From: Streptosporangium sp. NBC_01756
GTDB lineage: Bacteria > Actinomycetota > Actinomycetes > Streptosporangiales > Streptosporangiaceae
Direction: 5' to 3'
Length of the DNA stretch: 64,000 nucleotides
NCBI RefSeq assembly: GCF_035917975.1
Contig: NZ_CP109130.1
Coordinates: forward strand, 8,556,001 to 8,620,000
Below the pieces are notes generated by a model. The model did not search any database. It saw only the letters and a program-made list of their open reading frames with translations, and was not told the DNA's origin. The translations under genes were made by a program, and so were the position numbers. Within the stretch, counting starts at the first letter, position 1. Each line of letters opens with the position of its first letter. Below are positions 1-64,000 of the stretch, piece after piece.

Positions 1-318
1 CATGGCGACGTAGCCCTCGCTGGAGATCTTCCTGGCCAGGTTGGTGCCCACCGTGGGGTCGCCCTGACTGTCGAACAGGTCGAGCTTGATCTGCCGCCCG
101 CCGACGCCGCCCGCCTTGTTGGCCTCGTCGATGGCGAGCTTGACGCCCTTGTGCTCCCAGTGGCCGAGCGGGCTCAGCTGCCCGCTCTGCGCGTTGATAT
201 TGGCGATCTTGATGGGACCCGTGGTGTCCGCCTCCTGACCGGCCTGCTGACCGGGGGCGGAACAGGCGGCGAGTGCTATCAGTGCCGCGGCGGAAATGGT
301 GATTCTTGCGGAGGACAA
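1..318 (-). CDS. Branched-chain amino acid/carboxylate-type ABC substrate-binding lipoprotein (N-terminal part, runs off the window)
   Basis: Only the first 106 codons are inside the window. The start is taken as TTG at 318 because a strong ribosome site (GAGGTGA on the coding strand, 324-330) sits 5 bases upstream; a GTG three codons earlier would overlap that site. The protein starts with a short lipoprotein signal ending in the lipobox LAAC (Cys about residue 20). The mature part continues with a pattern typical of the Leu/Ile/Val-binding family (IKIANINAQSG, then GVKLAIDEANKAGG). It should capture a solute outside the membrane for an ABC importer. It follows the TPP-enzyme gene on the same strand after a 124-bp gap, so it may import the substrate of the neighbouring catabolic cluster; this is inference. 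Confidence 0.8.
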   Translation of the reverse strand, partial: MSSARITISAAALIALAACSAPGQQAGQEADTTGPIKIANINAQSGQLSPLGHWEHKGVKLAIDEANKAGGVGGRQIKLDLFDSQGDPTVGTNLARKISSEGYVAM

Positions 319-375
319 GTGATTCACCTCATAAGGGGGGTAGGTGAAAGTGCGGTGATCGACACGACCGCGTAA

Positions 376-388
376 TGCACGGACTAGT
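376..388. promoter_or_regulatory. Candidate operator, copy 1 of a 13-bp motif shared with the IclR promoter region
   Basis: TGCACGGACTAGT lies in the gap upstream of the binding-protein gene. The identical 13-mer occurs at 3729-3741 in the aldehyde dehydrogenase/IclR intergenic region, and both copies are followed within a few bases by GTTAG. Two regulatory gaps of one cluster sharing it suggests a common regulator, possibly the IclR protein. This is inference from position. Confidence 0.4.
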
Positions 389-442
389 ACGTTAGTTATA
401 CGGCCTGGTGGGACCTGGAGAAATATCGAACGGGCAACGGTT

Positions 443-2158
443 TCAGTCGGTGAAAACGCCCTGGTAGATGTCCTTGATGTTCCAGTGACCGGGGGTCGGC
501 ACCGGCTCGTTGACCATCGGCACGTCGATGAGCGCGGGCCGCCGGTTCGCCACCGCCGAGCGCAGGGCCGCCCCGAACTCCTCCGGCGCGGCGACGGTGT
601 GGCCGTCGGCGCCGCACGCGGTGGCCAGCGCCGCGAAGTCGGGGCTGTAGGGGAGCCCGGCGGGGTCGGTGAAGTCGCAGCCGTGGCTGCGGCCGAAGTG
701 CGCGGACTGCAGGTCGGAGATGGTGCCGTGCGCCCTGTTGTTCATCACCACGAAGATGACCGGCGTGCCCTGCTCGACGGCCAGCGGCAGGGCGGGCAGC
801 TGGGCTCCCATTCCGCCGTCGCCGATGAGCGCGACCACGACGTCGTCCGGCCGGGCGAGCTGGACGCCGACGGCGGCGGCCGGGCCGAACCCCATGGTGG
901 AGGCGCCACCGGGAGCGATGAAGCGGCCCTCGGGCGGCAGTTCGTAGCACTGCGCGACGCCGTTCTTGTTCCAGCCCACATCGGTCACCAGGATCGCGCC
1001 GGGCGGCAGCGTGTCGCGCAGATCGGCGAGGATGCGCTCGGGCCGCAGCGGGAAGGCGTCGCTGCGGCCCCGCTTCCGGCTCTCGGCGAACAGCTCCGAT
1101 CTGGCCGCGCGGATGCGCTCGCGCAGCTCGGGCCGGTCTGCCGGCGGATGCGACGCGGCGGCCTCGGCCAGCGCCCGCACGGCGAGTCCGACGTCGGCGA
1201 CGGCGCCGATCTCGACCGGGTAGTTGCGGCCGATCTCGGCCGGGTCGATGTCGATCTGGATCAGCCTGCTGCGCTCGCCGAGCGTCCAGGTGAAGCGGGG
1301 ATCCCACGAGCTGGAGTCGGTCTCGGCGAACCGGGTGGCCAGCGCCAGCACCACGTCGGCGTCCCTGGCGTAGGCGTTGGTCAGCTCCAGCCCCCAGAAC
1401 CCCGTCATGCCGAGCACCAGCGGATGCGCGTCGGGGATGGTGCCCTTGGCCATCAGCGAGTGCGCGATCGGGATGTCCAGGTGCTCGGCCAGCGACAGCA
1501 GTGCCTCGCCGTCTTCGCGCAGCCCGCCGCCGACGTACAGCAGCGGCCGCTCGGCGTCCGCGAGAGCCGCGGCGATCCGCTCCGCCGTCGCGGCGGGCAG
1601 GTCGGGCGGCGCGGCGTGACCGATCGGCGGGTACGGCGCCGCGGGCCGCGAGAAGACGTCCATCGGCACGTTGACCAGCACCGCTCCGGGCCTGCCCGTC
1701 GTCGCCGTCCAAAAGGCCCGCTCGACGGCCCGGCCCAGATCCTGGGATCGGTGCACGTTCCAGACGCGCTTGACGAAGGGCCGGAAGACCGACGCCTGGT
1801 CGGCGTCGGCGTGCAGGTTGATCTCCTGGTGCGGATGGCGGCCGTGGTAGTAGGACGGAATGTCGCCGGAGATCACCACCATCGGTACCGAGTCGAGCGC
1901 GGCGGTCATCACCCCCGTGGTGGCGTTGGTCAGGCCAGGCCCGACATGCACGAGCAGCACGCCGGGCTTGCCCGAGGTGCGGGTGTAGCCGTCGGCCGCG
2001 TGCGCCGCCGCCTGCTCGTGGCGGGCGATGACGAAACGGATGCGGCTGTCGGCCAGCGCGTCGAGCACGGCGATGTTGGTGTGCCCGCAGGTGCCGAAGA
2101 CATATTCGACACCGAGCTCTTCGAGCTGGGCGACGAGCGCATGGGCGCCGGTGGTCAC
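443..2158 (-). CDS. Thiamine-pyrophosphate-dependent enzyme, acetolactate synthase/2-oxoacid decarboxylase family
   Basis: This 571-residue protein has the full three-domain layout of TPP enzymes. The N-terminal pyrimidine-binding domain carries the activating glutamate in RHEQAAAHAADGY (about residue 50). The C-terminal domain carries the diphosphate motif GDGGMG (about residue 444) followed by MNN. The reaction class is decarboxylation or carboligation of a 2-oxoacid; the exact substrate cannot be read. The GTG start at 2158 overlaps the stop of the aldehyde dehydrogenase gene (GTGA), so the two are translationally coupled. That pairing suggests decarboxylation of a 2-oxoacid to an aldehyde which the dehydrogenase then oxidises (inference). 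Alternatives are a sulfoacetaldehyde- or phosphonopyruvate-type enzyme; a biosynthetic acetolactate synthase is unlikely because no small subunit is present. Confidence 0.85.
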   Translation of the reverse strand: MTTGAHALVAQLEELGVEYVFGTCGHTNIAVLDALADSRIRFVIARHEQAAAHAADGYTRTSGKPGVLLVHVGPGLTNATTGVMTAALDSVPMVVISGDIPSYYHGRHPHQEINLHADADQASVFRPFVKRVWNVHRSQDLGRAVERAFWTATTGRPGAVLVNVPMDVFSRPAAPYPPIGHAAPPDLPAATAERIAAALADAERPLLYVGGGLREDGEALLSLAEHLDIPIAHSLMAKGTIPDAHPLVLGMTGFWGLELTNAYARDADVVLALATRFAETDSSSWDPRFTWTLGERSRLIQIDIDPAEIGRNYPVEIGAVADVGLAVRALAEAAASHPPADRPELRERIRAARSELFAESRKRGRSDAFPLRPERILADLRDTLPPGAILVTDVGWNKNGVAQCYELPPEGRFIAPGGASTMGFGPAAAVGVQLARPDDVVVALIGDGGMGAQLPALPLAVEQGTPVIFVVMNNRAHGTISDLQSAHFGRSHGCDFTDPAGLPYSPDFAALATACGADGHTVAAPEEFGAALRSAVANRRPALIDVPMVNEPVPTPGHWNIKDIYQGVFTD

Positions 2159-3603
2159 TGTTCTCCCCAGATGGTCAGCCCGCGAAGGAGCAGGGTCTTG
2201 GTCACGGTGAAGTCCTCGATCATCCAGCGGGGCGACTCGCGGCCGATGCCGGAGTCCTTCACGCCACCGAACGGGATGTGGTCGAGGCGGAAGTTCGACG
2301 AGCCGTTCACGACCAGGCCGCCGACCTCCAGCTCGCGCCAGGCGTTGACGATGCGGCGCACGTCGTGGGTGAACAGCCCGGCCTGCAGGCCGTACGGGCT
2401 GCGGTTGCACTCCTGGACGACCTCGTCGAAGCCGTCATAGGGGAGTACGGCGACGAGGGCGCCGAAGACCTCCTCGCAGACGACCTTCGCATCGGTGGGT
2501 GGCGCGACGACCACGGTCGGCGCCATCACCGCGCCGGTCCGGCTGCCACCGGTCGTCACCACCGCGCCGCCGCGCGCCGCCTCTTCGGTCCAGCGCGCCA
2601 CGCGCCCGGCGGCCTCGTCGTCCACCATCGAGCCGACGTCCGTCGCCGGGTCGAGCGGGTCGCCCACGATCAGCGCCCGCACCTCGGCGGTCAACGCCTG
2701 GATGAACTCCTCGAACCTGGTGCGTTGCACGTAGACGCGTTGGACGGAGATGCAGCTCTGACCGGAGTTGCTGTATCCGGTGCGCGCGCAGACGCGCGCG
2801 GCCTCCGCCACGTCGGCGTCCTCGCAGACGATGGTGGCGGCGTTGCCGCCGAGCTCCAGCAGCACCCGCTTGGGCCCGGCGGCGTGGGCGACGGCGGCAC
2901 CGGCCGTGACACCGCCGGTGAAGCTGACCACGGCGATCTCCGGCGCGGCGCACAGCCGCGCGCCCACGTCACCGCCTCCGTGCAGGATCTGCACGGCCTC
3001 CTCCGGCATCCCGGCGTCGAGCAGCAGCCGGATCAGGGCGGCCGAGACGGCCGGGGCCTGCGGCGGCGGCTTGACGATCGTGGTGTTGCCGGCCGCGAAG
3101 GAGGCGGCCAGCTTGTGGGCCAGCAGGTTCGCCGGAGCGTTGAACGGTGTGATCGCCAGCACCGGGCCGGCCGGGGCGCGCTGCGTGATCGCGGTGTTGC
3201 CCACCCCGCGGGCCCAGCCCGCCACGGGCAGGACCTCGCCGCCGATCGCCCTGGCCTCGGCCGCCGCGACGGCGAACGTGTCGGCCACCCGCAGCATCTC
3301 CCCGCGGCCGTCCTTGAGCGGTTTACCCAGCTCCAGGGCCAGGAGCCGGGCGAACTCCTCGGTGCGGGCGGCGACCGCGGCCGAGGCGCGTTCCAGTATC
3401 GCCGCGCGGGTGGCCGGGGCCAGCCGCGCGACCGCCCCGGCACCTTGGCGCGCGTAGTCGAGCGCCGTGGTGATGTCGTCGGGCTGGGCGAGCCGGGCCC
3501 GGCTCACGATCCGCCGCACATACGGGCCGACACGGTCGGAATGGGGGCCTTCACTCAGCCATTTCCCGGCGATCAGGCATTCGGCTTCGTGGACTGCGTC
3601 CAT
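2155..3603 (-). CDS. NAD(P)+-dependent aldehyde dehydrogenase
   Basis: This 482-residue ALDH-superfamily protein is of normal family length. Visible landmarks are the cofactor-domain FTGG segment (VSFTGGVTAG), the general-base glutamate in LELGGN (Glu250) and the nucleophile in GQSCIS (Cys284). Further on is EEVFGA, also conserved in the family. The ATG at 3603 is preceded by GGAGAT at a good distance; the open frame runs further upstream but that stretch contains the divergent promoter. It is the first gene of the leftward operon and overlaps the TPP-enzyme gene by four bases. It probably oxidises the aldehyde made by that enzyme to the acid. The lactaldehyde, sulfoacetaldehyde and phosphonoacetaldehyde dehydrogenase groups all look similar, so the substrate is open. 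Confidence 0.9.
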   Translation of the reverse strand: MDAVHEAECLIAGKWLSEGPHSDRVGPYVRRIVSRARLAQPDDITTALDYARQGAGAVARLAPATRAAILERASAAVAARTEEFARLLALELGKPLKDGRGEMLRVADTFAVAAAEARAIGGEVLPVAGWARGVGNTAITQRAPAGPVLAITPFNAPANLLAHKLAASFAAGNTTIVKPPPQAPAVSAALIRLLLDAGMPEEAVQILHGGGDVGARLCAAPEIAVVSFTGGVTAGAAVAHAAGPKRVLLELGGNAATIVCEDADVAEAARVCARTGYSNSGQSCISVQRVYVQRTRFEEFIQALTAEVRALIVGDPLDPATDVGSMVDDEAAGRVARWTEEAARGGAVVTTGGSRTGAVMAPTVVVAPPTDAKVVCEEVFGALVAVLPYDGFDEVVQECNRSPYGLQAGLFTHDVRRIVNAWRELEVGGLVVNGSSNFRLDHIPFGGVKDSGIGRESPRWMIEDFTVTKTLLLRGLTIWGEQ

Positions 3604-3703
3604 GTCATCTCCATAGAGATCCGCTTGACGGTTCTTATGAACCGCGCTGTGGATTTCCTCACGGTATGAGGAGGCAAAGGTTCTGGCAAGAGGGACGGGT
3701 GAT

Positions 3704-3741
3704 CCATATAGTGGAGCATATGGACCGCTGCACGGACTAGT
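3704..3741. promoter_or_regulatory. Operator region between the aldehyde dehydrogenase and iclR genes
   Basis: The inverted repeat CCATAT (3704-3709), 8 bases, ATATGG (3718-3723) is followed at once by the second copy of the 13-bp motif TGCACGGACTAGT (3729-3741). The region lies in the 203-bp divergent gap and is a likely binding site for the IclR regulator, controlling both arms. The assignment of regulator to site is inference. Confidence 0.45.
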
Positions 3742-3806
3742 GTTAGCGTACGGACCGCGTGCGAGAGTGAGCGGCAGATTCACCTTCGACTCACAAGTGA
3801 GGACCC

Positions 3807-4586
3807 GTGCCTTCGACGAACAACCCAGCAGGCTCCGGTGAGAACGGTGGCGGCGTACGCAGCGTCCAGCGGGCGTTCGACATCCTGTCTCTGCTCACCG
3901 AGGACCGCCGGACGCTGACGATCCGCGAGGTCGTCGACGAGACGGGCCTGGCCAAGACGACGGCGCTGCGCCTGCTGCAGACCTTGGAGCACATGGGGCT
4001 GCTGTGGGCCACCCGCAAGGGTTACGCGGCGGGGCCGGCCCTGTGGCGCTGGGCGCATCTCGCGCGCCACGCCTGGGAGCTGCCCCCGGAGACCGTCCAG
4101 CTCATGCGCGAGCTGGGGGAGCGGCACCGGGAGACCGTCAACCTCTACGTCCTGCGGGATGTCCACCGCATCTGCATCGCCCAGCAGGAGAGCCCGCAGC
4201 CGCTGCGCCACGTCGTACGGGTCGGCGACGAGCTGCCCCTGTGGTCGGGCGCCTCCTCGAAGGTCCTGCTCAAAGACGCCCCGGCAAGACTTCTGGCGCG
4301 TATCGCCCGCTCCTCGCCGCACGGCGAGGAGCACCTGGCGACGTTGCAGGAGTGGATCGCCGGGGCCGCCCGGGACGGCTATGCGGCCAGCCACGGTGAG
4401 CGCGATCCGGGCTTGTCGGCGGTGGCCGTCCCGGTGACGGGCGCGTCGGGCGCGACCGTGGCGGCGCTCTCGCTGAGCGGCCCGACGGTCCGCTTCGGCG
4501 AGGAGCGGGTCCAGGAGTTCGTCGCGGACCTGCGGGAGGCGGCCAAGCGCATGTCGGATCGAGGCTTCGACCATCCCCTGACCTGA
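3807..4586 (+). CDS. IclR-family transcriptional regulator
   Basis: A 259-residue regulator of standard IclR size. The N-terminal winged helix (about residues 18-75) contains RSVQRAFDILSLL and the recognition helix GLAKTTALRLLQTLE. The C-terminal effector-binding GAF-like domain includes LPLWSGASSKVLL and the late VAVPV stretch typical of the family. GTG at 3807 follows a GTGAGGA ribosome site. IclR proteins usually sense small carboxylic acids or aromatic intermediates and control adjacent catabolic genes. Its place between the two arms of this cluster, next to the CoA-transferase, fits a pathway-specific regulator. Confidence 0.93.
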   Translation: MPSTNNPAGSGENGGGVRSVQRAFDILSLLTEDRRTLTIREVVDETGLAKTTALRLLQTLEHMGLLWATRKGYAAGPALWRWAHLARHAWELPPETVQLMRELGERHRETVNLYVLRDVHRICIAQQESPQPLRHVVRVGDELPLWSGASSKVLLKDAPARLLARIARSSPHGEEHLATLQEWIAGAARDGYAASHGERDPGLSAVAVPVTGASGATVAALSLSGPTVRFGEERVQEFVADLREAAKRMSDRGFDHPLT

Positions 4587-4601
4587 CCTTATGGAGCGTG
4601 A

Positions 4602-5759
4602 ATGCAGCAGTTGCCACTGGACGGCATCAAGGTCGTGGACCTGACCAACGTTCTGGCCGGGCCGTACTGCAGCTACCAGCTGATGCTGTTCGGCGCGGAG
4701 GTGGTCAAGGTCGAGATGCCCGGCGGCGGGGATCTCGCCCGCCGCCTCGGCCCCGATCCCGAGCTCAACCAGGAGGGACTCGGCGCCTCCTTCCTGGCCC
4801 AGAACGCCGGGAAGAAATCGGTTGAGCTCGACCTGAAGAGCCCGGCGGGCAGGCAGGCGTTCGAGGCCATGGTGGCCGGCGCCGACGTCCTGCTGGAGAA
4901 CTTCAGGGCCGGTGTCCTGGCCCGGCTCGGTTACGGCTGGGATCGCCTGCGGGAGCTCAACCCCCGCCTGGTCTACTGCGCGATCTCGGGGTTCGGTCAG
5001 AGCGGCCCGATGAGCAGGGCACCCGCCTACGATCAGATCATCCAGGGGCTGTCCGGCATGATGAGCGTCACCGGCACCCCGGAGACGGCGCCGCTGCGGG
5101 TCGGCTTCCCGATCTGCGACTCGATCGGGGGGCTGATGGCCGCATTGGCGATCTCCGCCGCCCTGGCCGGGCGCGAGCGCGGTGGGGCCGGCTGCTCCCT
5201 GGACCTGTCGATGCTGGAGGCGTCCGTCTCCGCGATGGGCTGGACGGCCTCCAACTACCTGGTCAGCGGCGTCGAACCGGAGCCGATGGGCGACCAGAAC
5301 GCCACCGCCGCGCCGTCGGGCACCTTCGAGACCGCCGACGGGCCGCTGAACATCGCCGCCAACCAGCAGGTCCAGTTCGAGGCGCTGTGCCGCCTCGTCG
5401 GGCGGCCGGACCTGCCCGCCGATCCCAGGTTCGCCGCGAGAGAGGTGCGCAAGGCCCACCGACAGGCCCTGAACCACGAGCTCAACCAGGCGTTGCGGGC
5501 CAAGACGGCGCTGGAGTGGGAGGAGATCCTCTCACGAGAGGGTGTCCCGGCTGCCCGAATCCTCACCGTGGCCCAGGCGCTGGCGCTCGACCAGCTCAGT
5601 GGGCGCGGTTTCCTGACGGAACTGCCGTTTCCCGGTGGCGACGAGCGCCGCGTGACGGTCGCGGGCAATGGCGTCCTCATCGACGGCACCGCGCTGCGCC
5701 CGCGCGATCCCGCTCCTCTCCTCGGTCAGCACAACGCAGAGTTCGGAGTGGCGTCATGA
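4602..5759 (+). CDS. Class III CoA-transferase (CaiB/BaiF family)
   Basis: A 385-residue protein of the formyl-CoA:oxalate CoA-transferase fold. The start carries the family pattern GIKVVDLTNVLAGPYC with GAEVVKVE shortly after. The catalytic aspartate is read as Asp144 in AYDQIIQGLSG, preceded by the usual GFGQSGP. It moves CoA between a donor thioester and a carboxylic acid in the cytoplasm. It starts 15 bases after iclR, and its stop overlaps the start of the citryl-CoA-lyase-like gene (ATGA), so the pair is co-translated. The likely job is to activate the acid that the next enzyme cleaves (inference). Confidence 0.92.
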   Translation: MQQLPLDGIKVVDLTNVLAGPYCSYQLMLFGAEVVKVEMPGGGDLARRLGPDPELNQEGLGASFLAQNAGKKSVELDLKSPAGRQAFEAMVAGADVLLENFRAGVLARLGYGWDRLRELNPRLVYCAISGFGQSGPMSRAPAYDQIIQGLSGMMSVTGTPETAPLRVGFPICDSIGGLMAALAISAALAGRERGGAGCSLDLSMLEASVSAMGWTASNYLVSGVEPEPMGDQNATAAPSGTFETADGPLNIAANQQVQFEALCRLVGRPDLPADPRFAAREVRKAHRQALNHELNQALRAKTALEWEEILSREGVPAARILTVAQALALDQLSGRGFLTELPFPGGDERRVTVAGNGVLIDGTALRPRDPAPLLGQHNAEFGVAS

Positions 5760-6499
5760 GCATCGTGGCCGACTGGTGGGGGACATCGGTGTCCCGGATC
5801 GAGCCCAATGTGATCGAACTGCAGGGCCGGCCGGTGCAGGAGCTGATCGGGCGGATCGGCTTCACCGAGATCATCTGGCTTATGCTCCGCGGGCAGCTGC
5901 CGGACGAGCGGCAGGCCGCGCTGCTGGAGGCGGCGCTGGTCTCCTCGGTGGACCACGGCCCGCACGCCCCGTCGATCGCCGTCGCCCGGATGGCGATCAC
6001 CTGCGGCGTCGGGCTGAACAACGCCGTCGCCACCGGCGTCAACCTGCTGGGCGACGTGCACGGCGGCGCGGGGGAGCAGTGCGTGGAACTGCTGGACGAG
6101 ATCGTGCGCACCGGTGACGCGGCCGCCACGGTGGCCCGCTGGCGGGCCCGCGACAAGTACCTGCCCGGGTTCGGGCACCGTTTCCACACCCGCGACCCGC
6201 GCCGCGACCCGCTACTCGGCCTGGTGGACGACGCGGTGGCCGGCGGCGTGGTGTCCGGTGCCCACCTGCGCGCGGCCCGGCAGGTGGAGGAGCTGATCAA
6301 CCCGGTGCCGATGAACGTCGACGGTGCCACCGCAGTGATCTACGCCGAGCTGGGCTTTCCCGCACCCCTGGCCCGCGGCCTGTTCGTGCTGAGCCGCAGT
6401 GTGGGCATCCTCGCGCACACCTGGGAGGAGTCGGGCCAGGGCCGCCGCAACAAGGGACCCATGCCGCCCTCCATCCTGCCCACCGACCTCAGGGCCTGA
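5756..6499 (+). CDS. Citrate-synthase-fold protein, citryl-CoA lyase type
   Basis: At 247 residues this is far shorter than citrate synthase (about 370-430) and matches the small citryl-CoA-lyase-like group. Conserved positions include the histidine in GDVHGGAGEQC, the second histidine in LPGFGHRFH, and NVDGATAVIYAELGFP, which carries the active-site aspartate. Members catalyse C-C bond cleavage or formation between an acetyl-CoA enolate and a 2-oxoacid. Together with the CoA-transferase this suggests acid to acyl-CoA, then acetyl-CoA plus a 2-oxoacid that the TPP enzyme could decarboxylate. The substrate (citrate, citramalate-like or other) is not readable. A GC-rich small hairpin follows at 6510-6522. 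Confidence 0.82.
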   Translation: MSIVADWWGTSVSRIEPNVIELQGRPVQELIGRIGFTEIIWLMLRGQLPDERQAALLEAALVSSVDHGPHAPSIAVARMAITCGVGLNNAVATGVNLLGDVHGGAGEQCVELLDEIVRTGDAAATVARWRARDKYLPGFGHRFHTRDPRRDPLLGLVDDAVAGGVVSGAHLRAARQVEELINPVPMNVDGATAVIYAELGFPAPLARGLFVLSRSVGILAHTWEESGQGRRNKGPMPPSILPTDLRA

Positions 6500-6628
6500 C
6501 ACGGGGGAGCCCGCCATGCGGGTGAAGCGTGACACGACGGACGCACGATAAGTCGGACGCGGCGGTGAAGCAAGAGCTTGTTCAAGGAGTCGGCGCTGGA
6601 TACGCTCAAGACCCCTCGGCGGACCAAC

Positions 6629-6647
6629 CGATCCACCTAGTGGATCG
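6629..6647. promoter_or_regulatory. Palindromic operator candidate upstream of the ThuA-like gene
   Basis: Perfect inverted repeat CGATCCAC, 3 bases, GTGGATCG, ending 17 bases before the start codon of the ThuA-like gene. The symmetry and the position over the likely 5' end of the message suggest a repressor site. No regulator gene is adjacent. Confidence 0.4.
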
Positions 6648-6664
6648 AAGCACGTGAGGTGCTC

Positions 6665-7624
6665 ATGCGCATCAGGCGTTCGTCCCTGTCCATCGCCGTT
6701 GCCGCCGGCGCGGCGGCACTCCTGCTCACCGCCCTTTCCCCCAGCTCCGCGGCCGCACCCGGGCACGGCAAGGGAGCCGAAAACCTTGGCGACCCCGACT
6801 ACGGCGTCTGCCGGGGCACCGACTCCCGCTGCTACCACGACTGGGGCAACTTCGACCCGGCCGAGGGCTACCGCCTGCTCGTCTACAGCCGTACGGCCGG
6901 CCCCCGCCACGCCCACCTGGGGACCCCGCTCGGCTCCGGTATGAACCCGCCGCTCAACGACGACAACGTCGCGGTCAAGGCCATGCTCGAACTGGGGCGG
7001 GAGAACGGGTTCGCCGTCGACTACACCGAGGACGTCACCCAGCTGTCCTCGGCCGGCAGGCTGCTGCCGTACAACGCCGTGATGTTCCTCAGCACCACGC
7101 GCGACACCCTCGACGACGCCGCACAGACCGCCCTGCGGCAGTACATCCGCGCCGGCGGCGGCTTCGTCGGCGTCCACAACGCCTTCGGCACCGAGTACAA
7201 CTGGCCCTGGTACGAGGGCCTGCTCGGCAACGCCAACTTCTACGACCACAGCGCCAACCAGCCCGGAGTCGTCGAGACCGTCGGCAGGCGGGACGCCTCC
7301 ACCCAGGGGCTGCCGCAGCGCTGGGCGTTCTCCGACGAGTGGTACAACCTCGTGCCGTTCCCGACGCGGGTCCGGGTGCTGGCCGAGGTGGACGAGAGCA
7401 CGCTGGCCCGAGGGGTGCGTGGCAACCTCGGCCACCCCGGCCACGGTGACGACCACCCGGTCAGCTGGTGCCAGTACTACGACGGCGGCAAGGCCTGGCT
7501 CACGACCCTCGGCCACGACGTCAAGGCGTGGACCGACGAGCCGATGGACGGCGATCGGTACTTCGTCCAGCACCTGCTCGGTGGGGTCAAGTCGGTGCTC
7601 GGCATGGCACCGTTCTGCCGCTGA
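6665..7624 (+). CDS. Secreted ThuA-like (trehalose-utilisation) domain protein
   Basis: A 319-residue exported protein. ATG at 6665 is chosen because GTGAGG lies 5 bases upstream. Residues 1 to about 33 form a Sec signal peptide (RIRRSS, a hydrophobic core, then SSAAA). The mature part holds a ThuA-type glutamine-amidotransferase-like fold: YRLLVYSRTAG, GFAVDYTEDV, a strand YNAVMFLSTT, then IRAGGGFVGVHNAFG and a C-terminal GGKAWLTTLGHD. ThuA-like proteins occur with sugar and glycan catabolism, but their chemistry is mostly unknown. It stands alone between the catabolic cluster and furA, with a 19-bp palindrome over its leader. Confidence 0.85.
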   Translation: MRIRRSSLSIAVAAGAAALLLTALSPSSAAAPGHGKGAENLGDPDYGVCRGTDSRCYHDWGNFDPAEGYRLLVYSRTAGPRHAHLGTPLGSGMNPPLNDDNVAVKAMLELGRENGFAVDYTEDVTQLSSAGRLLPYNAVMFLSTTRDTLDDAAQTALRQYIRAGGGFVGVHNAFGTEYNWPWYEGLLGNANFYDHSANQPGVVETVGRRDASTQGLPQRWAFSDEWYNLVPFPTRVRVLAEVDESTLARGVRGNLGHPGHGDDHPVSWCQYYDGGKAWLTTLGHDVKAWTDEPMDGDRYFVQHLLGGVKSVLGMAPFCR

Positions 7625-7935
7625 CCCGGATCTCCCGGCCACCGCCGGATTCCGGGTCCCGGTGGACGTCACCTCGGCGATCCCGGCCACCGGCATGCCC
7701 TGCGCGGACAGCGGTGCCGTCCGCGCCCGCCGCCAGGTCACCACCGACCCGGTGCCGCAGCGGATGATCCGCAGCAGCCGGCCCTCTGCACCATCGAGTC
7801 GCGTACGCGTACGCGTTCTGCCACCAAGGCAGCCTGACCGTGATGTGCCGTCCCACGCCCGCCATCCGGGCGGCACGTCATAACGGGGCAACCGTTGCCC
7901 GATCCGGCGCAAGACTTGGACTGTTCATTATCTTG

Positions 7936-7958
7936 TACCGTTCGTGTATATAACGGTA
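7936..7958. promoter_or_regulatory. FurA/CatR-type operator upstream of furA-katG
   Basis: Inverted repeat TACCGTT, 9 AT-rich bases, AACGGTA, ending 11 bases before the furA start. In mycobacteria and streptomycetes a Fur-like protein represses its own gene and katG from an AT-rich palindrome in just this position, and peroxide relieves repression. The assignment here rests on position and symmetry. Confidence 0.7.
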
Positions 7959-7969
7959 GGTTTGGCGCC

Positions 7970-8407
7970 ATGACCGCACCCAGGACCCCGACCACCGCCG
8001 AAGAACTGCGCGGTGCCGGCCTGCGGGTGACGGCCGCCCGCGTCGCACTGCTCGAGACCGTCCGGGGCGGTGACCACCTCGACGTCGAGACGATCGCCTC
8101 CGGGGTGCGCGATCGCGTAGGCCATATCTCCCTTCAAGCCGTGTATGAGGCTCTCCACGCGCTCACCGCGGCGGGACTCCTACGCCGCATCGAACCGGCC
8201 GGCAGTCCGGCCCGGTTCGAGGGACGCGTCGGGGACAACCACCACCACGTCGTGTGCCGGTCGTGCGGTGTCGTCGCTGACGTCGACTGCGCGGTCGGCG
8301 AGGCGCCCTGCCTGGCCGCGTCCGACGACCACGGCTTCTCGATCGACGAGGCCGAGGTCATCTACTGGGGCCTGTGCCCCGGCTGTTCCACCACCCGCAG
8401 TTCCTGA
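7970..8407 (+). CDS. furA: Fur-family peroxide-responsive regulator, FurA/CatR type
   Basis: A 145-residue Fur-family repressor. The N-terminal winged helix runs through about residue 80 (LRVTAARVALLETV, then ISLQAVYEALHALTAAGLL). The regulatory-metal histidines lie in DNHHHVVC and the structural-site cysteines are visible as CRSC and CPGC. ATG at 7970 follows the operator; upstream in-frame codons would cover the operator. It sits 32 bp before katG on the same strand, the conserved furA-katG arrangement, and should repress katG until peroxide oxidises its metal site. Confidence 0.92.
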   Translation: MTAPRTPTTAEELRGAGLRVTAARVALLETVRGGDHLDVETIASGVRDRVGHISLQAVYEALHALTAAGLLRRIEPAGSPARFEGRVGDNHHHVVCRSCGVVADVDCAVGEAPCLAASDDHGFSIDEAEVIYWGLCPGCSTTRSS

Positions 8408-8424
8408 GCACCGTGATCAGCTAG

Positions 8425-10671
<2,247 letters not shown>

Positions 10672-10675
10672 TCAC

Positions 10676-10713
10676 GACGTCCAGGTCGGCCTGTGCCGGC
10701 CGACCTGGACGTC
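10676..10713. terminator. Strong hairpin between katG and the convergent sugar-transport operon
   Basis: A perfect 16-bp stem, GACGTCCAGGTCGGCC paired with its complement, around a 6-base loop. It starts 4 bases after the katG stop. There is no T-run, as is common in actinobacterial terminators. It is symmetric and lies between convergent genes, so it could end transcripts from both sides. Confidence 0.75.
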
Positions 10714-10743
10714 CTCAGCCCGAAGGGTCTCGACATCGTCCGC

Positions 10744-12039
10744 TCAGGACCCTCCGTTGCGCTGTTTGTAGGCCGCCTGCGCCTCGGTCAGCTTGGCCGC
10801 GAACTGGTCCAGGAAGTCCTTGGCGCTCAACTGGCCCAGCAGCACCTTCTGGAACAGCGGCTCCGCCCACGTCTTGGTGATCTCGTTGAACTCCGGCAGG
10901 TGGTAGGGCATCTGCACGACCTTGGTCGCCGGGTCGTTCAGCACCTGTTGCGCCTCGACGACGTGGGCCGCCTGCACCCCCTGCACGTCGGTGTTGGCCG
11001 GGATGACACCGGATTTCTCGGCGATGTAGCCGCCTATGTCCTTGGTCGCGAAGAACTCCGCCAGCTTGAACGCCGCCTCCTTGTTCTCGCCGGCGGAGAA
11101 CACGGCCACGCCGCTGACCGGGTTGGACAGCACCGCCTGTGTCCCGGAGTCGGACGTGGGCACGGAGAAGGAGGCCACCTTCTCGGGGCCGAGCGCCTTG
11201 ATGTGGTCCTGGTAGGAGCCCAGGTTGTGCTGCATGATCGCGATGCTGCCGGCGGTGTCGAACTGGGCGACCATCTTGACGTAGTCGTTCTGCAGGTCGC
11301 CCTCGGGGGTGTTCTTCTTGTACAGCCCGGCGTACTTCTCCAGCGCCGCCACGTTGCGCGGGTCGTTGAGCGTGGCCTTGCCCGAGGCGTCGAAGAACTC
11401 CGTGATCCCGGACTGGCCGTAGACGACCTCCAGCATCTGGGCGATGGAGCCGGCGCCACCGCGGATGGTGAAGCCGAACCTGTTCTCACCCGGCTTGGTC
11501 AGCTTGTCCACGGCCGTGAAGAACTCGCTCCACGTCTTGGGCGGTTCCAGCCCGGCCTCCTTGAACCAGTCTTTGCGGTACCAGAACGCGCCGGCGTTGG
11601 TGGAGGTCGGGATGATGTACGCCTTCCGGTCCGGCACGATGTTCTTGATGGTGGTCATGAGCGCCTCGTTGAACTTGCCGTTCAACGCGGGGTTGGCGGC
11701 GATGCGCTCATCCACCGGCTCCAGCGCCTTCTGGGCGACGAGGATGCCGAGCCCCGAGGTGGCCACGTCGGCCACGTCCGGCACGCCGCCACCGGCGATG
11801 GCGGTGTCGATCTTCTGCGCCGACTGTGCGATCGGCACGCCCACGTAGTTGACCTTGACAGTCGGGTTGGCCTTCTCGAACTCGGCGATCACGTGCTGCC
11901 AGATCGGCGTGCGCGCGGGGCCGGCGTTGGTGTCCCAGAAAGTGATCTCGGTCGTGCCGTCGGATCCCGCGTCCGAGCCACACCCGGCCAGGACGGCCGT
12001 GGCCAGCAGGATCGCGGCCATCGGCGCGTGTCGTCTCAT
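10744..12039 (-). CDS. ABC sugar transporter, extracellular solute-binding lipoprotein (family 1)
   Basis: A 431-residue binding protein. The signal peptide ends in the lipobox LAGC (Cys about residue 20), so the mature protein is membrane-anchored outside the cell. TTEITFWDTNAGP and FEKANPTVKVNYVG open the type II binding-protein fold, and EAGLEPPKTWSEFFTAVDKL is a strong family signature. It is the last gene of the leftward operon permease, permease, GH43, binding protein, starting 6 bases after the GH43 stop. The neighbouring GH43 enzyme suggests a xylan- or arabinan-derived oligosaccharide as ligand (inference). No ATPase subunit is encoded here; a shared MsiK-type ATPase elsewhere is likely, as in streptomycetes. 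Confidence 0.93.
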   Translation of the reverse strand: MRRHAPMAAILLATAVLAGCGSDAGSDGTTEITFWDTNAGPARTPIWQHVIAEFEKANPTVKVNYVGVPIAQSAQKIDTAIAGGGVPDVADVATSGLGILVAQKALEPVDERIAANPALNGKFNEALMTTIKNIVPDRKAYIIPTSTNAGAFWYRKDWFKEAGLEPPKTWSEFFTAVDKLTKPGENRFGFTIRGGAGSIAQMLEVVYGQSGITEFFDASGKATLNDPRNVAALEKYAGLYKKNTPEGDLQNDYVKMVAQFDTAGSIAIMQHNLGSYQDHIKALGPEKVASFSVPTSDSGTQAVLSNPVSGVAVFSAGENKEAAFKLAEFFATKDIGGYIAEKSGVIPANTDVQGVQAAHVVEAQQVLNDPATKVVQMPYHLPEFNEITKTWAEPLFQKVLLGQLSAKDFLDQFAAKLTEAQAAYKQRNGGS

Positions 12040-12045
12040 TGCCTT

Positions 12046-13458
12046 CTACCTTTCGATGTCCACAGTGAACGTTTCGAAGATCGCCTGGCCGCTGCCCCGC
12101 CCGGTGGCGAACAGGCCGAGCACCGCCCCGACCCACTGGCCCCGCGTGGCCTGGAAGGGTGCGCCGATCTCGCGCAGCCCCTCCCCGGTGTCGGCCAGGA
12201 ACGTGACGAGCGCGCCGTCACCGATCCGTGCCCCGACGGTGACGGACCCTTGGACGGGCACCGGTTCGGCGGACCCGCACACCAGCACCGTCCGGTCAGC
12301 CGTGCGCTCCAGCGCGACACAGGCGTAACTGTCGCCGAGCACGGCCAGCCCCGCGCGGCCCTTGCCGTCGAGCGCGAGCCGCGTGGTGACCGTGCAGGGC
12401 TCGCCAGGCAGTCGCTGCCCGAGCACGGACGGGCGCTCCCTGAGGTCCTCGGGCCCCGGCACGCAGGCCAGGCGCAGCGTGCCGTCCCGCAGTTCCCACC
12501 ACGACGGGTCCGGGTCGGCCTGCCAGCTCCACTGCAGCCCGAGCGCGGGCCCCGCGAAGTCGTCGGAGGTCGCGGGTGTGCTCAGCGTGCCGCCGGAAAC
12601 GGGCATGGGGCCTTCGAGTACCGGCTCGCCCTGGTCGCCCAGCACCGGCCAGCCGTCCTGCCACACCATGGGCTGCAGGTGGACGACCCTGCCGTAGGGG
12701 CCGCGGTCCTGGAAGTGCAGGAACCAGTGCCCGCCGGACGGGGTGTCCACCCAGCCGCCTTGATGCGGGCCGTTGACCTCGGTGCCGCCCTGCTCCAGCA
12801 CGATCCGGTCCTCGTACGGGCCGAAGATCGAGTCGGCCCGGAACGCCGACTGCCAGCCCTGCTCCACGCCACCGGCCGGCGCGAAGATCCAGTACGTGCC
12901 GTCGCGCTTGTACAGCTTGGGCCCCTCCAGCGTCCGGTAGCCCGGCAGCAGGTCGGCGTCGACGATCAGGGTGCCCTCGTCGAGAACCCCGCTCCCGTCC
13001 GGCGCCATGCGGTGCAGGGTGAGCCGGTTGTTCACTCCGGCGCGGCTCTTCGCCCAGCCGTGCACCAGGTACGCCTGACCGTCCTCGTCCCACAGCGGGC
13101 ACGGGTCGATGAGCCCGGCACCCGGTTTGACGACGTGCGGCACGGTCCACGGGCCCCGGAGATCCTCGGCGTTCACCCGGCAGATCCCCACGTCCGGGTC
13201 GCCGTAGAAGATCCAGAACCGTCCGTCGTGGTAGCGCAGCGCGGGCGCCCACACCCCGCAGCCCGGCCGTACGTCGTCGTAGCCGCCGGTTACGGCATGG
13301 CCGATGATCGTCCAGTTGACGAGGTCGCGGGAGTGCAGGATCGGCAGCCCCGGCACCTTGTTGAAGGTGGAGACGGTCAGGTAGAAGTCCGCTCCCACGC
13401 GGATCACGTCGGGGTCGGACCAGTCGGCGTTCAGTACGGGGTTGCGGTAGGTCGTCAT
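12046..13458 (-). CDS. Glycoside hydrolase family 43 (beta-xylosidase/arabinofuranosidase-like), cytoplasmic
   Basis: A 470-residue protein with no signal peptide. The N-terminal five-bladed propeller contains the catalytic base in DWSDPDVIR (Asp15), the pKa-modulating aspartate around DPCPLWDEDG and the acid glutamate in LEGPKLYKRDG. The C-terminal part, from about residue 300, is a concanavalin-like beta-sandwich as in two-domain xylosidases. ATG at 13458 overlaps the stop of the preceding permease gene (ATGA). It should trim short arabino- or xylo-oligosaccharides after import by the ABC transporter encoded in the same operon. Confidence 0.92.
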   Translation of the reverse strand: MTTYRNPVLNADWSDPDVIRVGADFYLTVSTFNKVPGLPILHSRDLVNWTIIGHAVTGGYDDVRPGCGVWAPALRYHDGRFWIFYGDPDVGICRVNAEDLRGPWTVPHVVKPGAGLIDPCPLWDEDGQAYLVHGWAKSRAGVNNRLTLHRMAPDGSGVLDEGTLIVDADLLPGYRTLEGPKLYKRDGTYWIFAPAGGVEQGWQSAFRADSIFGPYEDRIVLEQGGTEVNGPHQGGWVDTPSGGHWFLHFQDRGPYGRVVHLQPMVWQDGWPVLGDQGEPVLEGPMPVSGGTLSTPATSDDFAGPALGLQWSWQADPDPSWWELRDGTLRLACVPGPEDLRERPSVLGQRLPGEPCTVTTRLALDGKGRAGLAVLGDSYACVALERTADRTVLVCGSAEPVPVQGSVTVGARIGDGALVTFLADTGEGLREIGAPFQATRGQWVGAVLGLFATGRGSGQAIFETFTVDIER

Positions 13459-14324
13459 CCCTTCACCGCCCCGGCCGACATCCCCTGGACGAGGTAGCGC
13501 TGGATGAAGGCGAAGACGATCACGACGGGAAGCGCGGCGACGACACCGCCGGCGGCGAGGGCGCCGAAGTCGACGCTGTTCTCGCCGAGGTTGTAGGCCA
13601 GGCCCACGGGCACGGTGAACTTCTCCTGGTCGTTGATGAACATGAGGGCGAAAAGGAAGTTGTTCCAGCTGTGGATGAAGGCGAACGAGCCGACCGCCAC
13701 CAGCGCCGGGCGCAGCAGCGGCAGCACGATGGCCAGGAAGCCGCGCAGTCGGCCGCAGCCGTCGACCCAGGCCGCCTGCTCCAGCTCGTACGGGATGTTC
13801 CTGATGAAACCGCTGATGAGGATCAGTGAGAGCGGGAGCTGGAAGACCGTCTCCGCGATGACCAGGCTCCACAGCGAGTTCGTCAGCGACAGCGTCCTGA
13901 AGATCTCAAACAGCGGGATGATCATCAGGGCGCCGGGGATGAACTGCGTGCAGAGCATTCCAATCATGAACGCGCCCTTGCCGCGAAAGTTGTAGCGGGC
14001 CAGCGCGTAGCCGCCGGCCAGGGCCACGACCGTGGTGGTGACGAGCGAGGCGAGGCCGACGAGGAGACTGTTCTGGAAGAAGACGGCGAACCCCATCCCA
14101 TTCCAGACCGTGTCGAAGTGCTCGAACGTGATCGGCCACGGGAGGATCGACGTCGATCCCCTCGGCCGGAAGGCGAAGACCAGCATCCAGTAGAACGGCA
14201 CCAGCGTGAACAGCAGGTACAGGGCGAGCGGCAGGTAGATCTGCCACCGGGACACCCGGTCGGTGCTCTTGACGGGCGTGGTCTGCGGCCTCGTCACCGG
14301 CGGACGTTCGGTCACCATGGTCAT
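13455..14324 (-). CDS. Carbohydrate ABC transporter permease (MalG type)
   Basis: A 289-residue inner-membrane subunit with about six transmembrane helices, the first at YLPLALYLLFTLVPFYWMLV. The cytoplasmic coupling loop (EAA motif) is seen as LEQAAWVDGCGRLRGFLAIV. ATG at 14324 overlaps the stop of the partner permease (ATGA), and its own stop overlaps the GH43 start, so the subunits are made in a fixed ratio. It forms the second half of the channel. Confidence 0.95.
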   Translation of the reverse strand: MTMVTERPPVTRPQTTPVKSTDRVSRWQIYLPLALYLLFTLVPFYWMLVFAFRPRGSTSILPWPITFEHFDTVWNGMGFAVFFQNSLLVGLASLVTTTVVALAGGYALARYNFRGKGAFMIGMLCTQFIPGALMIIPLFEIFRTLSLTNSLWSLVIAETVFQLPLSLILISGFIRNIPYELEQAAWVDGCGRLRGFLAIVLPLLRPALVAVGSFAFIHSWNNFLFALMFINDQEKFTVPVGLAYNLGENSVDFGALAAGGVVAALPVVIVFAFIQRYLVQGMSAGAVKG

Positions 14325-15235
14325 GACTTCGCCCCGAATTTGCTCAAGCGCAGGTAGACGACGGAAAAGAAGGTCAGGATCAGGAACGCCACGGTGGTCA
14401 GTGCGGTGGCGTAGCCGAAGTTGTGCGACTGCGCGGCCAGTGAGGCCACGTACAGCGGGAGCGTGGTGGTCTGGTGCGCGGGCCCGCCACCGGTGAGGGT
14501 GTAGAGCAGATCGACGTTGTTGAACTCCCACACTGAGCGCAGCAGCGTGGACAGGATGATCGCGTCCCTCAGGTGGGGCAGCGTGATGTGGAAGAACCTG
14601 CGCATCCGGCTCGCGCCATCCACCGAGGCCGCCTCGTAGAGGTCCTTCGAGACCGACTGCAGGTCGGCCAGGAGCAGGATGGCGAAGAACGGCACCCCGC
14701 GCCAGAGTTCGGCCACCACGGCCGCCCAGAACACGGTGCCGGGATTGGCCAGTGGCGCCGCGCCGTACTCGATCAGGCCCAGGTCGGCCAGGTAGCGCGA
14801 CACTCCGGTGAACGGGTTGTAGAGCAGGACCCAGATCGCGGTGGTCAGCACGCCGGAGACCGCCCACGGGGAGAACACCAGCGCCCGCGACATCGCGCGG
14901 CCGACGAAGCTCTCGTTGACGATCAGTGCGAGCGCGAGCCCGAGCAGGAACTGCAGCACCACCTCGACGGCCACCCACCGGACGCTGAAGCCGAGGCTCT
15001 GCCAGAAGATCGGGTCTTCGAAGAGGAGCGTGCGGAAGTTGTCGAGCCCGGCGAAGCCGTTGTCCCAGGGCTTGGTCACGTTGTACCGCTGGAGGCTGTA
15101 ATAGATCACGCTGGCCATCGGGTACACGAGGAACCCGAGCATCGCGACCACCGACGGAGCAATCAGCACATACGGTGTCCACCGTCTTGTTCGACGGGGT
15201 CGGGAGCGGGGTGGATGCGCTGAGATGACGGCCAA
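14321..15235 (-). CDS. Carbohydrate ABC transporter permease (MalF type)
   Basis: A channel subunit of 304 residues when started at TTG 15235, which has AAGGAG about 9 bases upstream. An in-frame ATG at 15319 would add 28 residues but would put the operator repeats inside the coding region, so it is less likely. Six transmembrane helices are visible, starting YVLIAPSVVAMLGFLVYPM, and the EAA loop is YEAASVDGASRMRRFFHITL. It is the first gene of the sugar-import operon, directly opposite the LacI regulator. Confidence 0.92.
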   Translation of the reverse strand: MAVISAHPPRSRPRRTRRWTPYVLIAPSVVAMLGFLVYPMASVIYYSLQRYNVTKPWDNGFAGLDNFRTLLFEDPIFWQSLGFSVRWVAVEVVLQFLLGLALALIVNESFVGRAMSRALVFSPWAVSGVLTTAIWVLLYNPFTGVSRYLADLGLIEYGAAPLANPGTVFWAAVVAELWRGVPFFAILLLADLQSVSKDLYEAASVDGASRMRRFFHITLPHLRDAIILSTLLRSVWEFNNVDLLYTLTGGGPAHQTTTLPLYVASLAAQSHNFGYATALTTVAFLILTFFSVVYLRLSKFGAKS

Positions 15236-15273
15236 CGTGCATGACTCCTTCGAAGGGTTTGAGGCGCTTTGCG

Positions 15274-15316
15274 GCAATTGGTTGCGGGAAACGTTGCGGT
15301 AACGCGGACGCAACGT
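15274..15316. promoter_or_regulatory. Operator cluster for the LacI-type regulator
   Basis: Three overlapping symmetric elements lie between the permease start and the lacI-type gene. They are GCAA-TTGG-TTGC (15274-15285), a CG-centred GGGAAACGTTGCG core typical of LacI-family sites (about 15286-15298), and a perfect 8-bp inverted repeat ACGTTGCG/CGCAACGT (15291-15298 and 15309-15316). Binding would block the leftward operon and perhaps the regulator gene. Confidence 0.65.
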
Positions 15317-15426
15317 CAATGGCAGGTGAACGCCTCGGAAGCCACTAGCAGGTAAAACGCCGTAATCTGGAAATTTTCGCGATGGCAGCCTGGCCTCTCA
15401 CCGGCGTGACGGAGGACAGTGGGACG

Positions 15427-16440
15427 ATGACCATCGAGGATCTGCCCACGTCACTGCCCAAACTGGCGGTGATCGCCCGCGAGGTGGGGGTCTCGGTGGC
15501 GACCGTGTCCAAGACGCTCAACGGCAGACCCGGCGTCTCCGCGCACACCCGGCGGCTGATCGTCGAAGTGCTGGAGCGGCACGGCTATCCCCGGCACCGC
15601 CTCAAGCCGGCCAAGGGCAGCGTGGTCGACGTCGTGTTACAGGGGCTGAGCTCGGCGTACGCGCTGGCGATCCTCGAAGGCATGGAGGACGCGGCCTGGC
15701 GGCTGGGCGTGGACCTGGTCGTCTCGACCGTGGTCGGCCGCACCAAGAACGGCCAGCCACCGCCCGCCTGGCTGGACCGGATCAGCGCCCGCGACAGCGC
15801 GGGAGTGCTGCTCGTGCGCACCTTGCCGACCGCCGTACAGCGGGCCTGGCTGGCCGACCACGGCATCCCCGCGGTGATCGTCGAGCCGCCTCGCAAGCCG
15901 CCGCCCGGGCTGTCCGTGGTCGTCTCCGCCAACCTGGCCGGCGCCCGGGCCGCCACCGAACACCTCATCGGCCTGCGGCATGAGCGCATCGCCATCGTGA
16001 CCGGCCGCCCCGGCGTGCCCTGCGCCGCGGAGCGGCTGGCCGGCTACCGCCAGGCCATGGCTGCGGCCGGGCTGCCGATCGACCCCCGATGGGAGCTGTG
16101 CGGTTACTTCCAGATGGACAGCGCCCTCCAGGTCACCAGAGCGATGCTCGTCGATCTGCCCGAGCCGCCGACCGCCGTGTTCGCCTGCTCCGACGCCATG
16201 GCGCTCGGCGTTTATCAGGCGCTGGCCGAGCAGGGTCTGCATGTGCCGGATGACGTGAGCGTGGTCGGTTTCGATGACTCGCTGGCGGCGGGATACGCCA
16301 CGCCTGGACTGACGACCGTACGCCAGCCCTGGCCCGAACTGGGCAGCGCCGCGCTTACCGCGCTGCTCTCAGACGAGCCTCCGGCGAGGGCGGAGGTGCA
16401 GACCGCTCTCGTCGTACGGTCCAGCACCGCTCCCGCCTGA
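15427..16440 (+). CDS. LacI-family transcriptional repressor
   Basis: A 337-residue regulator. The helix-turn-helix with its hinge is at the N-terminus (KLAVIAREVGVSVATVSKTL, then NGRPGVS). The rest is the periplasmic-binding-like effector domain, with GHERIAI replaced by RHERIAIVTG, then FACSDAMALGVYQAL and DVSVVGFDDS. ATG at 15427 is preferred because it follows GGAGG; an upstream ATG (15382) has no good ribosome site. It is divergent from the sugar ABC/GH43 operon and most likely represses it until the imported oligosaccharide binds. Confidence 0.94.
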   Translation: MTIEDLPTSLPKLAVIAREVGVSVATVSKTLNGRPGVSAHTRRLIVEVLERHGYPRHRLKPAKGSVVDVVLQGLSSAYALAILEGMEDAAWRLGVDLVVSTVVGRTKNGQPPPAWLDRISARDSAGVLLVRTLPTAVQRAWLADHGIPAVIVEPPRKPPPGLSVVVSANLAGARAATEHLIGLRHERIAIVTGRPGVPCAAERLAGYRQAMAAAGLPIDPRWELCGYFQMDSALQVTRAMLVDLPEPPTAVFACSDAMALGVYQALAEQGLHVPDDVSVVGFDDSLAAGYATPGLTTVRQPWPELGSAALTALLSDEPPARAEVQTALVVRSSTAPA

Positions 16441-16478
16441 AAGTTTCAGCCGCGACCTTTGGTTTTTGGCTCGACTTA

Positions 16479-16497
16479 GTTTGTTGAGTTGACAAAC
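16479..16497. promoter_or_regulatory. Inverted repeat and -35-like element upstream of the pectinase genes
   Basis: GTTTGT, 7 bases, ACAAAC lies 50 bases before the pectinesterase start and includes a TTGACA hexamer at 16489-16494. It could be the operator and promoter for the two pectinases. It is clearly AT-richer than its surroundings. The identity of the regulator is unknown. Confidence 0.4.
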
Positions 16498-16546
16498 CTA
16501 TTGGCGTGCTTCTTCCTCGGTGGTCAGAAGGAAGGGAGCACGCGAA

Positions 16547-17971
16547 ATGTTCGTGCGTAAACTCGCAGGCATCGGCCTGCTCGTGGCGACGGCGATCGCC
16601 TGGGGAGGACCGGCACCGGCCGCGCAGGCGGCCGACGTGCCCGTGGCCGGTGGCGTCTACCAGCTCAAGGTGACCAAGAGCGGCATGTGCCTGGATGTGG
16701 TGGGCGGCTCGAAGGACAACGGCGCGCTGTTGCAGCAGTGGGGCTGCACGGCCGATGCCTGGCAGCAGTTCACCGTCGTCTCCGCCGGGTCGGGGACCTA
16801 CACGATCCGCAACGTGAACAGCGGCCGGTGCCTCGATGTGCCGGATGGGGCGGCCACCAGTGGACTGCGGCTGCAGCAGTGGGGGTGCGGTGACGGCACC
16901 AAGTCCAACCAGCAGTGGCGGTTCGTCGCCTCGGGCAGCGGAACGTACCAGGTCGTCAGCGCCGCCACCGGGCTGTGCATGAGTGATCAGGGCGCCTCCA
17001 CCACCTCCGGCGCCGCGATCATCCAGGAGACCTGTACGGCCAACACCAACAAGCAGTGGGCCTTCAACCCCGTGTCGAGCGGTAAGGCCACGGTGGCGGC
17101 GGACGGCTCCGGCACCTACCGGACCGTGCAGGCCGCCATCGACGCCGTGCCGACCGGAAACGCGAGCCGGGTGACGATCACCATCGCGCCCGGCACATAC
17201 CGGGAGATCGTGCGGATTCCCAGCAACAAGCCCTATGTCACGCTCCAGGGGCTCGGTTCTTCGGCGAACCAGACTGTTATCGTTAACAATCACTATGCGG
17301 GCGAATACGGGACGTCCGGCAGCGCGACCGCGTTCGTCGACGGCCATGACTTCGTCGCCACCAACCTGACGATCTCCAACGACTTCAACGAGGATCCGGC
17401 CGTCAGCGGCCACCAGGCGGTGGCGCTCAACCTGACCGCGGACCGGGCCCGGCTGACCAACGTGCGCCTGCTCGGTGACCAGGACACGTTCCTGGTCAAC
17501 AACTCGACCCGGGCCTACCTGTCGAACTCGTACGTGGAGGGCACCGTCGACTTCATCTTCGGCGGCGGCACCATCGTCTTCGACAACTGCGACATCTACG
17601 AAAAGCGCAGCACCGGCGGTCCGATCACCGCGGCGAGCACGGACGCCGCGAAAACCTACGGCTTCCTGTTCTACAAATCCAGGATTTCCGGAGCGTCCGC
17701 GACAGGCAGTACCAGCCTGGGTCGCCCCTGGTACCCCAACGCCCAGGTGCTCTACCGGGAGTCCACGCTGGGCTCCCTGATCAACACCGCCCAGCCGTGG
17801 ACTGACATGTCCGCCAACTCCTGGAAGAACGCCCGCTTCTTCGAGTACAAGAACACCGGGGCAGGAGCCGGGACGAACTCCAACCGGCCGCAGCTCGCCG
17901 ACGCGCAAGCTCCGAACTACACCCCGCAGAAGTATCTGGCCGGGTCCGACGGCTGGAACCCCGTTGGCTGA
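16547..17971 (+). CDS. Secreted pectinesterase (CE8) with N-terminal ricin-type lectin domain (CBM13)
   Basis: A 474-residue exported enzyme. ATG at 16547 follows GGAAGGGAG. Residues 1 to about 30 are a signal peptide ending AAQA-ADV. Residues about 33-175 form a beta-trefoil with three QQW repeats. The CE8 beta-helix follows, with GTYRTVQAAIDAVP, GTYREIV, GHQAVAL (oxyanion-hole Gln), GDQDTFL and VDFIFGGG (the two catalytic aspartates), and LGRPWYP with the substrate arginine. It removes methyl esters from plant pectin so that the neighbouring pectate lyase can cut the chain. The lectin domain should hold it on plant cell wall. Confidence 0.96.
   Translation: MFVRKLAGIGLLVATAIAWGGPAPAAQAADVPVAGGVYQLKVTKSGMCLDVVGGSKDNGALLQQWGCTADAWQQFTVVSAGSGTYTIRNVNSGRCLDVPDGAATSGLRLQQWGCGDGTKSNQQWRFVASGSGTYQVVSAATGLCMSDQGASTTSGAAIIQETCTANTNKQWAFNPVSSGKATVAADGSGTYRTVQAAIDAVPTGNASRVTITIAPGTYREIVRIPSNKPYVTLQGLGSSANQTVIVNNHYAGEYGTSGSATAFVDGHDFVATNLTISNDFNEDPAVSGHQAVALNLTADRARLTNVRLLGDQDTFLVNNSTRAYLSNSYVEGTVDFIFGGGTIVFDNCDIYEKRSTGGPITAASTDAAKTYGFLFYKSRISGASATGSTSLGRPWYPNAQVLYRESTLGSLINTAQPWTDMSANSWKNARFFEYKNTGAGAGTNSNRPQLADAQAPNYTPQKYLAGSDGWNPVG
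16639..16794 (+). repeat. Exact 156-bp direct repeat, copy 1 (lectin-domain segment)
   Basis: Identical base for base to 18119-18274. It encodes the first trefoil repeat of the CBM13 domain. The lectin domains diverge on both sides, which points to recent gene conversion or duplication rather than selection on codons. Confidence 0.97.
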
Positions 17972-18011
17972 CCCGCTTCATCCCCGTGACCTCCGCTTCG
18001 GAAGGACAACC

Positions 18012-19475
18012 ATGCGTGTCTTGAACGTCCGCGCTCGTGCCGCCCGGGTGGCCGTCTTCGCCGTCCTCGCCGTGCTGACCTCGCTCGGGGTCGCGATCTC
18101 TCCCGCGCAGGCGGCCACGCCCGTGGCCGGTGGCGTCTACCAGCTCAAGGTGACCAAGAGCGGCATGTGCCTGGATGTGGTGGGCGGCTCGAAGGACAAC
18201 GGCGCGCTGTTGCAGCAGTGGGGCTGCACGGCCGATGCCTGGCAGCAGTTCACCGTCGTCTCCGCCGGGTCGGGCGTCTACAACCTGGTCAACGTCAACA
18301 GCGGACGCTGCGTCGACGTCCCCGGCAGCTCCACGACCTCCGGCGTGCGGCTGCAGCAGTGGGGATGCGGCGACGGCACCAAGCCCAACCAGCAGTGGCG
18401 CCTGACCGCATCCGGCAGCGGCACCTACCAGATCATCAATGTGGCCAGCGGCCTGTGCATGAGCGACCAGGGCGCCTCCACCACCTCCGGCGCCGCGATC
18501 ATCCAGGAGACCTGCACGGCCAACACCAACAAGCAATGGCTGTTCGCCCCGGTTTCCGGCAGCGGCAGAACCTGGTCGAACACCGCCGACGGTTTCGCCG
18601 CCACCAGCGGCGACGGTCTGACGACCACCACCGGCGGCGCGGCCGGCGCCACTGTCACCGTCACCACCTATGCCGATCTGGTCAAGTACGCCACCGCCGG
18701 CGCCCCCTACGTCATCAAGGTCGGCGGTGCGATCACCGTCACGCCGTACGGTACCGAGATCAAGGTCGCCTCCAACAAGACCATCCTCGGCGTCGGCACC
18801 AAGGGCCACATCGTCAACGGCGGCTTCTTCCTCGGCGCCGGCGTGAGCAACGTCATCATCCGCAACCTGACCATCCGCGACACCCGCATGGCCGACGACG
18901 ATCCCGACGACAAGACCTATGACTACGACGGCATCCAGATGGACACCGCCCACCACGTCTGGATCGACCACAACACCATCACCCGGATGAACGACGGCCT
19001 GATCGACAGCCGCAAGGACACCAGCTACCTCACCGTGTCCTGGAACGTCCTGTCGGAGAACAACAAGTCCTTCGGCATCGGCTGGACCGACAACGTCACA
19101 GCCCGCATGACGATCCACCACAACTGGATCCACGACACCAACCAGCGCAACCCCAGCACCGACAACGTCGCCTACGCGCACCTCTACAACAACTACCTGC
19201 AGAACATCGCCTCGTACGGCAACTACTCGCGCGGCGCCACCAAGATGGTGATCGAGAACAGCTACTACGACACCGTCAAAGACCCCTACTATCCCGACTC
19301 CACCGCGCAGCTTCGGCAGAGCGGCAGCATCGTGGTCAACTGCACCGGCAACCAGAGCACCAACGGCTCGGCCTTCAACCCGAGTTCGTTCTACTCCTAC
19401 ACCCTCGACCCGGCCGCCGACGTACCGTCCCTCCTCAGGACGTACTCGGGGCCCCAGGCCGACATCGGCACCTGA
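18012..19475 (+). CDS. Secreted pectate lyase (PL1) with N-terminal ricin-type lectin domain (CBM13)
   Basis: A 487-residue exported enzyme starting 40 bases after the pectinesterase stop; ATG at 18012 follows GAAGGA. A Sec signal (to about residue 34, ending AQA-ATP) precedes a CBM13 trefoil nearly identical to the one in the pectinesterase. The lyase domain shows the PL1 signature VWIDHNTITRMNDGLIDSRK, with calcium-binding acids around DYDGIQMD and DSRKD, and NQRNPSTDN towards the end. It cleaves de-esterified polygalacturonate by beta-elimination. The two genes form a pectin-degrading operon. Confidence 0.96.
   Translation: MRVLNVRARAARVAVFAVLAVLTSLGVAISPAQAATPVAGGVYQLKVTKSGMCLDVVGGSKDNGALLQQWGCTADAWQQFTVVSAGSGVYNLVNVNSGRCVDVPGSSTTSGVRLQQWGCGDGTKPNQQWRLTASGSGTYQIINVASGLCMSDQGASTTSGAAIIQETCTANTNKQWLFAPVSGSGRTWSNTADGFAATSGDGLTTTTGGAAGATVTVTTYADLVKYATAGAPYVIKVGGAITVTPYGTEIKVASNKTILGVGTKGHIVNGGFFLGAGVSNVIIRNLTIRDTRMADDDPDDKTYDYDGIQMDTAHHVWIDHNTITRMNDGLIDSRKDTSYLTVSWNVLSENNKSFGIGWTDNVTARMTIHHNWIHDTNQRNPSTDNVAYAHLYNNYLQNIASYGNYSRGATKMVIENSYYDTVKDPYYPDSTAQLRQSGSIVVNCTGNQSTNGSAFNPSSFYSYTLDPAADVPSLLRTYSGPQADIGT
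18119..18274 (+). repeat. Exact 156-bp direct repeat, copy 2 (lectin-domain segment)
   Basis: Second copy of the 156-bp repeat, inside the pectate lyase gene. A further almost identical stretch of about 80 bases (around 16978-17060 and 18458-18540) encodes the end of both lectin domains, with a more diverged middle between them. Confidence 0.97.
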
Positions 19476-19545
19476 CGTCGCCGACAGGCCTCTCCGGCAC
19501 CGTGCCGGACCGGGTCATGAGCTCAGGGTTCCGATCACATGGCAC

Positions 19546-19587
19546 CGTCGAGGTCGCCGGGCCGGCTCAGGCCCGGCGACCTCGACG
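19546..19587. terminator. Perfect 18-bp hairpin after the pectinase operon
   Basis: CGTCGAGGTCGCCGGGCC pairs with its exact complement around a 6-base loop. A smaller hairpin (TCCGGCAC/GTGCCGGA, 19493-19509) precedes it. It is placed between the pectate lyase and the convergent tetR gene. There is no T-tract; probably a two-sided terminator. Confidence 0.7.
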
Positions 19588-19744
19588 ATTGGCGGCCGAG
19601 TATCGACCGTCGGAACGTCTGTGACACGTGTCACGGGACCACGGGCGGCCGGTGGATTCCAACGGCGTGTGAAGGGGAGGACCTGAGCCTGCCCGAGCCG
19701 GGACACCGCCGGGAGGAACGGCGAGATCCGGGGTGGCGCGGGCC

Positions 19745-20374
19745 TCAGGTGGGCATGTCGGCGTCGACGCGGTAGAGCGCGCTGAAGAGCGGCTGGGTCA
19801 GGGCGGCCATCTCGGCCGGGGAGCGCGGGCATCCGCGCTGGAGCCAGTCGGCGGCCACGCCGATGAGCGCTCCGGCGGTGAACGCGGCCGGAACGTTGTG
19901 CGGGATGTCCGGCGACGGTTCGATGCGGTCCGAGAGGTCGCCGCCGTCGGTGATCTGGCGTATGCGGTTGTAGACGGCCGCGGAGCTACGGCGGCGGATG
20001 TGGTCGGCGACGCGTGCGCTGCCCTGCGGCCCCAGCAGGGCGCGGTAGAGCCCGGCGTGCTCGGCGAGGCTGGCGAAGAACGCCTCCAGCGACTGGGTCG
20101 CGTTCTGCGCGGGGTCCGCCGCGTCGGGGCCGGGGGAGGGCACAGTCTCGATCAAGTCGTCGATCATCGCGGTGCAGGCGGCCTCGGCCAGCTCGTGAAC
20201 GTCCCGGTAGTGGTCATAGAAGGTCGAGCGGCTCACTCCGGCGCGGTCGGCGACGTCGGCAACGCTGATCCGGGACAGGTCCTGCTCCTCGACGAGCTGG
20301 ATCAGCACGCGAGCCAGGGCGGCGTGAGTGCGTCGCACGCGCCGATCGCCGGAGGAAGCGGTGCTGTCTCTCAT
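19745..20374 (-). CDS. TetR-family regulator of the P450 operon
   Basis: A 209-residue TetR protein with HTH VADVADRAGVSRSTFYDHYRD near residue 45 and a variable helical ligand domain. ATG at 20374 follows GAGGGA; an in-frame ATG at 20410 would overlap the operator. It is divergent from the ferredoxin-reductase/P450/ferredoxin genes, with paired palindromic sites between them. It most likely represses both itself and that operon and responds to a hydrophobic P450 substrate (inference). Confidence 0.92.
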   Translation of the reverse strand: MRDSTASSGDRRVRRTHAALARVLIQLVEEQDLSRISVADVADRAGVSRSTFYDHYRDVHELAEAACTAMIDDLIETVPSPGPDAADPAQNATQSLEAFFASLAEHAGLYRALLGPQGSARVADHIRRRSSAAVYNRIRQITDGGDLSDRIEPSPDIPHNVPAAFTAGALIGVAADWLQRGCPRSPAEMAALTQPLFSALYRVDADMPT

Positions 20375-20403
20375 CGTGGCCACATCCCTCAGTTTACCAT
20401 TTA

Positions 20404-20436
20404 CCGACATATGTAGGTTTCCCTACACGTGTAGGG
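20404..20436. promoter_or_regulatory. Double operator in the tetR/P450 intergenic region
   Basis: The perfect 16-bp palindrome CCCTACACGTGTAGGG (20421-20436) and, centred 18 bp upstream, a related copy CCGACATATGTAGG (20404-20417) that matches CCTACACGTGTAGG at 11 of 14 positions. Two TetR dimers could sit on neighbouring DNA turns, as in QacR-like systems. Confidence 0.75.
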
Positions 20437-20525
20437 TAGCCTGAAGGCACGGGACGACCGAAAGGATCACGTGATATGCCGATACGTGTACGCCGGGCCG
20501 CTGCCCTCCACCCGAGCGATGCCTC

Positions 20526-21719
20526 GTGACCTCGCTCGGGAGCATCCTGATCGTCGGGGCGTCGGCTGCCGGTCTGAGTACGGCGGAGGCGCTGCGGCGG
20601 CACGGTTACCAGGGTGGCCTGACGCTGCTGGACGCCGGACCCCATCTTCCCTATGACCGGCCACCGCTGTCGAAGCAGGTCCTGGCCGGTGCCTGGGAGC
20701 CGTCCCGCACCCAGCTCCGCAACGAGGCGCAACTGGATGGGCTGCACGCGGAGTTCGTGCTGGGCGAGCCTGCCGTCGCGCTGGACGCTGCGGCGCGTGC
20801 CGTCACCACCGCCTCGGGCCGTGTGCTGCGTGGTGATGCCCTGGTCGTCGCCACCGGCCTGGCCCCCCGCCGGCTTCCCGGCCAGGACGGGCTGGCCGGC
20901 GTGCACGTGTTGCGCACCCTGGACGACGCGCTCACCTTGCGTACTCATCTGATCGCCGCCGAGCGGCTCGTGGTCGTGGGCGAGGGAGTGCTGGGCGCCG
21001 AGATCGCCGCCACCGCCCGCACCATGGGCCTGGACGTCACCCTCGCCGGAATGGGGCGCACCCTCCTGGGCGACCAAGTCGGTGACGTGATCGGCGCGAT
21101 GCTCGCCCAGACGCACGCCGAGCGCGGAGTCCGGCTGCGGCTCGGCGTCACGGTCGAGGGGCTGACGGGTGCCGACGGACGGGTCACGGGGGTGCGGCTG
21201 GCCGGCGGCGAGCTGCTGTCCGCAGACGCGGTCGTGGTGGCCATCGGTTCCCGCCCGGCGACCGGCTGGCTGCAGGACAGCGGGCTGACCGTGGGTGACG
21301 GGGTGGAGTGCGATTCGCGCTGCCGCGCCGCCGAGGGCGTCTACGCCGTCGGGGACGTGGCCTCCTGGGATCACGAGGGGCTCGGTCGGCGGCTGCGTCT
21401 GGAGAACCGCACCAACGCCACCGAACAGGCACAGGTGGTGGCGGCGAACATCCTGGGCGCCGATCGCCCGTACACGCCGATTCCTTACTTCTGGACCGAC
21501 CAGTACGACGTCAAGATTCAGGCCCACGGCCTGCCGTCGCCGGCGGCCGAGGTGACCATCGCCGAAGGCGACCCGACGCAACACCGCTTCGCCGCCCTCT
21601 ACCGCGAAAACGGCCAGGTCACCGGTGTGATCGGCTGGAACATGGCCAAGCAGGCCCGCCTCCTGCGGCAACAGGCCCTCGGCAGCCGGCAGCCCACCCA
21701 CCCCCTCACCCCCGCGTGA
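20526..21719 (+). CDS. NAD(P)H-dependent ferredoxin reductase (FAD)
   Basis: A 397-residue flavoprotein of the putidaredoxin/rhodocoxin reductase family. It has an FAD dinucleotide motif at the N-terminus (ILIVGASAAGLSTAEALR), the NAD(P) motif VVVGEGVLGAEIAATA near residue 145, and the second FAD contact GVYAVGDVASWDH. It passes electrons from NAD(P)H to the ferredoxin encoded 1.3 kb downstream, which feeds the P450. GTG at 20526 is the first in-frame start; the ribosome site is weak. First gene of a complete three-part monooxygenase operon. Confidence 0.93.
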   Translation: MTSLGSILIVGASAAGLSTAEALRRHGYQGGLTLLDAGPHLPYDRPPLSKQVLAGAWEPSRTQLRNEAQLDGLHAEFVLGEPAVALDAAARAVTTASGRVLRGDALVVATGLAPRRLPGQDGLAGVHVLRTLDDALTLRTHLIAAERLVVVGEGVLGAEIAATARTMGLDVTLAGMGRTLLGDQVGDVIGAMLAQTHAERGVRLRLGVTVEGLTGADGRVTGVRLAGGELLSADAVVVAIGSRPATGWLQDSGLTVGDGVECDSRCRAAEGVYAVGDVASWDHEGLGRRLRLENRTNATEQAQVVAANILGADRPYTPIPYFWTDQYDVKIQAHGLPSPAAEVTIAEGDPTQHRFAALYRENGQVTGVIGWNMAKQARLLRQQALGSRQPTHPLTPA

Positions 21720-21805
21720 CAGCGGCGAGCGGCGCCGGCACGCGACACGAGCCGAGCAGCCGCCTGCTCGCAGGCGAGCGACCATCCACCTAAAGGAGAT
21801 GCCGA

Positions 21806-23017
21806 ATGAGTGTCAACGAGCAGGTCCTGAACTACCCGATCCCCAACGACGCGGCGCTGGAGCCGGCCGCCGAGTGGGCCGAGCTGCGCAGCACGTGCCC
21901 GGTGGCGCACGTGAAACTGCCCAGTGGAGACCAGGCGACGCTGCTGACCCGCTACGAGGACGTCAAGCAGGTGCTCGCCGACCCGCGCTTCACCCGCCAG
22001 CTCACCGCACCCGACGCAGCCCGGCTGTCGGCGGACGGGGGAGGGGTGTTCAGCAGCGACATGGCGCAGATCATCCCGGACGGAGGCGAGGAGCACCAGC
22101 ACTGGCGGCGTCTGGTCGGCAAGTGGTTCACCGCCAAGCGGATGGCCGCCCTGCGGCCCGCGATGGCGGAGATCGCCGAGCGGCTCATCGACGACATGGT
22201 CAAGCGCGGCGCACCCGGTGACCTGAAGGCGGGCCTGGGCTTCCCGCTGCCGGTGTACGTCATCTGCGACATGCTCGGCGTGCCGGCCGCCGACCGGGAC
22301 CGGTTCTCCTACTGGTCCGACACCCTGCTCAACCTCACCCGCTACAGCAAGGCCGAGAGCGACACCGCCCAGGCCGAGTTCTTCGAGTACATGTCCGGTC
22401 ACGTCGCCGCCAAGCGCGCCGAGCGGGGCGAGGACCTGCTGAGTGAGCTGATCGCGGTCGGCGGTCCCGAGGACGGCGGGCTGTCCGACATCCAGATCAT
22501 GGTCACCGGCATCGCGCTCCTGGTGGCCGGGCACGAGACCACCGCCAACATGATCGGCAAGATGGTCTCCATGCTGCTGGCCGACCGCAGCCGGTGGGAG
22601 CGGCTGCTGGCCGACCCGTCGCTGATCCGCACGACGGTGGAGGAGGCGCTGCGGCTCGACGCCAACTCCGGTTTCGGTCTGCCGCGCTACCTGCCCGAGG
22701 AGACCGAGGTCAGCGGCACGACCCTGCCCCGCGGCACCACCGTGGTGTGCAGCATGGCCGCGGCCAACCGTGACGAGAGCGCCTTCGAGGCCGCCGCGGA
22801 GATGGACCTGAGCCGCAGCCCGAACCCGCATCTGTCCTTCGGCGCCGGCGCCCACTCCTGCCTGGGTCAGGCGCTGGCCCGCACCGAGCTGCAGGTCGTG
22901 CTCGAGGTGCTGCTGCGCAAGCTGCCGTCTCTGGAGCTGGCCGTCCCGGTGGAGGAGCTGGAGCGCGTGGAGGGGCTGGCCGTCGGCGGTCTGCGCACGG
23001 TCCCGGTCCGCTGGTGA
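21806..23017 (+). CDS. Cytochrome P450 monooxygenase
   Basis: A 403-residue soluble bacterial P450. The I-helix oxygen-activation motif is AGHETTANM, the K-helix ExxR is EALR, and the haem loop is FGAGAHSCLGQALA with ligand Cys352. AAAGGAGAT precedes the ATG. It looks closest to the CYP105/CYP107-type actinobacterial enzymes, but the family number cannot be fixed by eye. It is encoded between its reductase and its ferredoxin. The substrate is unknown; no biosynthetic core gene lies nearby, so a catabolic or detoxifying role is as likely as tailoring. Confidence 0.97.
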   Translation: MSVNEQVLNYPIPNDAALEPAAEWAELRSTCPVAHVKLPSGDQATLLTRYEDVKQVLADPRFTRQLTAPDAARLSADGGGVFSSDMAQIIPDGGEEHQHWRRLVGKWFTAKRMAALRPAMAEIAERLIDDMVKRGAPGDLKAGLGFPLPVYVICDMLGVPAADRDRFSYWSDTLLNLTRYSKAESDTAQAEFFEYMSGHVAAKRAERGEDLLSELIAVGGPEDGGLSDIQIMVTGIALLVAGHETTANMIGKMVSMLLADRSRWERLLADPSLIRTTVEEALRLDANSGFGLPRYLPEETEVSGTTLPRGTTVVCSMAAANRDESAFEAAAEMDLSRSPNPHLSFGAGAHSCLGQALARTELQVVLEVLLRKLPSLELAVPVEELERVEGLAVGGLRTVPVRW

Positions 23018-23060
23018 CCCGGCACCGCCGAATCCGACGAACAGAGGAGAGGAACCCGAT

Positions 23061-23261
23061 ATGAAAGTCATCGTGGACGAGGTCAAATGCTGCGGTGCCG
23101 GTCAGTGCGTGCTGATCGCTCCGGAGGTGTTCGACCAGCGTGAGGATGACGGCATCGTCATCCTGCTTGAGCCCGAGCCCGGCGCGGACCAGCACACCCT
23201 GGTCCGCGAGGCCGCCGCCGTCTGCCCCGCCGCCGCCATCGAGGTGAGCGAGGAGGCATAA
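23061..23261 (+). CDS. Ferredoxin, single-cluster P450 partner type
   Basis: A 66-residue ferredoxin with one cluster: CCGAGQC near the start and a C-terminal CPAAAI. The middle cluster position has no cysteine, as in 3Fe-4S type ferredoxins of actinobacterial P450 operons. AGAGGAGAGG precedes the ATG. It carries electrons one at a time from the reductase to the P450; the three genes are spaced 86 and 43 bp apart. Confidence 0.95.
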   Translation: MKVIVDEVKCCGAGQCVLIAPEVFDQREDDGIVILLEPEPGADQHTLVREAAAVCPAAAIEVSEEA

Positions 23262-23368
23262 GCCCGAGGCGCGCTCGGCCCCGGTGATGGCCGGCCCTGC
23301 GATGGCCGGCCACCTGGTCGAGCGACGGCCGCCACCAGCGCGGTGACAGTGAGCGTGAGAAGGACGGG

Positions 23369-23482
23369 TATGAGGAATCCGAGGAGTTCGGCCGGGTGAC
23401 CGCCTTCATGCTCTCGCCAGCGGCCTCGCACCTGACGGGAACGATGCTCGCCGTGGATGGGGGTGGATTGCGGGCCCTATAA
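23369..23482 (+). pseudogene. C-terminal relic of a short-chain dehydrogenase/reductase
   Basis: About 37 codons ending at TAA 23480-23482 read YEESEEFGRVTAFM, then SPAASHLTGT and AVDGGG. This is the last helix and strand of SDR enzymes, where a TGT-x-x-VDGG pattern is highly conserved. No Rossmann fold or Tyr-Lys pair lies upstream. It is probably the tail of a former SDR gene cut off by a deletion or insertion between the ferredoxin and SARP genes. Confidence 0.6.
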
Positions 23483-23524
23483 CCATGCCGGCCGATCGGC
23501 GCCGATCGCGTGGGCGAAGCCGAT

Positions 23525-26500
23525 ATGGTGATCACCATGGGGGCTCGCGAGGTGGAGTTCAGAATCCTGGGCCCGTTCGAGGTCGTGATGGACGGGCGGG
23601 CGGTGCGGCTGAGCGGGCAGCGCGCCCGGGCTGTCCTGGCCATGCTCGTGGTGCACCACGGGCAGATGATCACCATCGATCGCCTGGCTGAGGTCTGGGG
23701 CGCCGACCCGCCGTCCACCGTGCGCAACCAGGTGATGACCGCGATAACTACGGTACGCCGCGCGCTGCGGGAGGCCGGCGCCGAGCCGCAGCTCATCGAG
23801 ACCGTGGGTTCCGGCTACCGGCTGCGGGGCGGCCTCATTGACGCCCAGCGAGCAGAACAAGACATCGAGCGAGCCCGGCGGGCGAAGAGGGAAGGACGAC
23901 CGGCTGAGGCGAGCGACCTTCTGAGCCGGGCACTGGCGTGGTGGCGAGGTCCGGTGCTCGCCGATCTGGAGCTGCCGGAGGTGGAAATCTCCGTGAGCCG
24001 GTGGGAGGAGCTGCGGCTGGTCGCCCTCGAAGAGCGGGCCGAACTGGAGTTGGCGCTGGGCCGGCACCGTAACCTGGTCGGCGAGTTGGCGGCGATACTC
24101 GCCGAGCAGCCACTACGGGAACACCTGCGCGGGCTGCTCATGCTGGCCCTCTACCGGTCGGGCCGGCGCTCAGACGCACTGGAGATATACCGCACCGGAC
24201 GGATCCTGCTGGCCGAGGAACTCGGACTCGACCCGGGGCCCGAACTGCGCCAGATCGAGGCGGATATCCTCACCGAGGATCCCGGCCTGAACGTCCCGCC
24301 AGAGCAGCAGGCGCGGCAGGCTCCGGCTCCCGCCGAGCTGCCGCCCGACGTCATGGGCTTCGTAGGGCGTGAGCACGATCTGGCCGCGTTGCAGCGCTGC
24401 GCCGTTCCCGACAGCTCAACCATGGCCACCGTGACGGCCGTTACCGGGGCGGCCGGGGTGGGCAAGACGGCCCTCGCCGTACGTTTTGGCCACCAGATGG
24501 CCGACGAATTCCCAGACGGGCAGCTCTACATTGACCTGCGGGGGCACTCGCTGCATCCGCCGATGGCTCCGCTAGAGGCGCTCACCCGGATGTTGAGGTC
24601 GCTGGGCGTGCCAGCCGAGCAGATCCCCGGCGATGAGGAGACGGCCGCGGGCCTGTACCGGTCATACCTGTCGGGCAGGCAAATACTCGTGCTGCTCGAC
24701 AACGCCCACACAGCCGGTCAAATACGACCGCTGTTACCGGGTGCTCCGGGCTGCCTCACCCTGGTCACCAGCCGGGACACGCTCGCCGGGCTAGCAGCCT
24801 CCCATGGCGTCCGGCGGCTCTCCTTGAGCATGCTTGATCAAGCCGAAAGCCTGAAACTGCTGGGATCGGTGATCGGCACTGAGCGCCTGGCGGCCGAGCA
24901 GGGAGCGGCGGAGGAGATCGTCCGGCTCTGCGCCCGCCTGCCGCTTGCCCTGCGTGTGGCCGCCGCCACCCTGGCCACCCATCCGCACTGGTCCCTGGCC
25001 GACTACGGCACGGCTCTGGCTGCCAGGCGGCTGGACGTACTCCAGATCGACGGCGACTTGGCGGTGCGTGCCGCGTTCAGCCTGTCCTATGCGCGGCTAC
25101 CGCCCCCCGCCCAGCAGCTGTTCCGGCTGCTCGGCCTGGTCCCGGGTCCAGACGTCACGGCCCCGGCCGCCGCGGTCCTGGCCGACATCGACGTGACGCA
25201 CGCTGAGCGGTTGCTGGACCGGCTCGCCGACGCTCACCTTCTCACAGAACACCAGCCGCGCCGCTACGCCTTTCACGACCTGCTACGCCAGTACGCCGAA
25301 GAACTCGCCCGGCAGGAAGACGACCTGGCGAGCCGTCGTGAGGCCGCCGAACGCCTCGGCGTCTGGTACCTGGCCAAAGCCGCCTGGGCAGCCGAGATCG
25401 CCTATCCATCGATCACCCGGCTGCCGGCCATCGAAGCGGTTAGTCGGCGACCCGCTGCACAGGCGCCGGACGAGCACGTCGATGGCTCGCCGGACTGGCG
25501 TAGCGCGGCCGTGCACTGGTTGCAGGACGAGCGTGCGAACCTGGTCGCGACTGCGGTCCATGCGGCTGAGCGCGGGCCGCGGCACCACGCGTGGCTGATC
25601 GCCGATGCCCTGCGCGGCCATCTGTTCCAGCACATCGACATCGCCGACTGCGTCGCTGTCGCCGAGGCGGCCCTGCGCGCCGCCACGGCCGAGGGCCAGT
25701 TGTCCGGCCTGGCGGCGGCGCAGCTCTGCACCGGTGCCGCCGCCCAGTTACGCTCCGACTACGGTCAGGCGCGCGCCGCCTACGCCGCTGCCGCGCGCTA
25801 CAGTGAACGGGCTGGATGGCCTCAAGGCGCCTCCGCCGCCCATAACAACGCCGCCGCCGCCTGCCACGATCAGGGCGAGCTTCAGCCTGCCATCGATCAT
25901 CTCAACGTCGCCCTGCAGATCAACCGCGACATCGGCAATGTCTACGGCGAGACGAGCGCCCTGAGTAATCTGGGTGTCATCTACCTCGAACTCGGTGCCC
26001 TCGGCGAGGCAGAGCGACACCTGCGCAGTGCCGTGGCACTGCACCGGACGCTACGCGACAGCCCTCTGAGCTTCTCGTTGAACGAGCTCGCGACCGTCCG
26101 GCGCCTCCTCGGGCACTTCGACGAGGCCCTGGCCCTGGCCGCCGAGGCGCTCGCACACGATCGCGCAAGCGGCCTGCCTGTGCCTGAGGCTAAAAGCCTC
26201 GCCACCTTGGCGGAGATCCACCGCGACGCGGGCCGTCTCGGCCCTGCCCTCGAGCACGCGATCACGGCGCACGACCTGGCCGAAAGCACCCATCATATCT
26301 ATGCCCTGTGCAACGCCGCAAACGTCCTCGGCACTGTCCGTACGCTGGGCGGACGCTACCGCGAGGCGGTTAACGTGCATCAACGGGCCCTCGAACTCGC
26401 GACGGAGGCGGGCATGCGCTACATGCGAGTCAGGGCCCTGCTCGGGCTCGCCCGCGCGCACCTCGGTACAGGCCGGCGCGACCTGGCGCTCTCTCTCGCC

Positions 26501-26617
26501 GATGAAGCGCTGGAGCTGGCCCGCCCGACGAGCTACCACCTCCAGGAGGGCATCGCACTGGCCATAGTGGCGGAGATCGGCCGGGTGCGGGAACAACGTT
26601 CCGCTCAGTCCTTATGA
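23525..26617 (+). CDS. SARP/AfsR-type regulator: OmpR-like DNA-binding, BTAD, NB-ARC ATPase and TPR domains
   Basis: A large regulator of about 1030 residues. The N-terminal winged helix (FRILGPFEVVMDGRAV through GSGYRL, residues about 10-100) is followed by the BTAD helical domain to about residue 260 (LREHLRGLLMLALYRSGR, then ALEIY). The STAND-type ATPase has Walker A GAAGVGKTALA (Lys314) and a Walker B-like ILVLLDNA. TPR-like helical repeats fill the C-terminal third. This is the AfsR/GlnR-less class that switches on secondary metabolism genes. The start is uncertain: GTG 23510, ATG 23525 and ATG 23537 are all in frame; ATG 23525 has GAAG upstream. No biosynthetic cluster is visible, so its target may be elsewhere. 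Confidence 0.93.
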   Translation: MVITMGAREVEFRILGPFEVVMDGRAVRLSGQRARAVLAMLVVHHGQMITIDRLAEVWGADPPSTVRNQVMTAITTVRRALREAGAEPQLIETVGSGYRLRGGLIDAQRAEQDIERARRAKREGRPAEASDLLSRALAWWRGPVLADLELPEVEISVSRWEELRLVALEERAELELALGRHRNLVGELAAILAEQPLREHLRGLLMLALYRSGRRSDALEIYRTGRILLAEELGLDPGPELRQIEADILTEDPGLNVPPEQQARQAPAPAELPPDVMGFVGREHDLAALQRCAVPDSSTMATVTAVTGAAGVGKTALAVRFGHQMADEFPDGQLYIDLRGHSLHPPMAPLEALTRMLRSLGVPAEQIPGDEETAAGLYRSYLSGRQILVLLDNAHTAGQIRPLLPGAPGCLTLVTSRDTLAGLAASHGVRRLSLSMLDQAESLKLLGSVIGTERLAAEQGAAEEIVRLCARLPLALRVAAATLATHPHWSLADYGTALAARRLDVLQIDGDLAVRAAFSLSYARLPPPAQQLFRLLGLVPGPDVTAPAAAVLADIDVTHAERLLDRLADAHLLTEHQPRRYAFHDLLRQYAEELARQEDDLASRREAAERLGVWYLAKAAWAAEIAYPSITRLPAIEAVSRRPAAQAPDEHVDGSPDWRSAAVHWLQDERANLVATAVHAAERGPRHHAWLIADALRGHLFQHIDIADCVAVAEAALRAATAEGQLSGLAAAQLCTGAAAQLRSDYGQARAAYAAAARYSERAGWPQGASAAHNNAAAACHDQGELQPAIDHLNVALQINRDIGNVYGETSALSNLGVIYLELGALGEAERHLRSAVALHRTLRDSPLSFSLNELATVRRLLGHFDEALALAAEALAHDRASGLPVPEAKSLATLAEIHRDAGRLGPALEHAITAHDLAESTHHIYALCNAANVLGTVRTLGGRYREAVNVHQRALELATEAGMRYMRVRALLGLARAHLGTGRRDLALSLADEALELARPTSYHLQEGIALAIVAEIGRVREQRSAQSL

Positions 26618-26654
26618 AAGTCCTTAGCGGGTTGCTCTTGATGGCTGCATGGTT

Positions 26655-26682
26655 CTATCTTGGAACGGTCGTTCCAAGATAG
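26655..26682. promoter_or_regulatory. 28-bp operator palindrome of the TetR/AhpD operon
   Basis: Twelve-base arms CTATCTTGGAAC and GTTCCAAGATAG around GGTC, perfectly complementary. It ends 12 bases before the tetR start, so the TetR protein probably represses its own operon from here. Confidence 0.8.
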
Positions 26683-26694
26683 GTGGTTGGCAAG

Positions 26695-27306
26695 ATGGCG
26701 GACATCAAGCACTTCGACCCCGAGGCGGCGCTGGACCAGGTGGTGCGCCTGTTCTGGGAGCGTGGGGCCGATACCCCGGGCATCACCGATGTCGTCGGGG
26801 TCACCGGGCTCAGCCGGTCCAGCCTGTACGGGACCTTCGGCGGCAAGGGCACGTTGCAGGTGGCCGTACTGCGCCGTTATCTGGACCGGCAGTCGCGGCC
26901 GGTATTCGACGCGCTGGCCGCCGACACCCGGGGTGTGCCCGCCATCGCCGCCTTCTTCGAGCGGCTGGTGGCCGCACGCTGCACGGGCGAGCACGCCCGT
27001 TGGGGTTGCCTGGTCACCAACACCTACGCCACGAGCGGCCGGGAGTCACCCCAGATCCGGCAGGTGCTGGACGATCACCATGAGGCGCTGCGGACGGCAT
27101 TGCACGCCGCGTTGGAATCAGCGCGTGAGCACGGTCAGCTGCGCCCGGGTCAGGACGTGACGGCGGGTGCCGAGACGCTCGCGCTGCTCGCCTACGGAGT
27201 CAATCTGCGCTCGCGGGCCGGAGCTGAAGCAGCCGGACTGCTGGCCGGTGTGCGCGCCGTCCTGGACGGCTTCACCGAGATCACCACCACAGAGGAGAGA
27301 CGATGA
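26695..27306 (+). CDS. TetR-family regulator
   Basis: A 203-residue TetR protein. The HTH is seen in GITDVVGVTGLSRSSLYGTF, followed by GGKGTLQVAVLRRYL. The C-terminal part resembles the C-terminal domain of the YjdC/AcuR-like group (RWGCLVTNTY). ATG at 26695 is chosen over GTG 26683 because AGGTGG lies 8 bases before it. Its stop overlaps the AhpD-like gene start (ATGA), so the two are co-expressed under the 28-bp palindrome. Confidence 0.92.
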   Translation: MADIKHFDPEAALDQVVRLFWERGADTPGITDVVGVTGLSRSSLYGTFGGKGTLQVAVLRRYLDRQSRPVFDALAADTRGVPAIAAFFERLVAARCTGEHARWGCLVTNTYATSGRESPQIRQVLDDHHEALRTALHAALESAREHGQLRPGQDVTAGAETLALLAYGVNLRSRAGAEAAGLLAGVRAVLDGFTEITTTEERR

Positions 27307-27866
27307 CTCAGTTCCGTGTCTACGACGAGGGCGACGCTCCCGAGGCGGCGCGTCCGATACTGGAGGCGGCCAAGAAGCGCATGGGATTCGTGACCACGCT
27401 CAACGGGGTGATGGCCGAATCGCCCGAACTGCTGGCCGGCTACAACGCTCTGGCCGAGCAGTTCGGCAAGTCCTCCCTGCCCGGTCCGGCCAAGCACGTC
27501 GTGTGGATCACAATCAGCGTCGAAAACGGCTGCGAGTACTGCGTGGCCGCCCACTCCACCCTGGCCCTGCGCGCCCGCGTCCCGGCCGAGGTGGTCGAGG
27601 ATCTGCGCGCCGGCAAGCCGCTGCAGGACGCAGCGCTGGAGGCGGCTCGCCACCTCACCCAGACGATGGTCGCCCAGCGCGGCTGGATCGACGACGCTGA
27701 CGTCGAGGCGTTCCTCGCCGCCGGCTACACCCGCCGCCATGTGCTCGACATCGTGCTCGGCGTCGGCATGAAGACCCTGTCGAACTACACCAACCACATC
27801 GCCCACACGCCGCTGGATCCGGCCTGGCAGGACCAGGAGTGGACTCGCGAGCAGACAGCTCTCTGA
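27303..27866 (+). CDS. AhpD-like/carboxymuconolactone decarboxylase-family peroxidase-type protein
   Basis: A 187-residue all-helical protein with the AhpD active-site pattern: ENGCEYCVAAHS, giving Cys77, Cys80 and His84. That arrangement supports thiol-based peroxidase or disulfide reductase activity rather than lactone decarboxylation. It is translationally coupled to the TetR gene. The operon may respond to an electrophile or peroxide (inference). It ends at a perfect hairpin. Confidence 0.9.
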   Translation: MTQFRVYDEGDAPEAARPILEAAKKRMGFVTTLNGVMAESPELLAGYNALAEQFGKSSLPGPAKHVVWITISVENGCEYCVAAHSTLALRARVPAEVVEDLRAGKPLQDAALEAARHLTQTMVAQRGWIDDADVEAFLAAGYTRRHVLDIVLGVGMKTLSNYTNHIAHTPLDPAWQDQEWTREQTAL

Positions 27867-27884
27867 CGAACTCGCCTCTGGAGC

Positions 27885-27912
27885 CCACGGGGACCCGGCC
27901 GGGTCCCCGTGG
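27885..27912. terminator. 28-bp palindromic hairpin between convergent genes
   Basis: CCACGGGGACCCGG followed directly by its complement CCGGGTCCCCGTGG, 18 bp after the AhpD-like stop. It is symmetric, so it may also stop transcription from the convergent repeat-protein gene. Confidence 0.75.
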
Positions 27913-27983
27913 CCCACGTCGAACAGCTCAGCCCGGTTGGGCGGCGACGCCGATGCTCAGCCGGGCGCGCAGGTTCGGATTCC

Positions 27984-28556
27984 TCAGCTGTCAGTCGTGA
28001 CCGCAGCGTACTGGTACTTCGTGTAGCCGTTCTCGTCCCCGGAGTGCGACCGGCCGGTCATGACATGGTAGGGACTCACCGACGCGGAGTGGTTGCTCTC
28101 CTTCATGTTCGAGCTCCAGATCCGGGCGAGGACGCGCAGCTGCCGCCCCTGCCAGAACAGCGCACCGTACTGGTAGTTCGTGTAGCCGTTCTCGTCCCCC
28201 TTGTGCTGCCTGCCGATGATGATCTCGTTCTCACCGGTTTCGAAGAGCGAACTGCTCTCCTTTCCAGCGGAAACCCAGCTTCGGGGCTCCACGGTGGCCT
28301 GCTCGCCGTTGATGAGGATCCGGCTGCAGTAATACGTCGTGTAGCCGTTCTCGTCCCCGGAATGCTTGCGGCCGGTCATCACCTGGTCGGCAGGACAGGC
28401 GAACCAGGCGCCACTCGACTCTTTCACGGTCGACGTGGTCTGGAGTTGGACTTCGACCGTACTTGCCGTGGCAGCGGACGCAGGAGTTCCGGGTACCAGG
28501 GTCAGGACGGCTGAAGCGGCGGCTGCCATCGCAGCGGGCAGAGCCCTCTTGTACAT
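27984..28556 (-). CDS. Secreted protein of three 53-residue HxGDENGYT repeats, function unknown
   Basis: A 190-residue exported protein. Residues 1-28 are a signal peptide (MYKRALPAAMAAA to ASA). The rest is three tandem repeats with an exact 53-residue period: MTGRKHSGDENGYT at 60, IIGRQHKGDENGYT at 113 and MTGRSHSGDENGYT at 166. Each is followed by Y-x-Y/C and preceded 15 residues earlier by KES. Two cysteines lie only in repeat 1 (Cys54 and Cys77), perhaps forming one disulfide. The acidic HxGDENG loop could bind a cation or sugar, but that is a guess. I do not recognise the family. ATG at 28556 is chosen because the signal peptide begins there. Confidence 0.82.
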   Translation of the reverse strand: MYKRALPAAMAAAASAVLTLVPGTPASAATASTVEVQLQTTSTVKESSGAWFACPADQVMTGRKHSGDENGYTTYYCSRILINGEQATVEPRSWVSAGKESSSLFETGENEIIIGRQHKGDENGYTNYQYGALFWQGRQLRVLARIWSSNMKESNHSASVSPYHVMTGRSHSGDENGYTKYQYAAVTTDS

Positions 28557-28561
28557 GTTCA

Positions 28562-29047
28562 CGTCTTTCGGGTTCCTTTCTGGCATCGTTCGGTGTCGTG
28601 AAGAGCGGGTGCGCCGGTGGTCCACGCCTTTCCGGAAAACACCGGGTGCGGCTTGTGTGGCTGGTGGCGCGCTGATCTCGTCCCTCGTATCGGCTGCGTG
28701 CGTTGAAAGGCCGCTGCAGCAGATGAGGGCTGCCATGGAGGCCGGCACCGCGCCTCCGAGGCTTCCCCTTTCGGGTTTCGATCTGCGACCAAGACTGGCG
28801 GCCGCCTCTTGTGAATGATGAGGAGCCGACTTGCAGCCATGAGGCCGACGACTTGGAAGCCATTGGCAAGCGTCTGGACCGAGTAAGCGAGAAAGGAGTA
28901 CGCCGTAGGCCGGAGCCCTGATCGGGTGCCGCTGGGAAACGTGCCGGGGCGCCACGGTGTGAGTTCCGGCGATAAATGGCCGGGGAGACCCAGAGCTATT
29001 TGGCCGAGCATGGTTCCGGGGCGGTCAGCTGACTCTTTTCACGAGAG
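28562..29047. other. Non-coding gap of about 490 bases
   Basis: It lies between the repeat-protein start and the integrase relic. It must contain the promoter of the repeat-protein gene near 28560-28650. I see no convincing gene, strong hairpin or long repeat in the remainder; open frames here lack family features. Given the relics that follow, it may be an old insertion scar. Confidence 0.5.
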
Positions 29048-29440
29048 TCAGTGAGTCCGGCGGCGGGGTGCCAGGACCTCGGTGACCTTGGCGATGGCTT
29101 CGGCGCCAGGTTTGACGTAGCGCATGGCGGTGCGAGGGTTCTTGTGCCGGGTCTTGCCCAGATGAGCGGCAGCGGGACTTCGGCCTCGCCGAGATGGGTC
29201 GCGGCGCTGTGGCGAAGTTGGTGCAGGTCGAGGCTGGCGTAGGTGTCGAACAGGACGCGGGCGCGGTCGTAGCCGAGGCGGGCGCGGCCGGTGTGCGGGC
29301 AGATGTCGGCGGCCACAGGGCGGCGGGCCGGAACGGGACGCCGTTCGGACAGGAACAGCGGGCCGTAGGTGCGTGACGTGCCGTCCGGTATCACGTCACA
29401 GCCTTGGGGGACGGCGGTCCAGGCTGTCGGATGAGGGGTC
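29048..29440 (-). pseudogene. C-terminal relic of a tyrosine recombinase (integrase), frameshifted
   Basis: On the minus strand the box II region is clear: YASLDLHQLRHSAATHLGEA, preceded by YGPLFLSERRPVPARRP. After PLPLI the frame breaks near 29158. In another frame it continues LGKTRHKNPRTAMRYVKPG, holding the tyrosine nucleophile, and ends at TGA 29048-29050. The N-terminal half is missing. So this is an inactive integrase remnant, a sign of a former mobile element. Confidence 0.8.
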
Positions 29441-29610
29441 GCCGGCCGGTTGATGGCCCGAGGCCAGGTTGAGTCGTGGATCGCCTGAGGTACGGCATGT
29501 ACGGCGCTGCTACTTCATTGATGGAGTGCAGGCGCTTGGTCAGGCTCTCGTCACGGGTTTGTCGGCGGTGCCGGGCAGGGAGGCAGTTGACCCTGGCCGG
29601 AAATCGGTGA

Positions 29611-30345
29611 TCACGGGTGGTCGCTGGATCGTGACCTGGGAAGCGATCGGTCGCTCGTCGATGACGCGCGGCGAGATCGGCCGGTTTCGTGTGTCCAGCG
29701 CTCGGTGAAGATCCGGTCGGTGGGCGGGTCGCCGGGTAGCGGACGCGGGTGGCAGGCGCGCAGGCCGTCCAAGGCGATGGCGAGAACGCGCTTGTGAGCG
29801 TCGGCGGCGGCTTCGATGAGGTCGTCGCGCCTCTGCTTGCGCAACTGGTCCAGGGCGGGCGATCTGCCGAACTGCTCGATCAGCAGGGAGATGTCGACGG
29901 CAGTGACGTCCGGTCGGAGCACGCGGGCCTGGTGGGCGCGCGTGACGAGCGCGGCGAGCAGTTCATCCGAGCGGTCGGACTTGGCCTGCATCTCCTTGGT
30001 GACCTCGATGGTTCCGGCAATCGGGGCGAGCGAACCTTGGCCGAACTCGACGCAGGTGACGATGAAGGAGGCCAGCCCTTCCCATGGATCGTCTTCGGCG
30101 AGACCTCGTTCGGCCGCTTGGTTCCAGTTGTCGAGGGACAGTTCGGCCAGCCGCTGAAAGAGCTCCTCCTTCGTGCGGTAGCGGCGGTAGAGGCTGCCGA
30201 TACCGACCCCGGCGGCTGCTGCGATGGCCGCGACCGAAGCGTGCTCCCCGTCGGCCGCCAGCACCTGGCGTGCCGCCCGCAGGAGGGCCCGGTCGTTGCG
30301 CTCGGCTTCCACCTGTCGGGGACCGCGGCGCTTGGGTTCGGTCAT
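29611..30345 (-). CDS. TetR-family regulator of the quinone-reductase/MFS operon
   Basis: A 244-residue TetR protein: RRGPRQVEAERNDRALLRAA opens it and the HTH is VAAIAAAAGVGIGSLYRRYR. The C-terminal tail after about residue 205 (arginine/serine-rich) is unusual and may be read-through into non-family sequence. It is divergent from the oxidoreductase gene, with a pair of repeated sites between them. It probably represses that operon and itself. Confidence 0.9.
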   Translation of the reverse strand: MTEPKRRGPRQVEAERNDRALLRAARQVLAADGEHASVAAIAAAAGVGIGSLYRRYRTKEELFQRLAELSLDNWNQAAERGLAEDDPWEGLASFIVTCVEFGQGSLAPIAGTIEVTKEMQAKSDRSDELLAALVTRAHQARVLRPDVTAVDISLLIEQFGRSPALDQLRKQRRDDLIEAAADAHKRVLAIALDGLRACHPRPLPGDPPTDRIFTERWTHETGRSRRASSTSDRSLPRSRSSDHP

Positions 30346-30365
30346 GTCGGAAGCATATCGAACTT

Positions 30366-30419
30366 GCGGAGCGGATTACTCCGTTATAAGGTCCCCTTCC
30401 AAGCGGAGCGCTTTGCTCC
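30366..30419. promoter_or_regulatory. Tandem operators for the divergent TetR
   Basis: Two copies of a 17-bp element GCGGAGCGnnTTnCTCC occur at 30366-30382 and 30403-30419, 37 bp apart. Each contains a short GGAG/CTCC inverted repeat. They fill the gap between tetR and the oxidoreductase start, so binding would block both promoters. Confidence 0.65.
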
Positions 30420-30435
30420 TATTGAGGAGGCAGTC

Positions 30436-31383
30436 ATGCATGCTGTGGTCATGGACCGCTTCGGCGGACCGGAGGTGCTGCGCGTCCGGGAGGTCGAAGA
30501 TCCGGTGCCGGGGCCGGGGCAGGTGCTCGTGGCGGTGAACTATGCCGGGATCACGTACGTCGAGACACAGGTGCGGGCCGGGCGCGGTCCCGCGGCCCAC
30601 CAGCGGCCACCGCTTCCGCGCATCCCCGGCAACGGGGTGGGCGGGCGCGTCTCGGCTGTCGGCCTGGGGGCGGATGCCGCGCTGGTCGGGCGGACCGTGG
30701 TGACCACGACGGGCGGCACCGGCGGCTATGCGGAGTTGGCCGTGGCCCGGGCGGAGGACCTCGTCCCCGTCCCGGCGCAAGTGGCGCTGCAGGATGCGGT
30801 GGCGCTGCTGGCCGATGGGCGGACAGCGGTGCTCCTGCACCGGCAGGCCGAGGTGCGTCCGGGCGAGTGGGTGCTGGTGGAGGCGGCCGCCGGTGGTGTC
30901 GGCAGTCTGCTGGTCCAGCTGGCCGCCGCCTCGGGGGCGAAGGTGGTCGGCGCCGCCCGCGGTCCCGGCAAGGAAGCGTTGGTCACCTCGCTGGGTGCTT
31001 TCGCTTATGTGGACTACTCCAAGCCGGGGTGGGAATGCGAGGTCGCCGACATGAGCGGAGGTGTCGATCTGGTCTTCGACGGAGTCGGCGGCGTCGTGGG
31101 CGCGCAGGGCATGCGCGCTGTACGGCCCGGCGGCCGGGCCAGCGTATACGGCATGGCCTCCGGTTCCTGGACCGAGCCGGCCACTCAGGTGACCGTCGTC
31201 CCCGACGGCGGCGTGCCCGCCCCGGCGCAGATCCGGGCGCTGGCCGAGGAGGCGCTCGCGCACGCTGCGGCCGGTCGGCTGCGCCCGATCGTCGGCCAGA
31301 CCTATCCCCTGTCGGAGGCCGCCGAGGCGCATCGGGCGATCGAAGCCCGCGCCACGATCGGCAAGACCCTGCTGGTCCCGTGA
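30436..31383 (+). CDS. NADPH:quinone oxidoreductase-like, zinc-free MDR family
   Basis: A 315-residue medium-chain dehydrogenase/reductase. It begins MHAVVMDRFGGPEVLRVREV, typical of quinone oxidoreductases, and carries the NADPH motif EAAAGGVGSLLVQLA. No zinc-ligand cysteine set is present. It should reduce quinones or conjugated enones with NADPH. GAGGAGG precedes the ATG. Its stop overlaps the start of the MFS gene (GTGA). With the FMN reductase downstream, the operon looks like a response to quinone or electrophile stress. Confidence 0.92.
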   Translation: MHAVVMDRFGGPEVLRVREVEDPVPGPGQVLVAVNYAGITYVETQVRAGRGPAAHQRPPLPRIPGNGVGGRVSAVGLGADAALVGRTVVTTTGGTGGYAELAVARAEDLVPVPAQVALQDAVALLADGRTAVLLHRQAEVRPGEWVLVEAAAGGVGSLLVQLAAASGAKVVGAARGPGKEALVTSLGAFAYVDYSKPGWECEVADMSGGVDLVFDGVGGVVGAQGMRAVRPGGRASVYGMASGSWTEPATQVTVVPDGGVPAPAQIRALAEEALAHAAAGRLRPIVGQTYPLSEAAEAHRAIEARATIGKTLLVP

Positions 31384-32741
31384 GCACGCCGGCCGCCACC
31401 AGCGCACGCCCCCTGCTGCCGCTGACCGCGACGGTCCTGGTGGGCGCGATGGCAGCGCTGCTGGACACCACGATTGTCGCGGTGGCGCTGGACGAACTGG
31501 CCAGGGACCTGGCCGCGCCGGTGACGACGATCCAGTGGGTCACCACTTCCTACGTGCTGGCGATGACCGCCGTCATCCCGCTGGTGGGCTGGTCGGTCGG
31601 CCGCTTCGGCGCCCGCGCCGTGTGGCTGACGGCCCTGGGGCTGTTCCTGCTCGGATCGATCCTGTGCGGCGCCGCATGGTCGGCGGGCTCGCTCATCGCC
31701 TTCCGGACGCTGCAAGGGCTGGGCGGGGGCATGATCCTGCCGGTGACGCAGCTCGTCCTGGCCCGGGCCGCGGGGCCCGAACGCCTGGGCCGGGTGATGG
31801 GCAAGGTCGGCTTCGTCGGGCAGATCGCCCCGATCTCCGGGCCCGTGCTCGGCGGCGTGCTGATCGACGGCTGGGGCTGGCGCTGGGTCTTTTTCGTCAA
31901 CGTGCCGCTCGTCCTCATGTCCCTGGCCATGACGTGGCGGTGGTTTCCCCGGGACGAGGAACGCGACGGCCGTCGGCTCGACCTTGTCGGGCTGCTCCTG
32001 CTGCCGGCCGGAGTGGTCGCCCTGCTGTACGCGCTGACCGGGCTGGAGGCCGACGCCGAGACCGGGGCGCCGGCAGCAGTGACGACGGTGGTGACGGTGA
32101 CAGCCGGGACCGGACTGCTAGCGGCGTTCGTCGCGCGCTCGCTGCGCCGGGGCGAGGGGAGCCTGCTCGACCTGGGACTCTTTACCGATCGCACCTTCCG
32201 GTCGGGGACGGTCATGATGTTCGTCCTCGGCGTCACGAGCTGGGGGCCGATGTTCCTGCTGCCGCTGTACTACCAGCGACTGCACAGCCTGTCGGCGCTC
32301 GACGCCGGGCTCGCGCTCGCCCCACAGGCTCTCGGCGTCGCCCTGGCGTCCCTGCTCATCGGACAGTATACCGATCGCCTGCCGCCCCGCCCGCTGGTCC
32401 TGGCCGGGATGGCGGTGGCCACCGCAGGCACCCTCCCGTTCGTCTTCGCCACCGCTGGCACCGACACCTTTCTGCTGAGCGGGGCGTTGCTTTTGCGCGG
32501 AGTCGGATTCGGCGTCGCCAGCCTGTCCGTCAGTGTCGCTGTCTACCGCACCCTGCGCCCGGCCGCCATTCCGCACGCCACTAGCGCCAGCACCGTCGTG
32601 CAACGGATCGGCGCGGCCACCGGCACCGCGCTGATGGCCGTCATCCTCCAGGCCGGCGGCTTCCCCTCAGCTCTGACGTGGATGTTCATCCTCACCGCGA
32701 CTGGCCTGGCCATGGCCGCAAGCCTGCCCGGCCACAAATGA
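31380..32741 (+). CDS. MFS multidrug exporter (DHA2 type)
   Basis: A 453-residue membrane protein with about 14 hydrophobic helices. The first helix carries LLDTTIVAVALDEL, the DHA2 hallmark. Motif A is seen in VGWSVGRFGARAVWL, and motif C (drug/proton antiport) in GFVGQIAPISGPVLGGVLID. The GTG start overlaps the oxidoreductase stop. It probably exports the compound sensed by the TetR regulator. Confidence 0.92.
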   Translation: MSTPAATSARPLLPLTATVLVGAMAALLDTTIVAVALDELARDLAAPVTTIQWVTTSYVLAMTAVIPLVGWSVGRFGARAVWLTALGLFLLGSILCGAAWSAGSLIAFRTLQGLGGGMILPVTQLVLARAAGPERLGRVMGKVGFVGQIAPISGPVLGGVLIDGWGWRWVFFVNVPLVLMSLAMTWRWFPRDEERDGRRLDLVGLLLLPAGVVALLYALTGLEADAETGAPAAVTTVVTVTAGTGLLAAFVARSLRRGEGSLLDLGLFTDRTFRSGTVMMFVLGVTSWGPMFLLPLYYQRLHSLSALDAGLALAPQALGVALASLLIGQYTDRLPPRPLVLAGMAVATAGTLPFVFATAGTDTFLLSGALLLRGVGFGVASLSVSVAVYRTLRPAAIPHATSASTVVQRIGAATGTALMAVILQAGGFPSALTWMFILTATGLAMAASLPGHK

Positions 32742-32774
32742 TCACCCACTTGTCGAACCAGTAAGGACGCATTC

Positions 32775-33365
32775 ATGATCAACGTAGGCATCATCATCGG
32801 CAGCACCCGCCCGGGACGCAACAGCGAGGCCGTGGCCCGCTGGGTTCACGACCTGGCGACCGAACGGGATGACGCCTCAGTCGAAATCGTCGACCTCAAG
32901 GACTTTCCCCTGCCGCACCTGGACGAGGCTCTGCCACCGGCGATGGGTCAGTACGCAAATGTGCACACCAGGGCCTGGGCCGACAAGATCGCGTCCTTCG
33001 ACGCCTACGTGTTCGTCACTCCCGAGTACAACCACTCGACGTCAGGCGTGCTGAAGAACGCCATCGACTTCCTGTACGCCGAATGGAACAACAAAGCCGC
33101 CGCCTTCGTCAGCTATGGCACTGCGGGAGGTGTCCGAGCTGTGGAGCACCTGCGCCTGATCATGGGTGAACTGCACGTCGCCGACGTACGCACCCAGATC
33201 GCGCTGTCCCTGACCACGGACTTCGAGAACTTCCAAGTCCTCACCCCGGCGGCCCATCATGCCGACGCGGTCACTACCATGCTGGACGAACTCCTCGCCT
33301 GGGGCGGTGCCTTGAAGACACTGCGTGACACGTGGCAGGTGAAAGGCACGTCGGGGACCGCATAG
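32775..33365 (+). CDS. NAD(P)H-dependent FMN reductase (flavodoxin-fold quinone reductase)
   Basis: A 196-residue flavodoxin-fold protein. The phosphate-binding loop of FMN is GSTRPGRNSE and the isoalloxazine contact is TPEYNHSTSGVLKNAIDFL. It resembles ArsH/YieF-type reductases that make two-electron reductions of quinones, avoiding semiquinone radicals. It starts 33 bases after the MFS gene and is the last gene of that operon. Confidence 0.93.
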   Translation: MINVGIIIGSTRPGRNSEAVARWVHDLATERDDASVEIVDLKDFPLPHLDEALPPAMGQYANVHTRAWADKIASFDAYVFVTPEYNHSTSGVLKNAIDFLYAEWNNKAAAFVSYGTAGGVRAVEHLRLIMGELHVADVRTQIALSLTTDFENFQVLTPAAHHADAVTTMLDELLAWGGALKTLRDTWQVKGTSGTA

Positions 33366-33429
33366 AAACCGCCCACTCAGAGCCTCCTCACACGACCGGA
33401 TAACCTTTGCCGCCCATCAGCAAATCGAG

Positions 33430-33890
33430 GTGGAGCCGCCGCCGGTCGACGAAGGACATCTGGGGACGATCGCCGCCGCGCTCGCGGTGTGGCTGGCCGG
33501 GGCCGCCGCCAGGGAGGCGTTGCGACTGGCCGTTCCGGGCATCGGCGGCGACCAGGTCGCCGCCGATGCCACCGAGCACCTAGAGAGCCTGTCGGACGCA
33601 TGGCTGCGAGGGCAGTTGGGCGGCGCACTGTCGGCGGCGCAGATGGCTGGCCGATTCGCCTTGCCTGAAGACGCTCCGCTGGCCCGCTACCAGGGCTGAA
33701 GGTACTCGACGTGAACACATGCGGCCCGTGTCCCGACAAGTCGACGGCACAGCGTTCGACGAGCTGGCCAGCCCAGGCCGGCGGCAGCGCACAACAGCAT
33801 TACCGCTGGCGACTTGCGCCAGCGAGCGGGAACACTCGATGCAGGGTCAGCGAACGGGGGGCCAGCGCAGTGGTGTCACGCCGATCAGAA
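33430..33890 (+). pseudogene. Relic of a phage head-morphogenesis (SPP1 gp7/Mu F-like) protein, multiply frameshifted
   Basis: The first frame (33430-33699) is helical: HLESLSDAWLRGQLGGALSA, then ARYQG and a stop. In a shifted frame it continues VLDVNTCGPCPDK, and in a third frame VDGTAFDELASP. The pattern NTC-x-x-C followed by DG-x-x-F-x-x-L is how the C-terminus of many siphophage minor head proteins looks. So this seems to be a decaying prophage fragment directly beside the transposition genes. The match is from memory of the motif, not a search. Confidence 0.45.
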
Positions 33891-33901
33891 AGGGACGGTT
33901 G

Positions 33902-35506
33902 ATGGAAACAGCCGCATCAGACGGTGGCCTCGCCCCGCTGACGGGCTTCAGCGACGCTCAACGCCGGGTGGCGATCGAGCGCTGGCGGCTGCTGCGGCCC
34001 CATCTCGAAGACGGTGTCGCACTTTCCCAGCTCGCCTCCTCCTGCGGAGTACCCGAGCGGACGTTGCGCCGCTGGCGCGCTACCTATCGGGCCGGCGGCC
34101 TGGCCGCTCTGGTGCGCCGGCCGCGCTCGGACCGCGGCCACGCGAAGATGCCCCAGCCGTTGCGACTGCTGATCGAAGGCCTGGCGCTGCGGCCGCCCCG
34201 GCGAAGTATCGCGGTGATCCACCGGCAAGCGGTCAGCGTCGCCACCGCGCAGGGGTGGCCGGTCCCTGGCTACTCCACCGTGCACGAGATCGTCCGAAAC
34301 CTCGACCCGGCGCTCGTCGCACTCGGGCTGGAGGGCAGCAAACGCTACCGGGAGGTGTATGAGCTGGTGCATCGCAGGGAGGCGTCCAAGCCGAACCAGA
34401 TCTGGCAGGCCGACCACACCGAGCTGGACATCTGGGTGCTGGATCCCAAGGGGCAATCGGCGCGGCCGTGGCTGACCGCCATCGAAGACGACCACTCCCG
34501 TGCGATCGCCGGGTACGCGGTCAACCTGGAAGCGCCCTCGGCGCTGTCCACCGCGCTGGCCTTCCGGCAGGCGATCTGGCGCAAGAGCGAGCCGGGCTGG
34601 CATGTGTGCGGCATTCCCGAGGTGTTTCACCTCGACCACGGCAGCGACTTCACCTCCTCGCACCTGGAACAAGTGATGGCCGACCTGCGGGTGCGGCCGA
34701 TGTTCAACAAGAAGGGCCAGCCGCACGGCCACGGCAAGATCGAACGGTTCATGGAGACGATGAATCAGATGTGCCTGGCCCACCTGCCCGGCTACGCCCC
34801 CAAGGGCAGCAAGGACCGCGCCGCCCAAGCCACGCTGACCCTCGCCGAGCTCGACGCCGCGATCGGCCGGTTCATCCGCGAGGTCTACAACCTGCGACCG
34901 CACTCCGAAACCCGCATGGCGCCGCAGGCCCGGTTGGAGGCCGGCGCGTTCATCCCGCGCATGCCCGACTCCCTGGAGCAACTGGACCTGCTGCTGTGCA
35001 CCGTCGCCAAACCGCGCAAAGTCCACACCGACGGCATCCAGTTCCTCGCCCTGCGCTACATCGACCCGGTCCTGGCCGACTACGTCGGCGAACAGGTCAC
35101 CATCCGCTACGACCCCCGCGACATCACCGAGATCCGCGTCCACCTGCGCCACCCCGACGGCACCGACGGCGCCTTCCTGTGCCGGGCCATCTGCCTGGAA
35201 CTATCCGGCGAGACCATCAGCCTCAAAGAGATCACCGCCGCGCGCAACGCCCGCCGCAAACAGCTGCGCGGCCGGCTCACCACCCGCAGCACCGTTGTCG
35301 ACACCCTGCTGGCCCTGCACGACGAACCGCTGCCCGCCGCCTACCTGGCCACGACCGGGCTGCGCCAGTGGAACACCTGCGACCAGGCCGCCCCGCCACC
35401 ACCCACGACGCAGCCGACACCCCTACCCCAGGTAATGGTCCGCGACTCAAACGCTACTGGAATGAGTGACCGGCGCTCCGGCCGGAAAGACACCCGGCGT
35501 GGATGA
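33902..35506 (+). CDS. DDE transposase with Mu-type C-terminal domain (TniA-like)
   Basis: A 534-residue integrase-superfamily transposase. The N-terminal HTH domains include LSQLASSCGVPERTLRRW. The catalytic core has Asp171 (WQADHTELD), Asp245 (FHLDHGSDF) and Glu281 (GHGKIERFMETMNQ), the correct D-35-E spacing. A Mu-type beta-barrel C-terminal domain follows (about residues 400-470). ATG at 33902 follows AAAGGGA; upstream in-frame codons belong to the phage relic. It is followed by an ATPase partner, as in Tn5053/Tn552-like elements. The transposase looks intact, but its partner is broken. Confidence 0.9.
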   Translation: METAASDGGLAPLTGFSDAQRRVAIERWRLLRPHLEDGVALSQLASSCGVPERTLRRWRATYRAGGLAALVRRPRSDRGHAKMPQPLRLLIEGLALRPPRRSIAVIHRQAVSVATAQGWPVPGYSTVHEIVRNLDPALVALGLEGSKRYREVYELVHRREASKPNQIWQADHTELDIWVLDPKGQSARPWLTAIEDDHSRAIAGYAVNLEAPSALSTALAFRQAIWRKSEPGWHVCGIPEVFHLDHGSDFTSSHLEQVMADLRVRPMFNKKGQPHGHGKIERFMETMNQMCLAHLPGYAPKGSKDRAAQATLTLAELDAAIGRFIREVYNLRPHSETRMAPQARLEAGAFIPRMPDSLEQLDLLLCTVAKPRKVHTDGIQFLALRYIDPVLADYVGEQVTIRYDPRDITEIRVHLRHPDGTDGAFLCRAICLELSGETISLKEITAARNARRKQLRGRLTTRSTVVDTLLALHDEPLPAAYLATTGLRQWNTCDQAAPPPPTTQPTPLPQVMVRDSNATGMSDRRSGRKDTRRG

Positions 35507-36439
35507 GCCCTCTGCCCCAGGTGACAACCCGCCCGAACCCCACCCAGCCCCGGCCGGCGCTCCCGAACCCGCAGCACGCGCCTACACCACCGACCGTCCC
35601 GCGGCCGTCCCAGCTCCGGCGAACCGATCCGAGCTGGCACCCGCGCCGCTCATGGTGACCAAGGAACACCGCAGATTCGGCGAGTTCGCCGAAGCCGTCC
35701 GCCGCAAACGCTACATCGGCCTGTGCTACGGCGGCCCCGGCGTCGGCAAACCGAGTCCGCCCGCGCCTACACCCGCTGGAACCAGCTCGCCCCGCACCTC
35801 AACGGGCAAGGATCGGCCGCCGCGCCCGAGGCCGACGACGTCCTGGCCGTCCGCGCCGTCATGTACACCCCCAAGGTCCACAGCACCCCGGACAAACTCG
35901 ACAAAGAGATCTCCCTGCTGTGCGACCGGCTCGGCCGCACCGTCGACCTCATGCTGCAGACCGGCCGGGGCAACGGCGACAACCCTCCACCGGGAGCCAA
36001 CTCCACCAGGGCCGAGCTCCTGATCGTCGATGAAGCCGACCGGCTCAAAACGGCTGGGCTCGAACAACTCCGCGATCATCACGACCGCACCGGCATCGGC
36101 GTGATCCTCATCGGCATGCCCGGCATCGAAAAGCGCCTCGCCCGCTACCCTCAGCTCTACTCCCGGGTCGGCTTCATCCACCATTACAAGCCCCTGTCCA
36201 TCGACGAACAGGCTCACGTACTGGACCGTAAGTGGCCACACCTGGGCCTCGGCGCGAGCGACGATTTCGCCACCACCGAGGCCATCGCCGCCATCACCCG
36301 CATCACCAGCGGCAATTTCCGCCTCATCACCCGCCTCGTCGACCAGATCGAACGCGTACTGGAAATCAACCAGCTCACCACCGTGACCAAGGAAGTCGTC
36401 GAAGCCGCCCGCGAGAACTTGATCATCGGCGTCATGTGA
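35466..36439 (+). pseudogene. TniB-like AAA+ transposition ATPase with a frameshift in Walker A
   Basis: The first frame starts at GTG 35466, overlaps the transposase end by 41 bases and reaches RRKRYIGLCYGGPGVGK (Lys95). There one base is missing after AAA (35748-35750). The next frame continues ESARAYTRWNQLAPHLN, then Walker B LLIVDEADRL and GVILIGMPGIEKRLAR, to a stop at 36437. Restoring one A would give GKTESARAYTR, a perfect Walker A. There is no slippery heptamer for programmed shifting, so the ATPase is most likely dead, and the element immobile unless helped in trans. A sequencing error is the main alternative. Confidence 0.85.
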
Positions 36440-36826
36440 GACTCCCGCCTCGAACCCGCGACCCACCACATCGACAACCTCCGGCCCCGTCACATGACGG
36501 GACCGTTCCCTTGCCATCAAGGGATCACGTCTGGCCACGTAGCGCCGGAGATCCCGGCCATTTAGCGGCAGAACTTACACGCCATGGGACGCTGTTTCGT
36601 CCGTATCAGAGGTGAGAGCCGCCGTCGTTTCACCGTCGTGGCGGTGGGGCGGAAGGAGGAGGCAGCCTGAACCGGGGGCGCCGCGGAGGGTGCACAAGGG
36701 GGCGAAGCCGGGCTTGGGAGCCTCGGCCGGCGGGCGGGAAGTACCCAGGTCCCACCCTGGGGCCCGACAGCGGGCCGCCGGGTGGGCGCCGAGAGCCACG
36801 ACCCGCTCAAGACCGCTCTGGCTGCC
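36440..36826. other. Intergenic region with two small hairpins after the transposition genes
   Basis: About 390 bases without a convincing gene. It holds CCCGTCA-CA-TGACGGG (36486-36501) and TCCCTTG-CCAT-CAAGGGA (36507-36524), which could terminate transcripts or lie near the element end. A very G-rich stretch (about 36640-36790) follows before the glycosidase-like gene. No clear terminal inverted repeat of the element could be paired by eye. Confidence 0.5.
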
Positions 36827-37852
36827 TCAGTGCTCCCGGTGGTAGTCGGCGAGGGCGGCGAATGCGGCTTTGGGTTCCCATCGCATGTCGGGGTAGGTGG
36901 CTCCGTGGCGGTCCTCGTAGACCTTGACGATCCCGTAGCTGGCCAGGTCCAGGTCTTCGCGGGGGTCGCCGTCGGGGCGGTGCAGGTGGTCGTACAGTGC
37001 GAAGGTGAACACGAAGGTGCTGTCGACGCCGCCGGCGTCGAAGGCCTCCAGCAGCTCGCGCAGATACGCGGCCTGACCGGCCTCGTCGCGGGCGTACTCA
37101 CCGTTCAACCGAACAGGGGCACGGGTGTCCTTGTCGTACTCGACGATCTCCAGGCCCTGAGCGCCCCTGTCGCCGGCACCGTGGTAGCCGGCCGCGCCGA
37201 ACTCGGTGATCGCGACCGGTTTTCCCTGCGCGACGAGGTCGTGGACGCCTTCGGCGAAGTGGTCGGCGATCTCAGCCGACCGGTAGAGATCCATGGACAT
37301 GATGTCGAAGGGCGTCCAGTCGACGCGTTCGAGCGGTACGGAGGCGTAGGTCACCTTGCCGCCGAAGTGCTCTCGGACGAGAGTTACGGCCCTGCCGAGG
37401 AAGTCGTTGACGCGTGTGCCGAGCTCATCGATCCGCTCGCGCAGATGATGGGGCTGCCTCAGCAACTCGACCCGCTCGTCGGTGCTGTCTCCGGGCAGGA
37501 ATCCCTTGTTCATCAAGCTGAGCTCGGCGCCGGTGACGAACACGACCTCGGCTCCCTGCTGCCTGAGCCGCTCCGCGCGCACGGCGCAGTCGGCGAACAA
37601 CGACAGCATCTCGTCGGTGGTCAGTTCAAGAGGATAGGGAGAGAACCAGACCTCGAGGCCGAGGTCGGCGGCGTGCGCCGCCGCGAGCTCCATCCGTTCC
37701 GGATCGCCACCCATGACGCGGACCGCGGTGCAGTGCAGGTCATCACGGATGACGCGCAGCTCGCGCTCGACCACCTCCGAGTCGAAGAACTTGTGGCCGA
37801 TCGCTCCGTTGTAGACGAAGCCGGTGTCGTAGCTGATGCCTTTGGCTCGCAT
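36827..37852 (-). CDS. TIM-barrel glycosidase-like protein
   Basis: A 341-residue cytoplasmic protein that reads like a clan-A glycoside hydrolase barrel: VRVMGGDPERM, FSPYPLELT, VVFVTGAELSLMN with a candidate acid/base glutamate, and VAITEFGAAGYHGA with a candidate nucleophile. It has no signal peptide. ATG at 37852 has AAAGGC upstream. It is divergent from a TetR gene, with a repeated operator-like element between them. The substrate is unknown. Proteins of this type are sometimes labelled abortive-infection proteins in databases, but nothing here shows a phage-defence role. Confidence 0.65.
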   Translation of the reverse strand: MRAKGISYDTGFVYNGAIGHKFFDSEVVERELRVIRDDLHCTAVRVMGGDPERMELAAAHAADLGLEVWFSPYPLELTTDEMLSLFADCAVRAERLRQQGAEVVFVTGAELSLMNKGFLPGDSTDERVELLRQPHHLRERIDELGTRVNDFLGRAVTLVREHFGGKVTYASVPLERVDWTPFDIMSMDLYRSAEIADHFAEGVHDLVAQGKPVAITEFGAAGYHGAGDRGAQGLEIVEYDKDTRAPVRLNGEYARDEAGQAAYLRELLEAFDAGGVDSTFVFTFALYDHLHRPDGDPREDLDLASYGIVKVYEDRHGATYPDMRWEPKAAFAALADYHREH

Positions 37853-37880
37853 GTCGCGCCTTTTTCCAGCGGAAATATTT

Positions 37881-37952
37881 ACGGTACTCGCCGTACCCTA
37901 GTTGCCGGGGGCTAGGGATGACAACCAGAATTGGAGGGTACGGTCGGTATCG
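37881..37952. promoter_or_regulatory. Two operator copies between the glycosidase-like gene and tetR
   Basis: The element AGGGTACGGnnnGTAnCG occurs twice: on the minus strand at 37881-37899 and on the plus strand at 37935-37952. Between them is CCCTAG/CTAGGG (about 37896-37917). One copy lies over each divergent promoter, which fits joint repression by the TetR protein. Confidence 0.55.
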
Positions 37953-37968
37953 ATTTCGGGAAGGGGCC

Positions 37969-38589
37969 ATGGTAGGGGAGTCGAGGGGACAGTCAGGTGC
38001 CGGGCAGACGCGGCGACGCGGAGCCGCCCTGGAGGAGGCGATCCTGCGCGCTGCGGTGGACGAACTCACCGAATCCGGATACGCCGGGTTGACCATGGAC
38101 AAGGTCGCCACCCGTGCCGGCACCAACAAGAACGCCATCTACCGTCGCTGGCCGAACCGCCTCACGCTCGGCATCGCCGCCTATCGGCAACTGGTCACGA
38201 CGGTCCGACCACCCGACACCGGCAGTCTGCGCGGCGATGTCCTTGAGGTGCTACGCCAGGCGAACCGCCACTGGAGCTCCCCCCTCGGCGCGATCCTGCG
38301 TGAACTGTTCGCTGCGGCCGGCGGCGCGTCGGAACTCCTGGCGCAGCTGCAAGAACGTTCCAGCGACGCCGTGGCCGCCCCCTGGCTGACCATCCTGGGG
38401 CGCGCGGTCGCACGCGGTGAAGCTGCCCCCGAAGCGCTCCATCCACGGGTCGCCACCGTGGCCATCGTCCTGCTACGCAATGAATTCGTGGTGCGCGGGG
38501 TCCCTACCGCACCCGACGATGTCCTTGTCGAGATCGTCGACGAGGTGTACCTGCCTTTGGTACGGCGACGCGATCCGGCCAAAAGGTGA
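37969..38589 (+). CDS. TetR-family regulator
   Basis: A 206-residue TetR protein with HTH LTMDKVATRAGTNKNAIYRRW and a TetR_C-like ligand domain. ATG at 37969 is preceded by GGGAAGGGG; earlier in-frame codons (from 37918) would cover the operator. It is divergent from the glycosidase-like gene, and so is its probable regulator. Confidence 0.9.
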   Translation: MVGESRGQSGAGQTRRRGAALEEAILRAAVDELTESGYAGLTMDKVATRAGTNKNAIYRRWPNRLTLGIAAYRQLVTTVRPPDTGSLRGDVLEVLRQANRHWSSPLGAILRELFAAAGGASELLAQLQERSSDAVAAPWLTILGRAVARGEAAPEALHPRVATVAIVLLRNEFVVRGVPTAPDDVLVEIVDEVYLPLVRRRDPAKR

Positions 38590-38635
38590 TCTTCCGCCGG
38601 CGCCCGGAACAGTTCCCGGATCTCCGGCCGGTGGG

Positions 38636-38956
38636 CTACGGCCGCCGCGCCATCAGGAGCAGCCGGGGGCTGCCGAACCGGAACGGTGTGCCGTCGATGT
38701 CGCCGTACGGCTCGACGCCGGTGAACTCGGCCGCGGTGACCAGCCGGACGACCTCCGCCGCGGTGTAGACGTACTGCACCGACGTCCTGCGATGTTCCTG
38801 CGTACCCCGGCGGAAGGTGAACGAGGTGAGCCGGCGGCTGTTCGCCGCGTCGTACTCGTTGGCCGAGACGGCCTCGACTCCGCCGAGCGTCATCGCCGGC
38901 TCCTCCAGGACCAGACCCGGCAGCAGCGACCACCGCTCATCGCTCAACGTTGCCAT
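38636..38956 (-). pseudogene. C-terminal fragment of a SAM-dependent methyltransferase
   Basis: A frame of 106 codons carries the tail typical of small class I methyltransferases: VYTAAEVVRLVTAAEFTGV, GDIDGTPFRFGSPRLLLMAR. The SAM-binding half (GxGxG motif) is absent, because the frame begins at the inverted repeat at 38953. It keeps a possible ATG inside that repeat, so a 106-residue product might still be made, but it could not bind SAM. Probably a truncated gene kept next to its former regulator. Confidence 0.65.
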
Positions 38957-38994
38957 AGACAGTGTCTACGACATTTGGTAGACACTGTCTATGG
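38953..38994. promoter_or_regulatory. 42-bp perfect inverted repeat containing two divergent start codons
   Basis: Seventeen-base arms CCATAGACAGTGTCTAC and the exact complement, around GACATTTG. Each arm is itself a 13-bp palindrome, TAGACA-G/C-TGTCTA. The left arm contains the ATG of the methyltransferase fragment (38954-38956, minus strand). The right arm contains the ATG of tetR (38991-38993). It is very likely the operator of that TetR protein. No ribosome site precedes either ATG, which suggests leaderless transcripts. Confidence 0.85.
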
Positions 38995-39647
38995 AATCGG
39001 AGAGCTCCCTTAGGGAACGGCTGATCGACGTCGGCGTGGAACTTGTGATGACCGATGGAACCGCCTCGCTGGGGCTGCGTGAGATCGCCCGCCGGGCGGG
39101 GGTTTCACACGGGGCTCCGCGCCGGTACTTCCCCACTCATCACGCCCTGCTCTCCGCGATCGCCCAACGCGGTTTCGCGGACCTCGGAGCCCGGTTCGCG
39201 GCCGCGACCGGCGGCACGACGTCGCCGCGCGGTCAGTTGCAGGAGATCGGACGGGCGTACGTCGGTTATGCGCTGGAGCACCGCGGCATGTTCGAGCTGA
39301 TGTTCCGGCACGACCTGCTCGACAGCGAGAAGCACGCATCGGACCAGCCGAGGCTCCGGGAGTCGACTCTCCCGTTGTTCGAGCTCATCGTCGGGCTCGT
39401 CGTCCGGTACCGAACGGAGCAGGACGCCGCGCACCGGCCCGGCGCGCCGAACGAGGCCGGGCCGCCGGCAGCCGTGACGGCCGCAGCCCTCTGGTCGAAC
39501 CTGCACGGCGTCGCCCAACTCTGGTCCTGGGGCAGCCTGCAACTCGCCCTCGGCGCCACGCCACCGGGCGGAACACCCGGTGGCGACGATCTCGACCGGC
39601 TCGTCGCGGCGGCCCTGGACGCTCATCTCGGCGCGGCGAACTCATGA
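38991..39647 (+). CDS. TetR-family regulator with WHG-type C-terminal domain
   Basis: A 218-residue TetR protein: HTH LGLREIARRAGVSHGAPRRYF, then a WHG-like ligand domain (YVGYALEHRGMFELMF, LWSNLHGVAQLW). Its ATG lies in the right arm of the 42-bp inverted repeat with no ribosome site, so translation is probably leaderless. Its stop overlaps the start of the MFS gene (ATGA), making one autoregulated regulator/exporter operon. Confidence 0.93.
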   Translation: MESESSLRERLIDVGVELVMTDGTASLGLREIARRAGVSHGAPRRYFPTHHALLSAIAQRGFADLGARFAAATGGTTSPRGQLQEIGRAYVGYALEHRGMFELMFRHDLLDSEKHASDQPRLRESTLPLFELIVGLVVRYRTEQDAAHRPGAPNEAGPPAAVTAAALWSNLHGVAQLWSWGSLQLALGATPPGGTPGGDDLDRLVAAALDAHLGAANS

Positions 39648-41059
39648 CCGCAACCGTACGGCCGCGCCTCGCACTCCTGGTCAGTGTGGCCGGCGCGATG
39701 ATCGTCGCACTGGACGGCACAGTACTGATTGTGGCGCAGCCCAGCCTGCAACGCGAGTTCGGCGCGAGCGTGGCGCAGGTCCAGTGGACAAGTACCAGTT
39801 ACCTGCTCGCGGTGGCCGCGCTGCTCGTCATCGCCGGGCGCCTCGGCGACCGGTACGGGCACCCGCGGCTGTTGTTCGTCGGTGTGCTCGGCTTCGCGCT
39901 CTCCTCGGCCGGCATCGCGCTCGCGCCCGGCGTCGGGTGGGTGATCGGCCTGCGCGCCGTACAGGGCCTGTTCGGTGCGCTCCTCCAGCCGGCGACACTC
40001 GCGCTGCTGAGGCTGGCGTACCCGGCGGACCGGCTCGGTACGCCGGTGGCCATCCGTACCAGCGCGATCGGAGTGGCCGCGGCGGCCGGTCCGGTACTCG
40101 GGGGTGTCCTCGTCGCGCACCTGGGCTGGCGTGCCATGTTCGTGGTCAACATCCCGATCGCGGTCGCGATCGCCGCAGTCACCCTCGCCATACGGGCGCC
40201 GGCGCCTCCGCGTACCGGATCCCAGCGGCTCGACCTCACCGGCGCGGCCCTGCTTGCGACCGTGCTCGCGCTCTTGGTGCACACTCTGGTCGGCGTATCG
40301 GTGAACGGGTGGATCGCCGCCCCGACACTGCTCGGGCTCGTCGCCGTCGTGGGCGTCGCGGCGGTCCTCGTCGGGCACGAACGCCGTACCGCGCACCCGA
40401 TCGTGCCGCCGGTCGTGGCGCGGTCGGTACCGGTGGCGGCATCGATGGCGATCCTGCTGGTCACCACCGGCGGTATGTTCGGTGCGCTGTTCGTGGCCAC
40501 GTTCTTCTTCCAGGACGTGCTCGGACTCGACCCGCTCGCCAGTGGGCTGCGGGCACTCCCGCTGACCGCGCTCATGGTCCTCGGTGCGCCCGCCGCGAGC
40601 GCCGCGCTGCGCCGGTACGGCCCGCGCCGCACCGCGGTCGCCGGTACCGTTCTCATCGTCCTTGGCATCGCGGGTCTGTCCCAGCTCGGTCCCACCAGCA
40701 CGTGGATGGTCACCGGCGCGGCCTTCGCCGTACTCGGTGCGGGGTTCGCCACAGTGATGGTCACCGCCACCGGGACCGTCGTCGGTGAGGCGCCGCCCGG
40801 GTACGCCGGGGTCATCGGGGGGCTCAAGCAGACCGCCACGAACGTCGGCCCGACCTTCGGTATCGCCGTCGCCGCCGGCATGATGCCGCTGAGCTCGTCG
40901 GCCGCCGGTTCTCCGGCGATGGGCCCCACCCTGATGATCCTCGCCGGACTCGCCTCTCTCGCCCTGCTGCCGGCGTCACTGCTGCCCCCGCATCCAGCCC
41001 GCCGCGCGAAAGGCGGCACGGCCGCCCCAGCCGATCACGACGTCCACACCGTCGGCTGA
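39644..41059 (+). CDS. MFS multidrug exporter (DHA2 type)
   Basis: A 471-residue exporter with about 14 transmembrane helices. It shows the DHA2 mark IVALDGTVLIVAQPSL, motif A GRLGDRYGHPRLL, and motif C GVAAAAGPVLGGVLVAHLGW. Translationally coupled to the preceding TetR gene, it should export the ligand that this regulator senses. It differs clearly from the MFS protein at 31380, so it is not a local duplicate. Confidence 0.93.
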   Translation: MTATVRPRLALLVSVAGAMIVALDGTVLIVAQPSLQREFGASVAQVQWTSTSYLLAVAALLVIAGRLGDRYGHPRLLFVGVLGFALSSAGIALAPGVGWVIGLRAVQGLFGALLQPATLALLRLAYPADRLGTPVAIRTSAIGVAAAAGPVLGGVLVAHLGWRAMFVVNIPIAVAIAAVTLAIRAPAPPRTGSQRLDLTGAALLATVLALLVHTLVGVSVNGWIAAPTLLGLVAVVGVAAVLVGHERRTAHPIVPPVVARSVPVAASMAILLVTTGGMFGALFVATFFFQDVLGLDPLASGLRALPLTALMVLGAPAASAALRRYGPRRTAVAGTVLIVLGIAGLSQLGPTSTWMVTGAAFAVLGAGFATVMVTATGTVVGEAPPGYAGVIGGLKQTATNVGPTFGIAVAAGMMPLSSSAAGSPAMGPTLMILAGLASLALLPASLLPPHPARRAKGGTAAPADHDVHTVG

Positions 41060-41155
41060 CCAGCACGCGACGCGGACCTCAGACTCCGACCAGCCGGGTC
41101 CGCCGGCTCCGTCGACCACCCGCATCATCGTGAAACGATCGGTAGGGTCGGTGGC

Positions 41156-41791
41156 ATGCACGATGTACGGGTGCTGTTGATCGGCGGGACGTCGAACGCC
41201 GGGAAGTCGACCGTTGCCCAAGCGGTGGCGAAGAAGCTCGGGTTCGAGGTCCAGTCGACGGACAAGCTGGCACGGCACCCGGGGCGGCCCTGGAGAACGC
41301 CGGAGTGGGAGGTGCCGCCGCACGTCGCCGAGCACTACGGATCGCTCACGGTCGACGAGTTGATCACGTCAGTTCTCGGTCACTATGAACGGCTGTGGCC
41401 TCGCATCGAGGACCTGATCACGGCCTACGCGACCGGGGGCACCGTCGGGGCGGGACTGGTCCTGGAGGGGTCGGCGCTCTGGCCCGTCCGCGTCGCGAAG
41501 CTGAAGGTCCCGCACACGGTCGCCGTATGGCTCACCGCGGACGACATCGTCCTTCGCGCCCGGATGCATGCGGCCGGCCACTACGAAGCGGCGACGGAAG
41601 AGGAGCGGCACCTGATGGACAAGTTCCTCGCCCGTACCGAGCGATATCAGACGCTCATGCTGGATGCCGTCGACAGGTTGGGCCTGGATCGCCTCGACGT
41701 GGGCGGCCGATCCGTCCCGGAGCTGGTCGATGCGGTGCTCGCGACCGTCGACGCGCAAAAGACGACAGGGCGGTCGTCCAGCGGGCGGTGA
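41156..41791 (+). CDS. P-loop kinase-like protein (2-phosphoglycerate kinase/zeta-toxin-like fold)
   Basis: A 211-residue cytoplasmic protein with a Walker A motif near the start, LLIGGTSNAGKST (Lys17), a STDKLARHPGRPW segment typical of nucleoside or small-molecule kinases, GLVLEGSALWPV, and a lid-like helix LRARMHAAGHYE. It probably phosphorylates a small molecule; the substrate is unknown. It has its own promoter region after the MFS gene (96-bp gap) and no partner. Confidence 0.75.
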   Translation: MHDVRVLLIGGTSNAGKSTVAQAVAKKLGFEVQSTDKLARHPGRPWRTPEWEVPPHVAEHYGSLTVDELITSVLGHYERLWPRIEDLITAYATGGTVGAGLVLEGSALWPVRVAKLKVPHTVAVWLTADDIVLRARMHAAGHYEAATEEERHLMDKFLARTERYQTLMLDAVDRLGLDRLDVGGRSVPELVDAVLATVDAQKTTGRSSSGR

Positions 41792-42070
41792 TCAGGCCCG
41801 CTTGCCGTCTTTGTCGCTGCGTGACAAACGGAGCACCCTCACTCGCGGCTAGTCTGAACGGGCCCCCGAGTCCACGAGCCGCCACGAGACCAAGGTCACA
41901 CCGGTCCCATGGCACACCACCCCGGCGGGCGCGTTTGTGCGATCCCCACAACTCCGGCCGCGAAACACGTTTAGTCCCCGCCATTCCGGTATCCGGGGAC
42001 AGCCGAGAGCATGTACCCCGGTTGTGGTAAGGACGGCCGCCGTATTCATTGTCTTCGAAAGGTCCGCTCA

Positions 42071-47560
<5,490 letters not shown>

Positions 47561-47570
47561 CCTGGTCATG

Positions 47571-47613
47571 AAGCCGGACGCCCGTGCCCTTCCGGGGCGG
47601 GCGTCCGGCTTTT
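47571..47613 (+). terminator. Intrinsic terminator of the carboxylase gene
   Basis: Perfect 14-bp stem AAGCCGGACGCCCG with its complement (47598-47611), a 13-base loop and a short T-run (47610-47613). It starts 11 bases after the stop codon. This is the most classical rho-independent terminator of the window. Confidence 0.9.
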
Positions 47614-47672
47614 CGCGTTCCTGCGGAGACGTACCGCGGTGCCCTGTCCCTGGTTTTCTGTCGGAGGGATGC

Positions 47673-48506
47673 TCAGGTGGGGGCGGTGAGCAGGATGATC
47701 CCGAGAGTCACGGTCACCGCGGCCGCGACCCGGCGCCATCCGAAGCGTTCGGAGAAGAAGACGGCGCCGATGATCGCGCCCCACACGACACTGGTTTCGC
47801 GTAGCGCGGCGACCTGGGCCAGCGGGCTACGGGTCTGGGCCCACACCACGATGGCGTAGGCGAGCAGGGACACGATGCCGCCCGCCGCCGGCATCTGCCA
47901 GCCGGTACGCAGCGCGGGGGTGAGGGCGCGGCCGCGCACGGCCAGAGCCATGAGGGCGACCACGGATCCCTCCAGGAGGAACAGCCAGGCGATGTAGGGC
48001 AGCGGATGAGAGGTACGTCGCACGCCGAGCCCGTCCACGACGGTGTAGGCCGCGATCGACAGACCGGTCAGCAGTGCGGCGGTGACGGCCGGGCCGGTGA
48101 CAGTGGTGCGGTGCCGGGCGACGGCGAGCGCGACCAGTCCACCGCACACCACGACCAGGCCGGTGGACTGGAGCGGGCTCAGCCGCTCGCCCAGCACGGC
48201 ACCGGCGACGGCGACCAGAAACGGCGCGCTGCCCCGCGCCAGCGGGTAGACCTGACCGAAGTCGCCGAGGTCATAGGAGCGGATCAGCAGCGCGGTATAG
48301 GCGACCTGCAGGACCACCGAGGTGAGCAGGAACGGCCAGGCCGGTCCCGCCGGCGGCCCGGCGGCCACCGCGACCGGCAGGGACACCAGCGCGGAGGCGG
48401 CGCCCATCACCGCGAACGCGGCATACCGGTCAGGGACCGCTTTGGCCAGCGCGTTCCAGACGGCGTGCAGAAGCCCGGCGAACAGGACGGCGAGTGCGGT
48501 GACCAT
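47673..48506 (-). CDS. EamA/DMT-superfamily transporter
   Basis: A 277-residue membrane protein with ten predicted helices in two EamA repeats (first LFAGLLHAVWNALAKAVPDR; second GLSIAAYTVVDGLGVRR, and LRETSVVWGAIIGAVFFSER). These transport small metabolites such as amino acids or nucleosides, often outward. ATG at 48506 follows GGTGGGG. It is divergent from the ArsR-family gene, with an inverted repeat between them, so it is probably the target of that regulator. Confidence 0.92.
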   Translation of the reverse strand: MVTALAVLFAGLLHAVWNALAKAVPDRYAAFAVMGAASALVSLPVAVAAGPPAGPAWPFLLTSVVLQVAYTALLIRSYDLGDFGQVYPLARGSAPFLVAVAGAVLGERLSPLQSTGLVVVCGGLVALAVARHRTTVTGPAVTAALLTGLSIAAYTVVDGLGVRRTSHPLPYIAWLFLLEGSVVALMALAVRGRALTPALRTGWQMPAAGGIVSLLAYAIVVWAQTRSPLAQVAALRETSVVWGAIIGAVFFSERFGWRRVAAAVTVTLGIILLTAPT

Positions 48507-48523
48507 GGTGCTCACCCCACCGT

Positions 48524-48543
48524 CTGTCCGGCCGGGCCGACAG
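48524..48543. promoter_or_regulatory. Candidate ArsR operator between the DMT transporter and regulator genes
   Basis: Inverted repeat CTGTC/GACAG around a GGCC/GGCC-like centre, in the only 56 bases between the two divergent genes. It must lie within both promoters. Confidence 0.45.
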
Positions 48544-48562
48544 TGATTTAGCCTGGGCCTCA

Positions 48563-49528
48563 ATGCACGAGCTGATCCTGGACGTCGGCGACCTCGCCGA
48601 GACCCGCTTCGCCCTCTCCCCACTGCTGGAGACGGTGCTCAGCCTGCGCATCTGGCACCAGCCCGGCTACTACGTCCGGCAACGCCCTTGGCTGGCGGCG
48701 GCCGCACGTGGTCTCGGCGACCTCGACATCACTTTGCTGCTGGCCCTGGTCGGCCCCCGCCGGCTCGTCCCGGACTTCCTCACCCCGCGCCCGGGGCGTC
48801 CGTTCACCGATTTCACCACCGAACTGGACCGCGCCCGTGCCTGCGACCCCGACCGGGTCGCCGCCGACATCCGTGCAGCCCACGCCGGTGGCACCCTCCC
48901 CGACCTGCTGGGTTCCGAGCTACGGCGGCCCGCTCGCCTGCGCGACCGGCTCGCCGACCTGCTGCAGACCTACTGGACCGTGACGATCGCCCCGCACTGG
49001 CCGCGTCTGCGCGGCGTGCTGGAAGCCGACCTACGCTATCGGGCCTCCCGTCTGGCCGACGGGGGCGCCGCCCTGCTGTTCGCCGACCTGGACCCCGCCA
49101 TCACCTTCCACCACGGGCGGCTGCGCACCCGCCTGAACATCCCCCACATCGACACCCGCACCCCCGTCACTGGCCGCGGCCTCTGCTTGGTCCCGACTCT
49201 GTTCGTCAACGCCCCCGGCACTCCCAACAACCCCGAGCATCCGCCGATGATCATTTATCCGGCGCGTGGGTCCGCCATCGCCTGGCAGCCGCCCCCGCCG
49301 GCGCCGGCCGTCCTGGCCGCGCTCATCGGCGCGCCCAAGGCCGCCATCCTGACCGCCCTGGTCCAGCCCCGTTCCACCACCGACCTGGCCCACCTGCTCG
49401 CCGTCACCCCCAGCGCGATCTCCCACCACCTGAAGACGCTGCACGCCGCAGGACTGGTGGGCCGAGCCCGCGCCGGGCGCAGCGTCCTGTACACCCGCAC
49501 CGCTCTCGCCGACCAACTCACCTCCTGA
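48563..49528 (+). CDS. ArsR-family regulator with DUF5937-type N-terminal domain
   Basis: A 321-residue protein. The first 220 residues or so form a helical region (LETVLSLRIWHQPG, ADLRYRASRLADGG) of the DUF5937 type found fused to regulators in actinobacteria. The C-terminal 80 residues are an ArsR winged helix: TTDLAHLLAVTPSAISHHLKTLHAAGLV. No metal-binding CxC is seen in it. The ATG follows no ribosome site, so the message may be leaderless. It probably controls the divergent DMT transporter. Confidence 0.85.
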   Translation: MHELILDVGDLAETRFALSPLLETVLSLRIWHQPGYYVRQRPWLAAAARGLGDLDITLLLALVGPRRLVPDFLTPRPGRPFTDFTTELDRARACDPDRVAADIRAAHAGGTLPDLLGSELRRPARLRDRLADLLQTYWTVTIAPHWPRLRGVLEADLRYRASRLADGGAALLFADLDPAITFHHGRLRTRLNIPHIDTRTPVTGRGLCLVPTLFVNAPGTPNNPEHPPMIIYPARGSAIAWQPPPPAPAVLAALIGAPKAAILTALVQPRSTTDLAHLLAVTPSAISHHLKTLHAAGLVGRARAGRSVLYTRTALADQLTS

Positions 49529-49673
49529 CCCTGGCCGTCAACCGGTGCCCAGCCGAGCCGGCAGTGCACAGGGGAGCCGGGCTTACCGGTGTGCGCCTGC
49601 CGCCGCCGCGCGAATCACCATCCCCTACCTGACATCATCATGAAAATTCACCACAAGTCGGTTGTTGATATCA

Positions 49674-49716
49674 CTTGATCAAAAATGCCGATCGCGATAC
49701 CTTGCCGATGATCAAG
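49674..49716. promoter_or_regulatory. Inverted repeat upstream of the prenyl-synthase operon
   Basis: CTTGATCA (49674-49681) and TGATCAAG (49709-49716), 27 bases apart, within an AT-richer patch (about 49640-49720) that is the likely promoter of the four-gene operon. Confidence 0.4.
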
Positions 49717-49763
49717 GAGCAACGCCTTGGTCCCCCGTACCGCGATGAAAGAGACAGCGGCTG

Positions 49764-50330
49764 ATGCGCGACCATCCCCCTCGACCGGCCGCTGTGACGC
49801 GGCGGACCATGCTCCGCGCGTCGGGCGCGGCAGGCTCCACTCTGATCATCGGTATGGCTCTGCCCACCCCTGCCGCCGCCGCTGCCGACGAGGCGTTGTC
49901 GCCCCAGCAGCGGGAGATGGTGCTGCAGGTGGCCAAGGCCGGAGCGATCTACCCGATCGAGGTCCCGAGCTTCGGCGAGCGCGGTACGGCGAGCAGCCGT
50001 GTCACCGCCTCCCGGCTCAAGGACGCCGAGGTCAGGCTGCAACCGGCCCGGCTGGCGGCGGTCCGCACCGGGGCGGACCTCCTGATCTCCCAGGGCCTCC
50101 TGGCCGCGCCACGTCCGGCGCTGCTCGCGGGCATCGGCCGGGCCGCCGCCACGGCGGCGCCCGCTGAGCGGCAGGCCCTGATCGCGGTGGCCGCACTGGG
50201 CGCGGCCACCGTCTCCCGCCATCTCGACCCCGCCTCCGACAGTCCCGCGACCGTGTGGATCGGCGGACTGGCTCACCTGCACGACCGCGGTATGCAGCCC
50301 AGCATCCTGCGGCACCTGGAGACCCGATGA
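49764..50330 (+). CDS. Tat-exported protein of unknown function
   Basis: A 188-residue protein with a twin-arginine signal (TRRTMLRASG, then a hydrophobic stretch to PTPAAAAA, about residue 40). The mature part is helical and alanine-rich: LSPQQREMVLQVAKAGAIYP, then ALIAVAALGAATVSRHLDP. I see no known domain or cysteines. It is the first gene of the operon and overlaps the protease gene by ATGA. It might be a partner or substrate of that protease (inference). Confidence 0.7.
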   Translation: MRDHPPRPAAVTRRTMLRASGAAGSTLIIGMALPTPAAAAADEALSPQQREMVLQVAKAGAIYPIEVPSFGERGTASSRVTASRLKDAEVRLQPARLAAVRTGADLLISQGLLAAPRPALLAGIGRAAATAAPAERQALIAVAALGAATVSRHLDPASDSPATVWIGGLAHLHDRGMQPSILRHLETR

Positions 50331-51898
50331 ACCTCAACCAGGACACCCAGGCCCGGCTGCACCGGGGCAAGCGGAAGATCCTCGACGACTTCGGCGCCGA
50401 TCCCAACGTCACCGGCGCCGGCATCGGCTTCCGCCGCCGCGACGGACAGTGGACCGATGAGCCCGCGGTCGTGGTCCTGGTCGCCAAGAAGCGCCCCGAG
50501 GCTCTCGTGTCCAATCGCCGGCTGCTGCCGAGAACCGTCGAGGTGGACGGGAGCCCCTGCGAAGTCGACGTGATCGAGGCCGGCCCGTTCCGCATGGGCC
50601 GCGTCAGCGATCCCGCACGGGAGGTGACGCCGGCGGCCGTCGTGGGGGTAACCGGACGCATGCGGCCGCCACGGCCGGGCTGCAGCATCTCCAACCCCCT
50701 GGACGGCGACACTGCGGGGACACTCGGGCTGTTCGTGCTTGACAAGACGGACGGCACGGTGTGCCTGATGTCCAACAACCACGTGATGGCCCGCATGGGC
50801 AAGGGCGTCAAAGGCGAGAAGATCACCCAGCCGGGGGTCCACGACGGCGGTACGGCGGCGAAGGACACGATCGCCACGCTGAAGCGCTGGGTCCCCATCA
50901 CCACGGCCGGCACGAAGATCGACGCCGCCATCGCCCAGCTCGTCGACCAGATGAACCTGTCCCTGCAGCCCGCTCTCGACCGCATGCCCCCGCTGGGGGT
51001 CAAGCACCCGGCCGTCGGCATCTTCACCGGCGGTGACGACTACGGGACCGGCGTGATCACCAGGATCGACCTCGCGCTCACCGCTCTCAACGTGGTGCCC
51101 GCCATTGCCGCCCCGGACGGCAGGGTGGCGGCCGCTCCTCCTGAGGCGGTGAAGGCCCCCGAGCCGTTCATGAACATCGAGAAGGTGGGCCGGACCTCGG
51201 GCTACACCTCCAGCATGATCACCGCCATCGGCGTCGAGTCGGTCATCCTGACCCCCCTCGGGATGGTCCTCTACACCGATCTCGCCCTCACCGATCGCTT
51301 CGGCCTCGCCGGCGACTCCGGATCGGTGGTGTTCCACGGCGGCGAGGGCAACACGCTGGTCGAGCCCGAAAATCAGAGTTCGTGCCCGCTCCTCGGGAGC
51401 ATCGGGAGTTATTACGGCTTGCCGCTGACCGGGGACAACGACCTCGCCGACGACCTCCGGGACAACTTCCTCGCCCAGAGCCTGGTCGGCAGGCTCCTGA
51501 TCCGCATCCCCTACATCAACCAGCAGTCGGTGATCGACCGGCTGCAGGGAAAGCAGGCCACGGGGAACGAGCGCTCCTACGCCTCGCAGTACTACGAGAA
51601 GTACCACGACTTCATGGCCACCGTGCTGGCCGACCCGAACTCGACCGCCGTCGTCACGCAGGAGAACCTCGACGACGCCGCCTTCGTCATCTACGGCCTG
51701 GCCCAGTCGGTGCTGACGCCGGAGGAGGCCCAGGTCGCCTACACCCTCCTTCAGGAGGCACTGCTGCCCACCCTGGGCATGAACCGCCGCCAGGTCCTGG
51801 AGTATATGAACGGCCATGACCTGTACACGCTCGTCTACGACGAGATCGCCAAGGTGCCCACCATCGAGACGAACGGCCCCATCGAACTACCGCGATGA
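50327..51898 (+). CDS. Trypsin-fold serine protease, cytoplasmic by sequence
   Basis: A 523-residue protein without a signal peptide. A plausible catalytic triad is His152 in MSNNHVMAR, Asp199 in KIDAAIAQL and Ser331 in FGLAGDSGSVVFHG, in the order and spacing of chymotrypsin-fold proteases. The N-terminal 100 residues (VTGAGIGFRRRDG, PAVVVLVAKKRP) resemble the start of bacterial trypsin-like proteins annotated only as hypothetical, and the C-terminal 170 residues are helical. ATG at 50327 overlaps the previous stop, and its stop overlaps the prenyl synthase start. Its partner or target is unknown. Confidence 0.72.
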   Translation: MNLNQDTQARLHRGKRKILDDFGADPNVTGAGIGFRRRDGQWTDEPAVVVLVAKKRPEALVSNRRLLPRTVEVDGSPCEVDVIEAGPFRMGRVSDPAREVTPAAVVGVTGRMRPPRPGCSISNPLDGDTAGTLGLFVLDKTDGTVCLMSNNHVMARMGKGVKGEKITQPGVHDGGTAAKDTIATLKRWVPITTAGTKIDAAIAQLVDQMNLSLQPALDRMPPLGVKHPAVGIFTGGDDYGTGVITRIDLALTALNVVPAIAAPDGRVAAAPPEAVKAPEPFMNIEKVGRTSGYTSSMITAIGVESVILTPLGMVLYTDLALTDRFGLAGDSGSVVFHGGEGNTLVEPENQSSCPLLGSIGSYYGLPLTGDNDLADDLRDNFLAQSLVGRLLIRIPYINQQSVIDRLQGKQATGNERSYASQYYEKYHDFMATVLADPNSTAVVTQENLDDAAFVIYGLAQSVLTPEEAQVAYTLLQEALLPTLGMNRRQVLEYMNGHDLYTLVYDEIAKVPTIETNGPIELPR

Positions 51899-52863
51899 CG
51901 ACCACCGCCACTGATTCCGTACCGCCCGGTTCTATGCCCGATTTCACCTCCCAGGTGACCGACCGGCTCCTCCGCCTGGCCGATGGCCTGCCGGAGCCGG
52001 TCCGGGCATCGGTGCGTACGCTCGTCGCCGGGCCGGGCAAGTTCGTCCGACCACGGCTGCTGGCCGCCGGCGCGGGCTTCGGCACGGCCGATCCCGGCCG
52101 GCTGGTGCGCCTGGGCGCCCTGGTGGAACTGATCCACCTGGCCTCGCTCCTGCACGACGACGTCATCGACGAGGCGGAGACCCGCCGGGGAGCGCCGGCC
52201 GCGCACGCGGCCGTCGGCACCGAACAGGCCATGCTCGCCGGGCTGGCCTGCTTCGCGCTGGTGGGCACGGAGGCCGCCGATCTCGGAGAGGGCGTCGCCG
52301 GGGCCGTGAGCAGGACTGTCGCCAGGCTCGCCTATGGTGAGCTGCTCGACGTCGAGCGTGCCTTCGACACCGCCTTCCCCCTGCCCGCCTACCTGGAGCT
52401 CGTGCAGAGCAAGACCGCCGAGCTGTTCCGGCTCTGCTGCCTGCTCGGCGCCGCGGAGGTCCGGTCCGGCCCCGGGGAGGCAGACGCGCTCGTCCGGTTC
52501 GGCACGGCGCTCGGCGTCACGTTCCAGATCCTCGACGACTGCCTGGACCTGCGCCCGAGCCACTCCGGCAAGCCGGTCGGCACCGACCACGCGCTGGGCC
52601 TGTTCGGCGCCCCCACCCTGTACGCGCTGCGAGCGGACAGCGGCGGAGAACTTGCCACGCTGCTGCTGTCGCCGTCGTTCAGCGTCCGCGACATGCCCGA
52701 GGTGCACTCCCTCGTCAAGGCCCATGGCGGGTTGGAGGCCGCGGCACGGCTGGCCGCCGACTGGCACGACCAGGCGCTCGCCGCCCTGGACGAGCTACCC
52801 GCCGGTGGGCCCCGCGACCGCTTGGCCGCGCTCGCCGCCTCGCTCCTCCAGGCCCGCTCGTGA
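51895..52863 (+). CDS. Trans-polyprenyl diphosphate synthase
   Basis: A 322-residue enzyme of normal family size with all key motifs: GKFVRPRLL, the first aspartate-rich motif LLHDDVIDEAETRRG (Asp88, Asp89, Asp92), and the second FQILDDCLDL (Asp214, Asp215, Asp218). It condenses isopentenyl diphosphate with an allylic diphosphate to give a longer chain; the length cannot be read safely by eye. It overlaps both neighbours by four bases. The next gene encodes an inactive look-alike domain fused to a reductase, so the two may form one enzyme complex. Confidence 0.93.
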   Translation: MTTTATDSVPPGSMPDFTSQVTDRLLRLADGLPEPVRASVRTLVAGPGKFVRPRLLAAGAGFGTADPGRLVRLGALVELIHLASLLHDDVIDEAETRRGAPAAHAAVGTEQAMLAGLACFALVGTEAADLGEGVAGAVSRTVARLAYGELLDVERAFDTAFPLPAYLELVQSKTAELFRLCCLLGAAEVRSGPGEADALVRFGTALGVTFQILDDCLDLRPSHSGKPVGTDHALGLFGAPTLYALRADSGGELATLLLSPSFSVRDMPEVHSLVKAHGGLEAAARLAADWHDQALAALDELPAGGPRDRLAALAASLLQARS

Positions 52864-54881
52864 CCGCGCCGCTCGCCGCCGACGTGCTGATCGTCGGCGC
52901 GGGACCGGCCGGCGCGATCACCGCCGCCGAACTGGCCCGTCACGGCCTGCACGCCGTGCTGGCCGGAGAGGAGACCGGGGAGGCGGACTACGACCTCGTG
53001 CTCAGCGGCGCGGCCATGCGCGGTCTGGCATCCCTCGGCGCGCTGGAGGAGGTCGCCGCCCGCGTCGTCGACACTGTCGAGCTGCGGTTGGGGCAGGGCG
53101 CCGGCCATGTGCTGCCCGAGGCCGTGAACGCCGCGTGCGACCGGCGCCACCTCGTCGACGGACTCCGCCGGCTCGCCGTCACCGCCGGAGCCACCTGGTT
53201 GCCGGGCACGGTCACGGATCTGGAACGGCGGGAAGGCGCCTGGCACGCGTCGACCGGCGACACCACCGTGTCGGCACGCCATCTCGTGGTCGCGACCGGA
53301 GCTCCTTCGGGCGGCACGCCGCACGCCACCGGCCTGCTGTGCGCGCAACGGTACAGCGGGGTGAACCTGACCGCGTCGATCGTGCTGGCCCTGCCCGCGC
53401 CGCGCACCATCGACCCGGCCGAGCGGCCGACGTGTGTGTGGGCGGTCCCGGGAGCTCAGGCGGGCACCTGCACGATCGGCGCCTCCAGGATCGGCTCTGC
53501 CGACCCTGACGAACTCCTCGAAACCGCCCGGGCCGTCCTCGCCGAGGGGGACCAGCGCTTCGCCGGGGCCGTTCCCGCCGGTCCGCTGGTCACCGGAGTC
53601 CTCAACAGCGGTTTCGCCCCCGAGCACAGCGTCCGCGACGGGCGGCTCCTGGTCGGCGACGCGGCCGGACTGGTCAACCCTTTCACCGGCGAAGGGCTCA
53701 GCTACGCCGTGCAGAGCGCCCTGCTGGCCGCCCGCGCCATCGCAGCGCATCCGGACGATCCGGACGCGGCCGGGCGAGCGTACACGCGCCGGCTGTCCGC
53801 GACGTTCGTCGGATATTTCGAGACGGCGACGCACGCCGCCCGGCGCTACCATCTGGCCTGGCGGGTCCTCGTGGCCACGGCCGACGACGAGCGGCCCGTC
53901 TCGGCCAAGCTCCGGCGGGCCGTGCTGACGCCGGATGGTTTCTCCGGGCTGACGGCCGCCGATCTGATGCCGCTGCCCGCACCTGATGTGGCGCTCCTCG
54001 GGCCGTTCCTGCTCGCCTGCGACGAGGTCGCGGTCAGCACCGTCCGCAAGGAATGGCCGTTCATCGCCCGCCTGCTGATCGCCGGAGAGCATTCCCCGCA
54101 CCAGCGGCTGCGCCCCGCCGCGCCGTTCTTCGCCGCCTTGCTGGCCGGTGGAAACCCACCCGACACCGCTTTCGTCACCCTCGCCGCCGCGATCGAGCTC
54201 GCCACCCTCGGGGCGCTGGCCTTCCTCGGCCCGATGCCCCCGCGCGCGGCACCGGGCAGGAGGGTGGACTGGGCCGTCGCCAGCACTGTGCTGGCCGGCG
54301 ACTTCCTCCTCGCGCAGGCATCACGACTGGTGGCGGCCTCGGCTCCGGAGGTGTCGTGGTCGTTCGCGGACTGGCTGGGCGAGCTCGCCGCGCTCCGGTC
54401 CGCCAGGATCGACCCGGCCGGGCGGTCACGGGCCGGGGAGGTGTTCGCCGCGCTGCTGGAGTTCCCCTCCCGCATCGGGGCGCAGCTCGGCGGAGCACCG
54501 CCCGAGACCATCCGGGCGCTGCGGGACTTCGGCAACCACAGCGGGCACGCCTTCCTGCACGCCGAAGAGGTCCTGGCGGTGCGCGGCGAGCGGACCCGGC
54601 TGGATGTCACACTGCCCGGAATGCTCTCCGGGCGGCTCTCGGCCATCCCCGACATCCTCCCGGAGGTCACCGGCGGTCTTCTCGCCGGTGACCCCGACGC
54701 ACGATCGAGAGCCCTGGACCTTGCCGTGACCGCTTGCCGTGACGCCCACCGGGCGGCCCTGGGCGCCCTTGAGAACGTCGCGCACCCGGTGTCCGCGCGC
54801 ATCCTGGAGAGCTTCGTCGCGACTGTGTGCGCACCCTGCGCACCGGCACCGGCACCGGCACCGTCTCCGGCCGGCGCGTGA
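52860..54881 (+). CDS. Fusion: geranylgeranyl-reductase-type flavoprotein + non-catalytic prenyl-synthase-fold domain
   Basis: A 673-residue protein. Residues 1 to about 380 are an FAD oxidoreductase of the geranylgeranyl reductase family: VLIVGAGPAGAITAAELARH (Gly13, Gly15, Gly18) and VGDAAGLVNPFTGEGLSYAV. From about residue 395 the sequence follows the prenyl-synthase fold: RLRPAAPFFAALLAG, AIELATLGALA, VASTVLAGDFLLAQASRL. But the first motif HDDVID is replaced by FLGPMP (455-460), the second reads FLHAEEVLA (about 565-573), and the GK of the GKxxRP motif is lost. So this domain cannot bind the Mg-diphosphate cluster and is probably a scaffold or regulatory half. A likely role is to reduce prenyl chains made by the neighbouring synthase. 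The start GTG overlaps the synthase stop. Confidence 0.88.
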   Translation: MTAPLAADVLIVGAGPAGAITAAELARHGLHAVLAGEETGEADYDLVLSGAAMRGLASLGALEEVAARVVDTVELRLGQGAGHVLPEAVNAACDRRHLVDGLRRLAVTAGATWLPGTVTDLERREGAWHASTGDTTVSARHLVVATGAPSGGTPHATGLLCAQRYSGVNLTASIVLALPAPRTIDPAERPTCVWAVPGAQAGTCTIGASRIGSADPDELLETARAVLAEGDQRFAGAVPAGPLVTGVLNSGFAPEHSVRDGRLLVGDAAGLVNPFTGEGLSYAVQSALLAARAIAAHPDDPDAAGRAYTRRLSATFVGYFETATHAARRYHLAWRVLVATADDERPVSAKLRRAVLTPDGFSGLTAADLMPLPAPDVALLGPFLLACDEVAVSTVRKEWPFIARLLIAGEHSPHQRLRPAAPFFAALLAGGNPPDTAFVTLAAAIELATLGALAFLGPMPPRAAPGRRVDWAVASTVLAGDFLLAQASRLVAASAPEVSWSFADWLGELAALRSARIDPAGRSRAGEVFAALLEFPSRIGAQLGGAPPETIRALRDFGNHSGHAFLHAEEVLAVRGERTRLDVTLPGMLSGRLSAIPDILPEVTGGLLAGDPDARSRALDLAVTACRDAHRAALGALENVAHPVSARILESFVATVCAPCAPAPAPAPSPAGA

Positions 54882-54937
54882 CGCCCCCTCTGCCGCTCCC
54901 GGCCCACAACTCCGGACGGTGACCGTCTGCCCGCTTG

Positions 54938-55087
54938 ATGTTCCTGTCCGACCTCTTCGTCGACAGCGCCCGGCTGCCCGGCCCGCTGCAGGCCGTCGCC
55001 GCGTGGAATCCCGTCTCCACCATCGTCCGTGCGGCATACGATCTGTTCGGCAACGCCGATCCCGCCACGGCCGTCTCAGGCGCGTGA
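54938..55087 (+). pseudogene. C-terminal relic of an ABC-2 type permease
   Basis: A 49-codon frame reads MFLSDLFVDSARLPGPLQAV, AAWNPVSTIVRAAYDLFGN. The run from the proline-glycine pair to the WNPVS helix is how the last extracellular loop and helix of DrrB-type exporters look. All earlier membrane helices are missing, so it is a fragment left by a deletion. It follows the fusion gene by 56 bases. Confidence 0.65.
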
Positions 55088-55199
55088 CCGCTCCAGCACG
55101 CGGTGCCGGTCCTTCCATCGGAGAATCCCAGTAGTTTCGGGGGGATTTTTGTCGGATATCGCTGACCTGTGCGAACGCGGGGTTATTTCGTGATCATGG

Positions 55200-55213
55200 A
55201 GGGAGCGCTCCCT
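55200..55213. promoter_or_regulatory. CebR-type operator, copy 1
   Basis: AGGGAGCGCTCCCT is a perfect 14-bp palindrome. It matches the known binding site of the streptomycete LacI-family cellobiose regulator CebR (TGGGAGCGCTCCCA) except for the outer bases. It is immediately followed by an AT-rich TATAAAAG. Confidence 0.7.
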
Positions 55214-55501
55214 ATAAAAGAGAAAACTCCTTATGAAGATGAGGTGACACAAGGGTGTCCTATCGACACTCTGCCGAATTCCCCGGCCACCTTGGCTGAC
55301 CCGCTCGGCTGGCTCGGGCGGGTGGGCTTCCGCTCGCGAGATGAAGCATATGGCCAGTTCATCGAGTAAGCGCGGATGCCGCCGGCTCTTCCAGAGTCGC
55401 TTTCTCGGCCGGTCGGACGGTTGCCGGCCCGGATGCCGACTGTTTCCCTCAGGTTAACCAGGCTCTTGACAGGACTGACGGGACATCGCACTCTCTCGTC
55501 A

Positions 55502-55515
55502 AGAGAGCGCTCCCT
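55502..55515. promoter_or_regulatory. CebR-type operator, copy 2
   Basis: AGAGAGCGCTCCCT differs from copy 1 at one position only. It lies 40 bases before the small secreted-protein gene, probably over its promoter. The two sites are 302 bp apart, which would allow DNA looping. Confidence 0.65.
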
Positions 55516-55554
55516 GGACTGCCTTCTTGCACCTCCTGCACCCGAGGAGACGCG

Positions 55555-55818
55555 ATGTGCTCGTTCCGAAGTCTGGGTCATCGCCATTTGACTTTCACGG
55601 TCACCGTGGCGGTCGGCCTGATCACGTCCCGTCTGGCGATCGTGCCCGTAATGGCGTCCGACGCCCCGCTGTCCCCGGACGAGGCGGTGACCACCCCCTC
55701 CTCCGAGAGGGCGGATCTCGCCCCGTCCGCCGCGGACGGCGGCACCCACCGGTCCAGTTCCTTCAGCGATCTCCGTTCTCCGCTCTCCCCTTCGAAGGAG
55801 CACTCATGGAACGGGTAG
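55555..55818 (+). CDS. Small exported protein, function unknown
   Basis: An 87-residue product. ATG at 55555 has a strong GAGGAG ribosome site at the right distance. It has an N-terminal hydrophobic stretch (LTFTVTVAVGLITSRLAIVP) and a likely signal cleavage after VMA. The remainder is Ser/Asp-rich and may be disordered. Third codon positions are G/C-rich, as in real genes here. It overlaps the start of the DUF1996 gene by 13 bases, suggesting coupled translation. No homologue is recognised. Confidence 0.6.
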   Translation: MCSFRSLGHRHLTFTVTVAVGLITSRLAIVPVMASDAPLSPDEAVTTPSSERADLAPSAADGGTHRSSSFSDLRSPLSPSKEHSWNG

Positions 55819-57113
55819 TCCCACCCGCCGGCGTCCGCCGGCGCCGCTTAAGCCTGGCGGTGCTCATCAGCGCACTGGTGACGCTCTTGAGCACATCCCT
55901 GCCGGCCGTCACCGGCCAGGCCAGCGCGGCTGAGATCCCCTTGTCCCAGGGCAGGTCGGTCAGCGCCTCCTCGACCGAGAACGCCGCCGCACCGGCCTCC
56001 GCCGCGGTCGACGGCAACGGCGGCACCCGCTGGGCCAGCGCCTTCAGCGACCCCCAATGGCTGCAGGTCGACCTGGGGGCAACCGCCACGATCAACAAGG
56101 TGGTGCTGAACTGGGAGAACGCGTACGCCACCGCCTTCACTATCCAGACCTCCGCCGACGGAGGCAGCTGGACGACTGTTCACACCACCACCGCCGGCAC
56201 CGGTGGCAACCAGACTCTGAACGTCTCAGGCAGCGGTCGCTACGTGCGGATGCACGCCACCAAGCGCGCCACCCAGTGGGGCGTGTCACTGTGGGAGTTC
56301 CAGGTGTACGGCACGGGCGGCAGCACCCAGCCTCCGCCCGGCGGAGGCGGCCCCATCGTGCGGGTGGCGGAGTTCCTCGCCGAATGCCCCTACACCCACC
56401 GTCTGCCCGACGACCCGATCGTCTTCCCGGGTCTTCCCGGCGGGTCGCACATGCACAGCTTCTTCGGCAACACCTCCACCAACGCGCACTCCACCATAAC
56501 GAGCCTGCTGAACGCCGACAGCAGCTGCAATCCGCGAATCGACCTGTCGTCGTACTGGGTGCCGACCCTGTATGCCGACAACGTGCCGGTGGAGCCCACC
56601 GGCACCACCTTCTACTATCTCGGCGAAGGCGTGCGTGATGACGTGATCGCCCGCACCCAGCCCCTCCCGCTGGGTCTGAGAATCGTGGCCGGCAACGCCA
56701 AGGCGACGCAGCCCGACGACAGTACGATCTCGCGCTGGTCATGCCTGCACGCCGGGCAGGTCGGCGCCTCGAAGGACTTCGTCAACTGCCCGGCGGGCAC
56801 GATGCTGGAGTCCTACCTGGACTTCCCGCACTGCTGGAACGGCAGGGACCTGGACTCCGCCGACCACAAGAGCCACATGGCCTATCCGGTGGCGGGCGAC
56901 TGCCCGGCGTCGCACCCGGTGGTGGTGCCCAAGCTGCGCCAGGTTCTGCGCTATCCCGTCAACGGGGACCCGGCACGGTTCCGGCTGGCGTCCGGCCCCG
57001 GCTACACGATGCACGGTGACTTCTTCAACGCCTGGCCGGAGGCGGAGATGGAGCAGCGCGTGCGCGACTGCATCCGCCCGATCATCAAGTGCGGTGCCGA
57101 CGGCCGTCCCTGA
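55806..57113 (+). CDS. Secreted protein with discoidin (F5/8 type C) and DUF1996 domains
   Basis: A 435-residue exported protein. The signal peptide (RRRRLSLAVLISALVTLLS to ASA) spans residues 1 to about 41. A discoidin/CBM32-like domain runs to about 170 (ENAAAPASAAVDGNGGTRWA, WLQVDLGATATINKVVLNWE). A Pro/Gly linker (TQPPPGGGGP) precedes the DUF1996 domain with GGSHMHSFFGN, DFPHCWNGRDLDS and HKSHMAYPV, the conserved histidine motifs of that family. DUF1996 proteins occur mostly in fungi and actinobacteria; their activity is not established. ATG at 55806 follows GAAGGAG. CebR-type sites upstream suggest control by plant-derived sugars. Confidence 0.92.
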   Translation: MERVVPPAGVRRRRLSLAVLISALVTLLSTSLPAVTGQASAAEIPLSQGRSVSASSTENAAAPASAAVDGNGGTRWASAFSDPQWLQVDLGATATINKVVLNWENAYATAFTIQTSADGGSWTTVHTTTAGTGGNQTLNVSGSGRYVRMHATKRATQWGVSLWEFQVYGTGGSTQPPPGGGGPIVRVAEFLAECPYTHRLPDDPIVFPGLPGGSHMHSFFGNTSTNAHSTITSLLNADSSCNPRIDLSSYWVPTLYADNVPVEPTGTTFYYLGEGVRDDVIARTQPLPLGLRIVAGNAKATQPDDSTISRWSCLHAGQVGASKDFVNCPAGTMLESYLDFPHCWNGRDLDSADHKSHMAYPVAGDCPASHPVVVPKLRQVLRYPVNGDPARFRLASGPGYTMHGDFFNAWPEAEMEQRVRDCIRPIIKCGADGRP

Positions 57114-57145
57114 CCCGTGAAACCGGGCTGACCCGCACCGTTCCA

Positions 57146-57182
57146 CCGGGGACGGGACTCGGATGCCAGGTCCCGTCCCCGG
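57146..57182. terminator. Hairpin after the DUF1996 gene
   Basis: Thirteen-base arms CCGGGGACGGGAC and complement around 11 bases, 33 bp after the stop. It lies between convergent genes and has no T-run. Confidence 0.65.
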
Positions 57183-57288
57183 GCCACGGGCTCGGCCCGG
57201 CGACGCCACCGCTGCGGGCTCCCGGTCCCTGGCCCCCGCGCCGCAACTGGAAGCACGGACGCAGGGCCGCTCTCCTGACGATCCGATC

Positions 57289-58110
57289 TCAGCCCGGGGC
57301 CATGCGACTGAGATGTTCCCAGGCCTGGTACAACCCGGTCCGGGCCCGGTTCAGCTCTTGAACCTGGTCATAGGATCGGCTGCCGACGATGAGCCGCCGG
57401 GGCGGGTCCGGCAGAGCGGCCAGTTCCATGATGACGGGAGCGGCCGTGCTCGGGTCCGGGCCGGCGTCGTCGCCCCACATCTCTGCCATTTCGGCGCGCA
57501 GGGCCTCGTAGTGCGGAAGAGGCTCGGTCGCGGTGGTGCCTGTGGTGAAAAGACCGGTGTCGTAGCCTCCCATCTCCACGATGGTGACCTTGATTCCGAA
57601 CCGATCGACCTCCATCGCCAGCGCCTCGCTGAGCGAGTCCAGCGCCACTTTGCCCGCACCGTAGAAGCCGACGGAGGCCATGCCCCCGCCGCTGCCCATC
57701 GAGGTGACCTGCAGGATGCGGCCGGACCCCTGCGTGCGCAGGTGGGGCAGCACGGCCTGGGAAACCCAGACGGCGCCGAAGAAGTTCACGTCGAGATGAG
57801 CTCGAATCTGCTCCTCGGTGGCCTCCTCCACCATCCCGTACAACAGCCCGCCGGCGTTGTTGACCACGACATCGAGCCTTCCGAAGGCGGCCACCGCCCG
57901 CTCCACCCCTTCGAACACGGCTTGGCGGTCGGAGACATCCAGCGGAAGCCGGACCAGATCGTCCGGATGCTCACCGGCCAGATCATCGAGCGGCTCGATG
58001 TTGCGGGCAGCGGCCACCACACGATCCCCGGCGGCGAGTGCCTCTTCTGCGAACGCCCTGCCCAGCCCTCGGGAAGCACCGGTGATGAACCACACTCTGG
58101 CAGTCGTCAT
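57289..58110 (-). CDS. Short-chain dehydrogenase/reductase
   Basis: A 273-residue classical SDR: cofactor motif TGASRGLGRAFAEEAL, the NNAG strand (VVVNNAGGL), catalytic Ser in VTSMGSGGGMASVG and the Tyr-Lys pair FYGAGK. ATG at 58110 has GGAGGTGG upstream; an earlier GTG would lie in that site. NAD(P)H-linked oxidation or reduction of an unknown alcohol/ketone. It is divergent from a TetR gene, the usual layout for a regulator of a single SDR. Confidence 0.93.
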   Translation of the reverse strand: MTTARVWFITGASRGLGRAFAEEALAAGDRVVAAARNIEPLDDLAGEHPDDLVRLPLDVSDRQAVFEGVERAVAAFGRLDVVVNNAGGLLYGMVEEATEEQIRAHLDVNFFGAVWVSQAVLPHLRTQGSGRILQVTSMGSGGGMASVGFYGAGKVALDSLSEALAMEVDRFGIKVTIVEMGGYDTGLFTTGTTATEPLPHYEALRAEMAEMWGDDAGPDPSTAAPVIMELAALPDPPRRLIVGSRSYDQVQELNRARTGLYQAWEHLSRMAPG

Positions 58111-58130
58111 AGAATCCACCTCCTCGTGAT

Positions 58131-58145
58131 GAGACGATACGTCTC
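58131..58145. promoter_or_regulatory. Candidate operator between the SDR and tetR genes
   Basis: GAGAC-GATAC-GTCTC, an inverted repeat with 5-base arms, 20 bases before the SDR start and in the 110-bp divergent gap. Weak on its own, supported only by position. Confidence 0.35.
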
Positions 58146-58220
58146 GACTCGATTTTGATTGCCGAGGTCGCCATTGTCAAAACGAACCGTTCCGTCTTGT
58201 TAGGGTGCTAGTCTCGGTGT

Positions 58221-58820
58221 ATGCCCAACGCCAAGAAGCCGGACAGTTCCCGGCGCAGCGAACGCTCACGCCAGGCGATCTTCGCGGCCACCCGCGCGAT
58301 GATCTCCGAGGCGGGGTACGGCAAGGTCTCGATCGAGGCCATCGCCGCACGGGCGGGCGTCGGCAAGCAGACGATCTACCGGTGGTGGCCGTCCAAGGGC
58401 ACCTTGATCTTCGACTCCATTCTGGCGCTCAGCGAGGACGCCGAAGGGCAGGGCATAGCGCTGCCCGATACCGGTGACATCGAGGCCGATCTGAGGCTCG
58501 TGATGCGCGCGACGGTCGCCGAGTTCGCCGATCCGGACTTCGAGCGGCCGATCCGGGCGCTCACCACTGAGATCATCAATGATCTCGACCTCGTCACCCA
58601 GTACCAGGAGAAGCTGGCCCGTCCCATGGACGACGCCAAGAAGGCGCGCTTGCGCAGCGCGCAGCAGGCGGGCCAGCTCGCCGCAGACGCCGACCTCGAC
58701 CTGGTCCTCGAAGTGCTCTACGCCCCTCTCTTCCAAAGGTGGCTGCACCGTTCGGGCCCGCTCACCGCCGAGTACGCCGATGCTCTTGTCGACATCACGC
58801 TCAGGGCCTTCCGCCCCTGA
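58221..58820 (+). CDS. TetR-family regulator
   Basis: A 199-residue TetR protein: HTH VSIEAIAARAGVGKQTIYRW and a TetR_C_16-like ligand domain. The ATG has no ribosome site, so the transcript may be leaderless. Divergent from the SDR gene, it most likely controls that gene and itself. Confidence 0.92.
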   Translation: MPNAKKPDSSRRSERSRQAIFAATRAMISEAGYGKVSIEAIAARAGVGKQTIYRWWPSKGTLIFDSILALSEDAEGQGIALPDTGDIEADLRLVMRATVAEFADPDFERPIRALTTEIINDLDLVTQYQEKLARPMDDAKKARLRSAQQAGQLAADADLDLVLEVLYAPLFQRWLHRSGPLTAEYADALVDITLRAFRP

Positions 58821-58873
58821 GGACTTCCCGGCCGCGGATCAGTCGGGTGAACGTCCGCTGGAGGTCGGAATCC

Positions 58874-59476
58874 TCAGGAACGGGGCCGTCGGTCCGGGGT
58901 GGAGACTGACAGCAGGGTGAGCGCGGCGCGGCGGGCGTGCTCACCCGTACCGGCCGCGCCGAGGTGTTCGGCGACGACGGTCGCGCCCTCGACCAGCATG
59001 AGCAACTGCCGGGCCAGGACGTGCGGATCGGCGGCTCCGGCACGGGTGGCGATGCCGGTGAGGAGTTCGAGGTAGCGACCCAGGTGGCGCGCGGTAATGG
59101 CGCGTACGGCCTCGACATGGTGCTGGGCGGCCGCGTTCACCATCGCACAGCCGCGGAAAACCGGCTCGTCGTACCACCGCTGGAGGGCGTCGAACACCGC
59201 CGCGAGCTGGTCGGCGGGATCGTCTCCGGCCGCCGCGACGGCATCGGCCAGCCAGGTCGCCACCCGCTCGCTCCGGGCCTCCAGCATGGCCTGTACGAGC
59301 CCGTCCTTGGTGCTGAAGTGCCGGTAGAGCGTCTCTTTGGACACTCCGATGCCGGCGCACAACTCGGTGACGCCGACGCCGTCGAGGCCGCGCTCGTACA
59401 GCACCAGAGTGGCCGCCTCCAGGATCGTGGCGCGGGTGCGTGCTGGGTCGATCGTCGAGCCTTTGGCGACTGGCAT
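58874..59476 (-). CDS. TetR-family regulator
   Basis: A 200-residue TetR protein when started at ATG 59476; HTH VGVTELCAGIGVSKETLYRHF. An in-frame ATG ten codons upstream would overlap the operator repeat. It faces the hydrolase/MFS operon and shares with it a duplicated 14-bp element, so it is probably the repressor of that operon. Confidence 0.9.
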   Translation of the reverse strand: MPVAKGSTIDPARTRATILEAATLVLYERGLDGVGVTELCAGIGVSKETLYRHFSTKDGLVQAMLEARSERVATWLADAVAAAGDDPADQLAAVFDALQRWYDEPVFRGCAMVNAAAQHHVEAVRAITARHLGRYLELLTGIATRAGAADPHVLARQLLMLVEGATVVAEHLGAAGTGEHARRAALTLLSVSTPDRRPRS

Positions 59477-59490
59477 GCAACAGATGGTAC

Positions 59491-59542
59491 CGATTGGTTC
59501 GATCAACTGCTAGCGTTTCGGATCGTAACGATCGGTTCGATC
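59491..59542. promoter_or_regulatory. Duplicated operator for the TetR at 58874-59476
   Basis: CGATTGGTTCGATC (59491-59504) and CGATCGGTTCGATC (59529-59542): 13 of 14 bases identical, direct repeats 38 bp apart. They fill the gap between tetR and the hydrolase gene. GGTTCGATC looks like a tRNA T-loop but no tRNA fold surrounds it. Confidence 0.6.
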
Positions 59543-59555
59543 TTTGGAGCATGTG

Positions 59556-60386
59556 ATGACAGACCCGCTCGCCGCCGACCCTCCGAGCGATCGTGAATTT
59601 CCGGCCGCCACGCCCGCGCTGACCTTCGACAGCGGCGGAGCGACTCTGCGAGGGGTCTTGCACGTGCCGGCAGGCCGGGGGCCGCACCCGGTCGTCGTAC
59701 TGCTGCACGGGTTCCCTGGCAACGAACGCAACTTCGATCTCGCACAGGTGCTGCGCCGCGCGGGCTACGCGTCATTGGTGTTCCACTACCGCGGATCGTG
59801 GGGAGTCGGTGGCTCGTGGTCGTGGTCTCACGTACTCGAGGACACGGCGGCGGTCGTGGCCGGTATGCGCGACCGTGAACTGGCGGCCGCCCACCGGTTC
59901 GACCCTCGGCGATTGATGGTGGTCGGCCATAGCCTCGGCGGCTTCGCCGCGCTGATGACCGCGGCGGCGGACCCGTCGATCGCCGCGGTCGCCTCGGTGG
60001 CCGGGTTCGACTTCGGTGCGGTGACGGCGCTCTGTCGTGACGACCCGGGTTTGCGGGCCGGCTATGTCGAAGCATTCGAGGGCGAGCTCGGCCCACTCCG
60101 GGGCACCAGCGGGGAGGCACTCGTCGACGAGATGGAGGCAGCTGGGGAAACGTGGGGGCTGACCCGCCTCGCACCGCTGCTCGCGGACCGCCCGGTACTC
60201 CTGGTCGGCACCAGCCTGGATGCCGTGACCCCGTACGACGTGCACCACGAACCGGTCGTCCGGGCCTACCAGGCGGAGCCCGTGAAAGAGCTTGAACACC
60301 ACGTGTTCGCGACCGACCACTCTCTGTCGGACCACCGCGTGATGCTGGCGCGTACGGTCTTGAGCTTCCTCGAGCAGCACCGATGA
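59556..60386 (+). CDS. Alpha/beta-hydrolase
   Basis: A 276-residue serine hydrolase: oxyanion segment VVLLHGFPGNERNF, nucleophile elbow GHSLGG, acid in LDAVTPYD and a histidine in TDHSLSDHR. It has no signal peptide. ATG at 59556 follows GGAG. The reaction (ester, lactone or peptide) cannot be told. Its stop overlaps the MFS start (ATGA), so hydrolase and transporter are one operon under the divergent TetR. Confidence 0.92.
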   Translation: MTDPLAADPPSDREFPAATPALTFDSGGATLRGVLHVPAGRGPHPVVVLLHGFPGNERNFDLAQVLRRAGYASLVFHYRGSWGVGGSWSWSHVLEDTAAVVAGMRDRELAAAHRFDPRRLMVVGHSLGGFAALMTAAADPSIAAVASVAGFDFGAVTALCRDDPGLRAGYVEAFEGELGPLRGTSGEALVDEMEAAGETWGLTRLAPLLADRPVLLVGTSLDAVTPYDVHHEPVVRAYQAEPVKELEHHVFATDHSLSDHRVMLARTVLSFLEQHR

Positions 60387-61561
60387 GGCCACCGATGTGG
60401 CAGGCGGTGCGCCTGGCTCTCGGCACCGCTTCGGCGCTTGGACTCGCGCGCTTCGCGTACGGGCTACTCGTCCCCGCCATGCGTGAGGACCTCGGTTGGA
60501 GCCTGGCCGAAGCCGGGGCGATGAGCACCGCAAACGGGCTCGGCTACCTTCTCGGCGCGTTGGTGACCGCCGTCGTCGTCCGCCGGCTGGGCACCGCCGC
60601 CGCCTTCCGCTGGGGCATGGTCCTCACGGCGGTGGCTCTGGCCGCCACCGCGATCAGCGATGACTACCTGGCGCTGCTGACCGCACGAGCCGTCGCCGGG
60701 GCGGCGGGGGCGGTGGTGTTCATCACCGGCGGTGTGATCGCATCGCGCATCGCGACCCGCGTCTCCTCCGGCGCGCCCATCACCGTCTACTTCGCCGGCA
60801 CCGGGCTGGGCATCGTCTTCAGCGGCGCGACCATCCCGGCGCTGGAGGATCACTGGCACATTGCCTGGATCGGTCTGAGCGTCGCCGCCGGCCTGGCGAC
60901 GGTGGTCAGCTGGACGGCCGCACGCACGGACGAGGACGCGCCGGCCGCCACCGCCGGGCGGGCACGGGTGCGTCCGGTCTGGCGAACCGCCCTGGCCTAT
61001 GTGCTGTTCGCCACCGGTTACATCACCTACATCACCTTCTTGTCCGCCTATCTTGCCGACCGGCATGCGCCGATCACGCAGGTGGTGCTCGTCTGGACGT
61101 CGCTGGGCCTGGCCGTCATGGCGGCGCCCGCGCTATGGAGCCGCCCGATCACCGACTGGCCCGGCGCCCGGGCCCTCGCCACATTGCTCGGCATCCTCAG
61201 CGCTGGAGCGGCGCTCGCCCTGGTGGCGCCCGCACCGCCGGTCATCCTCGCTTCCGCGATCATCTATGGGGCGACGTTCATGGGTGTTCCCGCGGCCGTC
61301 ACCGCGCTCATCAGGGGCGACACCCCGCCTGCGGACTGGACGGCCACGTTGGCGGTCTTCACCATGCTGTTCGCGGCCGGTCAGACCGTCGGCCCCTGGA
61401 TCGCCGGCATCCTCGCCGACCACACCTCGACCGAAGCCACGCTGGTGTGGACCGCGGTCCTGTGCGCTGTGGCGGCTGTGATCGCGGCGACGGTTCGCCG
61501 TCGGCATCCCGCACCGCCGACCACGGCGCGCGACCCGGCATCGCCGAGACGGGGCGCCTGA
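60383..61561 (+). CDS. MFS transporter, YbfB/YjiJ type
   Basis: A 392-residue membrane protein with about 12 helices. It begins with LGTASALGLARFAYGLLVPA, the mark of the YbfB/YjiJ family, and has a long loop between halves six and seven (RTDEDAPAATAGRARVRPVW). The substrate is unknown. It is translationally coupled to the hydrolase. Confidence 0.92.
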   Translation: MRPPMWQAVRLALGTASALGLARFAYGLLVPAMREDLGWSLAEAGAMSTANGLGYLLGALVTAVVVRRLGTAAAFRWGMVLTAVALAATAISDDYLALLTARAVAGAAGAVVFITGGVIASRIATRVSSGAPITVYFAGTGLGIVFSGATIPALEDHWHIAWIGLSVAAGLATVVSWTAARTDEDAPAATAGRARVRPVWRTALAYVLFATGYITYITFLSAYLADRHAPITQVVLVWTSLGLAVMAAPALWSRPITDWPGARALATLLGILSAGAALALVAPAPPVILASAIIYGATFMGVPAAVTALIRGDTPPADWTATLAVFTMLFAAGQTVGPWIAGILADHTSTEATLVWTAVLCAVAAVIAATVRRRHPAPPTTARDPASPRRGA

Positions 61562-61622
61562 GCCGGATCCCGGTGAGTCGGCACCCGAGATCACACACGT
61601 CCCGGCGATCTCCTCGGGTGGC

Positions 61623-62131
61623 TCATCGCGGCTGGATCCGATCGAGCCGCCGCCACTGATCGCCGCTCAGCCGCAGGCTCGCCGCAGCGCAGGCGTCGAG
61701 CACCGTCTCGTGCTCGCGATCGAGCAGGTTGTAGCGATTCTGCACGCTCGCGACGTCGATGATCTGCCGCGCCGCTTCGAGCTCGGCGACGGCGACCTCG
61801 GACAGCCCGATGTGGCTGATCTTTCCCTCGATCCGAAGCTCGCGCAGCGTTCCCAGCTGGTCGGCGAGCGGCACCGCCGGATCGATGCGATGAAGCTGGA
61901 GCAGCTGGAGCCGTTCGACCCGAAGCCGGCGCAGGCCCTGCTCGACCTGGTCCCGCAGGAAGTCCGGCCGTCCGCAGATCGCCGCATGGTGCGGGGGTCC
62001 GGCGGCGCGACCTCGACCTTCGTCGCGATGAGCAGGTCGTCCGGATAGGGGTACAACGCCTCGGCGAGGAGCTCCTCGTTGTCATGGGGGCGCAGGTAGC
62101 GGTTGCCGTAGTTGTACGACTGCCAAGGCAC
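61623..62131 (-). pseudogene. Aldo-keto reductase pseudogene, frameshifted and internally deleted
   Basis: On the minus strand the frame starting near 62131 reads NEELLAEALYPYPDDLLIAT, then breaks near 61980. It continues in another frame with LRRLRVERLQLLQLHRIDPA, ELRIEGKISHIGLSEV and SVQNRYNLLDR, all typical of the AKR barrel. It then jumps from DVLDACAA-like sequence directly to the C-terminal LSGDQWRRLDRI, so roughly 100 residues are missing. The N-terminal part with the catalytic tyrosine is also absent. Confidence 0.8.
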
Positions 62132-62254
62132 TCCCTGGCCGCCGACGAGGTGGAGTGATTTCGGGGGAGGAGCCAGGGCGAGTCGAACTTGTCGGTGTTG
62201 GTGGGTGCTGCTGAAGTACTACCAGCGGCTGGATGTACGAGAAAGGATTTCACC

Positions 62255-62836
62255 ATGACCAACCAGCCCACCGAACCCAACATTTCAGCGGTCGGCGACG
62301 CGGCCAGGCCCCCGGTCGCCGACCGGACCGCGTTCCAGGCCGAACTGGACCGGCTCCGGGTCCGAGAAAAGGCCCACACCCGCGAGGGCGATGCGATCGC
62401 CGCCGCCCGACGCCGCCTCCCGATGGTCGAAGTCGATCCGCGGACTCCGCTGATCGGAGCGGACGGGCCGGTGCCGTTGATCGACATCTTCGACGGCCGG
62501 TCCCAGTTGATCGCCTACTTCCACATGTGGCACACCGGCAGGCCCGCCGCGGAGCAGTGCGAGGGCTGCACCTTCAACGCGTCCCACATCGACGAGCTGT
62601 CCTACCTGCACTCACGCGACGTCAGCTACGCGATCTTCTATCAGGGGCCGTATGAGGAGAACTCCCGGTATCACGACTTCATAGGCCATACCGTTCCCTG
62701 CTAGGCGGTGCCGCAGGACTCCGTGGACCGGTTGATCGCAGACCGGTACTTCGGCATCCTGGCTTGCTATCTCCGAGACTGTGACCGGGCCTATGAGACC
62801 TACTGGACCTCCGGCCGCGGCAACGAAGCGATGTGA
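62255..62836 (+). pseudogene. DUF899 (thioredoxin-like) gene interrupted by an in-frame TAG
   Basis: ATG at 62255 follows AAAGGA. The product reads YFHMWHTGRPAAEQCEGCTF and YQGPYEENSRYHDFIG, which are DUF899 marks, then stops at TAG 62702-62704 after 149 codons. The same frame continues for 43 codons (VDRLIADRYFGILACYLRD, then YETYWTSGRGNEAM) to TGA 62834. The family normally has PWY where this gene has PC-stop, and normally runs on beyond NEAM. Both stops therefore look like decay. A truncated 149-residue product is possible. Confidence 0.8.
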
Positions 62837-63029
62837 AGTCCGGAGGAGAGTGCCGAGATCCGGCGCTACGTCCCTGAAACGGTGCGAAGAAGCGCTCGCG
62901 CCGCGGCGCGATCGGAGTTATTTTGGATCGCAGAGAGAAGAGAGGGGATTATCCCCTCGCAGCATCCTCGTCATCACGGGTCCGCCCCGCGTGGGCGCCC
63001 GGGGGGCCAGTGGAAGGACCCCCGCTTCT

Positions 63030-63188
63030 GTGCACGAGATCATCGAAACAACCGGTGACATCGCCGGCTTCCTCAGCATGCTTCTTGGGCTCCCGAGCGC
63101 GGTGATCGCGCTACGGCACCTCAAACGCGGTACTGACGGCAACGAGCGCGCCACGAAGAGGGAAAACGACCAGCCCACCGGACAATGA
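63030..63188 (+). CDS. Small one-helix membrane protein candidate
   Basis: A 52-residue frame from GTG 63030: an acidic start (HEIIETTGDIAGF), one hydrophobic segment (LSMLLGLPSAVIAL) and a highly charged tail. AAGGA lies about 12 bases upstream, rather far. It could be a real small protein or the tail of a broken gene; I do not recognise it. Confidence 0.35.
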   Translation: MHEIIETTGDIAGFLSMLLGLPSAVIALRHLKRGTDGNERATKRENDQPTGQ

Positions 63189-63340
63189 AGACGCCATGCC
63201 GCGCTCCGGCATCCGCTGGAGCGCGGCGCGCCGGCATGGACGGTTCGACGAGTGCGGTCAGGGCGCGGCCGGCGCGGGTCGACCGAGGTGAAGGCCCCGG
63301 TGAAGCCGGTGCTGTGGTCAACGTTCTTGATCAGGCCGAG

Positions 63341-63940
63341 TCAGTCAACCCGGAGCAGGGTGTGCAGCTCGGCGGTGTCGATGATGTGGGCCCGTGAGGG
63401 GAAGACTTGATGGAGCAGGACGTTGTGGACTTCGGCGTCAGGGTCGGCGACGCCGTCGGACAGGACATAGAGCCGGTAGTCGCGGTCGGCCGCGTCGATG
63501 ACGGTGGACAGGACGACGCCGCTGGTACTGATGCCGGCGACCACCAGAGTGGTGATGCCGCGCTCGCGCAGCCGCTGGTCAAGGTCGGTGGTGGATATAC
63601 CGCCGTAGCGGATCTTGCGCACCACGATGTCGCCGTCCTGGGGAGCCAGGCGATCGTGGATGGCGGTGGCGGGGTCCTCGTGGTGCATGACACGGTGCTG
63701 GGCCAACGGGGCGAAGGACTTGTTGGCGGCCGGGATCGCGTCCCAGTCGGCCTCGGTGAAGCCGACACGGACGTAGGCGATCGTGCCGCCGTTGGTGCGA
63801 ACGTCGGCGATGGCCCCTTCCACGCGGCCGAGCAGGGCTTCGCAGTCCCCGTCTTCGGGAAAAGAGGCCAAGATCCCGAGCTGGTAGTCCATGACGAGAA
63901 GAGCGGTGTGCGCGGGGTCAAGTGCGGGGGCGGTGCTCAC
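63341..63940 (-). CDS. Isochorismatase-fold cysteine-hydrolase-like protein lacking the cysteine
   Basis: A 199-residue protein of the isochorismatase superfamily: LLVMDYQLGI (Asp18), VVRKIRYGG (catalytic lysine) and GISTSGVVLSTVIDAADRDY. In the nicotinamidase pattern the cysteine lies where this protein has valine, so it cannot be a standard cysteine amidohydrolase; isochorismatase-type chemistry without cysteine is possible. The GTG start at 63940 follows AAGGAG. Confidence 0.88.
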   Translation of the reverse strand: MSTAPALDPAHTALLVMDYQLGILASFPEDGDCEALLGRVEGAIADVRTNGGTIAYVRVGFTEADWDAIPAANKSFAPLAQHRVMHHEDPATAIHDRLAPQDGDIVVRKIRYGGISTTDLDQRLRERGITTLVVAGISTSGVVLSTVIDAADRDYRLYVLSDGVADPDAEVHNVLLHQVFPSRAHIIDTAELHTLLRVD

Positions 63941-64000
63941 GTGAGTGTTCTCCTTGCTCGGTGGTGCCTGGTCGGCACGGACACGAATCGGCGGACCGGC

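What the first reader, a model, noticed from the sequence alone, without database searches (positions are those of the whole stretch)
49764..54881. Four-gene coupled operon joins a prenyl diphosphate synthase to a reductase fused with an inactive synthase domain
Seen directly: four genes with stop/start overlaps (ATGA or GTGA). The third has complete DDxxD motifs. The fourth is a geranylgeranyl-reductase-type flavoprotein whose C-terminal 280 residues align with the synthase (for example ELIHLASLLHDDVID against ELATLGALAFLGPMP), with both aspartate-rich motifs replaced. Known: some prenyl synthases work as a catalytic plus non-catalytic pair, and GGR-family enzymes saturate prenyl chains. Inference: the fusion docks the reductase on the synthase through a heterodimer and makes a partly saturated polyprenyl product. 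The trypsin-like protease and Tat protein in the same unit have no obvious place in this and may mark a new system.
Basis: partly seen in the sequence, partly recalled or inferred. Interest (0 to 1): 0.75.

Follow-up and report, generated by a model that had tools for sequence, protein, structure and literature searches.

The report
Protease–prenyl synthase–reductase operon with dead synthase
A rare but conserved set of actinobacterial genes pairs an isoprenoid-chain-building enzyme with a flavin reductase that carries a dead copy of the same enzyme as its tail, and keeps a protease with them, which suggests a new kind of docked enzyme complex for making a modified lipid.

Summary
Four genes (49764-54881) overlap stop-to-start. 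The third is a trans-polyprenyl synthase with both Asp-rich motifs. The fourth is a GG-reductase-superfamily flavoprotein whose C-terminal ~280 residues are a synthase homologue without them (profile E 3e-14 against solved synthases; a plasmid relative passes the Pfam cutoff). The dead domain is no wreck: the first motif is missing in 21 of 21 fusions seen, and dN/dS is about as low as in the live enzymes. The unit is rare (14 of 297 genomes of its order; 3 of 392 of a Streptomyces-like genus) but coherent: all 14 have the NARROW-LEAF-1-like protease, and 21 of 21 fusion loci carry the live synthase. In two loci, one on a Rhodococcus plasmid, a subtilase takes the protease's place, so a protease seems functionally required. 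Most likely the dead domain docks the reductase on the synthase to make a partly hydrogenated polyprenyl chain; the protease's role is unknown. No interface, product or activity was tested, and the window-type reductase lacks a cysteine typical of archaeal GGRs. Closest precedents: HexA/HexB and rice GRP-GGPPS-GGR.

The parts
49764..50330 (+). gene 1: Tat-signal protein, 188 aa; mature part a confident helical bundle without a known fold match
   Evidence: RR leader read by eye (PF10518 only 0.095); AF2 mean pLDDT 83.2; Foldseek pdb best E 1.4; homologues in 15 of 21 fusion loci
50327..51898 (+). gene 2: NARROW LEAF 1-like serine protease, 523 aa; no signal peptide seen by eye
   Evidence: PF25608 5e-10, above cutoff; solved NAL1 E 2.3e-18; His152 and Asp199 in 15 of 15, Ser331 in 14 of 15 aligned relatives
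51895..52863 (+). gene 3: trans-polyprenyl diphosphate synthase, 322 aa
   Evidence: PF00348 3.1e-48; first DDxxD in 21 of 21 relatives, second in 19 of 21, DDxxE in L048 and L049
52156..52170 (+). first Asp-rich motif of gene 3 (DDVID)
52534..52548 (+). second Asp-rich motif of gene 3 (DDCLD)
52860..54881 (+). gene 4: GG-reductase-superfamily flavoprotein fused to a non-catalytic synthase domain, 673 aa
   Evidence: TIGR02032 4e-25, below cutoff; AF2 pLDDT 81.8, pTM 0.77
52860..53930 (+). FAD/reductase domain of gene 4 (residues 1-357)
   Evidence: best solved match 3oz2 digeranylgeranylglycerophospholipid reductase 1.4e-25
53979..54827 (+). dead synthase domain of gene 4 (residues 374-656)
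54225..54242 (+). place of the lost first Asp-rich motif (LGPMPP)
54564..54578 (+). place of the degenerate second motif (EEVLA; first position Glu in 17 of 18, Asp in L154)
50327..50330 (+). ATGA overlap genes 1/2
51895..51898 (+). ATGA overlap genes 2/3
52860..52863 (+). GTGA overlap genes 3/4; a 4-nt overlap here in 12 of 17 colinear loci

Best explanation
A conserved isoprenoid-lipid enzyme module. Gene 3 builds an all-trans polyprenyl diphosphate. The C-terminal half of gene 4, a synthase fold that lost catalysis long ago, acts as a non-catalytic partner (inferred: by pairing with gene 3 through the usual synthase dimer surface), which holds the FAD domain close to the growing or finished chain so that it is partly hydrogenated. 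A serine protease is a fixed part of the module and probably processes or gates one of its members or a target protein; this step is unexplained. Gene 1 is an exported helper of the Streptosporangiaceae version only. Shown: homology, loss of motifs, common origin of the dead domains, purifying selection, co-conservation, protease replacement. Inferred: docking, reduction, product, protease target.
For: Dead domain is a synthase fold (relative L154 PF00348 E 8.7e-21, 74.7 bits against cutoff 27). The 18 C-domains in the tree are separated from the 40 other synthases with UFBoot 100. dN/dS over 13 pairs: dead domain not above the reductase domain in 13 of 13, below gene 3 in 10, equal in 1, above in 2. 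Gene 3 relative in 21 of 21 fusion loci, including four where gene 4 lies in a separate opposite operon with gene 3 about 4.8 kb away (L052-L055), and three genomes with two sets each. Four-nt overlap of genes 3/4 in 12 of 17 colinear loci. Gene 2 (E up to 1e-100) in 14 of 14 order genomes with the fusion; 14 of 15 genomes with gene 2 have the fusion. Subtilase in the same position in L100 and L154. Gene 3 has Ala at the fifth place before the first motif, as do several of the longer-chain-type synthases of these genomes (THLATLYHDD), not the Phe of the FSLLHDD ones; reading this as a longer chain is recalled.
Against: No complex was modelled. The dead domain could pair with itself. The distance correlation of gene 3 with the dead domain (0.97) is no higher than with the reductase domain (0.97), so it shows common descent only. 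Conservation by helix does not single out the dimer helices (E 0.76, F 0.76, G 0.77, residues 400-406 0.92; that E and F form the interface is recalled). The presumed GGR cysteine is absent in 13 of 13 Streptosporangiaceae-type sequences (present in 5 of 5 divergent ones), and the full PxxxWxFP motif is in 2 of 18, so prenyl reduction is not assured. TIGR02032 scores 89 bits against a cutoff of 158.8. I saw no prenyl-acceptor enzyme conserved next to it in the neighbour lists, most of which were read by eye. One relative's protease has Ala for the catalytic Ser (L058), and in L057 the protease gene is on another contig.
Confidence: 0.55

Rival explanations
1. The dead domain is a lipid-binding or self-dimerising domain: it uses the old synthase tunnel to hold a finished polyprenyl chain for the fused reductase, without touching gene 3.
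For: The synthase fold and several positions are kept; Arg418 is invariant in 14 aligned fusions and Glu569 too, although catalysis is gone. Gene 4 can be separated from gene 3 into another operon (L052-L055).
Against: Gene 3 is missing from none of 21 fusion loci, and genes 3/4 overlap by 4 nt in 12 of 17 colinear loci.
Confidence: 0.25
2. A protease-gated module of the kind seen in conflict systems: the protease cuts the fusion (or a partner) in response to a trigger and so switches a membrane-lipid activity on or off.
For: Protease class is exchanged (NAL1 type against subtilase) while synthase and fusion stay; the distribution is patchy and one copy is on a plasmid typed as mobilizable; a low-confidence stretch at 358-366 lies between the two domains. 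Precedent: trypsin-like and caspase proteases activating pro-nucleases, PMC12799240 (abstract and start of introduction seen).
Against: No PADLOC match for genes 1-4; two conflict-system surveys hold no word beginning with prenyl or geranyl (PMC7159879, PMC8195603, word searches only); I saw no sensor or NTPase gene conserved beside it; a cleavage site was not looked for or shown.
Confidence: 0.15
3. An accessory menaquinone or carrier-lipid pathway: an extra synthase plus reductase that varies chain length and saturation, with protease and Tat protein as neighbours of no mechanistic weight.
For: A GGR paralogue of Archaeoglobus gives partly saturated octaprenyl menaquinone (PMC10821996, passages).
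Against: The protease co-occurs in 14 of 14 genomes and in two loci is replaced by another protease rather than lost. The genome has another synthase and a GGR-type match about 16 kb apart that could serve quinones (inference).
Confidence: 0.15

Closest known systems
Heteromeric trans-prenyl synthases (HexA/HexB, HepS/HepT, mint GPPS LSU/SSU)
   Same: A catalytic subunit with the Asp-rich motifs works with a second, regulatory subunit (PMC7839719, passages); that the second subunit lacks the motifs is recalled.
   Different: Here the dead partner is fused to a flavin reductase and the unit includes a protease.
Rice GRP-OsGGPPS1-GGR complex
   Same: A catalytically inactive synthase homologue heterodimerises with the live synthase and brings it to a complex with GGR (PMC9399743, passages citing Zhou 2017).
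   Different: In plants these are separate proteins on thylakoids; here the inactive homologue and the reductase are one chain, in actinobacteria, with a protease.
GG-reductase superfamily (archaeal GGR and relatives)
   Same: N-domain matches TIGR02032 and solved 3oz2; GxGxxG in 18 of 18.
   Different: Presumed catalytic cysteine lost in the window type, PxxxWxFP mostly degraded, and the extra C-terminal domain.
Plant NARROW LEAF 1 protease
   Same: Gene 2 shares its N-domain and the stretch around the catalytic Ser.
   Different: Bacterial gene cluster with lipid enzymes; no functional link is known to me.

Membership tests
trans-polyprenyl synthase (gene 3) | Pfam PF00348 above cutoff | tested here: met
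   164.6 bits against 27
trans-polyprenyl synthase (gene 3) | two Asp-rich motifs | tested here: met
   window gene: both; relatives: first 21 of 21, second 19 of 21 with DDxxE in L048 and L049
trans-polyprenyl synthase (C-domain of gene 4) | homologous fold | tested here: met
   relative L154 above Pfam cutoff; the window protein itself is below it (15.2 against 27)
trans-polyprenyl synthase (C-domain of gene 4) | two Asp-rich motifs | tested here: not met
   first motif absent in 21 of 21; second degenerate, nearest DEVLD in L154
non-catalytic subunit of a heteromeric synthase | dead homologue encoded with a live synthase | tested here: met
   21 of 21 loci
non-catalytic subunit of a heteromeric synthase | physical heterodimer that changes activity or chain length | not testable with these tools
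geranylgeranyl reductase | TIGR02032 above curated cutoff | tested here: not met
   89.1 bits against 158.8
geranylgeranyl reductase | GxGxxG | tested here: met
   18 of 18
geranylgeranyl reductase | PxxxWxFP and the Cys47 equivalent | tested here: not met
   full motif 2 of 18, its Trp 18 of 18; presumed Cys 0 of 13 in the window type, 5 of 5 in the divergent type
geranylgeranyl reductase | reduces prenyl chains | not testable with these tools
   needs enzyme assay
NAL1-like serine protease | PF25608 above cutoff and catalytic triad | tested here: met
   39.4 against 27; triad in the window protein and 14 of 15 aligned proteins
NAL1-like serine protease | NAL1 C-terminal domain PF25819 above cutoff | tested here: not met
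   16.4 against 26.1
family 2 encapsulin cargo synthase | NF041169 above cutoff | tested here: not met
   150.8 against 450, best NCBIfam hit of gene 3
family 2 encapsulin cargo synthase | encapsulin shell gene in the cluster | not tested
   no shell-protein model was run on the neighbours
known anti-phage defence systems | PADLOC model match | tested here: not met
   none for genes 1-4

The most novel reading that the evidence does not exclude
A new class of protease-gated lipid system: a live prenyl synthase docked to a reductase through a dead synthase domain, held in check or released by an interchangeable dedicated protease (NAL1 type or subtilase), spreading between actinobacteria and plasmids as a stress, development or conflict module.
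Probability: 0.15. Interest if true: 0.85.

Novelty: new variant of a known kind. Interest (0 to 1): 0.62.

Why it matters
If the docking is real, this is a one-gene bacterial version of the plant trick of recruiting a synthase to a reductase with a dead synthase homologue, and it would give a compact system to study how prenyl chains are handed over and saturated. The exchange of the protease for an unrelated one while synthase and fusion stay points to a requirement for proteolysis beside an isoprenoid pathway; none of the papers listed by my searches described such a set (open-access library only).

Tried and rejected
Rejected: chance alignment of the C-domain. Rejected: decayed pseudogene domain (dN/dS; shared loss in 21 of 21). 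Considered and not adopted: encapsulin cargo (NF041169 below cutoff) and known defence system. Gene 1: fold search gave nothing significant, and its sequence profile only hits with E 0.33 or worse. The 150-aa protein of the subtilase version has no Pfam match and only one structure hit at E 0.28. Trees were discarded because some comparison synthases were read from the wrong strand or frame; one search replaces them. In one search monophyly of gene 3 itself is unresolved (supports 43-66 at the deep nodes), so whether the dead domain arose by duplication of gene 3 cannot be said; in both parts of the tree L100, L061, L093 and L099 fall apart from the rest, with supports of 88 (C-domains) and 66 (gene 3). 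Foldseek on the whole of gene 4 listed only FAD-domain type matches in the 50 rows shown of 1444. Helix-wise conservation did not single out the dimer helices.

L010 and L011 (weak, partial hits) and L062 (a distant GGR) were not used. L060 (G114) holds a broken remnant of gene 4 only (stops inside) and is not among the 21 loci. L056, L057 and L059 were left out of alignment A1 (gene start unclear, contig end, frame break). One search covers 18 of the 21 fusions; L056, L057, L059 were looked at for the motif. The protease table covers 15 of 18 NAL1-type proteases (not L048, L093, L099). The genome searches scored only 2 to 4 candidates per genome, so the counts are best taken as lower bounds.
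Full report
WHAT IS THERE. The genome is one 9.0-Mb contig. Gene 1 is a 188-aa protein with a twin-arginine leader, read by eye. Gene 2 is a 523-aa serine protease related to plant NARROW LEAF 1: PF25608 E 5e-10, solved NAL1 structures E 2.3e-18; the NAL1 C-terminal model stays below its cutoff. Gene 3 is a polyprenyl synthase. Gene 4 joins a GG-reductase-superfamily FAD domain to a second synthase-like domain.

THE DEAD DOMAIN IS REAL AND MAINTAINED. A profile of 13 C-domains finds solved synthases at E 3e-14 (nonaprenyl synthase 9imq); the 60 rows shown of 61 are prenyl-synthase entries by name, apart from two rice proteins named only by locus. Profile against the gene 3 family gives probability 93% and E 3e-7. 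The relative on a Rhodococcus plasmid still passes the Pfam cutoff in this region (74.7 bits against 27); the window protein alone does not (15.2 bits). Of the catalytic positions of gene 3, in the 13 fusions compared, Lys49, Asp88, Asp89, Arg97, Lys173, Gln211, Asp218 and Lys226 are replaced, Asp92 is variable, Arg52 and Arg98 are kept, Asp214 is Glu and Asp215 is Asp or Glu. In more distant relatives the second site varies; L154 keeps DEVLD there. The first motif is absent in 21 of 21 fusions (18; L056, L057, L059). In the tree of 58 sequences the 18 C-domains (window, L045-L055, L057, L058, L061, L093, L099, L100) are separated from all live synthases with ultrafast bootstrap 100, so the loss is probably old and single. 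Yet its dN/dS is low: in the four closest comparisons around the window (W-L045, W-L046, W-L047, L046-L047) 0.19-0.24, against 0.24-0.38 for the reductase domain and 0.27-0.45 for gene 3. Over all 13 pairs computed it is not above the reductase domain in any, below gene 3 in 10, equal in 1 and above in 2. A non-catalytic role is therefore under selection.

THE UNIT IS RARE BUT COHERENT. In 297 genomes sampled from the order, 13 have a fusion at 52% identity or better over most of its length and one more (G253) a divergent one; a further genome (G114) has only a broken remnant (G253 anatomy). Strong gene 2 relatives (E up to 1e-100) occur in 15 of the 297: all 14 of those and G089; ten more genomes have only weak, partial matches. 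G089 has gene 2 with a 78-aa protein beside it and no synthase or fusion near. In a class sample the two-domain fusion is in 2 of 394 genomes, in the genus of the second (Streptomyces-like by size and commonness, my guess) in 3 of 392, and in a phylum sample in 1 of 396 at a strict threshold. Of 72,556 plasmid records, one has it. Only 2 to 4 candidates per genome were scored in these searches.

LOCUS BY LOCUS. Including the window I examined 21 fusion loci. Gene 3 lies with the fusion in 21 of 21, with the first motif in 21 and the full second motif in 19 (DDxxE in L048 and L049). A protease lies with them in 20; in L057 (G270) genes 1 and 2 sit together on another contig (L122). The protease is the NAL1 type in 18 and a subtilase in 2: L100 (G744; Peptidase_S8 4e-55) and L154 (Rhodococcus oxybenzonivorans pRB98; Peptidase_S8 1e-50). 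In both, the order is subtilase, a 150-aa protein (58% identical to each other), synthase, fusion. Gene 1 is present in 15 of 21 locally, all of the Streptosporangiaceae type, and on the second contig of G270; L093, L099, L100 and L154 have no gene 1 in the gene lists, and L061 has a different short protein that aligns poorly (26%). In L052-L055 genes 1-2-3 and gene 4 are in opposite operons of one cluster, genes 3 and 4 about 4.8 kb apart. Three genomes (G081, G237, G239) carry both a colinear and a split cluster, each with its own synthase; the colinear fusion of G081 (L059) is broken by a frame change. Genes 3 and 4 overlap by 4 nt in 12 of 17 colinear loci, by more in L058 and perhaps L056 (start uncertain), and do not overlap in L061, L093, L099.

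HOW IT MOST LIKELY WORKS. Trans-prenyl synthases work as homodimers or as hetero-oligomers with a regulatory subunit (PMC7839719 passages). In rice a catalytically inactive synthase homologue (GRP) pairs with the live synthase and brings it to a complex with GGR (PMC9399743 passages). The present fusion looks like a one-chain bacterial counterpart: the dead domain pairs with gene 3 and the FAD domain reduces the chain. The Ala five places before the first motif is shared with some other synthases of these genomes (THLATLYHDD) and not with the Phe-bearing ones; that this means a longer chain is recalled. Homology, loss, selection and co-conservation are shown; docking, reduction and product are inference.

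WHAT SPEAKS AGAINST IT. Nothing here shows an interface. Conservation by helix does not favour the dimer helices. The cysteine that is essential in the S. acidocaldarius GGR (PMC10821996 passages) has a presumed equivalent (KxCGD) in 5 of 5 divergent fusions but is missing in 13 of 13 window-type ones, and the full PxxxWxFP motif is in 2 of 18; the equivalence was not checked by aligning the archaeal enzyme. The same paper notes an active Archaeoglobus prenyl reductase without these motifs, so this weakens but does not exclude prenyl reduction. The L154 reductase has GAAAG for GDAAG, and the L058 protease has Ala for the catalytic Ser. I saw no prenyl-acceptor enzyme conserved beside the unit; most neighbours were read by eye, some with Pfam.

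THE PROTEASE. Replacement of one protease class by another in the same operon position, seen in two loci, is the strongest sign that proteolysis belongs to the system. A parallel is the pro-nuclease systems whose activating protease can be trypsin-like or caspase-like (PMC12799240, abstract and start of introduction). This makes a gated enzyme thinkable, but no cleavage site or target is shown, and no PADLOC model matches genes 1-4.

NOVELTY. Searches of the open-access library for a GGR-synthase fusion or for this gene combination listed no paper on it by title or abstract start (1 paper; 55: 0; 56: 4; 97: 3; 100: 8 shown of 43). Subscription papers are mostly not in that library. I therefore call it a new variant of a known kind: heteromeric synthase plus prenyl reductase, in a fused and protease-linked form not described in what I could search.

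Noticed in passing
L052, L053, L054, L055: The split clusters put gene 4 in an operon with a secreted GDSL lipase carrying a PKD domain (Pfam on the L055 copy) and a membrane protein without Pfam match; in three of the four also an AMP-ligase, acyl-CoA dehydrogenase, two male-sterility/epimerase-type reductases, an ACP and PEP-utilising proteins. This looks like a larger lipid pathway.
   Followed up: partly
L050, L051, L056, L059, L061: Clusters flanked by families of small secreted proteins without Pfam match (C05, C06), and in L059/L061 by a ~700-aa secreted protein with sub-cutoff DUF6801 similarity; L051 and L059 also have proteins that look Mce-associated by eye, though the one scanned had no Pfam match.
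   Followed up: partly
L093:13868-14101, L099:13452-13706, L123:9391-9627: 77-84 aa proteins related to each other (44-72%) lie beside the Streptomyces-type protease, once (L123) without synthase or fusion. By eye they resemble a free-standing NAL1 N-domain, but Pfam gave no match to the L093 one.
   Followed up: partly
L059: The reductase part of the fusion gene is broken by a frame change in this genome, real or assembly error.
   Followed up: no
window 50327-51898: Gene 2 also matches a phage protein family annotated protease (phrog_20754, E 1e-39).
   Followed up: no
window 54938-55087: A 49-aa open frame just after the operon reads like the tail of an ABC-2 type permease (recalled, no search), perhaps a gene remnant.
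   Followed up: no
window 42071-47560: One 1829-aa gene that starts like a biotin carboxylase (recalled, no search), long for a single chain.
   Followed up: no
window 16547-17971 and 18012-19475: Two adjacent predicted secreted proteins share the same stretch VAGGVYQLKVTKSGMCLDVVGGS, probably a tandem duplication.
   Followed up: no
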